IMG/VR virus record: IMGVR_UViG_3300020156_000062
Location: 1 to 37,970 of that record
DNA: 37,970 nt
Source of the DNA: a virus
Direction: 5' to 3' (one strand)
Shown: in pieces, positions 1 to 37,970 of the stretch
How the letters are laid out: every line of letters begins with the position of its first letter
Position numbering within the stretch: the first letter of the stretch is position 1
The notes under the pieces: model-generated
Told to the model about the DNA's origin: nothing
The model's input: only the letters and a program-made list of their open reading frames with translations
Databases searched by the model: none
Made by a program: the position numbers and the translations under genes

Positions 1-157
1 GTCCGCTGCTGGCTACTCCGGCCATGCGTCCGCTGCTGGCTAATACGGCCATGCGTCCGCTGCTGGCGAATACGGCCATGCATCCGCTGCTGGCTACTCC
101 GGCCATGCGTCCGCTGCTGGCTACTCCGGCCATGCGTCCGCTGCTGGCAAATACGGC
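1..157 (+). repeat. 27-bp coding tandem repeat, left part
   Basis: There is a partial unit at 1-22 and full units at 23-49, 50-76, 77-103, 104-130 and 131-157. Each unit reads CAT GCG TCC GCT GCT GGC, then two variable codons (TAC TCC, GAA TAC, AAA TAC or TAA TAC), then GGC. Only one constant-part base differs (GCA for GCG at 80-82). The array continues at 37684-37970. Near-identity at the DNA level suggests recent expansion or gene conversion, so the copy number in the assembly may be wrong. Confidence 0.95.
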
Positions 158-343
158 CATGCTGTAGTTCTCGGGCTGGAAGGCACAGCCCGTTGCGGTG
201 AAAATGGCGCTTTGATCCTCACTTATTGGGACGGTTCAAGAAGACGTCACGTGATCGGTTACGCTGGCGAGAATGGTATCGAAGCAGGTAAATGGTACAA
301 GCTTAACGACAAAAACGAACTGGAAGAAACCAAGGTTTCATAG
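1..343 (+). CDS. DUF7666-type tandem-repeat protein, C-terminal part (gene begins at 37243)
   Basis: This is the 3' part of a gene that starts at 37243 and crosses the probable circular junction. Base 1 is the third base of an Ala codon. Five full 27-bp repeats (23-157) encode nine-residue units HASAAGxxG, and a non-repetitive 61-residue C-terminus follows (from 158, TAG at 341-343). That tail contains a WDGSRRRHVIGYAG stretch and a KWYKLN motif, which I recall as the usual end of DUF7666-type repeat proteins in phages and bacteria. If the 12-bp terminal overlap is collapsed, the whole protein is about 352 residues: 147 N-terminal, 16 repeats and 61 C-terminal. One unit carries an in-frame TAA at 41-43 (TAA TAC where sister units have GAA TAC or AAA TAC). 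This is either a real nonsense change or a repeat-assembly chimera. The family's molecular function is unknown to me. Confidence 0.75.
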
Positions 344-363
344 GTGGAATACATATAATAGCC

Positions 364-393
364 ACCGGGGGCGTTCCCGCTCCCGGTACTTTT
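364..393 (+). terminator. Rho-independent terminator after the repeat-protein gene
   Basis: A 10-bp stem (364-373 with 378-387, one G-T wobble) closes a TTCC tetraloop and is followed by a T-rich tract (390-393). It lies 20 bp after the TAG at 341-343, so the repeat-protein gene ends its own transcription unit and the replication genes downstream need another start or read-through. Confidence 0.85.
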
Positions 394-418
394 CTCAATC
401 ACTTTTAAAGCTATCACA

Positions 419-529
419 GTGGAATATTTATATACAACATCGAACCTCATTACCGCGATCATCATTGCCGCATTCTGGACATGCTCAACAGTCGCATTTT
501 ATTACAGAACTAAATACGGCAAACAATGA
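419..529 (+). CDS. Very small membrane protein (36 aa, GTG start)
   Basis: A 36-codon frame starting with GTG at 419. A hydrophobic stretch at about residues 9-28 (LITAIIIAAFWTC) could be one transmembrane helix, and the tail is short and basic. Its TGA (527-529) overlaps the next ATG (526-528) in an ATGA arrangement typical of translational coupling, which is the main reason to believe it. It lies just after the terminator at 364-393, so it may be the first gene of the replication operon. Tiny hydrophobic phage proteins in this position often act in host takeover or exclusion, but nothing here shows a specific role. Confidence 0.4.
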   Translation: MEYLYTTSNLITAIIIAAFWTCSTVAFYYRTKYGKQ

Positions 530-687
530 CCTGGTTAGGTTGGGCCGCACTCTGCACACCGGTTGTGTTGCTTCTTGCTGCGGCAATTGGTAAGTCTTTA
601 AAAATACTCGACGATGATACTCCTTGCACACCTGCTGACGGCGACGATGATAATTGGCCTTTTTCTGATAACACGCTTGGCATTTAA
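526..687 (+). CDS. Small single-pass membrane protein (53 aa)
   Basis: The ATG overlaps the stop of the preceding small gene (ATGA). The N-terminus is hydrophobic (residues 4-21, Trp, Leu and Ala rich, PVVLLLAAAIG), followed by a Lys and then a strongly acidic tail with a DDD run and two Cys. This looks like an inner-membrane protein with an acidic cytoplasmic or periplasmic tail. The stop at 685-687 is two bases before the next ATG at 690. Another frame (614-940) overlaps the 3' half and is also partly hydrophobic, so the choice of frame rests on the tight gene chain. No family recognised. Confidence 0.45.
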   Translation: MTWLGWAALCTPVVLLLAAAIGKSLKILDDDTPCTPADGDDDNWPFSDNTLGI

Positions 688-689
688 CG

Positions 690-911
690 ATGGGCGGAAC
701 AATTACCATACAGGTAAAAGGCGTGACACTCGCACGAAGGCACTACAACGGTGTGAACAACAAATTTCTTACAGTGCTGGAAGCAATGTTGTCGCGTATA
801 GACAGCCGTCACGCGATCATTACAGTTGCGCCCGACGTGACAGAATACGAAGAAAGGGAGCACTGTGCGAGTATTCGGGCGCGGCAGTCTCTATCATCAT
901 CGCAATACTGA
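690..911 (+). CDS. Hypothetical protein (73 aa)
   Basis: This frame follows the preceding gene with a two-base gap. The first ~55 residues look like a small folded alpha/beta domain (GGTITIQVKGVTL, then a KFLTVLEAMLSRID helix, then an AIITVAPDV strand). The C-terminus becomes low-complexity Ser/Gln. No family recognised. The position between small membrane proteins and the replication cassette suggests an early gene. The 3' end is overlapped by a competing hydrophobic frame ending at 940, so the last residues are less certain. Confidence 0.45.
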   Translation: MGGTITIQVKGVTLARRHYNGVNNKFLTVLEAMLSRIDSRHAIITVAPDVTEYEEREHCASIRARQSLSSSQY

Positions 912-946
912 CAATCTATTGTTCACTTAAAAAAGCATAAACGAAG

Positions 947-1282
947 ATGAATATCACATTAACTATCACGGCCAGCGAACCGATCCTTGCGATCTTCCAG
1001 GCCTTTGTTGCGGGCGTGCAGTCAACACCACAAACACCTGCACCTAAAAAGGTGCAGGTGAAAGAAACTCCGGCTGCTAAGGAGCTGCCCGCTGCTCCTG
1101 AAGCCCCTGCCGGCGAAGAAAAAGTGACGCTGGAGCAACTTCGCGCTGTGTCACAGGCGAAATCCCAAGCAGGTAAGCGCGACGGCGTGAAAGGATTACT
1201 CGCCAAATATGGCGTTGACCGCATCACAGCCCTCGCTACTGACCAGTACGGTGCGTTCTACGCTGAAATGGATGCGCTATGA
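947..1282 (+). CDS. Small phage protein with C-terminal helical domain, first gene of the replication cassette
   Basis: A 111-residue protein in three parts: a short N-terminal beta/hydrophobic segment (1-25), a Pro/Ala/Lys-rich linker (26-60) and a compact helical domain (about 60-108) with the pattern VTLEQLRAVSQAKSQAGKR and then LLAKYGVDRITAL. I recall such C-terminal domains from small phage proteins encoded just before DUF2800 genes, where the product is left as hypothetical or given an unreliable rRNA-biogenesis name. Its TGA overlaps the next ATG (ATGA at 1279), indicating coupling with the nuclease. A role as a recombination or replication accessory is inferred from position only. Confidence 0.75.
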   Translation: MNITLTITASEPILAIFQAFVAGVQSTPQTPAPKKVQVKETPAAKELPAAPEAPAGEEKVTLEQLRAVSQAKSQAGKRDGVKGLLAKYGVDRITALATDQYGAFYAEMDAL

Positions 1283-2436
1283 GAACGCATGCCCTTCTTG
1301 CACCTTCTTCGGCTTCCCGTTGGCTGGCATGTACGCCGTCGGCCAGGTTGGAAGAGAAGTTCCCGGACAAGGCGGGGCAAGCTGCCCAGGAAGGTACGCT
1401 TGCCCACGCCCTCGGGGAGCTGTTGATCTTTCGCAAACAGAAGATTGTTTCTAAGGCGGTCTTTGAAAAGGAGCTTAAAGGCATCCAGGAAAATGCGCTG
1501 TACGATGCTGCCATGCTGGAGTACTGCGAGCAATATGCGGTCTATATCCTGGAGCAGTACAATGCCGCGAAGGCGCATACGAAAGACGCGCAAATCTTCC
1601 TGGAACAAAAGCTGGACATGACGGACTATGTACCGGAAGGCTATGGTACGGGCGATGTAGTGATCATTGCCGACGGTGTCATGGACATGATCGATCTGAA
1701 GTACGGCAAGGGCGTTCCTGTCTCCGCGGTGGAAAATCGGCAGATGATGCTGTATGCTTTAGGAGCATTGCGGGAGTTTGACTTCCTGTATGATATCCAG
1801 ACCGTGCGCATGACCATATACCAGCCGCGCCTCGACACGATATCCGTTTGGGAGATATCCGTCAATGAGTTACGGCAGTGGGCAGAAGTGGAACTGAAGC
1901 CCCGCGCGGCCATGGCCTTTGAAGGTAAAGGTGAATATGCCCACGGCACCCATTGCCGGTTTTGCAAAGCGAAAGCCGTATGTAAGGCCAACGCTGACAA
2001 GAACCTGGAGATCGCCCAGTACGAGTTCAAGGACAACGCGCTGCTGTCAGACGAGGACATAACCGACATTCTTAACCGCGCCGAGCAATTCAGTCAGTGG
2101 CTTTCCGGGGTGCAGGAACATGCATTCAACGAGGCGCTTAACGGTAAAAAATGGCCCGGCTGGAAACTGGTTGAAGGCCGCAGTAACCGGCGGTACGCCG
2201 ATCAGAGCGCTGTAGCGGACAAGCTGATCAAAGAAGGCTTTAAAGAAGAGACGATCTACAAGCCGAAGGAACTGCTGACGATCACTGCTATGGAGAAGGC
2301 CATCACCAAAAAAGTGTTTGACGCGACACTTTCTGATCTCATCATCAAACCACCCGGTAAGCCTGCACTGGTACCGGAGAGTGATAAACGTCCGGAGCTG
2401 AACAGCGTTGCCAGCGCAATCGAAGATTTTTCTTAA
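1279..2436 (+). CDS. DUF2800 PD-(D/E)XK nuclease with probable Fe-S cluster
   Basis: This 385-residue protein matches the DUF2800 family of phage recombination nucleases related to the AddB/Cas4-like PD-(D/E)XK fold. Visible signatures are GTLAHALGEL near 39-48, a catalytic stretch with D126 and then the MIDLKYGKG motif (D139, K141), and a Q-motif helix (ENRQMMLYALGAL, 152-164). C18 plus C226, C229 and C235 (CRFCKAKAVC) form the one-plus-three cysteine pattern that holds a 4Fe-4S cluster in AddB-like nucleases. The start overlaps the upstream stop. With the adjacent DUF2815 protein it probably forms an end-processing and ssDNA-handling pair during replication or recombination. Biochemical activity is inferred from the family. 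Confidence 0.9.
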   Translation: MRTHALLAPSSASRWLACTPSARLEEKFPDKAGQAAQEGTLAHALGELLIFRKQKIVSKAVFEKELKGIQENALYDAAMLEYCEQYAVYILEQYNAAKAHTKDAQIFLEQKLDMTDYVPEGYGTGDVVIIADGVMDMIDLKYGKGVPVSAVENRQMMLYALGALREFDFLYDIQTVRMTIYQPRLDTISVWEISVNELRQWAEVELKPRAAMAFEGKGEYAHGTHCRFCKAKAVCKANADKNLEIAQYEFKDNALLSDEDITDILNRAEQFSQWLSGVQEHAFNEALNGKKWPGWKLVEGRSNRRYADQSAVADKLIKEGFKEETIYKPKELLTITAMEKAITKKVFDATLSDLIIKPPGKPALVPESDKRPELNSVASAIEDFS

Positions 2437-2454
2437 ACCTTTTAAACAAATACT

Positions 2455-3033
2455 ATGAGCACAACTGCAACAACCGCACCCGGCAAGGTGATTACCGGCC
2501 TGGTCCGCTTCAGCTACCTGCATGCATGGCACCCGGTAGCCATCGACGAGGGAGGGGAAGCAAAATACAGCGCGTCCCTGATCATCCCGAAAGATGACAA
2601 GGAAACATTGGACAAGATCAACGCGGCCATCGAATCCGTGAAAGCCGTCGTTAAGTCAAAGAATGCCGGTAAGCTGCCGGCAAAGTTCAAACTGCCCCTG
2701 CGCGATGGCGACGAAGAACGCCCCGACGACGAGGCATACGCCAACAGCTACTTCCTGAACGCAAACTGCAAGACCAAACCCGGCATCGTTGGCCCAATGA
2801 AGGACAAAGACGGTAAATGGCTCCCCATCACAAACGAGGACGAACTGTACAGTGGTTGCTATGGCCGCGCCTCCATTACCTTCTATGCCTTTGACACCAA
2901 AGGTAACAAGGGTATCGCCTGCGGGTTGAACAACCTGCAGAAGATCAAAGACGGTGAACCGCTCGGAGGCCGCAGCTCTGCTGATAACGACTTCTCCGAC
3001 GATCTCACACTGGAGGACGACGACCTGTTTTAA
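2455..3033 (+). CDS. DUF2815 ssDNA-binding-like protein
   Basis: A 192-residue protein of the DUF2815 family, whose genes accompany DUF2800 nucleases and family A polymerases in many phages and whose members are thought to bind single-stranded DNA in an OB-like fold. Features are an N-terminal core with VTGLVRFSYLHAWHP-like strands, a central AYANSYFLNANCKTKPGI segment, a conserved CYGRASITFYAFD stretch and an acidic C-terminal tail (DDLTLEDDDLF), as in SSB proteins that recruit partners through the tail. It lies 18 bp after the nuclease and probably coats replication intermediates. The functional assignment is by family, not direct evidence. Confidence 0.88.
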   Translation: MSTTATTAPGKVITGLVRFSYLHAWHPVAIDEGGEAKYSASLIIPKDDKETLDKINAAIESVKAVVKSKNAGKLPAKFKLPLRDGDEERPDDEAYANSYFLNANCKTKPGIVGPMKDKDGKWLPITNEDELYSGCYGRASITFYAFDTKGNKGIACGLNNLQKIKDGEPLGGRSSADNDFSDDLTLEDDDLF

Positions 3034-3075
3034 TTCACCCGGCGCGCCGTAACGCGTCTTTTAATCCGCACTCTC

Positions 3076-3264
3076 ATGCAAACCACTTTCACCGATCATA
3101 CGCCGATGCCCTTTGGAAAGTACCGTGGTACCGCCATGGCGAACGTGCCGGCCGTTTATCTCCTGTGGCTGTTCAACAAGGGCTGCGACCACGACGGCGT
3201 AAAGCAGTACATCAACAGTAACCTGGACATCCTGCGCAAGGAGGCATCAAAAGTAACACGGTAA
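3076..3264 (+). CDS. DUF3820 small protein (62 aa)
   Basis: A 62-residue protein containing the short DUF3820 motif: an MPFGKYRGTAMANVP segment followed by YLLWLFNKG. In other genomes this domain is fused to or encoded near exonucleases and DNA polymerases. Its last base is the first base of the polymerase ATG (3264), so the two are translationally coupled. A role as a polymerase or exonuclease accessory module is inferred from this context. The usual database label of quorum-sensing-regulated virulence factor is probably not meaningful here. Confidence 0.85.
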   Translation: MQTTFTDHTPMPFGKYRGTAMANVPAVYLLWLFNKGCDHDGVKQYINSNLDILRKEASKVTR

Positions 3265-5201
3265 TGCACACACTGGCAATTGATATCGAGACATTCAGCT
3301 CCGTGGACATCAAGTCCGCTGGCATGTACAAATACGTGCAGGCTCCGGACTTTGAAATCCTGCTGTTCGCCTACAGCTTCAACGGTGGCCCCATTACCGT
3401 CATGGACCTCGCCAGCGGCGAACAAGTGCCGGAGCACGTGCTGGCCGCGCTGACGGATCCGCAAGTATTAAAAACGGCGTTCAATGCCGCGTTCGAACGT
3501 ACGTGTATCGCTGAATACTTCCTTATCGATCTGCCTGTGAAGCAATGGGAATGTACGATGGTGAAGGCATCAATGCTCGGGCTGCCTCTCTCCCTGGACA
3601 TGGTGGCTAAAGTGCTAAAGCTGGAGGAAGGCAAGAAGGACGGTAAAGCGCTCATCCGCTATTTCTCTATGCCGTGTAAGCCGACAAAGGCTAACGGTGG
3701 CAGCACGCGGAACGAGCCCTTCGATGATCCGGAGAAGTGGAAGCAATTCATTGAGTATAACCGCCGTGACGTTGAGGTGGAGCTTGCCATCCGTGAACGT
3801 ATCGCGTTCTTCACCATCCCCAACACCGAACGCCGCATGTATGCACTGGACCAACGCATCAATGATACCGGCGTCCTGCTGGACCCGGTGCTGATCGACA
3901 ACGCTATCCGGATGGATAATGAGATCCGCGAACGGCTGACAGCAGAAGCGATCGATCTCACTGGTCTGGACAACCCGAACAGCCTCGCGCAGTTAAAGAC
4001 ATGGCTATCCACGGAGACCGGCGGCGCTGTGACATCACTTACCAAAGACGCCATCCCTGTGTTGCTGGAGCAGACAGAGGACGAGACCGTTACCAGACTG
4101 CTGAACATCCGCCAGGAGATGGCGAAGACCTCTGTAAAGAAGTACGAGGCTATGGCCGTATGTATTGGCAACGATAACCGTGCACGCGGGTTGCTCCAGT
4201 ATTACGGTGCGAACCGTACAGGACGTTGGGCCGGCCGACTAGTGCAAGTGCAAAACTTGCCTCGTAACGAGATGAAGGACCTGGACCTTGCCCGGCAGCT
4301 TGTACGTGAAGGCGACCTTGAGATGGTAGAGATACTTTTCGGTAATGTACCTAATGTGCTGTCGCAGCTTATCCGGACGGCCTTCATTGCAAAGCCTGGA
4401 CACCGGTTGCTGGTGGCGGACTTCTCCGCTATTGAAGCGCGGGTAATTGCGTGGTTGGCCGGTGAGCGCTGGCGGCTGGAGGTGTTCAGGACGCACGGGA
4501 AAATCTACGAAGCTTCCGCCGCGCAGATGTTCAAAGTGCCCATCGAGGCAGTGACCAAAGGCAGCGACTTACGACAGAAGGGAAAAGTGTCAGAGCTGGC
4601 GCTCGGCTACCAGGGAGGCCCCAACGCACTGATCGCAATGGGTGCGCTGAAGATGGGTCTGGCCGAAGAAGAGCTGCCGCGACTGGTGAAGATGTGGCGC
4701 AACGCAAACAAGGCAATCGTGGGATATTGGGACACGGTGGATAACGCTGCGCTGGAAGCCGTTGAGACCGGCGCACCGGTGACGATCAGCCACGGCATCC
4801 GCTTTCATGTGCAACACGACATCCTTTGGATCACGTTGCCGTCTGGTCGCAAGCTGGCGTACTACAGACCGCATATCGCTACCAACCGGTTCGGTTCACC
4901 CGCGCTGAAGTACTGGGGAATGGACAAGATATGGACCGTGCAGGATACCTACGGCGGCAAGCTGGTGGAAAACATCGTGCAGGCCATTGCGCGCGACTGC
5001 CTGGCCGACGCTATGTTGCGGCTGGACGCCGCCGGATATAAGATCGTTATGCATGTGCATGATGAGGTGGTGATGGAGATGCCAACAGGTAAAGGTTCAC
5101 TGGAGGAAGTAAACAGCATAATGGGGCAGGCTATTCCCTGGGCGAAAGGCTTGCCGCTCACAGCGGACAGTTACGAGACTTCATTTTATAAAAAGGATTG
5201 A
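3264..5201 (+). CDS. Family A DNA polymerase with 3'-5' exonuclease domain
   Basis: A 645-residue replicative phage polymerase. The N-terminus has the exonuclease I motif (LAIDIETFSS, D7 and E9), then a helical exonuclease domain to about residue 180. The polymerase domain shows motif A (ADFSAIEARVIAW, catalytic D386), motif B (RQKGKVSELALGYQGG from R437) and motif C (HVHDEVVMEM, HDE at 599-601). All catalytic residues expected for an active enzyme are present. The 5'-3' exonuclease domain of cellular Pol I is absent, as usual for phage enzymes. Its TGA is followed immediately by a methyltransferase relic. It would copy the phage genome from primers made by the VapE-type protein downstream. 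Confidence 0.95.
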   Translation: MHTLAIDIETFSSVDIKSAGMYKYVQAPDFEILLFAYSFNGGPITVMDLASGEQVPEHVLAALTDPQVLKTAFNAAFERTCIAEYFLIDLPVKQWECTMVKASMLGLPLSLDMVAKVLKLEEGKKDGKALIRYFSMPCKPTKANGGSTRNEPFDDPEKWKQFIEYNRRDVEVELAIRERIAFFTIPNTERRMYALDQRINDTGVLLDPVLIDNAIRMDNEIRERLTAEAIDLTGLDNPNSLAQLKTWLSTETGGAVTSLTKDAIPVLLEQTEDETVTRLLNIRQEMAKTSVKKYEAMAVCIGNDNRARGLLQYYGANRTGRWAGRLVQVQNLPRNEMKDLDLARQLVREGDLEMVEILFGNVPNVLSQLIRTAFIAKPGHRLLVADFSAIEARVIAWLAGERWRLEVFRTHGKIYEASAAQMFKVPIEAVTKGSDLRQKGKVSELALGYQGGPNALIAMGALKMGLAEEELPRLVKMWRNANKAIVGYWDTVDNAALEAVETGAPVTISHGIRFHVQHDILWITLPSGRKLAYYRPHIATNRFGSPALKYWGMDKIWTVQDTYGGKLVENIVQAIARDCLADAMLRLDAAGYKIVMHVHDEVVMEMPTGKGSLEEVNSIMGQAIPWAKGLPLTADSYETSFYKKD

Positions 5202-5394
5202 TGTTGTCGATGTACGTGGATGGCCCTCTGAATACCCGGTATGTAGCGGAAATGATGGGCTTTCCGAAAAGATGGACGGAATTGCCTTTTCAAAATGGCG
5301 GTCCGAATCCTTAAGAGGATTTGGAAACGCAATCGTGCCACAGGTTACGCTAAAGATATTTGAGGCGATAGAACTTTTTGAAATGCTTTATTAA
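5201..5394 (+). pseudogene. Relic of a DNA methyltransferase C-terminus, frameshifted
   Basis: Between the polymerase and the primase-helicase, two frames encode what looks like the end of a phage cytosine-type DNA methyltransferase. Frame one (5201-5314) contains NTRYVAEMMGFPKRWTEL, matching the typical MMGFP-W-TEL signature near the end of such enzymes. After a single frame change near 5290-5300, the other frame reads SLRGFGNAIVPQVTLKIFEA and stops at 5392-5394, matching the GNAIVPQ motif X region. The catalytic N-terminal parts (SAM-binding and PCQ motifs) are missing, because the relic begins right after the polymerase stop. I read this as a remnant of a deleted methyltransferase gene. 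Translation of a 37-residue peptide from 5201 is possible. Confidence 0.75.
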
Positions 5395-7851
5395 ATGCAG
5401 CAACTGCTCAACATAACACACGACGGACAACTGGAGATAGCCACCGGCCGCAGCCGCAGGGAAACATCCTGGAAGAATAAGGATATACTTTGGTCGGAGC
5501 TGGTAGCAAAGGTCTCCACGACACACCGAACCAGCGAGACGTACAAGGAGTACATGGCTGCGAAAAGGCAGCGGCAGGATGAGTTAAAGGACCACGGCGG
5601 TTTTGTCGGTGGGTACCTGGCAGGCGGCAGGCGTAAGGCCGGCAGCGTGGTGCATCGGCAATTGCTAACACTGGACATCGACCACGCGCAGCCGGGTATG
5701 TGGGAGGATTTCTTACTCACGTACGCCAATGCTGCCTGTGTGTACTCTACACATAAGCACAGCCCTGACAGCCCGCGCCTGCGGTTGGTAATGCCGCTGG
5801 ACCGGCACGTGATGCCAGATGAGTACGTTGCTATCAGCCGTCGCGTGGCTGGTCACCTGGGCATTGACAACTTCGATGATACCACGTTCCAGCCCTCGCG
5901 CCTGATGTACTGGCCCTCTACTTCGAAGGACGGAGAGTACTTCTTTGACTACCAGGATGGCCCATGGCTCTGTGCTGATGAGGTACTGGCGACTTACCAC
6001 GACTGGCGCGACAGCAGCGAATGGCCCGTGTCATCCCGCGCGCATGACATTGTGCAGCGCGCTATCAAGAAGCAAGGCGACCCACTGGAGAAGCCGGGCG
6101 TGGTTGGCGCGTTCTGCCGCACTTACACCATCGCCGAGGCGATCAGCACCTTCCTTACCGACGTGTACGACGAGTGTGCCATGGAGGACCGGTATACGTA
6201 TAAGGAAGGCAGTACATCCGCCGGGCTCGTTGTCTACGAGGACAAGTATGCTTACAGCCATCACGGGACCGACCCGGTGAGTGGTAAGCTGTGCAACTCC
6301 TTTGACCTGGTGCGGCTGCACAAGTATGGCCTGAAGGACGAGGACGCCAGGGAAGGCACACCAGGTAACAAGCTGCCATCGTACACCGCCATGGTGGAGT
6401 TCGCCGTGAAGGACGTAAAGGTCCGCAAGCTCCTGGGCGCAGAGCGCGTGCAGGATGCCTGGAGGGACTTCGAGGACACCGAGCTACCGGACGAGCCGAT
6501 TAGTGATGAGTGGCTGGCGCAGATGGACGTAGATAAGAAAGGTAATTACCATTGTACCACCAACAACATCATGCTGGTGCTTGCCAATGACCCGAACCTG
6601 AAAGGCCGCATCGCCATGAACCTCTTTGAAAAGCGGGAGATCGCCTTGCGGGATCTTCCCTGGCGCAAAGTAACACCTATCACCAGTTACCTGACGGACA
6701 CAGACGACGCCGGCATTCGTCACTACCTGGAGGATACCTACAAGATCACCGGCGTACAAAAAGTAAAAGATGCTATGGACCTGACGGTTAACAAGAACGC
6801 GTTTCACCCGGTGAAGGATTACCTGGAGGCACTGGAGTGGGACGGCGTAGAGCGCGTTGATACGCTGCTGGTGGATTACCTGGGCGCGGCGGACACGCCG
6901 TACACACGGGCCGTTACGCGCAAGGCGCTGGTCGCCGCAGTTACCCGCATATTCCGACCCGGCGCGAAGTTCGACTATGTGTTGACGCTGGTCGGCAAGC
7001 AGGGTATCGGTAAGAGCACCATTATTAAAAAGCTCGGGCGGCAGTGGTATAGTGACAGCTTCGGCACTGTGCAGGGCAAGGAAAGCTTCGAGCAGATACA
7101 AGGCGTGTGGCTGGTGGAGATCGGGGAACTGGCGGGCCTGAAGAAGGCGGAGATGGAGACGATCAAGCACTTTATCAGTAAGCAGGAAGACCGTTACCGC
7201 GTGGCTTATGGCCGGCGTACTGACAACTTCCCGCGGCAGTGCGTGTTCTTCGGCACGACCAATAATCGGGACTTCCTGCGGGATCCCACGGGGAACCGCC
7301 GTTTCTGGCCCGTAGACACGATGGAGCATACGCCCACAAAGGATACGTTCAAAGACCTGACGGACGACGAGGTGGGCCAGGTATGGGCCGAAGCCGTAGA
7401 GCTTTACCGGCAGGGTGAGCCCTTGTTCCTGTCAAAAGAACTGGAGGCAGAAGCCTTTGCCGTGCAGACAGAGCACGCGGAGGTAGACGAGCGCATGGGG
7501 CTCATACAAAAGTACCTGGATACCCTGCTGCCGGATAACTGGGAGGACATGGACGTTTACCAGCGTCGCGGGTTCCTGAATGGTGATGAGCTGGCAGCGC
7601 CGGGTACAAGATTGCGTACGCGGGTTTGTGTGGCAGAGATATGGTGCGAAGTACTGGGCGGTCAACAGAAGGAGATGAACCGCTTTAACACGAAGGACAT
7701 ACACGATATGCTGCGGAAGATCGAGGGGTGGGCGCCATATAAAACAAAGATCAAAACGAGATTATACGGCGTTCAATTGGGGTATGTGCGGTTGCAACAG
7801 ACTGCGGAAGAGGTTGCCACCGTTGCATCAAAGTTGCCACGGACTAAATAG
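5395..7851 (+). CDS. VapE-type primase-helicase (AEP-like N-terminus plus P-loop ATPase)
   Basis: An 818-residue protein. The N-terminal ~250 residues resemble archaeo-eukaryotic-type primase domains of Bacteroidetes mobile elements, with an LLTLDIDHAQP metal-binding motif (D94, D96), then an SPDSPRLRLVMPLDR core. The C-terminal half is the virulence-associated E helicase: Walker A LVGKQGIGKST (about 532-542), Walker B WLVEIGEL (about 572-579), and a sensor segment CVFFGTTNN followed by DPTGNRRFWPV. The family combines primer synthesis and DNA unwinding at phage origins. The start follows the relic's stop codon directly. The 3' end contains GTTGCCAC/GTTGCATC repeats shared with the downstream gap, a possible origin the protein may recognise. 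Confidence 0.92.
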   Translation: MQQLLNITHDGQLEIATGRSRRETSWKNKDILWSELVAKVSTTHRTSETYKEYMAAKRQRQDELKDHGGFVGGYLAGGRRKAGSVVHRQLLTLDIDHAQPGMWEDFLLTYANAACVYSTHKHSPDSPRLRLVMPLDRHVMPDEYVAISRRVAGHLGIDNFDDTTFQPSRLMYWPSTSKDGEYFFDYQDGPWLCADEVLATYHDWRDSSEWPVSSRAHDIVQRAIKKQGDPLEKPGVVGAFCRTYTIAEAISTFLTDVYDECAMEDRYTYKEGSTSAGLVVYEDKYAYSHHGTDPVSGKLCNSFDLVRLHKYGLKDEDAREGTPGNKLPSYTAMVEFAVKDVKVRKLLGAERVQDAWRDFEDTELPDEPISDEWLAQMDVDKKGNYHCTTNNIMLVLANDPNLKGRIAMNLFEKREIALRDLPWRKVTPITSYLTDTDDAGIRHYLEDTYKITGVQKVKDAMDLTVNKNAFHPVKDYLEALEWDGVERVDTLLVDYLGAADTPYTRAVTRKALVAAVTRIFRPGAKFDYVLTLVGKQGIGKSTIIKKLGRQWYSDSFGTVQGKESFEQIQGVWLVEIGELAGLKKAEMETIKHFISKQEDRYRVAYGRRTDNFPRQCVFFGTTNNRDFLRDPTGNRRFWPVDTMEHTPTKDTFKDLTDDEVGQVWAEAVELYRQGEPLFLSKELEAEAFAVQTEHAEVDERMGLIQKYLDTLLPDNWEDMDVYQRRGFLNGDELAAPGTRLRTRVCVAEIWCEVLGGQQKEMNRFNTKDIHDMLRKIEGWAPYKTKIKTRLYGVQLGYVRLQQTAEEVATVASKLPRTK

Positions 7852-8033
7852 GTCATGCAACCTTTTAAACTCACTACGTTTATAGGTTTTGTAGGAAAGT
7901 TGCCACAGTTGCATCAAAATACTATAACTAAGTGAAAAGAAGAATTAGAGAGAAATATACATACACGTAACTCTCTAAACCCGCCCCCGCGTAATGCGTA
8001 AGAAATTCAGGCAACTAAGGCAACCGTGGCAAC
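7813..8033. repeat. Iteron-like GTTGCMWC cluster, candidate replication origin
   Basis: GTTGCCAC occurs at 7813-7820, 7833-7840 and 7899-7906, and GTTGCATC at 7822-7829 and 7908-7915. Inverted copies are GTGGCAAC at 8026-8033 and shorter GGCAAC at 8010-8015 and 8019-8024. Between them is an AT-rich stretch (about 7916-7975) bounded by a perfect 8-bp inverted repeat (TTAGAGAG at 7945-7952, CTCTCTAA at 7971-7978). The cluster spans the end of the primase-helicase gene and most of the 200-bp gap before the VRR-NUC gene. Repeats on both sides of an AT-rich region beside the primase-helicase gene fit a phage origin. They could instead be operator sites. Confidence 0.5.
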
Positions 8034-8051
8034 CGACAAAAACAAACGACA

Positions 8052-8330
8052 ATGAACGAAAAAACGATAGAGCGAACATTACGGGAAAAGGTGAAGGCCG
8101 CAGGCGGTGTCGCGCTGAAGTTCTTCAGCCCCTCTTTCACAGGATTGCCTGACCGTCTTGTGCTGATGCCCGGAGGCCGAGTATGGTTCGTAGAGCTGAA
8201 AGCACCGGGCAAAAAGCCAAAGCCGCGTCAGGTCATAGTGCATACGATGCTACGTAAACTGGGCTTCAACGTTGAGGTGATTGATACGACAGCGGGAGTT
8301 AACGAATTTGTAAACAGGATCGCAGCATGA
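8052..8330 (+). CDS. VRR-NUC domain nuclease (92 aa)
   Basis: A stand-alone VRR-NUC protein, the minimal form found in phage replication cassettes. Visible motifs are FTGLPDRLVLMPGGRVWFVE, which contains the catalytic PD, and ELKAPGKKPKPRQ with the E-x-K pair followed by Gln. A helix and the C-terminal FNVEVIDT strand complete the PD-(D/E)XK fold. The ATG follows the iteron-like gap, so this gene may have its own start of transcription. Its TGA overlaps the start of the SNF2 helicase (ATGA at 8327-8330), a pairing also common in other phages. The domain suggests structure-specific cleavage of branched DNA. Confidence 0.92.
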   Translation: MNEKTIERTLREKVKAAGGVALKFFSPSFTGLPDRLVLMPGGRVWFVELKAPGKKPKPRQVIVHTMLRKLGFNVEVIDTTAGVNEFVNRIAA

Positions 8331-9733
8331 AGTACACACCCTGGCCATACCAGCAGTTTGCAGAGGATCACATCATCGACCACCCGGAAGCCGGGCTTTT
8401 CATGGAGATGGGTCTCGGCAAGACAGTGTCCACGCTGTCCGCCATCAACCGGCTGATCTTTGACATGTTCGAGGTGTGCAAAGTGCTGGTGGTGGCCCCG
8501 AAACGTGTTGCAGAAGATACCTGGACGTCGGAAGCGGAAAAGTGGGATCACCTGAAGCACCTGAAGATTTCCCGCGTGCTGGGCACAGAGGCACAGCGTA
8601 TTATGGCGCTGCGTGCAAAGGCCGACATCTACGTGATCAACCGGGAAAACGTAGCGTGGCTGGTGGCACACCTGGGCGGCGCATGGCCCTTTGACATGTT
8701 GGTGATCGACGAGAGCAGCAGCTTCAAATCTCCGAAGGCGGCGAGGTTCAAGGCGCTGAAGATGGTGCGGCCGATGATCAAACGCGTGGTAGCGTTGACA
8801 GGTACGCCGCGGCCCAATGGCCTGCTGGACCTCTGGCCGCAGCTCTACCTGCTGGACATGGGTAAACGTCTCGGCAAGACGATTACCAACTACCGGGAGA
8901 ACTTTTTCATCCCCGGTAAGCGTAACGGGCATGTGGTGTACAACTACAACCTGAAGCAGGAGAAAGACGAGATGGTAGGTGCGGACTATTACGAAAAGCT
9001 GGTATACGAGCGGATCGGCGATATCTGCATCAGCATGAAGTCGAAGGATTACTTGTCTTTACCGGAACGGGTTAACCGCACAGTGGACGTGAAACTGCAT
9101 ACGAAAGTGCGATCGATGTATGACGAGTTCGAGCGCCAGCAGGTCCTTGCACTGGAGGGTGAAGAAATATCCGCTGTGAACGCGGCGGCGCTGTGTACAA
9201 AGCTGCAGCAATTTGCCAATGGGGCTGTGTACCGGGAAGATGGTACCTATCACGAGGTGCACGACGAGAAGCTGGAAGCTCTTGAAGAAATCCTTGAAGC
9301 TGCAGATGGTCAACCGGTGATGGTGTTCTACTGGTTCAAGCACGATAAGGAGCGCATCGAGAAGCGACTGAAGGCATACAAGCCGCAGGAGCTGAAAGGG
9401 CCGGCCGACATCCGCAAATGGAATGAAGGATCCGTGAAATTACTGCTTGTGCACCCTGCAAGCGCTGGTCACGGCCTGAATTTGCAAGCTGGCGGCAATA
9501 TCATCGTCTGGTTTGGCCCTATCTGGAGTCTCGAGTTGTACCAGCAAGCCAACGCGCGACTGGACCGGCAAGGTCAGACAAAAGCCGTAATTGTCCATCA
9601 TCTTGTAGCGCAAGATACTATAGATCAGGATATTATAAATAGCGCTTTGAACAAAGCTATCGGGCAGGATGCCATGATGCGTGCTGTCAAAGCAAGAATT
9701 GTGAAATGGAGAGACGCGCAGCACGCTGCGTAA
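8327..9733 (+). CDS. SNF2-type DEAD/DEAH helicase
   Basis: A 468-residue superfamily 2 ATPase. Motif I is MEMGLGKTVSTLSAI (GLGKT at 29-33), motif II is VIDESSSFK (D128, E129), and motif III is ALTGTPRPNGLLDLW. In the C-terminal RecA lobe the usual QANARLDRQGQ motif VI lies at about 406-416. The compact size without accessory domains is typical of phage SNF2 helicases encoded directly after a VRR-NUC protein. It probably remodels DNA-protein complexes or branched DNA during replication. It is the last gene of the cassette; a 42-bp gap with a 17-bp repeat separates it from the glycosyltransferase. Confidence 0.93.
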   Translation: MKYTPWPYQQFAEDHIIDHPEAGLFMEMGLGKTVSTLSAINRLIFDMFEVCKVLVVAPKRVAEDTWTSEAEKWDHLKHLKISRVLGTEAQRIMALRAKADIYVINRENVAWLVAHLGGAWPFDMLVIDESSSFKSPKAARFKALKMVRPMIKRVVALTGTPRPNGLLDLWPQLYLLDMGKRLGKTITNYRENFFIPGKRNGHVVYNYNLKQEKDEMVGADYYEKLVYERIGDICISMKSKDYLSLPERVNRTVDVKLHTKVRSMYDEFERQQVLALEGEEISAVNAAALCTKLQQFANGAVYREDGTYHEVHDEKLEALEEILEAADGQPVMVFYWFKHDKERIEKRLKAYKPQELKGPADIRKWNEGSVKLLLVHPASAGHGLNLQAGGNIIVWFGPIWSLELYQQANARLDRQGQTKAVIVHHLVAQDTIDQDIINSALNKAIGQDAMMRAVKARIVKWRDAQHAA

Positions 9734-9740
9734 TGGTGAC

Positions 9741-9767
9741 ACTAACAAAAGGTAACCACTAACAAAA
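9741..9767 (+). repeat. Short direct repeat in the leader of the glycan module
   Basis: ACTAACAAAA occurs at 9741-9750 and again at 9758-9767, a 17-bp period, with similar flanks (GGTGAC and GGTAACC before, GTAA after). The second copy ends 8 bp before the ATG at 9776. It may be a small tandem duplication in a Bacteroidetes-style A-rich ribosome-binding leader or a regulator site. No matching copies were found elsewhere. Confidence 0.5.
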
Positions 9768-9775
9768 AGTAATCA

Positions 9776-10834
9776 ATGAAAGTAATTTCCCTCATAAACC
9801 CGCACAGTGGTTGTGACTATCACCGGGTGAAGCTGCCGGTAACTTACCTGCACAAAGCGGGGTTGATACAGGGCGTTGTTGCAGACAGCTTCGAGGCATC
9901 GCTGGAACAATGCGAAATCCTGCTTTACAACCGCCTTCCTTTCGGTCGGAGCCTCGAAACGATACTGGAGGCCCGAAAACGATACGGCTTCAAAATCGTG
10001 GTCGATCTGGACGATTACTGGCAACTCTATCCGGGGCATTACCTGGAAAGGGTATGGCAAGCGCAGCAGCTCGAAAAACATATCCTGCGGAACCTGACCA
10101 TTGCAGACGCAGTGATCTGTACCAGCGACCGGTTGAAAGATAAGATCGAGCCGTATAACACGAACGTGTATGTTGTCCCCAACGGCCTACCGTTCGGAGA
10201 TCTCCAGTTTACCCCAGAGCGTGCGCCGGGGCAGCGTATGCGGTTCATGTACTGCGGTGGCGGCTCACACTTTTGGGACGTGCGCCTGCTGGCTGGCGCT
10301 ATGGACAAGCTGGCCCGGCACAACTTTGCCGGTGAGGTTATACTGGCGGGCGTTGCAGACGGCGTGAAGATATACCGAGATATGGCCGGCGTCATGAGTG
10401 CCCAAGGTAGGTTGAAGCATGCCCGTACGCTGAAGTACCAGGCACTTGACAGCTACATGGACCTGTACAATGACGGCGATGTGGCGCTGGCCCCGCTGGT
10501 CGCTAACAGCTTCAATTCCCATAAGTCCAACTTGAAGGTGATAGAAGCCGGCTGCAAGGCGATGCCGATCATCGTATCCAATACCGGGCCGTATTACGAT
10601 GACGAGTGTCCGTATCTCATGCGCGTGGACAGTCCGGGCGAATGGTACAAGTGGATCAGGTTCTGCCACGATAACCCGTCCTTCGTTGAGAACAACGGCG
10701 GCTACCTGCATGAGTACGTGAAACAAAACTACGACATCCGCATCCTGAACTTTTTGCGGATGGAAGCTTTCGAGAGTGTAATGAAAACCGTGAAGTATGG
10801 AAAGAGAGCAGATAATCAACCAGTTCGTGAATGA
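9776..10834 (+). CDS. GT-B fold glycosyltransferase (GT4-like)
   Basis: A 352-residue protein with the layout of a group 1/GT4-like transferase. The N-terminal Rossmann lobe has a glycine and histidine loop (INPHSGCDYHRVKLP), a VVDLDDYWQL motif near residue 78-88, and NVYVVPNGLPF at the hinge. The C-terminal lobe has MRFMYCGGGSHFWD, VALAPLVANSFNSHKSNLK and a KVIEAGCKAMPIIVSNTGP donor-binding segment. It may transfer a sugar to phage DNA, a virion protein or a host glycan; the acceptor cannot be read from sequence. It is separated from the acyltransferase and the GT2 gene by the sigma-like and small genes. Its 3' end overlaps the sigma-like gene by 38 bp. Confidence 0.85.
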   Translation: MKVISLINPHSGCDYHRVKLPVTYLHKAGLIQGVVADSFEASLEQCEILLYNRLPFGRSLETILEARKRYGFKIVVDLDDYWQLYPGHYLERVWQAQQLEKHILRNLTIADAVICTSDRLKDKIEPYNTNVYVVPNGLPFGDLQFTPERAPGQRMRFMYCGGGSHFWDVRLLAGAMDKLARHNFAGEVILAGVADGVKIYRDMAGVMSAQGRLKHARTLKYQALDSYMDLYNDGDVALAPLVANSFNSHKSNLKVIEAGCKAMPIIVSNTGPYYDDECPYLMRVDSPGEWYKWIRFCHDNPSFVENNGGYLHEYVKQNYDIRILNFLRMEAFESVMKTVKYGKRADNQPVRE

Positions 10835-11297
10835 TCCCGAGTACCGGGACATCTGCCGGCATATCGCCGGTGACTATGCCGATGACCTATACCAGGAGCT
10901 GGTATTATTTGTGCTGGAAATGCCGGACGACAAGCTGCGCCGGCTGAATGAAACCTGCCTCAAGTGCTACTTTGTCCGGATGGCACAGGGCCAGTTCAAC
11001 CGGCGCAATGGTGCGTTCTTCCGCAAATACCGGCTGGATGAACGGATGGTAACCGAGCACAAAGACGATATTCTGCAGGCGTGCCAGTCTTCCGCGCCGG
11101 ATCCCGGCCTGGTGGAAAAGGTACAGGAGGTGATGAAGGATACCTACTGGTACGACCAGGGGTTATTCACCCTCTATGCCGAGATGGGCACTATCCGGGA
11201 AGTGTCCGCAAAGACCGGCATCCCTTCTGCGTCCGTGGCCGTTACGGTCCGGGACTATAAAAAGATTCTTCGTAAAAAACTGAAAAAGTATGAATGA
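10797..11297 (+). CDS. Sigma-70-like transcription factor
   Basis: A 166-residue protein that resembles small sigma factors. The N-terminal part has a helical DDLYQELVLFVLEMPDDKL stretch similar to region 2, and the C-terminus has a region-4-like helix-turn-helix (TIREVSAKTGIPSASVAVTV) followed by a basic tail (LRKKLKKYE). The linker is charged. It starts inside the glycosyltransferase gene. Placement just before the terminase and structural block suggests control of late genes. A repeated ~33-bp motif upstream of several late genes is a candidate target. The sigma role is inferred from fold-like features; a plain HTH regulator or a terminase-associated DNA-binding protein is possible. Confidence 0.65.
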   Translation: MEREQIINQFVNDPEYRDICRHIAGDYADDLYQELVLFVLEMPDDKLRRLNETCLKCYFVRMAQGQFNRRNGAFFRKYRLDERMVTEHKDDILQACQSSAPDPGLVEKVQEVMKDTYWYDQGLFTLYAEMGTIREVSAKTGIPSASVAVTVRDYKKILRKKLKKYE

Positions 11298-11559
11298 CTT
11301 GATGATCATCGCTGGGGCTGCATGCCTTGCGATCCTGTTCGTGGAAGTGGCCAATGTGCCACTGTGGATTAAAAAAGTGTTGTGGGGCGATCAGGCGTAC
11401 CGCCATCGGATCAAGCCACTGGACTGCTCTCCGTGCCTTTCTTTCTGGCTCGCTGGATTTTTTTCCATTTTTTTTCACAAAAATCCGCTGGTCGTTCCGT
11501 GTATAGGTGCAATCAGTTCGATTTTGGCTGTTTTAATCATCAAACACATGAGTAAATGA
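11290..11559 (+). CDS. Small multi-pass membrane protein with CxxC
   Basis: An 89-residue protein with three hydrophobic segments: about residues 4-24, 48-60 and 66-84. Between the first two is PLDCSPCLSFWLAGF, a cysteine pair at the start of a membrane helix. I recall such DCxxCLSFW-type motifs from small membrane proteins of Bacteroidetes phages, but no function. The gene overlaps the sigma-like gene by 8 bp. Its sequence also contains copy A of the repeated late-gene motif (11476-11508), so part of its DNA may serve as a control site. Confidence 0.7.
   Translation: MNDLMIIAGAACLAILFVEVANVPLWIKKVLWGDQAYRHRIKPLDCSPCLSFWLAGFFSIFFHKNPLVVPCIGAISSILAVLIIKHMSK
11476..11508 (+). promoter_or_regulatory. 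Repeated late-gene motif, copy A
   Basis: This copy reads CACAAAAATCCGCTGG, then TCGTTCCGTGTATAGGTG. It shares the ACAAA block, a CG-containing middle and the TTCC-GTGTA block with copies B, C and D. It lies inside the membrane-protein gene, 57 bp between its TTCC and the ATG at 11556. Promoter function is inferred, and this copy is the least certain because it is within coding DNA. Confidence 0.45.
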
Positions 11560-11876
11560 GTTTCACAGAAGAACACAAAGCTATACTGGAAAAACATAAG
11601 GAGCACTGGGAGAGCTTGCGCGAAGTCCAGTTCATGCGCAATGTGGATAAGCCGGTGTTCGACGACCTGCAGCGTGTGCACAACGAAGCCATCGGTGTGT
11701 ATTGGTTCAGCCCCTGGTGCTCCAGCTGCGTAGCCGACATGGTGCGCATACTGTATACGCAGTACGACAAGACGCTGCGGACAGAACCATCCGCGTTGGT
11801 CACTAACCCTGAAACAAAAAAACCTAATCGCAAACAACGCAGACATGGACAACAACAGCAGGTTTCCGGGGAATGA
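11556..11876 (+). CDS. Hypothetical protein with WCSSC motif (106 aa)
   Basis: The N-terminal half is charged and helical (EEHKAILEKHKEHWESLRE). The middle has WFSPWCSSCVADMVRILY with a CxxC pair, and the C-terminus is a basic tail (KKPNRKQRRHGQQQQ). The WCSSC looks superficially like a thioredoxin active site, but no thioredoxin fold is apparent around it. Metal binding or a structural disulfide is equally possible. The start overlaps the preceding stop (ATGA). The 3' end overlaps the acyltransferase gene by 32 bp. No family recognised. Confidence 0.7.
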   Translation: MSFTEEHKAILEKHKEHWESLREVQFMRNVDKPVFDDLQRVHNEAIGVYWFSPWCSSCVADMVRILYTQYDKTLRTEPSALVTNPETKKPNRKQRRHGQQQQVSGE

Positions 11877-12393
11877 CATCCATCCGACGGCGGTAATAGG
11901 CCCGAAGGTTATTATGGGTTCGGGCAACTACATCGGCCCGTATTGCGTGATCGGCATGCCGGGCGAACATCGCGGGAAGTGGGGCACCGATGCGGGTGTC
12001 GTTATTGGCAACGGTAACCGGATCACGGGGCACGTCACCATCGATGCCGGTATAGATTTCCCAACAAGGATATTCGACAACGTTATGTTGATGAAGCACT
12101 CCCATGTTGGTCATGATGCTGTTATCCAGCGCGGCGTAACGGTTGCATGCGGTGCCAAGATAGGCGGACATGCGGCATTGGGAGAGTATGTAAACGTAGG
12201 ACTGAACGCCGTGATCCATCAACAGCATCGGGTGCACGCCTGGTGCATGATCGGTATGGGCGCCGTACTTCCGCTGAAGGTTACTACGTCTCCGGGGCAT
12301 ACTTACGTCGGCAATCCCGCGCGGAGTATCGGGCCAAATAAGAAAGCGCCCACTGAAATATTTCCCGCTAAACCGCAAAAACAGATTTCGTAG
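11845..12393 (+). CDS. Left-handed beta-helix acyltransferase (LpxA-like)
   Basis: A 182-residue protein built of hexapeptide repeats of the [LIV]-G-x4 type (AVIGPKVIMGSGNYIGPYCVIGM, then VVIGNGNRITGHVTID and later VACGAKIGGHAALGEYVNVG). Histidines at MKHSHVGHDAVI sit where LpxA-type acyltransferases carry their catalytic His. The C-terminus has YVGNPARSIG, typical of sugar O- or N-acyltransferases. It probably acylates a sugar carried by a nucleotide or lipid. Between two glycosyltransferases, it suggests a dedicated glycan modification. The acceptor is unknown. Confidence 0.85.
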   Translation: MDNNSRFPGNDIHPTAVIGPKVIMGSGNYIGPYCVIGMPGEHRGKWGTDAGVVIGNGNRITGHVTIDAGIDFPTRIFDNVMLMKHSHVGHDAVIQRGVTVACGAKIGGHAALGEYVNVGLNAVIHQQHRVHAWCMIGMGAVLPLKVTTSPGHTYVGNPARSIGPNKKAPTEIFPAKPQKQIS

Positions 12394-12395
12394 TT

Positions 12396-13127
12396 ATGAA
12401 AGTCGCCATCCTGATGCTCTCCTACGAGCGGTACGATACATTGGTCCAGGTGCTGCCGAACAATCTGCAGAATGCAGGGTGTTCGGTGGATCTGTTCATA
12501 CTCGACCAGGGCAGTAAAGATCCACGTGTGTTAGAAATTATCAGCTCGTTACGGAATGGGGATACTCTTCGCGCTGGTATGTGGCATTTCCGAAATGATA
12601 ACATCGGCATCGCGGCCGGCTTCAACTACCTGCTGCGCCAGCATCCAGGCTATGACGCTTACCAGTTCATGGCGAACGACATCCTGGAGCAGCCCGGATG
12701 GGTAGCGAAAAAGGTTGAGTACCTGAAAGCGATCCCGGACAGTGGCATGGTATCCATACCCTGCGGTGATCACGGCTACCCCTCTCGTAAGGCTGGTGGC
12801 TTATGGCTGCATCCCGGTGACGTGATCGGGCAATTCATGATCAGCAGACAGGTGTACGAGAAGGTCGGAGCGTTCCGGGAAGATTTCGGTAAGTACGGTC
12901 CAGTGGACAACGATTACAACATCCGTTGTGCCAAAGCCGGGTTTACGAACTACTACCTGCCCGGTATGAAAGCTGTGCACCTGGACGACCACGCAAACGA
13001 TCTGTACGGCTATGATAAAGCCGCAGCCGTGGCAAAGTCGTGGCCCGAGTTCATGGCTACGGTGAGCGATCAGGAATATTTCATTGCGCCGGAGGATTAC
13101 AACATAAACGCAAAGGAGTATGTGTAG
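12396..13127 (+). CDS. Family 2 (GT-A) glycosyltransferase
   Basis: A 243-residue GT2-like transferase. It begins KVAILMLSYERYDTLVQVLP, the nucleotide-sugar-binding beta-strand, then LFILDQGSKDP, and RNDNIGIAAGFNYLLRQ. The place of the metal-binding DxD is taken by FMANDILEQPGW. The acceptor-side motif is GPVDNDYNIRCAKAGF, in the position of the catalytic ED of the family. It lies 2 bp after the acyltransferase, so the two are co-translated. The pair plus the GT-B enzyme upstream form a small glycan-tailoring module. Confidence 0.85.
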   Translation: MKVAILMLSYERYDTLVQVLPNNLQNAGCSVDLFILDQGSKDPRVLEIISSLRNGDTLRAGMWHFRNDNIGIAAGFNYLLRQHPGYDAYQFMANDILEQPGWVAKKVEYLKAIPDSGMVSIPCGDHGYPSRKAGGLWLHPGDVIGQFMISRQVYEKVGAFREDFGKYGPVDNDYNIRCAKAGFTNYYLPGMKAVHLDDHANDLYGYDKAAAVAKSWPEFMATVSDQEYFIAPEDYNINAKEYV

Positions 13128-13299
13128 TAAGGTGTCACTTTCAAAGCAGCAGGCGATCAGCGCCATCGCAACCATCAGATATTTGCGCCGGGCCAAAGGA
13201 TCAAAGAAACGGAAGGAGAAACGGTATTACTTCTGTCACGACTGCGACGCCTTCCATTTAACCAGTATGAAACAGTACAGACATGGCAAAGAAACATAA
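13120..13299 (+). CDS. Small basic zinc-ribbon-like protein (59 aa)
   Basis: A 59-residue frame starting at ATG 13120, overlapping the GT2 stop by 8 bp, and ending TAA at 13297-13299, 17 bp into the small terminase gene. The protein is very basic (RYLRRAKGSKKRKEKRYY) with FCHDCDAFHLT, a half zinc ribbon with CxxC and a nearby His. Small proteins of this form sit just before terminase genes in some phages. Nucleic-acid binding is likely but unproven. Confidence 0.65.
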   Translation: MCSKVSLSKQQAISAIATIRYLRRAKGSKKRKEKRYYFCHDCDAFHLTSMKQYRHGKET

Positions 13300-13717
13300 G
13301 TTCACACCGGAGCAGGTTGCCGACGTATGGGAGACCTACAAATATGAGGCGGACAACCGCGTAGTGGAAGAGGCGAGCGCCGGCAAGATCATCCGTCTGA
13401 AGCGCCCCCGTGTGTATACACTGGAATCATTTCTCACTTTCCTGGGGCTTTCTCGCCAGGCATGGAGTGAGTACGCAAAGCACCGGGCTTACCGCGACGT
13501 AGTGCGGGCTATCGACGAGGAAGTGTTCGCACGGAAGAAGGAAGCGCTGGTGAACCAGGAAGGTAGCACTACCGGGTTGATTTTCGATATGAAGGCGAAC
13601 TACGGTATCAATGACAAGACGATCATTGACGCCAGCATTGACGGCACATACGTAGTGACGATGGATTTGGGAGGGCCGAAAAATGATAACGAAGGCACAG
13701 AAGAGGATAGCGTATAA
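13283..13717 (+). CDS. terS: Small terminase subunit
   Basis: A 144-residue protein. The central part (TLESFLTFLGLSRQAWSEYA) is a helix-turn-helix, followed by a long helix (YRDVVRAIDEEVFARKKEALVNQ) and STTGLIFDMKANYGI, a pattern common in Bacteroidetes phage small terminases. The C-terminal tail is acidic. The protein would recognise the packaging site and load the large subunit. The gene overlaps the large subunit gene by 35 bp. No cos or pac site could be identified. Confidence 0.85.
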   Translation: MAKKHKFTPEQVADVWETYKYEADNRVVEEASAGKIIRLKRPRVYTLESFLTFLGLSRQAWSEYAKHRAYRDVVRAIDEEVFARKKEALVNQEGSTTGLIFDMKANYGINDKTIIDASIDGTYVVTMDLGGPKNDNEGTEEDSV

Positions 13718-14888
13718 GCGTCCATTCGTATACAACTATCAACGCAACATACTGGACGATCCGGCGCGTTACACCGTGACGGAGGCATCCACGAAGGTCG
13801 GGAAGACAGCTTCCCATATCATTTGGCTCTTTGAAGAAAGTTTGAAATTAAAGTTCAACCAGTCCGTCTGGTGGGTGGCCCCGGTGTATGCACAGGCAGA
13901 GATTGCCTACAACCGCATGAAGCAGCAGGTGACCAACCGGGGATTCTTCCGCGCGAACGAGACAAAACTGCGGTTGACCCTTCCCACAGGTGCGCATATA
14001 CAGTTCAAGTCCGCTGAGAAGCCGGACAACCTATATGGCGATGACGTGTATGCCGCAGTGTTTGACGAATTCACCAGGGCAAAGGAACCAGCGTGGCACG
14101 CTCTCCGTTCTACGCTGACGTTCACGAAGGGTAGATGTAAGTTCATCGGCAACGTGAAGGGAAAAAAGAACTGGGGGTACAAGCTGGCGTTAAAGGCAAA
14201 GGCTGGTGATCCAGGTTTCAGCCACTATAAGATTACAGCGTACGACGCGGCGGCGGAAGGGCTGCTAAGCTACGAAGAGATCGAGGCGGCGAAGTCAGAG
14301 CTGCCGGAGCATGTGTTCCGGGAACTTTACCTCGCTGAAGCTGCGGACGACGGTAGCAATCCATTCGGGGCTGACCATATCGCGGCCGGGGTTAAGGTGA
14401 TCAGCAACCTGCCACCTGTCTGCTTCGGTATTGACCTGGCAAAATCCGTTGACTGGACGGTGATTATCGGGCTGGATATAAACGGGGATGTGTGCTACTT
14501 CGAGCGCTTCCGTAAGGACTGGACGCAGACTACAGCCGCGTTAAAGGCGTTGCCAGACATAGCGATGTGCATTGACAGCACCGGCGTAGGTGATCCAATC
14601 GTAGAAGAGATACAGCGGCATCTCCAGTACGCCGAGGCCGTGAAGTTCACCCCGCACAGCAAACAGCAGCTCATGGAGGGCCTTGCCTGGGCGATCCAGA
14701 ACGGGAAGATACATTACCCGGACGGTGTGATAAAAGACGAGCTGGAGAGTTTCGAGTTCTTTTACAGTGCCTCCGGCGTGAAGTATTCGGCCCCTGCCGG
14801 CTTTCACGATGATACTGTCTGTGCGCTGGCGCTGGCATGGCGGGCATTCGCTGCAGCGCAACATGTGGGGAAATACGATTTACGATAA
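13683..14888 (+). CDS. terL: Large terminase subunit (ATPase-nuclease)
   Basis: A 401-residue packaging motor. The ATPase domain has a deviant Walker A (STKVGKTASH, GKT at 40-42), Walker B VYAAVFDEFTRA (D128, E129) and the coupling segment FIGNVKGKKNWGY. The RNase H-like nuclease has FGIDLAKSVDWTV (D251), MCIDSTGVGDPIVEEI (D298) and FHDDTVCALALAWRA (D376-D377). All three acidic sites are present, so headful or site-specific cleavage should be intact. The length is slightly short for the family. It is the first recognisable packaging gene; unusually, tail genes follow instead of the portal. Confidence 0.93.
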   Translation: MITKAQKRIAYKRPFVYNYQRNILDDPARYTVTEASTKVGKTASHIIWLFEESLKLKFNQSVWWVAPVYAQAEIAYNRMKQQVTNRGFFRANETKLRLTLPTGAHIQFKSAEKPDNLYGDDVYAAVFDEFTRAKEPAWHALRSTLTFTKGRCKFIGNVKGKKNWGYKLALKAKAGDPGFSHYKITAYDAAAEGLLSYEEIEAAKSELPEHVFRELYLAEAADDGSNPFGADHIAAGVKVISNLPPVCFGIDLAKSVDWTVIIGLDINGDVCYFERFRKDWTQTTAALKALPDIAMCIDSTGVGDPIVEEIQRHLQYAEAVKFTPHSKQQLMEGLAWAIQNGKIHYPDGVIKDELESFEFFYSASGVKYSAPAGFHDDTVCALALAWRAFAAAQHVGKYDLR

Positions 14889-14899
14889 AAACGATAACG

Positions 14900-15070
14900 A
14901 TGAAAAAGATCATTGCAAAAATGTTCGGGCTCTATACAGACAAGCAGCTGGTGAGCTTTGGTAACTACCTGCTTTCTGAAAAGAGAGAAGGCCTTACCGG
15001 GTACCGCAACCGCCGGGTTGTGACACACGCAGATACCAGCAACTGGGAGTACGAACAACAAAACCAGTAA
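14900..15070 (+). CDS. Hypothetical small protein (56 aa)
   Basis: I start this frame at ATG 14900 (KKIIAKMFGLYTDKQLVSFG), 11 bp after the terminase stop, not at the in-frame GTG-like codon inside the terminase gene. The sequence has a short N-terminal helix and a polar, Arg-rich tail ending in SNWEYEQQNQ. No transmembrane helix and no recognised domain. Two bases separate it from the next gene. Similar tiny proteins appear after terminase in Bacteroidetes phages, function unknown. Confidence 0.65.
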   Translation: MKKIIAKMFGLYTDKQLVSFGNYLLSEKREGLTGYRNRRVVTHADTSNWEYEQQNQ

Positions 15071-15072
15071 CG

Positions 15073-15288
15073 ATGAACGCAAAAGAGTTTATTGCCAGTA
15101 AAGGCAACATCACCGATCCTGATATCCGGTTTCTGAATGCCGGTGAAGTCCGGATCATTCCCCTGGAGGATTTGCTGGATGAGTACCTTGTCCAGGCACC
15201 GGCCACTGAAGTAAGCAAAGCGGCTGCGGAGGTACAGGCGGCTAAACCCCAAAAGGTTCCTGCCAAAACCAAAAAGAAGAAAACCTGA
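15073..15288 (+). CDS. Hypothetical protein with Lys-rich tail (71 aa)
   Basis: The first ~45 residues look folded (IRFLNAGEVRIIPLEDLLDEYL). The last 25 form an Ala/Lys/Pro-rich tail ending in KTKKKKT. The last base of the TGA (15288) is not shared in frame with the next gene, but the ATG at 15288 overlaps it as ATG/TGA, indicating coupling with the tail-chaperone gene. A minor structural or assembly role is an inference from place. Confidence 0.65.
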   Translation: MNAKEFIASKGNITDPDIRFLNAGEVRIIPLEDLLDEYLVQAPATEVSKAAAEVQAAKPQKVPAKTKKKKT

Positions 15289-15905
15289 TGTGGGAAACGA
15301 TTACAGTGGGTAAGTTCCAGCAGCTCTATGACATCATCCAGGGGCAGAACTTTGACAGTGAACTGGACCGGCAGGTACATTTGCTTTCCTGTCTGGACGA
15401 AAGGCCGGTAGCGTACTATGAGGCGATGCGTGTGCAGGACCTACTGCAGGAGGTAAAGCGTACGGCTTTCCTGCATACAGGAGATATCCCGCAGGTTGAG
15501 CCGAAGCGATACCTGCGTGTAGGCGGCAAAGTGTTCCGGCCAGTGTACGATTTCCGGGATCTATGTGCAGGGCAGTTCATTGATGCAATGTCCATCGCGA
15601 AGACGCCGGAGGAACATGTATTGAACCTGAACCATATGCTGGCGGCGATCTGCCTTCCGGCGAAGCGGGGTATGCTAGGACGCAAGACGTTAAGATACGG
15701 GGATGTGCCTTTTGACGAAGTGGCCGAGGCTATGCTGGAGGCGAATATCTTGGAGGCGCAGGCAATCGCACTTTTTTTTTATCGCGCCTGGACAGACTTT
15801 TTAAAGAGTATGCCGGGCTATTTGGAAAGGAAGAAGGTGAAGATGACCCCGGCGGAGAGAGAGCTGTGGGATCAACTTTCGGCGTACGTTGGGGGTGGCT
15901 CCTGA
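15288..15905 (+). CDS. Tail assembly chaperone, G-like (zero-frame product)
   Basis: A 205-residue helical protein beginning MWETITVGKFQQLYDII and containing YFDR-free helices, CLDERPVAYYE and LNLNHMLAAICLPA. Position, size and the frameshift overlap support an assignment as the G-type tail assembly chaperone that binds the tape measure. At 15771-15781 the gene has C, nine T, A. Normal decoding gives LFFYRAW and ends at TGA 15903-15905. A -1 slip at this site enters another open frame that runs to 16072 and would add a 97-residue T domain. I see no sequence homology strong enough to prove the chaperone role alone. Confidence 0.7.
   Translation: MWETITVGKFQQLYDIIQGQNFDSELDRQVHLLSCLDERPVAYYEAMRVQDLLQEVKRTAFLHTGDIPQVEPKRYLRVGGKVFRPVYDFRDLCAGQFIDAMSIAKTPEEHVLNLNHMLAAICLPAKRGMLGRKTLRYGDVPFDEVAEAMLEANILEAQAIALFFYRAWTDFLKSMPGYLERKKVKMTPAERELWDQLSAYVGGGS
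15773..15779 (+). promoter_or_regulatory. Slippery heptamer T TTT TTT for -1 frameshift
   Basis: In the zero frame the codons are CTT TTT TTT TAT (15771-15782). The third T of CTT with the next two codons makes the X XXY YYZ heptamer T TTT TTT. After a -1 slip the next codon is TTA at 15779-15781 and the frame is open for 97 codons. No stable downstream hairpin or pseudoknot was worked out. Because the site is a nine-T homopolymer, a sequencing or assembly error of one base is the main alternative. Confidence 0.6.
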
Positions 15906-16072
15906 ATGCTACGCAGGTAGCAACGATGGAGGGCATCAGACTGGAGCAGGTATACGAATTATCCACTATCAACTTCCTCAATGACCTTGCCTACCTGAAG
16001 GATAAGTCCAAAGAGGAAAAAAGAATACACGACGAATGGCGACGGAAGCGCAGCGGCAGCAACAGTTACTAA
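15779..16072 (+). CDS. Frameshift extension of the tail assembly chaperone (GT-like)
   Basis: The -1 frame is open from the slippery site to TAA 16070-16072 and has no ATG before 15925. The only upstream initiator is a GTG at 15866. The encoded part begins LSRLDRLFKEYAGLFG, has an acidic linker (KEEGEDDPGG), and then FGVRWGWLLNATQVATMEG, a helix, and FLNDLAYLKDKSKEE. The second half resembles the small ORFs that follow G-like genes in Bacteroidetes phages. Fusion would yield a 261-residue GT-like chaperone made at low frequency (164 zero-frame codons plus 97). Separate initiation at 15866 (GTG) or 15925 (ATG) is the alternative. Confidence 0.65.
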   Translation, partial: LSRLDRLFKEYAGLFGKEEGEDDPGGERAVGSTFGVRWGWLLNATQVATMEGIRLEQVYELSTINFLNDLAYLKDKSKEEKRIHDEWRRKRSGSNSY

Positions 16073-16689
16073 GTAGCGGATGGCTCGACAAGATCGGCCA
16101 GGGCAATGACGTGCTGGAACTGGACCAGGTAGAACAGGTATTTGTAAAATGGATGGGACGGCTTGTCGAAGCCCTGCAAAAGAATATCAACAGTCCGAAT
16201 GGAAAAGGCCAGGAGATCACGGCCAGCGGTGCGTTGTCCGAATCCATCCGGTTCGAGTATTCTAAAAACGGCGTAGGTTACCAGGGCGTAGTGTACATGG
16301 TAGACTACGCGGATTTCAGGGATAAGGGCGTGCAGGGGATTGGCCCAAACAGCAAGAACACCACCAGCCCCTACAAGTTCAGAACGGCTTTTCCGTCAAA
16401 GAACATGCAGAACGCGCTGCTGATGTGGGTACGGGAAAAGAACCTGCTTTCCGAGATCACCGCGCCAAAGGGCTTGTTGGGTAAGAATACCCGTAACTAC
16501 CTGCGGAATAAAGACCGTAGCCGCCAGCTCGTCATTGCCCTAGGCAAGTCTATAAAGCAGCATGGTATCGAGGCTTCCAATTTCAAACAGGTGTCTGTGG
16601 ATGAAATCCTGCAAGGTATGACGCAGGAGTTGGCGGAAGCCATGGTAGGTGATATCGTGTTAAGTATTGATACAGCAAAACTATACTGA
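16036..16689 (+). CDS. Putative tail or neck structural protein (217 aa)
   Basis: Starts 37 bp inside the previous frame. The N-terminus is a Gln-rich helix (EAQRQQQLLSSGWLDKIGQG), followed by a helix with MGRLVEALQKNI and a beta-rich middle with YMVDYADFRDKGVQGIGP, then SPYKFRTAFPSKNMQNALLMW and LVIALGKSIKQHG. The VDYADFRDKG-type segment is reminiscent of HK97 gp10-like tail-completion or neck proteins. Gene position between chaperone and tail proteins fits. I could not confirm the family. Confidence 0.6.
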   Translation: MATEAQRQQQLLSSGWLDKIGQGNDVLELDQVEQVFVKWMGRLVEALQKNINSPNGKGQEITASGALSESIRFEYSKNGVGYQGVVYMVDYADFRDKGVQGIGPNSKNTTSPYKFRTAFPSKNMQNALLMWVREKNLLSEITAPKGLLGKNTRNYLRNKDRSRQLVIALGKSIKQHGIEASNFKQVSVDEILQGMTQELAEAMVGDIVLSIDTAKLY

Positions 16690-17891
16690 TGGCAATCACT
16701 CTCAATAGTACTCCCGATAAATTTACCCCGGCGTTCAACCCGGTGTACTTTTCCGTATCCTCTGACAATTACAGCCAGCCGGATTTCAAGTTTGTGGCTG
16801 ATGTGTACGATGGAACCGGCAACCTGCTGGCCTCACTGAAGTACCAGGCCAACGTCCAGGGCAGCACGCCTATCAGCATTGATGTCAGCCGTATGCTACA
16901 TGAGCTGGTAGGGCCTGACTACTGCAAACTGAATAGTGTGGTGAGCCCGGCCATTATAGTGAACAGCGGCGGTGCAATTGCCGGATACTCCGTCCAGTTC
17001 GGGGAGCAGTACGGCGGAGTGGTGTATGCCAACCTTACGAGCTTCAGCGGATATGTGTTCAACGGATCCATGAACCACTACCATTTTGCCTTTTACCAGT
17101 CCAGCGCGTGGCTGAACGAAAAGTTCCTGACCCCGCTTTCCCGGCAGACGGTGCGCAAGCGTGACAGCGTGATGCTGTCTATCCTTCAGTCCGATGCGGC
17201 GGCGATAACCAACTTTGCGGTGAACATCTTTGATAACGCCGGGGCCAGTCTCTACAGCACCACTATTACCAACACGCTGACGTCGTTGTCAGCTACCAAT
17301 AACCGACTGCTGCATGTTCACTGCGGGTTTGATTATCTGTACGACCGGCTGGCATTCGGCAGCAGCGTATACAGCAACGCGGCGTATTACACCATCACAC
17401 CAGCGGGGGGCACGGCTATGCGCTTCGACCTGTTCAGTCGCTGCGAGCGGTTCCCTGGCGTGCGGCTGTACTTCCTCAACGAGATGGGAGGCTTTGACGC
17501 GTTCAACTTCCTGTTACCAGAGCGGTATACACAGACGTCCGAAAAGAAGATTTACCAGCGCCAGCCGCTTAATAAGCAGACAGCCTATGACGCCACAAAT
17601 AAGCGCTTCGAGGCCACCAACCGGGCATACTATGCGAAGTACACAGAAAAGCTGCGGCTGGCGTCCGACTACCTGACGGATATGGAGGCGGAGCATTTAC
17701 GCCAGTTAGTGCCATCCCCGTTGGTGTACATGGAAAAAGACGTGGCGGAGTACGGCGGCACCGGGTTGGTGCTCGTCCCCATTGATATCAAGATGACGGA
17801 CTACGCCCTGAAGAAAACTGCACTGGACAAGCTTTTTACCGTGGAGATAGACGTGGAGTTGACACAGCCAACTTACCGGCAGACGGTTTAA
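16689..17891 (+). CDS. Tail protein (400 aa, beta-rich)
   Basis: A beta-rich protein with DNYSQPDFKFVADVYDG and repeated VNIFDNAGASLYSTTITN-type strands. The C-terminus (LRLASDYLTDMEAEHLRQLV, then SPLVYMEKD) looks like the connecting segment of distal tail proteins. The same arrangement, this protein followed by a ~750-residue baseplate-like protein, is familiar in Bacteroidetes siphoviruses and prophages. The ATG overlaps the previous stop by one base. Probably part of the tail tip. Exact role unproven. Confidence 0.65.
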   Translation: MAITLNSTPDKFTPAFNPVYFSVSSDNYSQPDFKFVADVYDGTGNLLASLKYQANVQGSTPISIDVSRMLHELVGPDYCKLNSVVSPAIIVNSGGAIAGYSVQFGEQYGGVVYANLTSFSGYVFNGSMNHYHFAFYQSSAWLNEKFLTPLSRQTVRKRDSVMLSILQSDAAAITNFAVNIFDNAGASLYSTTITNTLTSLSATNNRLLHVHCGFDYLYDRLAFGSSVYSNAAYYTITPAGGTAMRFDLFSRCERFPGVRLYFLNEMGGFDAFNFLLPERYTQTSEKKIYQRQPLNKQTAYDATNKRFEATNRAYYAKYTEKLRLASDYLTDMEAEHLRQLVPSPLVYMEKDVAEYGGTGLVLVPIDIKMTDYALKKTALDKLFTVEIDVELTQPTYRQTV

Positions 17892-17914
17892 TTTTAAAAA
17901 AGTTCCAACTTTTT

Positions 17915-17948
17915 ACAAACAAAATCGCATTTCGTTCCGTGTATGGTT
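17915..17948 (+). promoter_or_regulatory. Repeated late-gene motif, copy B
   Basis: The copy reads ACAAACAAAATCGC, then ATTTCGTTCCGTGTATGGTT, and lies in the 58-bp gap before the large tail gene. Just upstream, 17898-17914 contains a perfect short palindrome of AAAAAGTT and AACTTTTT around CC, a weak terminator-like element. Its TTCC block ends 11 bases before the ATG at 17950, nearly the same spacing as copy D. See copies A, C and D. Confidence 0.55.
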
Positions 17949-17949
17949 G

Positions 17950-20187
17950 ATGATTCAATCAACTGTCATAGTAGAAGGGTATGCGCTGGACCTCCTGGAG
18001 GACATCTCCACGGACTTTACATACAGCATCCAGGATATCCGGGAGCCGGATAAACGTCGCACGGACTTCAGCAAGACCATTGAGCTGCCGGGCACGCCGC
18101 GTAACAACGCCCTGTTCGCGCAGATATTTGACATTAATGTTGAAAATGACTGGACGCCCAACCAGCCCAACATAGGTTATAACTTCAACCCAAACAAGAC
18201 TGCGAAGACTGTCGTGCTAGTGGATGGTATAGAGGTGTTCCGGGGGGTGATCCAGGTGTTGAAGGTCCGGATTGAGAAAAAGGAAGTGCGGTATGAGACC
18301 TGCGTGCTCGGCAGGTTGGCTGACATCCTTTTCGCGATGGGCGATAAGAAGCTGAGTGATATCGATTTCAGTGATATGGATCACGTTTTAACTGTTGACG
18401 AGTATGCACCTAATCCGGACCCTACAAAAAATAAATTAAGTTTAGAACACATATGGGGTAATCCGCAAAGCTATCGTTTTACCTATCCCCTGATAGATTA
18501 TGGCTTCAGTATTGATGGGGTTAATTACCCTATCCAGAACTTTGCACCAGCTATTTACGTAAAGGAGTATATCGACCGGATATTCGCTGCCGCCGGCTTT
18601 ACCTACAACTGTCCTTTTTTTAGTTCCAGTTATTTCAAATCGCTTATCATCCCGACAACCACAAAGTATGATATCGGCTCCCCTGCGCAGGATGTAGATT
18701 ATCTGGAACTTCGGACAATTACCGCAGATGAAGAAAATAGGCGGTCTTTTAACAACTGGCGATTTGTCACGTTCCCTTTTACTACTGTGGTGGATGGAAA
18801 AGACAAGTATGGTTGGCATGTCGGTACTAACCATGACATCACTATTACCAATAGTATTGATGTGTCTTTTCAATTCAAGCTAAACTTCACCTACAACAAT
18901 CGAAAAGGGAGGGCCGCAGATATAATCGTAAAAACCAATGCAGATACACCCTTTGAACAGTGGGTATTAGTGGAGAGCGTTGCTCCAGACATTTATCACG
19001 ATAAAATAATTGAGATTCCTAAACAACGTTTTGCTGCCGGCACTCGCATAACTATCGGGATTAATATGCCGGTGAAGGGACGTGTATATTGGCATGGTGC
19101 GGATAGATGGTATGCGCCGTCACCAGCAGACACTAGCCAATACCCCATTGACGTAGGTTCACAGGTCCGCATATTCGATACGCTGGCCCAAGATATTGCA
19201 CAAAAGGACTTCTTTAAGTCCATTCTGCTGATGCATAATCTTTACCTGTTCACCGATGAGGATAACCCTAACAACCTGTTCATCGTGCCGCAGGCGTGGT
19301 TCTATAACACTTTTGCCGGCGACGCTGTGGACTGGACTTACAAGTTGGTCCAGGACCAGGAAATGGAGATCATACCTATGGGCGAGCTTGCAGCGCGTGA
19401 ATACCTGTTTACCTACAAAAAGGACACGGACTTCTATAACGACCAACGGTACTTTAAAGTGTACAATGAGGTATACGGTCAGAAGAAATATACCGCCGAT
19501 AACGACTTTGAGAAAGACACGCAAAAGATCGAGGTGATATTCAGTCCTTCGCCGCCGGTACAGAACCCTGGCAGTACACGGGTACTCGCCCACTACTATA
19601 AGGCTACAGAGGAAGGGGGCGCAAAGGAGCGCGACGCCTTCAATATCCGCATTTTGATGTATGGAGGGCTGAAGGAAAGCAAACAATATGATGACCATAA
19701 TGCGCCGTACGCTAAGTGGACATTAACGGACTTCAACGGGAACGCGTTGAAGGATTACGTAAAATATCCTTATGCCGGTATGTGGGATGATCCCGTAGCC
19801 CGGTCCCGCGATCTATGCTTTGGCCCACCAAACGAGACGTTCTATTTCGTCAACCCTTACCCGGATGTTGGCCTGTACCGCTACTGGTGGCAGGGATTTA
19901 CGCTGGAGATTACCAACAAAGACAGCAAGCTGGTCCGCGCCTGGTTCAACCTGTCTCCTGCCGACATTAACCAGTTGGATTTTAAACGGCTGGTAAAGGT
20001 GGATAACACCTACTTCAAGCTGAACAAGATCGAGAATTATAAACCGCTGGGCACCGAGCTGACCCGCGCGGAACTTTTCAAAACTGCTGTGAAGGTAGAG
20101 ATCGAGCGCCCCGGCTTCATCAAATGGAGCGACGAAGGATACCTGCTGCACAGCGATGAATCACCCGCAAGAATACCAACCTCCTGA
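17950..20187 (+). CDS. Large tail-tip/baseplate protein (745 aa)
   Basis: I use ATG 17950; an in-frame TTG precedes it. The N-terminus (VIVEGYALDLLEDISTDFTY, followed by KRRTDFSKTIELPGTPRN) is a hallmark of large Bacteroidetes tail-tip proteins, likely the hub or host-contact protein. The middle (about residues 140-405) is AT-rich at the DNA level and differs in texture from the ends, suggesting a swapped domain. The C-terminal part returns to the local composition and has YFKLNKIENYKPLGTELTRAEL. It probably builds the baseplate or receptor-contact region at the tail tip. No enzymatic motif seen. Confidence 0.7.
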   Translation: MIQSTVIVEGYALDLLEDISTDFTYSIQDIREPDKRRTDFSKTIELPGTPRNNALFAQIFDINVENDWTPNQPNIGYNFNPNKTAKTVVLVDGIEVFRGVIQVLKVRIEKKEVRYETCVLGRLADILFAMGDKKLSDIDFSDMDHVLTVDEYAPNPDPTKNKLSLEHIWGNPQSYRFTYPLIDYGFSIDGVNYPIQNFAPAIYVKEYIDRIFAAAGFTYNCPFFSSSYFKSLIIPTTTKYDIGSPAQDVDYLELRTITADEENRRSFNNWRFVTFPFTTVVDGKDKYGWHVGTNHDITITNSIDVSFQFKLNFTYNNRKGRAADIIVKTNADTPFEQWVLVESVAPDIYHDKIIEIPKQRFAAGTRITIGINMPVKGRVYWHGADRWYAPSPADTSQYPIDVGSQVRIFDTLAQDIAQKDFFKSILLMHNLYLFTDEDNPNNLFIVPQAWFYNTFAGDAVDWTYKLVQDQEMEIIPMGELAAREYLFTYKKDTDFYNDQRYFKVYNEVYGQKKYTADNDFEKDTQKIEVIFSPSPPVQNPGSTRVLAHYYKATEEGGAKERDAFNIRILMYGGLKESKQYDDHNAPYAKWTLTDFNGNALKDYVKYPYAGMWDDPVARSRDLCFGPPNETFYFVNPYPDVGLYRYWWQGFTLEITNKDSKLVRAWFNLSPADINQLDFKRLVKVDNTYFKLNKIENYKPLGTELTRAELFKTAVKVEIERPGFIKWSDEGYLLHSDESPARIPTS

Positions 20188-20744
20188 TGGCAGACAAGAA
20201 GATAATACAACTGGACCCGGCGGCAGCGCTTACCATCAATGACCTGATGATGGTCTGCCAGGATGAAGTGACAGGCGAACTGTTACAGGCGGACCTGGGG
20301 GCACTCCGGGCTTTAGTACTCGGTGGGGCTAACGCCGGTGCGCGGATATACTTCACCTCCGGCGTTCCCGGCAATGATATAGGCGTTGACGGAGATGTAG
20401 CCTTTGACAAGTCCGCGAAGGACATCTACAGCAAAGTATCCGGTGCATGGATCCTGCAGGACAACTACGGCGCGCCGGATGCGGGTGTAGCACTGATCCG
20501 GTTTACATCTGATTACGGGACCGGTGGTCTCGCCGCAGATGGTTTGACCTACCAGAACAACGACCTTATAGACTGTGATGTGATCGGCGTCATGGTGGAG
20601 ATCACTCCGCTGATCCGGGTTGAAGAAGTAGGAGTAGACGCGCCGGGCCTCGATGAATACGATTATGATGCCGGGACTGGCACGATAACTTTTGGCGCGG
20701 CCCTTCCTGAAGGGTTCCGCATCAGTATAACATACGCATTCTAA
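20187..20744 (+). CDS. Putative small tail fiber protein (185 aa)
   Basis: The start overlaps the preceding stop by one base. The first part (ADKKIIQLDPAAALTINDLM) is a typical Bacteroidetes phage fiber-like opening. The middle contains GARIYFTSGVPGNDIGVDGD, as in short fiber or collar proteins that carry a 'GTVPPSNSLGVDGDVYID'-like element, and the C-terminus is beta-rich (YDYDAGTGTITFGAALPEGFR). The overall look is a trimeric fiber or adaptor. A receptor role is inferred only. Confidence 0.65.
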   Translation: MADKKIIQLDPAAALTINDLMMVCQDEVTGELLQADLGALRALVLGGANAGARIYFTSGVPGNDIGVDGDVAFDKSAKDIYSKVSGAWILQDNYGAPDAGVALIRFTSDYGTGGLAADGLTYQNNDLIDCDVIGVMVEITPLIRVEEVGVDAPGLDEYDYDAGTGTITFGAALPEGFRISITYAF

Positions 20745-22738
20745 TGGCAGCGGAAAAAGCAGAGATAGACGTAAGCGTCCAGCTTAGCGGCGAAAAGACG
20801 CTGAGCACTTTGAAGAAGGACTTGAAGGAGGCCCAGGGGGAAGCTCTTGCCGTATCCCGCCAATTCGGAGAAACCTCAAAGCAAGCACAGGAGGCCGCGA
20901 AGAAGGTTGCGATGATAAAGGACGAGATGTCCGATCTCAATGAACGCGTTAAGCTTTTTGATCCCGGTGCGAAGTTCCAGGTATTCGGCAACGTGGTCAA
21001 CTCTGTAGCGGCGGGCTTTACTGCAGCACAGGGCGCCATGGCGGTGTTCGGTAGCGAAAGTGAAGATCTGCAGAAACAGTTGGTAAAGTTGCAAGGAGCG
21101 CTGGCGCTCACGCAAGGATTGTCCGCTATCACCGATAGCTGGAAAGACTTCCAAAGGCTCGGAGGCGTCATAAAAACGCAGGTCGTATCTGCTTTCACCA
21201 CGCTGAAAGGCGCGCTCGCTGCAACCGGCATCGGCCTGCTGGTTGTCGCTATAGGCACGCTGATAACGAATTTCGAGGCGATTGAAAAGTGGCTTAAAAA
21301 AATCATTCCCGGCTTCGAGAGCTTCGGTGCAGTGTTCAACAAAATAAAAGCCATTGCCTTCGGTGCGTTCAATGCGATCACAGAAGGCTTTAGGGTCGTG
21401 TGGGACGTCGTGTCTAACATTTTTACTGGGGATTTTTCCGCGGCGGCGGATGCTGCCCGTAACGCCGGCGCGCGGATTGGTGCGGCGTATGCCGAAGGGT
21501 TTAATGAAGAAGTAAAGAGCCAGGCGGAAGACGCGGCTAGGGAATTACTGAATGCCCGCATCCAGTTCCAGGAGCGAGAGCTGAAAGTGCTGCAGGCAGG
21601 AGGTGAAAAACGTCTCGCCGAAGCGCGGGCGTTGGAACGAAAAATACTTGAAGAAAGGATACAGGCCGAGAAAGTAGGCACGCAGGCCCGGTTTGACGCC
21701 GAGGCCGAGCTGCGCGCATTCGATGCACGGGCGGCAGTTGAGCGCGAAAAAGCCGCAGAAGAGGTCGCAAAAAAAGCCGATGACCAACGGAAGCAAAACG
21801 CGCAGAAAGCATTGCAGGATCTTCAGGCGCAGCAAAACAGAGAATACCAACTTGCAGTAAGCCGCGGGCAGGATGTATACAATCTGAAAGCCCAACAGCT
21901 CCAGGCACAGCTAGAGTTGGCCCGGAAATATGGGTTGGATATCGCCGCTATAGAGAACCAGCAAAAGGACGAAGCTGTCGCAAGACAGGTCGCGCTAAAC
22001 AAGACGTTGCAGGAAAACATTAAAGTATCCAATGATACGGGCTTGCAAAACCTTGCTACCGCTAACGCGGCGTTCAACCAGCAGGTAACGCAGGGTGCGA
22101 CTGAAGGAGCAATCAAGATAGCTGAAGCCGAGAAGCAGAAGCAGGACGCCATGGCCTTGACGAATGAAGTCATGGGCAAGCTAACACAGAGCAATGATGA
22201 GCTTTCAGGTCTTCAAGAGGGGGCTGCTATCGCCCTGGCGTTCATTGTGAAATCTGCCGAGGAACAAAAGGTAGATGCGCTGGAAGCCACCCAGGTAGCA
22301 ATGCGGGTTGCGTCCAAAGCGCTAGGCACGCAGTCCGCATTGGGTAAAGGGGTTGCTATTGCCAGCACGACAATCGATACAATACAGATGGGCGTTGCCG
22401 CATTTAAAGGTATGGTAGCTACTTTTCCCGGTCCCTGGGGGATCGCCGCAGGCGCTGCTGCTGCTGCGGGCGTGCTCATCAACGGGTTTGCGCAGGTTAA
22501 AAAGATACAGGCCACAAAAATACCGGGCGCGCCCGATTCTGGTGGAGGAAACGTTTCTGCATCCGTTCCTGCAGCTCCTGTCATCCCGCGTGTGCAGGGC
22601 GATACCGGCACAATGGTGCAGCAACTGGACCAGGTCAACAGTAACCTGCAGCAGCCGCAACGGGTGCAGGTAGTGGAGAGCGATATCACTAACACGCAGA
22701 ACCGCGTGGAAGTTATTGAAAACAATGCAAAATTCTAA
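20744..22738 (+). CDS. Tail tape measure protein (664 aa)
   Basis: A long helical protein that follows the fiber-like gene. The first ~90 residues are charged coiled coil (DVSVQLSGEKTLSTLKKDLK). Hydrophobic helices occur near 160-180 (AATGIGLLVVAIGTLITNF) and near 560-590 (MVATFPGPWGIAAGAAAAAG), as in tape measures that enter the host membrane. Between them is a long coiled coil very rich in Ala, Glu, Lys and Gln (residues ~265-480). The length is short for the class, which predicts a tail of the order of 100 nm if the usual ~0.15 nm per residue holds. It is the last gene of the tail block before the head genes. Confidence 0.85.
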   Translation: MAAEKAEIDVSVQLSGEKTLSTLKKDLKEAQGEALAVSRQFGETSKQAQEAAKKVAMIKDEMSDLNERVKLFDPGAKFQVFGNVVNSVAAGFTAAQGAMAVFGSESEDLQKQLVKLQGALALTQGLSAITDSWKDFQRLGGVIKTQVVSAFTTLKGALAATGIGLLVVAIGTLITNFEAIEKWLKKIIPGFESFGAVFNKIKAIAFGAFNAITEGFRVVWDVVSNIFTGDFSAAADAARNAGARIGAAYAEGFNEEVKSQAEDAARELLNARIQFQERELKVLQAGGEKRLAEARALERKILEERIQAEKVGTQARFDAEAELRAFDARAAVEREKAAEEVAKKADDQRKQNAQKALQDLQAQQNREYQLAVSRGQDVYNLKAQQLQAQLELARKYGLDIAAIENQQKDEAVARQVALNKTLQENIKVSNDTGLQNLATANAAFNQQVTQGATEGAIKIAEAEKQKQDAMALTNEVMGKLTQSNDELSGLQEGAAIALAFIVKSAEEQKVDALEATQVAMRVASKALGTQSALGKGVAIASTTIDTIQMGVAAFKGMVATFPGPWGIAAGAAAAAGVLINGFAQVKKIQATKIPGAPDSGGGNVSASVPAAPVIPRVQGDTGTMVQQLDQVNSNLQQPQRVQVVESDITNTQNRVEVIENNAKF

Positions 22739-22742
22739 TTCA

Positions 22743-23333
22743 ATGGAATTACCAGTATACACGCTGACGATCAGCGACGACGAGAAAGATAATGCGGAAG
22801 TGAACTTCGTTTCGCTGGTGGAAACACCGGCCATCGAGCGAAACTTCCTTGCGTTCAGGAACCAGCAACTGTTCGCAATACAGGATGAAGATCAGCGAAT
22901 CGTGAGCGGCCCCGCTATGGTACCCGACATGCCCATTTTCCGCAGCGATGAGAACGGGCAGTACTACGTCGTGTTCGATGCTGCAGCCATCGGTAAGATC
23001 GCCTACCGCTTTTTTAAAAAAGGATACCAGGCCAATATTAACACCAACCATTCCCCGGACGCTCTGGTAGTGGACAGTGTTTTCTTTGAAAGCTGGCTGG
23101 TGGATCGCGAGAAAGGTAAGGCCCCCATGAAGGGGTTTGAGGACCTACCGGATGGCACTTGGTTCCTGACCGCTAAGATCAACAGCCCGGATACCTGGAC
23201 AAAAATAAAATCTGGCGAATATAAAGGGTTCTCCGTGGAAGGACTGTTTGAATATACCCGTGTAGCGAAAGTTGACCCCGAACGGGCATTACTCGAACAG
23301 GTTAAGGAGATACTGGACCAGATCGAAGATTAG
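22743..23333 (+). CDS. Prohead serine protease, XkdF-like
   Basis: I place the start at ATG 22743, five bases after the tape-measure stop; two upstream in-frame starts (TTG 22716, ATG 22725) overlap the tape measure gene. The ~196-residue protein matches phage XkdF-type peptidases: MELPVYTLTISDDEKDN, a VSLVETPAIERNF signature, a DMPIFRSDENGQYYV core, a NINTNHSPDA segment with the catalytic His, and GEYKGFSVEGLFEY with the catalytic Ser. It would process the scaffold and capsid during head maturation. A terminator follows the gene. Confidence 0.88.
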   Translation: MELPVYTLTISDDEKDNAEVNFVSLVETPAIERNFLAFRNQQLFAIQDEDQRIVSGPAMVPDMPIFRSDENGQYYVVFDAAAIGKIAYRFFKKGYQANINTNHSPDALVVDSVFFESWLVDREKGKAPMKGFEDLPDGTWFLTAKINSPDTWTKIKSGEYKGFSVEGLFEYTRVAKVDPERALLEQVKEILDQIED

Positions 23334-23342
23334 CCCACAAAG

Positions 23343-23371
23343 CCCCGCCCTGCAAGTCTTGCGGGGTTTTT
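23343..23371 (+). terminator. Rho-independent terminator after protease gene
   Basis: Stem CCCCGC (23343-23348) with GCGGGG (23361-23366), loop of 12, followed by TTTTTCTTTT. It lies 10 bp after the protease stop and directly before motif copy C, so transcription likely ends and restarts here. Confidence 0.85.
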
Positions 23372-23387
23372 CTTTTAAAAAATCTAT

Positions 23388-23417
23388 ACAAAACCGCAAC
23401 TGCTTCCGTGTACTGGT
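23388..23417 (+). promoter_or_regulatory. Repeated late-gene motif, copy C
   Basis: The copy reads ACAAAACCGCAACTGC, then TTCCGTGTACTGGT, and is the most divergent of the four. It sits between the terminator at 23343-23371 and the scaffold ATG at 23432. The neighbourhood (hairpin, then motif, then gene) is what is expected for a promoter that restarts transcription for scaffold and capsid. Confidence 0.55.
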
Positions 23418-23431
23418 AGAAAAGTAGAATT

Positions 23432-24025
23432 ATGACTACCAAAGAAGCAGTAATGAAACTGAAAGGCCTGATGAGCGCTGTTTTCAATTCCCAGGAGTTT
23501 GAAGGCGCAAAGCTCTCTGACGGCACCGCTATAGAATACACCGCCCTTGAAACGGGCGGCGAGCTGTTTGTCATCGATCCTGACGGCAAAAAATTGCCGG
23601 CGCCTGCAGGCGAACATGAGCTGGAAGACGGCCGCATCGTCGTAGTCGTTGAACCGGGCAAGATAGCCGAAGTGAAGGAAGCAGCGCCAGCCGCTGATCC
23701 CGCTGAGCAGGAAATGGAAGAACAAGCCCCCGACTACGCCGCACAAATCACCGCGCTTCAGGAAGAAAACGCCAGCCTAAAAACCCGGCTTGACGCACTG
23801 GAGAAATCAAGCGCAGCTTTCAAGAAACAGACCGGGGAGTTGCTTACGCAGTTCCAGGCAGCGCTGGAAGCTATCGCGGAAGAGGATACGGCGGATCCTG
23901 CAAACCCTCCAAAACAAACACTGTTCAGCGAACAAAAAGACAAAAAAGCAACAGGCTTGCAGCGCTTCAGCGCTGGGCTTGAAGCCTACAAAAAGAAACT
24001 GGAAGCCGAGAAGGCGCAGAAATAA
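23432..24025 (+). CDS. Capsid scaffold protein
   Basis: A 197-residue protein between the protease and capsid genes. It is acidic and helical: a short N-terminal domain with beta-strands (FNSQEFEGAKLSDGT), an Ala/Glu-rich segment, and a coiled coil (ITALQEENASLKTRLDALEK) followed by a basic C-terminal tail (KKLEAEKAQK). Coiled coil plus basic tail and location are classic scaffold features. The protease upstream would remove it. No sequence proof of scaffold function beyond this. Confidence 0.78.
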   Translation: MTTKEAVMKLKGLMSAVFNSQEFEGAKLSDGTAIEYTALETGGELFVIDPDGKKLPAPAGEHELEDGRIVVVVEPGKIAEVKEAAPAADPAEQEMEEQAPDYAAQITALQEENASLKTRLDALEKSSAAFKKQTGELLTQFQAALEAIAEEDTADPANPPKQTLFSEQKDKKATGLQRFSAGLEAYKKKLEAEKAQK

Positions 24026-24056
24026 ACCAACAACCAACCATTAAAATTTTCAAACT

Positions 24057-25028
24057 ATGGCATTCGACGTATCAGCCTTAGCTAACTATACGAAGGAGAA
24101 CGAAGCCCTGCTCGTTACTTCCAGTGTTTTCAATGCGAAAACGCAGAAGCTGATCCAGGCACAGGGCAACGTGCTCACCGGCGTGAAGTCTGCGGAGACG
24201 ATTAACCGGATCGACACCGACGCCGTATTCCAGACAGGCGGTACCTGCGGCTGGAACGCTTCGGGCACTACTGCTATCACGCAGCGCGTACTGACCGTGG
24301 GTAAGATCAAAGTGCAGGAGGCGCTTTGCCCTAAAACGCTGGAAAGCAAATACACGCAAAAAGCGCTGGCGATCGGTAGTAAGTACGAAAAAATCCCCTT
24401 CGAGGAAGAGTACACTGACAAAAAAGCTGCGCGTATTGCGGCTCAACTGGAGGTTGCCATCTGGCAGGGGGATACCAACAGCGGGAACGGCAACCTGAAC
24501 AAGTTCGACGGCCTGATCAAGATCATCGACCAGGCATCCGGCTCCGTGGTGCACGCCAACAGCGCCACCTATATGAGTGGCGCGCCTTACGGTTCTGGTA
24601 CCGTGATCGCAGGGGACGTTGCCCTGGCAATCGCTGATGGCATGTATGCCGCCATCCCCAACAATATCATCGACAAAGATGACGTCGTGATCTTCTGCGG
24701 ATGGGACTTTTTCAAAGCATACATCCTGGCGCTGAAGTACAAAAACCTGTACCACTATTCACAGGAGGACGACCAGTCCGGAGAGCTGACCATCCCCGGC
24801 ACCAACTACAAGCTGGTCGCTGTGCAGGGGCTCACTGGTACCAAACGCCTGTTCGCATTGCGGATGTCCAACATCTTCCTCGGCACTGACATGCTGAACG
24901 AGGAAGAAAAATGGGAAATCTTCTTCGCGAAAGAAGCTGACGAGGTTCGCTTCTCCGCAGAGTGGAAACTTGGCGTGCAGGTAGCTTTCCCCGACGAAAT
25001 CGTGGAGTTCTCCCTGGGCGCAGAATAA
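24057..25028 (+). CDS. Major capsid protein (HK97-like, 323 aa)
   Basis: A 323-residue protein with the usual look of Bacteroidetes phage capsids. Segments include FDVSALANYTKENEALLVTS, TGGTCGWNASGTTAITQRVL and KTLESKYTQKAL, then DDVVIFCGWDFFKAYILALK and a C-terminal EIFFAKEADEVRFSAEWKLG that suits the P-domain. Strong A-rich leader (24026-24056), no clear Shine-Dalgarno site, as usual for highly expressed Bacteroidetes genes. A perfect terminator hairpin follows, which would keep capsid expression high and separate from downstream genes. The HK97 fold is inferred. Confidence 0.85.
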   Translation: MAFDVSALANYTKENEALLVTSSVFNAKTQKLIQAQGNVLTGVKSAETINRIDTDAVFQTGGTCGWNASGTTAITQRVLTVGKIKVQEALCPKTLESKYTQKALAIGSKYEKIPFEEEYTDKKAARIAAQLEVAIWQGDTNSGNGNLNKFDGLIKIIDQASGSVVHANSATYMSGAPYGSGTVIAGDVALAIADGMYAAIPNNIIDKDDVVIFCGWDFFKAYILALKYKNLYHYSQEDDQSGELTIPGTNYKLVAVQGLTGTKRLFALRMSNIFLGTDMLNEEEKWEIFFAKEADEVRFSAEWKLGVQVAFPDEIVEFSLGAE

Positions 25029-25034
25029 CATATC

Positions 25035-25060
25035 GGGCCGGTCAACTGCCGGCCCTTTCT
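25035..25060 (+). terminator. Rho-independent terminator after capsid gene
   Basis: Perfect 7-bp GC stem GGGCCGG (25035-25041) with CCGGCCC (25049-25055), 7-base loop, then TTTCT. It follows the capsid stop by 6 bp and precedes the next gene by 22 bp. The T-run is short, so it may only attenuate. Confidence 0.8.
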
Positions 25061-25082
25061 ATAACTTTTTAAATCCAACACC

Positions 25083-25604
25083 ATGCCCTGCAACCTTACG
25101 CAGAACATGATCATCGATTGCCGGGATAGCATCGGCGGCTTGAAGGAAGTGCTTTTCATTGAATTTGAAAATGTGGAAGCAATCACTGAAGCGTCAGGCG
25201 TGGTAACGGCGGTTACTGTTGCGACCGGCAAGCAATTCCGTAGGTACCAGGTGCCGAAGGAAACTTCTTTCTGGACGCAAACCCTCAACAGCAACGTGCA
25301 GAACGGATCCTTGTTCTACCAACAGGAACTTACCGTAGTCGTGAACAAGATGCAAGCAAACACTCGTAACGAGCTGTCCTTGCTTGCCATGAACCGTCTT
25401 ATCGCCATTGTACTTGACCGTAACGATAAATACTGGCTGCTCGGACGCGAAAACGCTCTGGATGCAACCGCAGGCGAGGACGGCAGCGGTACGGCCACTG
25501 GCGACCGTAACGGGTTTAGCCGCACGTTCACGGCGATGGAGCGCACAATGGCGTTCGAAGTTCAATCCGGTATCATAGAAACCCTGCTTTCCCCAGCGGC
25601 ATAA
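25083..25604 (+). CDS. Putative major tail tube or head-associated structural protein (173 aa)
   Basis: The protein starts PCNLTQNMIIDCRDSIGGLK and contains EVLFIEFENVEAITEASGV, FRRYQVPKETSFWTQTLNSN and ELTVVVNKMQANTRNELSLL. Related proteins that I recall from Bacteroidetes phages follow the capsid gene and are often labelled hypothetical or tail tube. The beta-rich N-terminus and the two-domain look fit a tail tube. It could also be a capsid decoration protein. Own leader after the capsid terminator, and its own terminator at 25624-25652. Confidence 0.6.
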   Translation: MPCNLTQNMIIDCRDSIGGLKEVLFIEFENVEAITEASGVVTAVTVATGKQFRRYQVPKETSFWTQTLNSNVQNGSLFYQQELTVVVNKMQANTRNELSLLAMNRLIAIVLDRNDKYWLLGRENALDATAGEDGSGTATGDRNGFSRTFTAMERTMAFEVQSGIIETLLSPAA

Positions 25605-25623
25605 CTATCATATCCAACAGCGC

Positions 25624-25652
25624 AAAGGCCCGGTTCACACTGGGCCTTTTTT
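25624..25652 (+). terminator. Strong rho-independent terminator
   Basis: Stem AAAGGCCC (25624-25631) with GGGCCTTT (25642-25649), 10-base loop, and TTTTTT to 25652. It ends the capsid/tail-tube transcription unit and is followed after 13 bp by motif copy D. Confidence 0.92.
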
Positions 25653-25665
25653 ATAGAAAAATTTT

Positions 25666-25697
25666 CACAAAAAATCGGACTTCGTTCCTTATAGGTG
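25666..25697 (+). promoter_or_regulatory. Repeated late-gene motif, copy D
   Basis: The copy reads CACAAAAAATCGGACTTCG, then TTCCTTATAGGTG. It follows the terminator at 25624-25652 and precedes the ATG at 25701 by only 12 bases from the TTCC block. The spacing matches copy B. If it is a promoter, the message would be nearly leaderless. Confidence 0.55.
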
Positions 25698-25700
25698 TGT

Positions 25701-26045
25701 ATGATCTTAATCCAGCGAGGCGAAACGGCAAACGTGATCGTGACAGCAACTGAAAAAGCGGTACTGACGCCCACACGATTCACAATCACATTCACTCATG
25801 ACCTGACGAAGGACACAGTGGTGTATGTGGACGCGCAAGATGTTAGCCCCTCCCCGGAGCGATACAACGAGTTTGTGCTGAATCTCCAGGATTTCGACGA
25901 TTTGGATAACGGTTTTTATTCATACGAAGTGCGCGACCAGGAAAACAATCTGCTGGAGGCAGGTAAAATGAAACTGGAGGGGGTGAAAACGTCGCCAGTG
26001 CAATATCAGGACACACCAATCAATTATAAGACGTATGGAGAGTAA
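25701..26045 (+). CDS. Small structural protein before the portal (114 aa)
   Basis: I start at ATG 25701 because it lies right after motif D; GTG 25695 is possible. The beta-rich sequence (ILIQRGETANVIVTATEKAV, then FTITFTHDLTKDTVVYVDA and FDDLDNGFYSYEVRDQ) looks like an Ig-like or fiber-adaptor fold. It overlaps the portal gene by 11 bp. Similar small proteins sit next to portals in Bacteroidetes phages. Role unknown; likely a minor head or neck component. Confidence 0.65.
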   Translation: MILIQRGETANVIVTATEKAVLTPTRFTITFTHDLTKDTVVYVDAQDVSPSPERYNEFVLNLQDFDDLDNGFYSYEVRDQENNLLEAGKMKLEGVKTSPVQYQDTPINYKTYGE

Positions 26046-27891
26046 GGAGTTGGGCAACGGTATTGTGATGTTGCAGTTTGAGGACGCAGCGCAGCCGGTC
26101 TTTGTTGAGAAGAAGGGCAAACCCTACATCTATTACGGTGAAAAGAACGACTATCCGCAATACCTCCTTTATCTCTACAACAATTCCGCGAAGCATAGCG
26201 CTATCATCAACGGGAAAGTGGACTACGTGTGCGGCAAGGGGTGGGTTGCTGAGGATGAAACAAACTCCCTGGCGCAGACTTTCATCAAACAAGCCAACGC
26301 CAAAGGGGAAAGCCTTAATGAGGTGACCGATAAAGTGGCACTGGATCTTGAGATATTCAACGGTGCGTACCTACAAGTCGTATGGAACCGGATAGGCGGC
26401 ATTGCAAGCGTATATCACGTAGATTATTCGTCAGTTCGTAGTAATGTCGACAACTCCCGCTTTTTCGTAGCGGATGACTGGGTGATATACAACCCCGATG
26501 GTACTTATAAAATGAACAATCGGGTAGAGCCGAAGGAGTTTGCGGCGTTCAACCCCTCCGCGCGTAAGGGCACGCAGATCCTTTACGTAAAAAAATACCA
26601 TCCGGGCATCGACATATACACCCTCCCGACCTATCGCGGCAGCATTACGTGGATTGAGGTAGATATTGAGATAGGTAATTACCACCTAAACAATGTGAAG
26701 GGGGGCTTTTTCGCCAATAAGCTGATCAATTTCAATAACGGTAAGCCAACACCGGAGGAGCAAGAGAAGATTGAGAAGCTTTTTGATAAAAAATTCGGTG
26801 GTGTCCGAGGGCGGAAGTACATGCTGGCCTTCAACGCCGATAGTTCAAAGGCGACATCGGTTGTAGACCTGTCCATTTCTGAATCTGACAAGCTATTTGA
26901 CCAGCTGAACAAGACTACACAGCAGGAGATTTTCACGGGGCATCGTATCACCAGCCCTATGTTATTCGGTATAAAGACAGAAGGGCAGCTCGGGGGGCGT
27001 ACAGAAATCCGCGAAGCATCAGAGCTTTTCCAGAATACCTACGTAAACGGGCGGCAACAATGGCTGGAGAAGGTTTTTAACATGCTGGCCCGGTATAAAG
27101 GTGTTGACACGCCATTAACCATCCAGCGGACGGAGCCTATCGCGTTCGAATTTAGCGAAGCTGTACTGTCCGAGATCATGACAAAAGATGAAATACGTGA
27201 GAAGGTCGGTTTGGCTCCGTTGGTGCCACCTGCTCAACCTTCCGTGTCCTCTACTTCACAGTTCAGCGCGCAAGAGGACGCCCGCGACGTAGAGGTATTT
27301 GCCTCTTATGGAGTTTCGCGTAGCAGCGTCAAGGTAGTGAGGTCAAAGAAAGTAATGTTTACATCCGACGAGGATGAGCAATTACATTTTGCGGCAGAGG
27401 CGGATGACCTGTCAAAGCTCCAGGCGAAAGTGCTCGACTTGCTCATAAAAGACCCGCGCGCGACTCCTGAAGTTATTGCTAAAGCGCTGGTGGTAAAGGT
27501 AAGCGATGTAAGAACGGCGATTACTGCGCTGGAGGACATGGAGCTGATAAAACCAAAGGAGGTCACTTGGCAGGACGAAACGGTGATCGAAAGAAAGCCG
27601 GTTAAAGACGCAGCAAAGATCATCAGCGAACAGCAGCCGGAAACACGAAGCATAGAAGTGCTTTACTCTTACGAGGGGCCGAAAGACGATAAAAACAGGC
27701 CGTTCTGTGCTAAGATGCTGGAGCTGGACCGACTGTATAGCCGTAAAGAGATCGAACAGATATCGAATAGGTTGGGGTATTCGGTGTGGACGCGGCGCGG
27801 CGGGTGGTATACGATACCCGGGACGAACGAGCACAGGCCATACTGCCGTCATTCCTGGATGAGTAACGTGGTTGTAAAGAAAAGGCGATGA
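26035..27891 (+). CDS. Portal protein with C-terminal winged-helix and MuF-like extension
   Basis: A 618-residue protein. Residues ~1-400 have the character of a Bacteroidetes phage portal: YIYYGEKNDYPQYLLYLYNN, HSAIINGKVDYVCGKGW, EIGNYHLNNVKGGFFANKL, and TTQQEIFTGHRITSPMLFG with the clip/stem helix after it. After a low-complexity linker (~400-455) comes a compact winged-helix-like unit (LSKLQAKVLDLLIKDPRATP to MELIKPKEV, ~459-505). The last ~80 residues (from ~539) have EGPKDDKNRPFCAKMLELDR, LGYSVWTRRGGWY and YCRHSWMS, similar to the C-terminal domain of MuF-type head morphogenesis proteins. The portal forms the DNA channel. The extra domains are unusual; see findings. Confidence 0.82.
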   Translation: MESKELGNGIVMLQFEDAAQPVFVEKKGKPYIYYGEKNDYPQYLLYLYNNSAKHSAIINGKVDYVCGKGWVAEDETNSLAQTFIKQANAKGESLNEVTDKVALDLEIFNGAYLQVVWNRIGGIASVYHVDYSSVRSNVDNSRFFVADDWVIYNPDGTYKMNNRVEPKEFAAFNPSARKGTQILYVKKYHPGIDIYTLPTYRGSITWIEVDIEIGNYHLNNVKGGFFANKLINFNNGKPTPEEQEKIEKLFDKKFGGVRGRKYMLAFNADSSKATSVVDLSISESDKLFDQLNKTTQQEIFTGHRITSPMLFGIKTEGQLGGRTEIREASELFQNTYVNGRQQWLEKVFNMLARYKGVDTPLTIQRTEPIAFEFSEAVLSEIMTKDEIREKVGLAPLVPPAQPSVSSTSQFSAQEDARDVEVFASYGVSRSSVKVVRSKKVMFTSDEDEQLHFAAEADDLSKLQAKVLDLLIKDPRATPEVIAKALVVKVSDVRTAITALEDMELIKPKEVTWQDETVIERKPVKDAAKIISEQQPETRSIEVLYSYEGPKDDKNRPFCAKMLELDRLYSRKEIEQISNRLGYSVWTRRGGWYTIPGTNEHRPYCRHSWMSNVVVKKRR

Positions 27892-28469
27892 GCAAGAACA
27901 TACTTTTCATATCAGAGCAAAAGCTGAAGGACAGCAGCTTTCTTTCGGATAACGTGGATCCGAAGCAGTTGCTACCGACGGTGAAAGCCGTGCAAGATCG
28001 GTACATCCTGCCCATGCTCGGCACTGGGCTGTACAACAAGTTGCAGCAGCTGGTAGACAGCGGTACAGTTCCCGCTGGCCCATACAAAGTTTTGTTAGAC
28101 GACTACCTGACGGACGCCCTTGTCTGGTACACGTTGGGAGAAATGCCCATGCCGCTGGTGTACAAGATGGTAAATAAAGGAGTAGTAACGCGAACCGGAG
28201 AGACGATGCAAGTTGCTTCCTTCCAAGATGCACAGTCCGTTATGAACTACTGCCGCGACTACGCAAAATTCTACGCTCAGCGTGTGATTGATTACCTCTG
28301 TGCTCATTCCGAGGATTATCCGGAGTATATAAACCCTGGTAGCACTTCTGATACTATCCACCCTGACCGTACGCAGTACGACTGCGGCATTTATTTAGGA
28401 CAAGGGCACTGTGACGACGGACGGACGATGGAGGAAAAGTATCAGGGAAACAGTTACCGATTACCGTAA
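27888..28469 (+). CDS. Head-tail connector/adaptor-like protein (193 aa)
   Basis: A helical protein that overlaps the portal stop (ATGA). The part LLPTVKAVQDRYILPMLGTG, followed by YNKLQQLVDSGTVPAGPYKV and LDDYLTDALVWYTLGEM, is familiar in a family of small proteins encoded after portals in Bacteroidetes phages (I believe DUF6712-like), assumed to be head-tail adaptors. The C-terminal half has INPGSTSDTIHPDRTQYDCG. The adaptor role is inferred from position. Confidence 0.7.
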   Translation: MSKNILFISEQKLKDSSFLSDNVDPKQLLPTVKAVQDRYILPMLGTGLYNKLQQLVDSGTVPAGPYKVLLDDYLTDALVWYTLGEMPMPLVYKMVNKGVVTRTGETMQVASFQDAQSVMNYCRDYAKFYAQRVIDYLCAHSEDYPEYINPGSTSDTIHPDRTQYDCGIYLGQGHCDDGRTMEEKYQGNSYRLP

Positions 28470-28481
28470 ACCATTATAACA

Positions 28482-28589
28482 ATGGCATATAAGAAGAACG
28501 AGAAAAAACTACTGACATACTTAAAAAAGACAGGCCGTGACGTTAAACCAACTGGTAAACCTGCTAAGAAAGTTCGCAAGCGATCATAA
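28482..28589 (+). CDS. Tiny highly basic protein (35 aa)
   Basis: A 35-residue frame (AYKKNEKKLLTYLKKTGRDV, then KPTGKPAKKVRKRS) with about one third Lys or Arg. It starts 12 bp after the connector gene and overlaps the next frame by 53 bp. Small basic proteins near head genes may bind packaged DNA, but random Lys-rich translation is also possible. No family known to me. Confidence 0.4.
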   Translation: MAYKKNEKKLLTYLKKTGRDVKPTGKPAKKVRKRS

Positions 28590-28968
28590 GCAGCTCAATG
28601 ACTTCGGACAAGGTGACCTTGCAGAGATCTCAGCGAGCACTGACCAGAAGTACCCGCTGATGTGGGTATACTTCGATACCACCAATTACCGGGCCAACGA
28701 ACAGGTATACCCCTTTCGCATTATCCTGATGGACCTGATATACCAGGATAAGTCAAATGAACTGGAGGTGCAAAGTGACATGCTGCAAGTAGCGCAAGAC
28801 CTGTGTGCATTCATGATTGATAACCCTGATTTCGACTTCATGGCAAACAAGGATGTTCCCATGAGATTTTTTACAGACCGTTTCACAGACCTGGTGGCTG
28901 GTATTGATATGACCTTAACCGTCCGTGATCCAAAACCTTTAGACCGATGCGTTATACCTGGACTTTGA
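28537..28968 (+). CDS. Neck/tail-completion-like protein (143 aa, GTG start)
   Basis: Begins with GTG 28537 (MTLNQLVNLLRKFASDHKQL). The middle shows DQKYPLMWVYFDTTNYRAN and YPFRIILMDLIYQDKSNELE, then a helix with MLQVAQDLCAFMIDN. The mixture of helix and strands and its place after the connector suit a tail terminator or neck protein. The GTG is supported by homologous-looking starts of similar proteins that I recall (MTLNQLLxQ). The 3' end overlaps the spike gene by 22 bp. Confidence 0.68.
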   Translation: MTLNQLVNLLRKFASDHKQLNDFGQGDLAEISASTDQKYPLMWVYFDTTNYRANEQVYPFRIILMDLIYQDKSNELEVQSDMLQVAQDLCAFMIDNPDFDFMANKDVPMRFFTDRFTDLVAGIDMTLTVRDPKPLDRCVIPGL

Positions 28969-31127
28969 TTTTTACTATTTTTTGTTTTGCGGCTTCAGCG
29001 CAATGGCGACCTTTGCAGCCTTATTTCATGAGGTATTACGGGCTTCGAGCGGATAGTGCGATACAGATACCTCGGGACACTATAGGTCCTGCGGCGGATT
29101 CGGCGCTACTAGGCTATAAAAGCAGGCAATTGTGGTACAAGACCGATACCGGCTGGGTTCAAGTGGTGAGTAGCCGTTATACAGACAGTATATACTTCGA
29201 TGGATATCAACAGAGCTATAACAAGTATCACGCAGCAGAGGGGATACTAATCTCGTTAAATGGGGATACAGTTATTAATATATTCCGGTTGGACAGCGCA
29301 TTTACTCATGCTGGCGGGAAAGGTCAGATCGTGAAAAGATTGAGTTATGACAATGGTCTTTCATGGACAGTTCCGGAAGTTATATACGACAGTCAATATG
29401 ATGATCGTAACATCAGTGCGGGAAAGACCATATCGGGGCGAATTGTGGTAATATTCAGAAGGTACAACGGCACTACAGTTAGCGGCAACAACATAGATCA
29501 AGGACGGATCTACTCCGATGACGGCGGTATTACATGGTCGGCTTACTCCACAATATCCAGCTTGCTCACTAATCCGGCGCCCTTCGGTAATATCGTAATG
29601 GGTGGCGATGGAGCGTATTATAGCAACTTTTATGTGTTGGGGCGTTCCAGGTTAATCAGGTCAATAGACGGAGATTCGTGGACTGAGACAACAGATATAT
29701 TTAATTTTACGGACACGCGAATACCGAGTGAAACCGTGCTGGCATCCGCAGGCGGTAATAACCTGATCGCCTTATCCCGTGACGACAGTAGCCCCGATAG
29801 TAGCTACTTCCAGCACGTGTCTATAGATAATGGCGTTACCTGGTCATACTCTGGGCGCACCAACATGAACAGCGGTCTACGCTATGTGAATAACGAACCT
29901 CCAGCTATACTCTATGACACAGCCAGACAGCTTTTGATCGCTATCTCCACCTCTCGAAATCACACAGTGAATGCTCCTTATACGGTGAAGGAGGATAGTA
30001 TGTTTGTATATTTGAATCATCCGTCTGACGTATTATCCAACCCCACAGGATGGAGTAAAAAGATAGTGATAGGGCGTCCTGCGCCCTCAACGCCCACGTT
30101 ATATGGGTATCCAAACCTATGCCGGGTGGGTTCTGGCAACTATCTCGGCATAGTTACAGAACTGGGATTTACTGGCTATTCAGCATCTGATAGATGGGGC
30201 GAAGAATTCGCAGCACTTTTTCAATTCGATTTGAACGTTGATCAGAGCGTACTGCCAGGCGCATCTCGATACAGTAACACGGTTGCGGCTATGAATCCAA
30301 TAACTGGTCGATTTGACTATAGAACAGACCGCGTACTATTTGGGGATGGTGCCGACAGTATATCATTCTTCCGGCGTAACAGCACCATGAAGCTTGGCGG
30401 CATGGCCGCTGACCCTAACAGAGAAGTCCTTTCAATAGTCAACGGAAGTGGATCACCTATTTTCCGCGCCAACACAAATGGACAGGTAAACATTGGTTTC
30501 CCCTCCCCAGCATCTCTCGGGGCTAATACTAATATTAGAGGGGAAGTTCGTTTTTTTTCCAGTTCAACAGGATTGGAAACGATCCGCCTCACCGGCACAG
30601 GTCGAATCGGTATTGGCAATGATCCAGCCTACCCCTTGCACGTTACAGGGGTTGCTGCATTGGGCAACACATCGAGAGTTATAGGGACTGGAATCGGCGC
30701 GGCTAACACTGCTATGCTATACTTCACGCAATCAGACGGCACAACAAGGATGGGGTACTTCGGTGATGGAAGTGGATCTACTTCAGACATTAATATTGTG
30801 GCTGATCTTGGAGAGCTTACTCTGAGCGCTGCCAACGGCATCAGAGCCAGCCGCGTCCTTCACAAGCCTATTATAGCCCCATCCGGCAACTTAACATTGG
30901 ATGCTACACATTCTACAGTGAGGGTGACAAACTCTACGCATGTCATAACGTTGCCCGCAGCCAGTACGTGTGTTGGGCGCGTATACACGCTAATTAATTA
31001 TAACACCGGAGGCAACGTGACAATCAGTAGCGTGAACCGTGACGGATCTGCGACGACATCACTCCCTAATAATGCAAAGTGGGTTGTGCAGAGCGACGGG
31101 ACTAACTGGTATGTAATTCAAGATTAA
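28947..31127 (+). CDS. Sialidase-like BNR-repeat tail spike with signal peptide
   Basis: A 726-residue protein. The N-terminus is a signal peptide (RYTWTLIFTIFCFAASAQ, cleavage after Gln or Ala near residue 18-20). The central part has at least three BNR/Asp-box motifs of SxDxGxTW type: SYDNGLSW at ~133, YSDDGGITW at ~189 and SIDNGVTW at ~292. Those repeats occur in sialidase-like beta-propellers. No full set of sialidase catalytic Arg and Tyr was identified. The C-terminal ~120 residues (SGNLTLDATHSTVRVTNSTH, then ITLPAASTCVGRVYTLINYN) match Bacteroidetes fiber tips. Likely a host-glycan-binding or -cleaving spike. A signal peptide on a virion protein is odd. Confidence 0.75.
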   Translation: MRYTWTLIFTIFCFAASAQWRPLQPYFMRYYGLRADSAIQIPRDTIGPAADSALLGYKSRQLWYKTDTGWVQVVSSRYTDSIYFDGYQQSYNKYHAAEGILISLNGDTVINIFRLDSAFTHAGGKGQIVKRLSYDNGLSWTVPEVIYDSQYDDRNISAGKTISGRIVVIFRRYNGTTVSGNNIDQGRIYSDDGGITWSAYSTISSLLTNPAPFGNIVMGGDGAYYSNFYVLGRSRLIRSIDGDSWTETTDIFNFTDTRIPSETVLASAGGNNLIALSRDDSSPDSSYFQHVSIDNGVTWSYSGRTNMNSGLRYVNNEPPAILYDTARQLLIAISTSRNHTVNAPYTVKEDSMFVYLNHPSDVLSNPTGWSKKIVIGRPAPSTPTLYGYPNLCRVGSGNYLGIVTELGFTGYSASDRWGEEFAALFQFDLNVDQSVLPGASRYSNTVAAMNPITGRFDYRTDRVLFGDGADSISFFRRNSTMKLGGMAADPNREVLSIVNGSGSPIFRANTNGQVNIGFPSPASLGANTNIRGEVRFFSSSTGLETIRLTGTGRIGIGNDPAYPLHVTGVAALGNTSRVIGTGIGAANTAMLYFTQSDGTTRMGYFGDGSGSTSDINIVADLGELTLSAANGIRASRVLHKPIIAPSGNLTLDATHSTVRVTNSTHVITLPAASTCVGRVYTLINYNTGGNVTISSVNRDGSATTSLPNNAKWVVQSDGTNWYVIQD

Positions 31128-31137
31128 AACACCAACT

Positions 31138-31407
31138 ATGGAAAAACTGACACTACTAAAAGAACTGTTGCGCAGGCTGAGCACTGAAAGCCCGGACTTT
31201 TTCAAGAAGATAAAAAACTACTCCCTCTACGTTGCAATCCTTATAGGTGTTGCACTTGCTGGCGAGTGGCTGGAAATATACGTGCTGCCAGGTAAGTTAT
31301 CGTCCGTATTATGGGCAGTGCTTACGTACTTCCTTGGTACCGGCACTACGGCTGCATTGCCAACGAAGAACCCGGAAGATCTGACTGAATCGAAATACAA
31401 GCTGTAG
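31138..31407 (+). CDS. Putative holin (89 aa)
   Basis: A small protein with a charged N-terminal helix (MEKLTLLKELLRRLSTE), two hydrophobic segments (YSLYVAILIGVALAGEWLEI at ~28-47 and VLWAVLTYFLGTGTTAALP at ~57-75), and a polar C-terminus. Size, two membrane segments and position two genes before an endolysin are those of a class II-like holin. It is not assigned to a named family. It would permeabilise the inner membrane and release the endolysin at the end of infection. Confidence 0.7.
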   Translation: MEKLTLLKELLRRLSTESPDFFKKIKNYSLYVAILIGVALAGEWLEIYVLPGKLSSVLWAVLTYFLGTGTTAALPTKNPEDLTESKYKL

Positions 31408-31411
31408 CAGA

Positions 31412-31669
31412 ATGGATATAAGGAACATAAGAATGAACCTGATACAGGTCGCCGTGCTGGTTATCCAGACTGTTACGGTGGTGTGGATCGTTGGCAAGCG
31501 TGACGGTAAACTGGACAACGTGGCCGATTCCACAGCTCGGATAGAACGCAATCAGGAGAGAGAGGCGGCGGATAATAAGATATGGAAAGCAAAGATTGAG
31601 GCTGATCTGGCTGATCTGAAGGTACGTACAGCGCTGTTGGAAGCGCGGATAAACAACTATGTAAAATGA
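31412..31669 (+). CDS. Small membrane-anchored coiled-coil protein, possible i-spanin or antiholin
   Basis: An 85-residue protein with one N-terminal transmembrane helix (MNLIQVAVLVIQTVTVVWIV, ~8-27) and a long charged helix (KLDNVADSTARIERNQERE, AKIEADLADLKVRTALLEAR). This topology is that of an inner-membrane spanin (Rz-like) or an antiholin. It starts 5 bp after the holin gene and overlaps the following lipoprotein gene by 4 bp (ATGA). Because the next gene looks like a unimolecular spanin by itself, a holin-regulator role is also possible. Confidence 0.65.
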   Translation: MDIRNIRMNLIQVAVLVIQTVTVVWIVGKRDGKLDNVADSTARIERNQEREAADNKIWKAKIEADLADLKVRTALLEARINNYVK

Positions 31670-32172
31670 GATATGTATTATTCATATTGCTACTGTTCGG
31701 CTGCAAGTCCACTGAACGCCTCGCCGCTGAGCGAGCACAGCAAGAGCGCGATCTGCTCCGCAGCCTCCAAGGGCGCTACGGCGACAGTACAATCCTTGCA
31801 TTCCCGTTGACCGTACCGGGCGGCATGATCACGATTACGCAGCAGACCCCTTGCCCGGACTTCGATAGCGGGGCCGTGAAGTCATCCGCCGGCGTACTGA
31901 CTGTTACGGCGCGTTGCCCGGATAAGGAGATCAACGTGGACAGCCTGATCCGTAATAACGCAGCTTACAAGGCCGCACTGGTAGGTCGAGGGTTGGCAGA
32001 GGCCCGTGCTGATAGCCTGGAGATTGTTACAATACAGCAAGCCGTGAAGCTTGACCGGCAAGCCATGCAACTGAAGTGGTTTTACGGTGTTGCCATTGCC
32101 CTGCTTAGCATCGGGCTGGTATTGCTGTTTGCCGGTGGTAAGCTTTCATTCATCACAAAATTGTTTAGGTAA
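31666..32172 (+). CDS. Lipoprotein with C-terminal membrane helix, u-spanin-like
   Basis: The N-terminus is a lipoprotein signal (YVLFILLLFGC, lipobox Cys13). The middle is periplasmic and partly helical. The C-terminus has one membrane helix (FYGVAIALLSIGLVLLFAGG, ~138-158) and a basic tail. A lipid anchor in the outer membrane plus an inner-membrane helix in one chain is the defining topology of unimolecular spanins (T1 gp11 type), which fuse inner and outer membranes in Gram-negative lysis. Location between holin and endolysin agrees. Sequence homology to T1 gp11 is not claimed. Confidence 0.68.
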   Translation: MRYVLFILLLFGCKSTERLAAERAQQERDLLRSLQGRYGDSTILAFPLTVPGGMITITQQTPCPDFDSGAVKSSAGVLTVTARCPDKEINVDSLIRNNAAYKAALVGRGLAEARADSLEIVTIQQAVKLDRQAMQLKWFYGVAIALLSIGLVLLFAGGKLSFITKLFR

Positions 32173-32681
32173 TGGCAGACTTCAACTTAGCAATGGCTTT
32201 GGTGCGCCATCACGAAGGAGGGTACGCAGATGTTCCTGGCGACAGGGGCGGTGAAACATATGCCGGCATCACTCGAAAGAATCACCCCGGCTGGCCTGGG
32301 TGGGCTGCAGTGGACGCGGCAAAACCCCTGCGTTGGAATGCGATCGTGCCTAATGCGGAGCCCCACGTCGCTCCATTTTACGAACAGCAGTACTGGCGGA
32401 AGATAAAAGGCGATGCTATCACCGACCAGCGGGTGGCCGCTTTCCTGTTCGACTGGTATGTGAACTCTGGTACTTGGGCGCTCCTGCACGCACAGCGGGA
32501 ACTAGGTTTGCACGATGATGCAGTTATAGGGCCGAAGACGCTGGCGGCTATCAATATGGCAGGGACGGAACTTTTCGACCGGCTGAAGGCCCGGCGCATT
32601 GCTTTCGTGCGTAATTTGGCAAAAGCCCCTTCACAGAAGAAGTTCCTCGCTGGCTGGTTGCGCCGGGTAAACTCTTTTTAG
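32172..32681 (+). CDS. GH108 endolysin (N-acetylmuramidase)
   Basis: A 169-residue peptidoglycan hydrolase. The GH108 core is ALVRHHEGGYADVPGDRGGE, with catalytic Glu at E15 (HHEGGY) and ETYAGIT following. The C-terminal half (YWRKIKGDAI, FLFDWYVNSGTWALLHAQRE, VIGPKTLAAIN) is the putative peptidoglycan-binding segment usually paired with GH108. No signal peptide, so it needs the holin for release. ATG overlaps the u-spanin-like stop by one base. It ends the lysis cassette, 33 bp before a small unknown gene. Confidence 0.92.
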   Translation: MADFNLAMALVRHHEGGYADVPGDRGGETYAGITRKNHPGWPGWAAVDAAKPLRWNAIVPNAEPHVAPFYEQQYWRKIKGDAITDQRVAAFLFDWYVNSGTWALLHAQRELGLHDDAVIGPKTLAAINMAGTELFDRLKARRIAFVRNLAKAPSQKKFLAGWLRRVNSF

Positions 32682-32714
32682 GATAATTACTAAAAAAGTT
32701 AGTATTTTGAGCGC

Positions 32715-32963
32715 ATGGACACAGAGTATACTGCAGTTGTTTACGTGCCGCTCCCGGTTACTTTTTACTTTAAAGGCCCAAGTTTCGGCTGGGGCGTAGC
32801 CTTTAACGGTGATCGATATTTGACTTTCAAGAAAGTGGATGGCGTGTGGCAACCGACCTTCAACAAGCTACCAGCTTGGCTTACATCCGATGATCTGGAT
32901 GCCCTACGTGAGAAACTTGAAGAGATGCTAAAAAACTCATCGTTTCCCTCGTATATGTGTTAG
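32715..32963 (+). CDS. Hypothetical protein (82 aa)
   Basis: A small soluble protein with beta-strands first (YTAVVYVPLPVTFYFKGPSF, followed by GWGVAFNGDRYLTFK) and a C-terminal helix (LDALREKLEEMLKNS). No domain recognised. It follows the endolysin and precedes an AT-rich gap with the candidate attachment site, so it may be a late gene or a moron. Start ATG 32715 is in a GTTAGTATTTTGAGCGC leader. Confidence 0.6.
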   Translation: MDTEYTAVVYVPLPVTFYFKGPSFGWGVAFNGDRYLTFKKVDGVWQPTFNKLPAWLTSDDLDALREKLEEMLKNSSFPSYMC

Positions 32964-33004
32964 CTACGGGATAAATAAAATATTACAAATCCTTAACAAA
33001 ATTT

Positions 33005-33071
33005 TTGTTATGCAGTTAAATTATTGGTTATCAAGTATTTATTGCTATAATAGTGGAGCCCTCAGCTCCAC
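33005..33071. other. Candidate attP region upstream of the integrase
   Basis: The 255-bp gap between 32963 and the integrase is AT-rich. It has an inverted repeat of AACAAAA and TTTTGTT near 32996-33010 and a hairpin GTGGAGC (33053-33059) with GCTCCAC (33065-33071). The segment CCCTCAGCTCCAC (about 33059-33071) resembles the 3' end of bacterial tmRNA (ssrA) and some tRNA acceptor arms, a common integration site. The usual place of attP beside an integrase supports this. It cannot be proven without a host attB. Confidence 0.4.
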
Positions 33072-33085
33072 AGATTATAGAGCTG

Positions 33086-33115
33086 AAAAGCCGCCATCAT
33101 GGCGGCTTTTTCTTT
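33086..33115. terminator. Strong bidirectional terminator
   Basis: Perfect 10-bp stem AAAAGCCGCC (33086-33095) with GGCGGCTTTT (33101-33110), ATCAT loop, then T-rich TCTTTTG. The A-run on the left makes it usable for leftward transcripts too. It separates late genes from the integrase and may shield the integrase from late read-through. Confidence 0.92.
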
Positions 33116-33218
33116 TGTAGCAAGGCTATAGCCACTTTCACAACCGCACATCACACTACGCATTTCCATTACGTTATCATTGCCTATTTTCACAACTGTA
33201 TCACAAACTTTTTCACAG

Positions 33219-34409
33219 ATGGCAATTGTTAAAGTAAAGTTGATGGAGCAGTACCAGCGTAAGGATGGTACCCATGCAGTAGTTATTTATGTGTACGAGA
33301 TCAAACCGCAGTACGTAGGGACCGGCTATCATGTGCGGCCGGAGCAATTTAAGGACGAACAGGATAAATGGATCCGCAAACACCCTGATGCCGTGATTAT
33401 CAATGCCCGGATTGAGGATAAGCGGCGCGAGGTGCTGGAGGCGATTGTGCCCGGCGTTGGCTACGTCCATGGCTACAAATCCGGGCATAACAATGGTAAT
33501 TTTTGCGACTATATCCGGCACAGGGGAGATCAGTACGGAAAAGCTTTGCAGGAGGACATGCGTCTCAAATGTTACCGGTTGGCGTTTGAGCTGGCCCAGG
33601 TCAAAGGAAGGGATATATACGCCCACGAGATTGACGCGGACTTTATCAGGGAGTTCAGGATATGGTGCCAAACAGAAAGAGTAGAAGCAAACGGCAAGGT
33701 GAAAGAGGCGAACAAGAATAACACAGTAATGCGGAAGATAAAGAACCTGCGGTACCTATATAACCAGGCAATTAAGGATAAAAAGGCGTCGGCCCCAAAC
33801 CCGTTCAACGACGTAAAGCTGAAGTTTGACAAGGTTCCCCCGAAGAAATTAACGCGGGAGCAGGTACAAGCAATTGAGGTTTTACCCCTGACATCCGGTA
33901 CCACCATCGATCATGCGCGTAATGCTTTCCTGATATCTTTCTACTGCCAGGGCATGCGTTTTGAAAAAGTATGCCTGCTGAAGTGGGAAGATGTGAAGGG
34001 GGAGTATATTGAATACGAGAACAATAAAGGCAGCAAGCCCCGCTCATTGAAGATAACACCACAACTGCGAATGCTGCTGGACAAATATAAGGGCGCAGGT
34101 ACACCCTACATCCTGCCGTTCCTGAAAAAGGAAGTTCGGGATAAAGTACATCTGCGGAACATGAAGGGCTCGGCCAACGCCATCGTTAATGAGTTCCTAA
34201 AGATAATAGGCGACATGGCTGGCATCCCCGACCCGCTACACTTCCACAGGGCACGGCACGCATTTGCCTATATCGCAAAGAAACGCGGGGTATTGGTGTC
34301 CGTTATCAGCGATTCCCTGGGCCACTCGGACGCTAAGATAACTGAAGACTACCTGGACAGGCTGGACGACGATTTTATCAATGATGCTGTAAGCGTCGTA
34401 TGGGAATAA
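33219..34409 (+). CDS. int: Tyrosine recombinase integrase
   Basis: I start at ATG 33219 (AIVKVKLMEQYQRKDGTHAV), the usual opening of Bacteroidetes integrases; an in-frame ATG at 33180 would add 13 odd residues. The ~396-residue protein has an N-terminal arm-type domain, a SAM-like core-binding domain (KEANKNNTVMRKIKNLRYLY) and a catalytic domain with R247 (CQGMRFEKV), H343 and R346 (HFHRARHAF), H369 (SLGHSD) and nucleophile Y378 (EDYL). All conserved catalytic positions are present. It would integrate and, with an excisionase, excise the phage. Confidence 0.93.
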   Translation: MAIVKVKLMEQYQRKDGTHAVVIYVYEIKPQYVGTGYHVRPEQFKDEQDKWIRKHPDAVIINARIEDKRREVLEAIVPGVGYVHGYKSGHNNGNFCDYIRHRGDQYGKALQEDMRLKCYRLAFELAQVKGRDIYAHEIDADFIREFRIWCQTERVEANGKVKEANKNNTVMRKIKNLRYLYNQAIKDKKASAPNPFNDVKLKFDKVPPKKLTREQVQAIEVLPLTSGTTIDHARNAFLISFYCQGMRFEKVCLLKWEDVKGEYIEYENNKGSKPRSLKITPQLRMLLDKYKGAGTPYILPFLKKEVRDKVHLRNMKGSANAIVNEFLKIIGDMAGIPDPLHFHRARHAFAYIAKKRGVLVSVISDSLGHSDAKITEDYLDRLDDDFINDAVSVVWE

Positions 34410-34459
34410 AATTTCAGGAAGTACTGAAAGTTTCGTAGTTTCGGTATAAATTGTGCTGT

Positions 34460-34579
34460 ATGAGACTTCCAAAGTTTTTTCGTGAATTGACGCCCAGGCA
34501 CTTCATTATTCTGCAAATACTGGTTATCCTTCAAGCAGTTACCGGAATCGCTGCACTAATTCTAGCGTTAACGCGGTGA
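34460..34579 (+). CDS. Tiny membrane protein (39 aa), convergent with the next gene
   Basis: A 39-residue frame with a basic N-terminus (MRLPKFFRELTPRHFI) and one long hydrophobic helix (IILQILVILQAVTGIAALIL). It ends TGA 34577-34579, overlapping by 41 bp the end of the minus-strand gene 34539-34952. It lies 50 bp after the integrase. Small hydrophobic proteins in the lysogeny region sometimes act in exclusion or as toxins; no evidence singles out a function. Confidence 0.45.
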   Translation: MRLPKFFRELTPRHFIILQILVILQAVTGIAALILALTR

Positions 34580-34952
34580 CCCCTGTTGCGGTGCCTAGGA
34601 TCGCCCCAACGAACGTCCACCAATACGTTTTCTTCATCCACTCCGACACTACTACGTCCGCGCGTAGCTTCCGCATGGTGAGCTCCTTTTCTTCTTCAAG
34701 CCGCTGTTCCTCGGTCTGCAGACTGGCGAGATATGTGCGGCCTTGTTCTGTCACTTTCCAAGTGATAGGTTGGGCATCTCCCATATCTCTTATGTATCCT
34801 AGGTTTTCGAGTGTTTTAAGGCGTTCTCGTAGATGTATTTTTCCCAGCTCGGTATCAATTTTAGGAAACGCCAACATAACATTACCGAAAGTAACTGGAT
34901 GCCCATAAGACGCAATGGCCTTTAGCACTGATATATTATCAACTCCGTTCAT
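34539..34952 (-). CDS. Winged-helix protein with C-terminal membrane anchor (137 aa)
   Basis: The N-terminal ~75 residues look like a winged helix (SVLKAIASYGHPVTFGNVML, RERLKTLENLGYIRDMGD, then WKVTEQGRTYL), as in PadR/MarR-type regulators. A charged coiled coil follows (TEEQRLEEEKELTMRKLRAD), then one membrane helix at ~110-130 (WWTFVGAILGTATGVTALTL). A DNA-binding-like domain tied to the membrane is uncommon. It may be a sensor regulator or an exclusion protein. It lies downstream of the SHOCT-protein gene on the same strand, 10 bp apart, so the two form an operon that could be expressed in the lysogen. Confidence 0.7.
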   Translation of the reverse strand: MNGVDNISVLKAIASYGHPVTFGNVMLAFPKIDTELGKIHLRERLKTLENLGYIRDMGDAQPITWKVTEQGRTYLASLQTEEQRLEEEKELTMRKLRADVVVSEWMKKTYWWTFVGAILGTATGVTALTLELVQRFR

Positions 34953-34962
34953 ATGGAGAGAT

Positions 34963-35628
34963 TTATTGTCCTAACAGTTTCTTTTTTGCAGCATCGTATT
35001 CTTCTTGTGTGAGCGCACCGGTATCCAGCATATCTTTCAATTTTTTGAGCTCGTCCGCAAGAGAAGATTTTTTATTAGCCGTGCTATTCTCTTTTTGAGT
35101 AGTTACATTTTCAGAATCCGTATATCTAGGCTCATTAGCAAGCATTAGACTTGCAATACTAGAGATAACAGCTTGTTGCTTCTCTTTTATCTTATAATCA
35201 TAAGATGGTATCCTTAAATCCGTTACCTTATTTTCGGATAAGGCCTTTACCTGTTCCGAATTTAAAATTGAGTAGAAGGCTAAGACTTCTCCGCCTGAAT
35301 ATAATTTATAAGGACCAGAGTATCGTAACTCGAACGGTTCACCATTTTCAAAAAGTAGCGTTACTGTACTTTCATTTTGCTTCAAACTACCGACACGACC
35401 CCCTGATGGAAAGTTTAAATACAAGCAGAATTGGTAAACCTTATTTTTGGGGTCATTAAAAATAGCGCCTTGGGCGGAAACTTGAGATACGCCTACATAA
35501 GACACTACAGCCTCTTTGGACGTTAAGATCGTCTCTACTCCATTGAATTTATCTATTTTTCGCTCTTTGATGGTTTGCCCTGCACAGACAATTGGAGCCA
35601 GTAACAAAACGAATGATAAATTTTTCAC
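34963..35628 (-). CDS. Secreted protein with C-terminal SHOCT domain (221 aa)
   Basis: The N-terminus is a signal peptide (MKNLSFVLLLAPIVCAGQ). The middle (~20-150) is beta-rich with no recognised family (VYQFCLYLNFPSGGRVGSL, TVTLLFENGEPFELRYSG). After a polar Thr/Asn linker the protein ends with a SHOCT domain (LADELKKLKDMLDTGALTQE, followed by EYDAAKKKLL). SHOCT units are short helical pairs used for oligomerisation. Base composition is AT-rich compared with the phage core, suggesting a recently acquired cargo gene. A lysogenic conversion or superinfection-exclusion role is inferred from place and export. Confidence 0.72.
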   Translation of the reverse strand: MKNLSFVLLLAPIVCAGQTIKERKIDKFNGVETILTSKEAVVSYVGVSQVSAQGAIFNDPKNKVYQFCLYLNFPSGGRVGSLKQNESTVTLLFENGEPFELRYSGPYKLYSGGEVLAFYSILNSEQVKALSENKVTDLRIPSYDYKIKEKQQAVISSIASLMLANEPRYTDSENVTTQKENSTANKKSSLADELKKLKDMLDTGALTQEEYDAAKKKLLGQ

Positions 35629-35794
35629 GGGTATGATTTTTAGGTTAGGAATGCACTGTATCTGCGTACAGCTTTTTATTTATTAACAGTGGATATAAAG
35701 TTCATTACGCAAATTGGAAGCGCATGGCGCGCTGATTTTTGTATCGTTCAATTATCAAAACCTATGGCTATGAAGAAGAACACAAAAACTCCTA

Positions 35795-36181
35795 CTACAA
35801 CTGTTCCAGATCGGCTAACGCTATGTTGGTATCTCGCTCCATTTCAGCAATCACCTTGTCTTCAGGCATCCCCAAACGTTGCGCCTCCAACTTCACTACA
35901 CGGTGAAACAAGACTTTAATTAACGCCCTCTCTCGGTTCAGTACATCGCCGGGCAAAGAGGGTTTAATAAACTTGCCCTCCAATTCATCTCTAAATCTGG
36001 ATTTAAAATTATCAATGTGATCTTTTTCGACCTTTCCTGCTGTCCCTATCAATGTAGAGAAGTAAGGTCGACTGTAACCCAATCGCTTCGCAATTTCTTC
36101 GTTGGTTAGTTTACCGCCAGCTTTTTTGCTATTCAATTTCACAATTTCCACTAACTCTCGCAGTTCATTTTTGAAATCCAT
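35795..36181 (-). CDS. Phage repressor (HTH, CI-like)
   Basis: A 128-residue protein on the minus strand. Residues ~23-45 form a helix-turn-helix (KLTNEEIAKRLGYSRPYFST), similar to XRE-type repressors, followed by a helical C-terminal half (LNRERALIKVLFHRVVKLEA) that may mediate dimerisation. It has no LexA/CI peptidase motif. Divergent from the rightward early genes and with a palindrome between them, it is the likely lysogeny repressor. Possible leaderless mRNA, since a promoter-like -7 element lies only a few bases before its ATG. Confidence 0.75.
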   Translation of the reverse strand: MDFKNELRELVEIVKLNSKKAGGKLTNEEIAKRLGYSRPYFSTLIGTAGKVEKDHIDNFKSRFRDELEGKFIKPSLPGDVLNRERALIKVLFHRVVKLEAQRLGMPEDKVIAEMERDTNIALADLEQL

Positions 36182-36185
36182 CTAA

Positions 36186-36216
36186 CAAAAGTTGTGTATT
36201 ATTTTATAACATCAAA
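36186..36216 (-). promoter_or_regulatory. Leftward promoter for the repressor (Bacteroidetes type)
   Basis: On the minus strand, TTTG (36213-36216) is followed after exactly 19 bases by AACTTTTG (36186-36193), close to the TTTG-N19-TAnnTTTG consensus. The -7 element ends 4 bases before the repressor ATG (36179-36181), which predicts a leaderless or nearly leaderless transcript, as for lambda cI from PRM. Confidence 0.5.
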
Positions 36217-36236
36217 ATGTTTTGTGGCAGTACATT

Positions 36237-36253
36237 TGTAAGAAAATCTTACA
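36237..36253. promoter_or_regulatory. Palindromic operator overlapping the rightward early promoter
   Basis: A perfect 7-bp inverted repeat, TGTAAGA and TCTTACA, with an AAA centre. It is directly followed by TATATTTG (36254-36261), a match to the Bacteroidetes -7 TAnnTTTG element, and preceded by TTTG (36235-36238), though the 15-base spacing is short. A repressor dimer bound here would block rightward transcription to 36312 and beyond. It is the best operator candidate in the window. Confidence 0.6.
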
Positions 36254-36311
36254 TATATTTGTATCACACACAACAAAGATACACTAGCACCCACGTATTA
36301 ACAAAAGATAT

Positions 36312-36620
36312 ATGCAGAATAAGCACAGACCAATAATTGACTATGCGAAGGCTAATAAAGCGCTTGATGTAGAATTAGCCAAGCTGCAAACAGAACGGAT
36401 AAAGCTTTTGCAGTCACTCTCTAAAAAATTAGACCTGGGGGCAAAAGTTGGTTACGCGATAATAATAGCAGCTCTTGTGGCTTTGTCTGTCGGCATTTAC
36501 TTAGGGGCAACGCCTAATCAAGGAGACAATAAGTGCCGCAACTGCGACAAGGACAGAAAGACCGGAGAGAAAGTAAGGAACCCAGAAGTATCTGTCGTTC
36601 TTCCTGTTCACGCTTATTAA
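36312..36620 (+). CDS. Early membrane protein with N-terminal coiled coil (102 aa)
   Basis: First rightward gene after the control region. The N-terminal half is a charged helix (ALDVELAKLQTERIKLLQSL), followed by one membrane helix at ~46-65 (VGYAIIIAALVALSVGIYLG) and a polar tail with CRNCDKDRKTGEK. The 3' third is overlapped by a minus-strand frame that also encodes a convincing membrane protein, so the tail may be only antisense to that gene. It could be an exclusion or lysogeny-control protein; no family recognised. Confidence 0.55.
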   Translation: MQNKHRPIIDYAKANKALDVELAKLQTERIKLLQSLSKKLDLGAKVGYAIIIAALVALSVGIYLGATPNQGDNKCRNCDKDRKTGEKVRNPEVSVVLPVHAY

Positions 36621-36686
36621 TGTTTTCTCTAGCTCAATCTGTCTTTGCTTGTCTTCATGCTCTTGCATGCCTTGAAGTCTGCTCAT
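36501..36686 (-). CDS. Small membrane protein on minus strand (61 aa), overlapping 36312-36620
   Basis: A charged helical N-terminus (MQEHEDKQRQIELEKTLIS), then one membrane helix at ~36-57 (VPYFLSGLSVLVAVAALIVS), ending in RRCP. The A-rich leader upstream of its ATG (rightward coordinates 36687-36700) is typical for Bacteroidetes genes. It overlaps the plus-strand membrane gene by 120 bp, tail to tail. Both products look like helix plus membrane anchor, and possibly both are real. Confidence is limited by the overlap. Confidence 0.5.
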   Translation of the reverse strand: MSRLQGMQEHEDKQRQIELEKTLISVNRKNDRYFWVPYFLSGLSVLVAVAALIVSLIRRCP

Positions 36687-36720
36687 AATTAATTTTTCTA
36701 CACAATATACAACATATCAT

Positions 36721-36915
36721 ATGCAGGATAACACGCACATAACAAAATACTACACGATCAACCAAATAGCCGAGTTGCTGAATGTGCACGCGAACACCGT
36801 GGCAAAACTGATCAGGGAACGGAGCATTACAGCTGTGAAGGTCGCAGGCGTATGGCGAGTGTCGCAGATAGCTCTGGATAAATACATCGATTCTCGTACA
36901 GTAAAGGCAAAATAA
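36721..36915 (+). CDS. Helix-turn-helix excisionase/MerR-like protein (64 aa)
   Basis: A 64-residue DNA-binding protein of the excisionase/HTH_17 type: YYTINQIAELLNVHANTVAK, then LIRERSITAVKVAGVWRVSQ and ALDKYI. Members act as excisionases or small regulators. With an integrase in the same genome an excision role is plausible, although it is about 2.3 kb away. The last base of its TAA is the first base of the next ATG (TAATG). Confidence 0.85.
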   Translation: MQDNTHITKYYTINQIAELLNVHANTVAKLIRERSITAVKVAGVWRVSQIALDKYIDSRTVKAK

Positions 36916-37208
36916 TGATCGAAGTAATAGACTATACCATCGATGAAGATATGTCCCTGTTCATTGCCTGGGACCGTGACGGGGATCCGCAGGAGGACAT
37001 CACAATATCTCGCAAACAGTGGTGTGATCTGCTGATGGACCTAGGGTATATCGCGGACTTCCATAACGAGGGACATGTTGCCGTCGAGGTAGACGGGCAG
37101 AAATACTGGATGTCCTTTGACCAGTGGGTGGCTGATGATATGTGTGATAGGGTAGCGCTGGACCTTCTTCAACACATGAAAAAAGCCTCCACGACAGGAG
37201 GCCTCTGA
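36915..37208 (+). CDS. Hypothetical acidic early protein (97 aa)
   Basis: Coupled to the HTH gene (TAATG). The sequence is acidic with no Lys-rich or membrane part: VIDYTIDEDMSLFIAWDRDG, then QWCDLLMDLGYIADFHNEGH and YWMSFDQWVADDMCDRVALD. Acidic small early phage proteins may mimic DNA or inhibit host enzymes; nothing here proves it. The 3' end contains a GC hairpin (37185-37202). Confidence 0.65.
   Translation: MIEVIDYTIDEDMSLFIAWDRDGDPQEDITISRKQWCDLLMDLGYIADFHNEGHVAVEVDGQKYWMSFDQWVADDMCDRVALDLLQHMKKASTTGGL
37185..37202 (-). terminator. Hairpin with T-run on the minus strand
   Basis: Perfect 6-bp stem GCCTCC (37185-37190) with GGAGGC (37197-37202), ACGACA loop. Six A precede it on the plus strand, so the usual T-run follows it only on the minus strand. 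It thus looks like a terminator for leftward transcription, overlapping the end of the plus-strand gene. Forward termination is weak at best. Confidence 0.5.
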
Positions 37209-37242
37209 TAAACATAAATATTCTTTAAAGCAATCTAAAGTT

Positions 37243-37970
37243 ATGCAAAATTATCAACTCCCCGAGGGAAAAGTTCTTGTCCTGCGATCCTGCAAGCCCG
37301 ACATGACATCAAAAAACGATTTCGCATGGCCGGAATCCGGGCCTGTCTCCTGCCCCGACTGGCGCGACAACGCTGAGTGCGGTAACGGTCTTCACGGTTG
37401 GCTGTGGGCACAGGGTGACTACGATCTGAAGTACAAAGATGTTGGCGCAAAGTGGCTGGTAGTTGAAGTAGATGCGCAAGATGTCCGTCAACTCAACGGG
37501 AAGGTAAAGTTCCCCAAGGGGAATGTTCTTTTAACCGGCAATTTCCGGACTGCTTACGATGCAGTGATGAAGCAGTTCTGGCTGAAGCATGCAGCAGAGC
37601 TGCGCGCCATGGTCACTGTTGACAGCAACGCTACCTACAGCAAAGAAGATGGAGTAAGCGTGAGCACAACGGAAACAAAACAGCATGCGTCCGCTGCTGG
37701 CGAATACGGCCATGCGTCCGCTGCTGGCTACTCCGGCCATGCGTCCGCTGCTGGCGAATACGGCCATGCGTCCGCTGCTGGCTACTCCGGCCATGCGTCC
37801 GCTGCTGGCTACTCCGGCCATGCGTCCGCTGCTGGCGAATCCGGCCATGCGTCCGCTGCTGGCTACTCCGGCCATGCGTCCGCTGCTGGCTACTCCGGCC
37901 ATGCGTCCGCTGCTGGCAAATACGGCCATGCGTCCGCTGCTGGCGAATCCGGCCATGCGTCCGCTGCTGG
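37243..37970 (+). CDS. DUF7666-type tandem-repeat protein, N-terminal part (continues at 1-343)
   Basis: Starts at ATG 37243 in an A-rich leader. The first 147 residues are non-repetitive: LPEGKVLVLRSCKPDMTSKN, then CGNGLHGWLWAQGDYDLKYK and KFPKGNVLLTGNFRTAYDAV, matching my memory of the DUF7666 N-terminal domain. From residue 148 (37684) ten full nine-residue repeats HASAAGxxG and a partial one follow to the window end, in frame with base 1. The whole gene then ends at 343. The last 12 bases repeat the first 12, as expected if the contig is circular and cut inside the repeat. The product may form an elongated repeat rod. Its function is unknown to me. Confidence 0.82.
   Translation, partial: MQNYQLPEGKVLVLRSCKPDMTSKNDFAWPESGPVSCPDWRDNAECGNGLHGWLWAQGDYDLKYKDVGAKWLVVEVDAQDVRQLNGKVKFPKGNVLLTGNFRTAYDAVMKQFWLKHAAELRAMVTVDSNATYSKEDGVSVSTTETKQHASAAGEYGHASAAGYSGHASAAGEYGHASAAGYSGHASAAGYSGHASAAGESGHASAAGYSGHASAAGYSGHASAAGKYGHASAAGESGHASAA
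37684..37970 (+). repeat. 27-bp coding tandem repeat, right part
   Basis: Ten complete 27-bp units (37684-37953) and a 17-bp partial unit. The order of the variable codon pair is EY, YS, EY, YS, YS, ES, YS, YS, KY, ES. All variation is at two adjacent codons; the seven flanking codons (HASAAG and G) are identical at the DNA level. With the left part, 16 units in total if the 12-bp overlap is collapsed. Confidence 0.95.

What the first reader, a model, noticed from the sequence alone, without database searches (positions are those of the whole stretch)
37684..37970. Circular genome cut inside a coding VNTR with confined two-codon variation
The window begins and ends inside the same 27-bp coding repeat. 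The last 12 bases equal the first 12, and the reading frame stays open through the joint apart from the TAA at 41-43. All 16 inferred units share seven of nine codons almost exactly at DNA level. Variation is limited to two adjacent codons (YS, EY, ES, KY). This looks like a cassette that can expand, contract or shuffle by recombination, giving a rod-like protein of variable length and surface. In a temperate phage this may be a host-interaction or decoy protein. Its position between the early genes and the replication cassette, with its own terminator, suggests independent expression.
Basis: partly seen in the sequence, partly recalled or inferred. Interest (0 to 1): 0.7.

Follow-up and report, generated by a model that had tools for sequence, protein, structure and literature searches.

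The report
Phage repeat-rod gene cut by assembly

Summary
The right end (37243-37970) encodes a DUF7666 domain plus 10.6 copies of a 27-bp repeat. The left end (1-343) encodes 5.8 more copies and a C-terminal cap. A Chitinophaga rhizosphaerae prophage carries the same gene uninterrupted with collinear neighbours, so the joint is real. The 12-bp overlap proves nothing: 31 of 79 related viral contigs also end in this array, and at least 11 records carry the cap at the opposite end, with exact overlaps of 0-114 bp. The record is a genome cut by assembly at its own VNTR. Copy number is unresolved (13-16 or more), and the TAA at 41-43 is probably an assembly error.

The family is known: Bordetella phage BPP-1 Bbp36 with variable region VR2, PHROG 18079. 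New here: AlphaFold2 predicts N-domain, beta-solenoid (one strand per unit) and cap. Across about 900 units, variation is almost wholly nonsynonymous and confined to the two turn residues. Phages identical over 10 kb differ by exactly one unit. Mechanism: recombination or slippage shuffles a few unit types, and selection keeps the turn loops diverse. The biological role is inferred: a non-essential, early, intracellular host-interaction accessory, with a weak structural echo of phage RIIB.

The parts
37243..37970 (+). 5' part of the VNTR gene: N-terminal domain, linker, first part of the repeat array (reading frame runs off the window end)
   Evidence: ORF open to the end; phrog_18079 E 3e-34
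37273..37527 (+). DUF7666 domain (PF24703), residues 11-95
   Evidence: hmmscan E 9e-10, 39.4 bits over cut-off 27; AF2 mean pLDDT 95.9 for residues 1-125
37684..37970 (+). repeat array, right part: ten 27-bp units plus 17 bp (HASAAGxxG; xx = EY, YS, ES, KY)
   Evidence: TRF score 483, unit table
1..157 (+). repeat array, left part: partial unit 1-22 and five units 23-157
   Evidence: TRF score 261, unit table
41..43 (+). in-frame TAA in one unit; probable assembly error or a disabling mutation
   Evidence: only stop codon seen at the first variable codon among about 900 units; the 93-bp alternative overlap disagrees with it
158..343 (+). 3' end of the gene: C-terminal cap domain and stop codon (TAG 341-343)
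   Evidence: 84% identical to the Chitinophaga orthologue; phrog_18079 E 1.1e-13; conserved cap alignment
364..387 (+). terminator-like hairpin behind the gene
   Evidence: 10-pair stem with T-rich tail; similar hairpin at L019 5869-5890; about one such site is expected by chance
36721..36915 (+). upstream neighbour, HTH_17 regulator/excisionase-like protein
   Evidence: Pfam E 3.6e-12
36915..37208 (+). upstream neighbour of unknown function, collinear in L019 and L036
   Evidence: tblastn; no Pfam match
1279..2436 (+). downstream neighbour, DUF2800/PD-(D/E)XK nuclease, collinear in L019
   Evidence: Pfam E 4.6e-154
2455..3033 (+). downstream neighbour, Enc34-type ssDNA-binding protein, collinear in L019
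   Evidence: Pfam E 6.6e-67
33180..34409 (+). tyrosine integrase (temperate lifestyle)
   Evidence: Pfam Phage_integrase E 1.2e-13

Best explanation
The window is a full-length temperate phage genome, probably of a Bacteroidota host near Chitinophaga, that assembly opened inside its one long coding VNTR. The gene is a member of the DUF7666 / phrog_18079 family that includes Bbp36 of Bordetella phage BPP-1. Its product has three parts: a compact N-terminal domain; a beta-solenoid rod in which each 9-residue unit gives one strand (HASAA) and one turn (G-x-x-G); and a C-terminal cap. The 18-21 bp constant blocks act as homology, so slippage or recombination adds, drops and reorders whole units drawn from a small alphabet of types. 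Selection keeps the two turn residues varied while the strand residues and their codons stay fixed. The result is a rod whose length and exposed edge change quickly. Shown: gene, joint, family, copy-number change between near-identical phages, restriction of variation to two codons. Predicted: the fold. Inferred: diversifying selection, and a role as a non-essential, early, cytoplasmic accessory that meets a variable host or competitor factor.
For: One uninterrupted orthologue with collinear flanks: upstream matches window 35.8-37.2 kb, downstream matches window 0.9-5.2 kb. DUF7666 E 9e-10; phrog_18079 hits both halves. Bbp36, Mica 'ice nucleation protein' and D14O have the same three-part layout. 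AF2: N-domain blocks pLDDT 86-98, repeats 80-85 with one strand per unit, variable dipeptide in the turns. In 66 eight-residue arrays (699 units) and 21 nine-residue arrays (206 units), nonsynonymous differences per codon are 0.58-0.68 at the two variable codons against 0.05 or less elsewhere, and synonymous differences at the variable codons are 0.01 or less. 82 of 83 arrays keep two or more unit types. L054/L055: 10.3 kb without mismatch, one 24-bp unit apart; L094/L098/L099: flanks 98-100% identical, arrays different. 31 of 79 contigs end in the array; 11 records carry the cap at the other end. No reverse transcriptase in the record, so a diversity-generating retroelement is not at work.
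Against: The role is not shown. There are no reads, so array length and the TAA are open. The excess of nonsynonymous change could partly reflect old unit types kept by recombination rather than present selection. L054, L055 and most of the arrays counted come from assemblies that may themselves miscount units. Cytoplasmic location rests on the lack of an obvious signal sequence and on the gene context only.
Confidence: 0.6

Rival explanations
1. Pure VNTR drift: the array slips neutrally, the strand residues are held by folding, and the turn residues vary because almost anything fits there. There is no host interaction and no diversifying selection.
For: Unit order within arrays is close to random (adjacent identical units 195 observed, 208 +/- 10 expected); the gene is reported as non-essential in a relative (PMC2884959); D, Y and N are natural turn residues.
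Against: Synonymous change at constant codons (about 0.01-0.14 per codon) predicts far less turn change than the 0.6 per codon seen, and synonymous change inside the variable codons is nearly absent. Nearly every array keeps at least two types.
Confidence: 0.25
2. Tail-fibre or collagen-like virion protein whose length sets host recognition.
For: Weak repeat-driven hits to the Pfam collagen model (E 1.1e-6) and to PHROG tail-fibre families.
Against: Gly at every third residue is absent. The hits cover only the low-complexity repeat. The gene lies in the early regulator/replication region, not the tail module. The relative Bbp36 is reported as non-essential and not tied to tropism (PMC2884959).
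Confidence: 0.06
3. The gene is genuinely broken in this phage: the TAA at 41-43 truncates the protein inside the rod. (This could hold alongside the best explanation.)
For: TAA is one base from the GAA and AAA codons used at the same place in other units.
Against: No other stop at this codon among about 900 units. It lies 41 bp from a contig end, near the only other odd base (A82); both disagree with the right end under the 93-bp overlap.
Confidence: 0.2
4. Ice-nucleation-like or ice-binding protein, as one GenBank record names a relative.
For: The 8-residue STLTGGxx and GTATAGxx repeats resemble the half-repeat of bacterial ice-nucleation proteins (own knowledge); Mica is annotated so from a SwissProt match.
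Against: No Pfam ice-nucleation match in the family members scanned. The TxT motif is missing in many members (HASAAG, SRLAASG, STAASSG). Arrays are short and hosts include Pseudomonas aeruginosa and Bordetella.
Confidence: 0.03

Closest known systems
Bbp36 of Bordetella phage BPP-1/BMP-1 with variable region 2 (VR2)
   Same: DUF7666 domain (E 1.7e-10), tandem array with a constant block and a variable dipeptide, C-terminal cap, position after the repressor genes and just before exonuclease and ssDNA-binding genes; repeat number varies among isolates (PMC2884959)
   Different: 8-residue (24-bp) GTATAGxx unit instead of 9-residue (27-bp) GHASAAGxx; about 37% identity in the N-domain; different host phylum
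Prophage gene in Chitinophaga rhizosphaerae T16R-86 (L019/L035)
   Same: whole gene in one frame, 71% identical N-domain, 84% identical C-terminal part, collinear neighbours
   Different: 7-8 units; dipeptides KY, YG, DG
Burkholderia phage Mica gp52 'ice nucleation protein' and Pseudomonas phage D14O homologue
   Same: N-domain, repeats, cap
   Different: only 3-4 units; misleading names
Mycobacteriophage Tweety gp54 / Che8 gp57 / PMC gp51
   Same: gene with a coding VNTR whose copy number differs between close relatives and whose change looks selected (PMC2884959)
   Different: tetrapeptide repeat; homology to DUF7666 not tested here
Phage T4 RIIB and relatives
   Same: the N-domain resembles RIIB models in Foldseek (probability 1.00, E 3e-3 to 3e-2) and aligns weakly with T4 RIIB 247-287 (C..GLH motif; E 0.04)
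   Different: RIIB has an N-terminal helix-turn-helix and no repeat rod; no DUF7666 hit in Pfam
Bacterial ice-nucleation proteins
   Same: short Thr/Ser/Gly repeats expected to form a beta-solenoid with variable turn residues (own knowledge)
   Different: no ice-nucleation domain match; short arrays

Membership tests
DUF7666 / phrog_18079 (Bbp36-like) family | DUF7666 domain over the curated Pfam cut-off | tested here: met
   39.4 bits against cut-off 27
DUF7666 / phrog_18079 (Bbp36-like) family | PHROG profile hit by both N-terminal and C-terminal parts | tested here: met
   phrog_18079 E 3e-34 and 1.1e-13
DUF7666 / phrog_18079 (Bbp36-like) family | central array with constant block and variable dipeptide, then conserved cap | tested here: met
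VR2-type variable repeat (as in BMP-1 bbp36) | copy number differs among isolates of the same phage | tested here: inconclusive
   not testable for this record itself; shown for other family members (L054/L055)
VR2-type variable repeat (as in BMP-1 bbp36) | gene dispensable for growth | not testable with these tools
   reported for bbp36 only (PMC2884959)
Diversity-generating retroelement target | reverse transcriptase in the phage | tested here: not met
   no RVT_1 match in the record
Collagen-like protein | Gly at every third residue of the repeat | tested here: not met
   G-H-A-S-A-A-G-x-x has Ser at position 4; the Pfam hit is compositional
Ice-nucleation protein | Pfam ice-nucleation repeat match | tested here: not met
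   none among Pfam hits up to E 1 for the window protein or E 0.1 for six relatives
RIIB protein | sequence-level homology over the whole protein, with HTH | tested here: not met
   only a local, weak alignment to T4 RIIB; no HTH here
RIIB protein | shared fold of one domain | tested here: inconclusive
   Foldseek probability 1.00, E 3e-3 to 3e-2 against predicted RIIB models; no PDB support

The most novel reading that the evidence does not exclude
A widespread, RT-free diversification system in phages. A beta-solenoid with exact 18-21 bp homology blocks lets the phage's own exonuclease/ssDNA-binding recombination genes, encoded next door, reshuffle turn-loop cassettes. The result is fast-changing intracellular binding surfaces that counter host defences or rival phages.
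Probability: 0.2. Interest if true: 0.8.

Novelty: new member of a known kind. Interest (0 to 1): 0.42.

Why it matters
Bbp36/VR2 was described about twenty years ago and is still without a function. The wider set gathered here makes it tractable: a predicted fold, a precise two-residue site of variation, and pairs of nearly identical phages that differ by single units. There is also a practical point. Phage genomes carrying this gene are often broken exactly there by assemblers, so complete genomes can look like linear fragments. Searching for the DUF7666 domain at one end and the cap at the other would rescue them.

Tried and rejected
Single-sequence search of viral contigs with the N-domain found nothing; an alignment query was needed. 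Proof of circularity from the 12-bp overlap was rejected. A diversity-generating retroelement was rejected. Collagen, tail-fibre and ice-nucleation assignments were rejected as compositional or unmet. Foldseek of the full model and of the N-domain against the PDB gave nothing significant; ADP-ribosyltransferase folds (Arr 2hw2, TreTu 7zhl) turn up among the insignificant N-domain hits and are only a lead. Profile search of PDB sequences gave nothing. Neighbour-gene scans showed early recombination, methylation and integration genes but no single conserved partner. Strict alternation of unit types was tested and not found. No paper in the library mentions DUF7666. The primary VR2 paper (Liu et al. 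2004) was not read and is cited only as quoted in PMC2884959. Only 1 of 197 genomes searched in the family of the L019 genome carries a close relative of its N-domain, so it is an accessory gene.

Full report
WHAT IS THERE. The window is the whole of one viral record of 37,970 bases. Its right end holds the start of a gene: ATG at 37243, a DUF7666 domain (PF24703, E 9e-10), a linker, then ten full 27-bp units and 17 bases of an eleventh. Its left end holds 22 bases of a unit, five full units, a distinct C-terminal part and the stop TAG at 341-343. Of 27 columns in the 15 full units only four vary: one synonymous G/A and three bases in codons 7 and 8.

IS IT ONE GENE ACROSS THE ENDS? Yes, but not because 12 bases match. 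The decisive evidence is an orthologue in the chromosome of Chitinophaga rhizosphaerae T16R-86 (L019; also the IMG/VR record behind L005/L035). It has N-domain, repeats and C-terminal part in one frame. Its upstream neighbours match window genes at 35.8-37.2 kb and its downstream neighbours match window genes at 0.9-5.2 kb in order: DUF2800 nuclease, Enc34-type ssDNA-binding protein, polymerase. The same search in L036, part of a 37.6-kb record, finds the whole gene with about 66-76% identity.

WHY THE RECORD IS CUT THERE. A search by the N-domain alone, which does not depend on contig ends, returned 79 viral loci. In 31 of them the contig ends inside this gene, nearly always in the array. For contigs of 30-60 kb I would expect one or two such ends by chance (my estimate from gene length over contig length). 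Ten of the 31, plus L018, carry the missing cap within about 70-450 bases of the opposite end and in the right orientation. Their exact end overlaps of 8 bases or more are none, 9, 11, 14/86, 18/114, 23, 29 or 109 bases. So this is a recurrent assembly failure in a coding VNTR, and the window is one more case. Whether the DNA is physically circular or circularly permuted in particles is not settled.

COPY NUMBER AND THE STOP CODON. A 12-base joint gives 16 units with TAA at 41-43. A 93-base joint with three mismatches gives 13 units and, read with the right-end bases, an intact 325-residue frame; two of the three mismatches are the only two odd bases of the array, T41 and A82. No other stop occurs at the first variable codon among about 900 units of the family. 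The likeliest reading is an assembly error near the contig end. The true number of units is unknown and could be larger.

FAMILY. Both halves hit phrog_18079. Relatives include Bbp36 of Bordetella phage BPP-1, whose record marks 'variable region 2; VR2' over the repeats, Burkholderia phage Mica gp52, named 'ice nucleation protein', and Pseudomonas phage D14O. All have N-domain, array and cap. As quoted in the Tweety paper (PMC2884959), VR2 is a 24-bp element, 19 constant bases and one of three 5-base spacers, present 9-20 times depending on isolate; the gene is not essential and VR2 does not appear to reflect tropism. The finding is therefore a new member of a known kind. In genomes it is scattered over Bacteroidota, Proteobacteria, Acidobacteria and others and is rare within one host family (1 of 197 genomes).

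ANATOMY OF THE PROTEIN. AlphaFold2 on the Chitinophaga orthologue with an alignment of 39 sequences gives a confident N-domain (block pLDDT 86-98), a weak linker, a regular run of strands with one strand per unit at about pLDDT 80-85, and a confident cap. The strand is HASAA and the variable dipeptide lies in the turn G-x-x-G. This supports a beta-solenoid rod whose edge displays the variable residues. The N-domain alone from the window folds at pLDDT 95.9 but has no significant match among solved structures. Against predicted viral structures the full model matches DUF7666 proteins and, with probability 1.00 but E of only 3e-3 to 3e-2, several RIIB proteins. T4 RIIB 247-287 aligns weakly around a C..GLH motif. 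I treat the RIIB link as a lead.

HOW THE ARRAY CHANGES. Across 66 eight-residue arrays (699 units) and 21 nine-residue arrays (206 units), two units of one array differ by 0.58-0.68 nonsynonymous changes per codon at the two turn codons, and by 0.05 or less at the other codons. Synonymous change is 0.01-0.14 at the constant codons and 0.01 or less at the turn codons. Of 83 arrays only one, of four units, has a single type. Unit types recur whole: in L014/L016 a synonymous GGT/GGC base travels with the type. L054 and L055, from two metagenomes, are identical over 10.3 kb except for one 24-bp unit. L094, L098 and L099 are 98-100% identical in the flanks but have different arrays. This fits gain, loss and reordering of whole units by slippage or recombination in the constant block, with selection against uniform arrays. 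The selection step is inference.

CONTEXT AND ROLE. The gene follows a helix-turn-helix gene and precedes recombination/replication genes, as Bbp36 does. A terminator-like hairpin follows at 364-387 and a similar one follows the orthologue, though single hits of this kind are expected by chance. Neighbours in other phages are early genes: exonucleases, RecT, ssDNA-binding proteins, methyltransferases, integrases. No retroelement reverse transcriptase is present. My committed view, at about one in three for the role alone, is a cytoplasmic, dispensable accessory that faces a variable host or competitor factor. The anatomy, joint and family assignment I hold at about 0.9.

VERDICT. Observation confirmed, interpretation partly supported. 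The striking 'genome cut inside a VNTR' is an assembly signature seen in at least 11 further records. The biology behind it, a fast-changing repeat rod with two free residues per unit, is known in outline and still unexplained.

Noticed in passing
L037, L040, L043, L044, L047, L050, L066, L067, L071, L100, L018 (other ends in L115-L125): Eleven other IMG/VR records of 37.8-87.5 kb have both ends inside the same kind of gene and are probably complete genomes that look linear.
   Followed up: yes
E. coli YdhT (NCBIfam NF007410) against window 11-328: The C-terminal part of this gene resembles E. coli YdhT (E 2e-11, 2e-12), a cellular protein of the ydhYVWXUT operon by my recollection; a chromosomal relative may exist.
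   Followed up: partly
T4 RIIB residues 231-287 (L114): A C..GLH motif and following strand align weakly with the DUF7666 domain, and predicted RIIB models match the fold; RIIB may carry a divergent DUF7666 domain.
   Followed up: partly
model mdb777517779d (window 37243-37617): The confident N-domain model has no significant PDB match; insignificant hits include ADP-ribosyltransferases (Arr, TreTu), so a degenerate ART-like fold is possible.
   Followed up: partly
window 37186-37207, minus strand: GCCTCC-TGTCGT-GGAGGC-TTTTTT reads as a terminator on the minus strand just upstream of the gene, although no clear minus-strand gene lies behind it.
   Followed up: no
window 37684-37970 and 1-157, all frames: The 27-bp unit has no stop in most frames, so long spurious ORFs run through the array on both strands (e.g. 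37531-37956 minus, 37685-37969 plus).
   Followed up: no
window 9776-13127: Glycosyltransferase-like, hexapeptide acyltransferase-like and GT2-like ORFs lie between the replication and packaging genes, judged from the translations only.
   Followed up: no
window 28947-31127: A 726-residue ORF in the tail region starts like a signal sequence and contains SxDxGxxW-like motifs reminiscent of sialidase Asp-boxes.
   Followed up: no
L006 2255 onward: A relative's array shifts frame inside the repeat (GHASAAG to AMRPPPG), a sign of either sequencing error or decay in the array.
   Followed up: no
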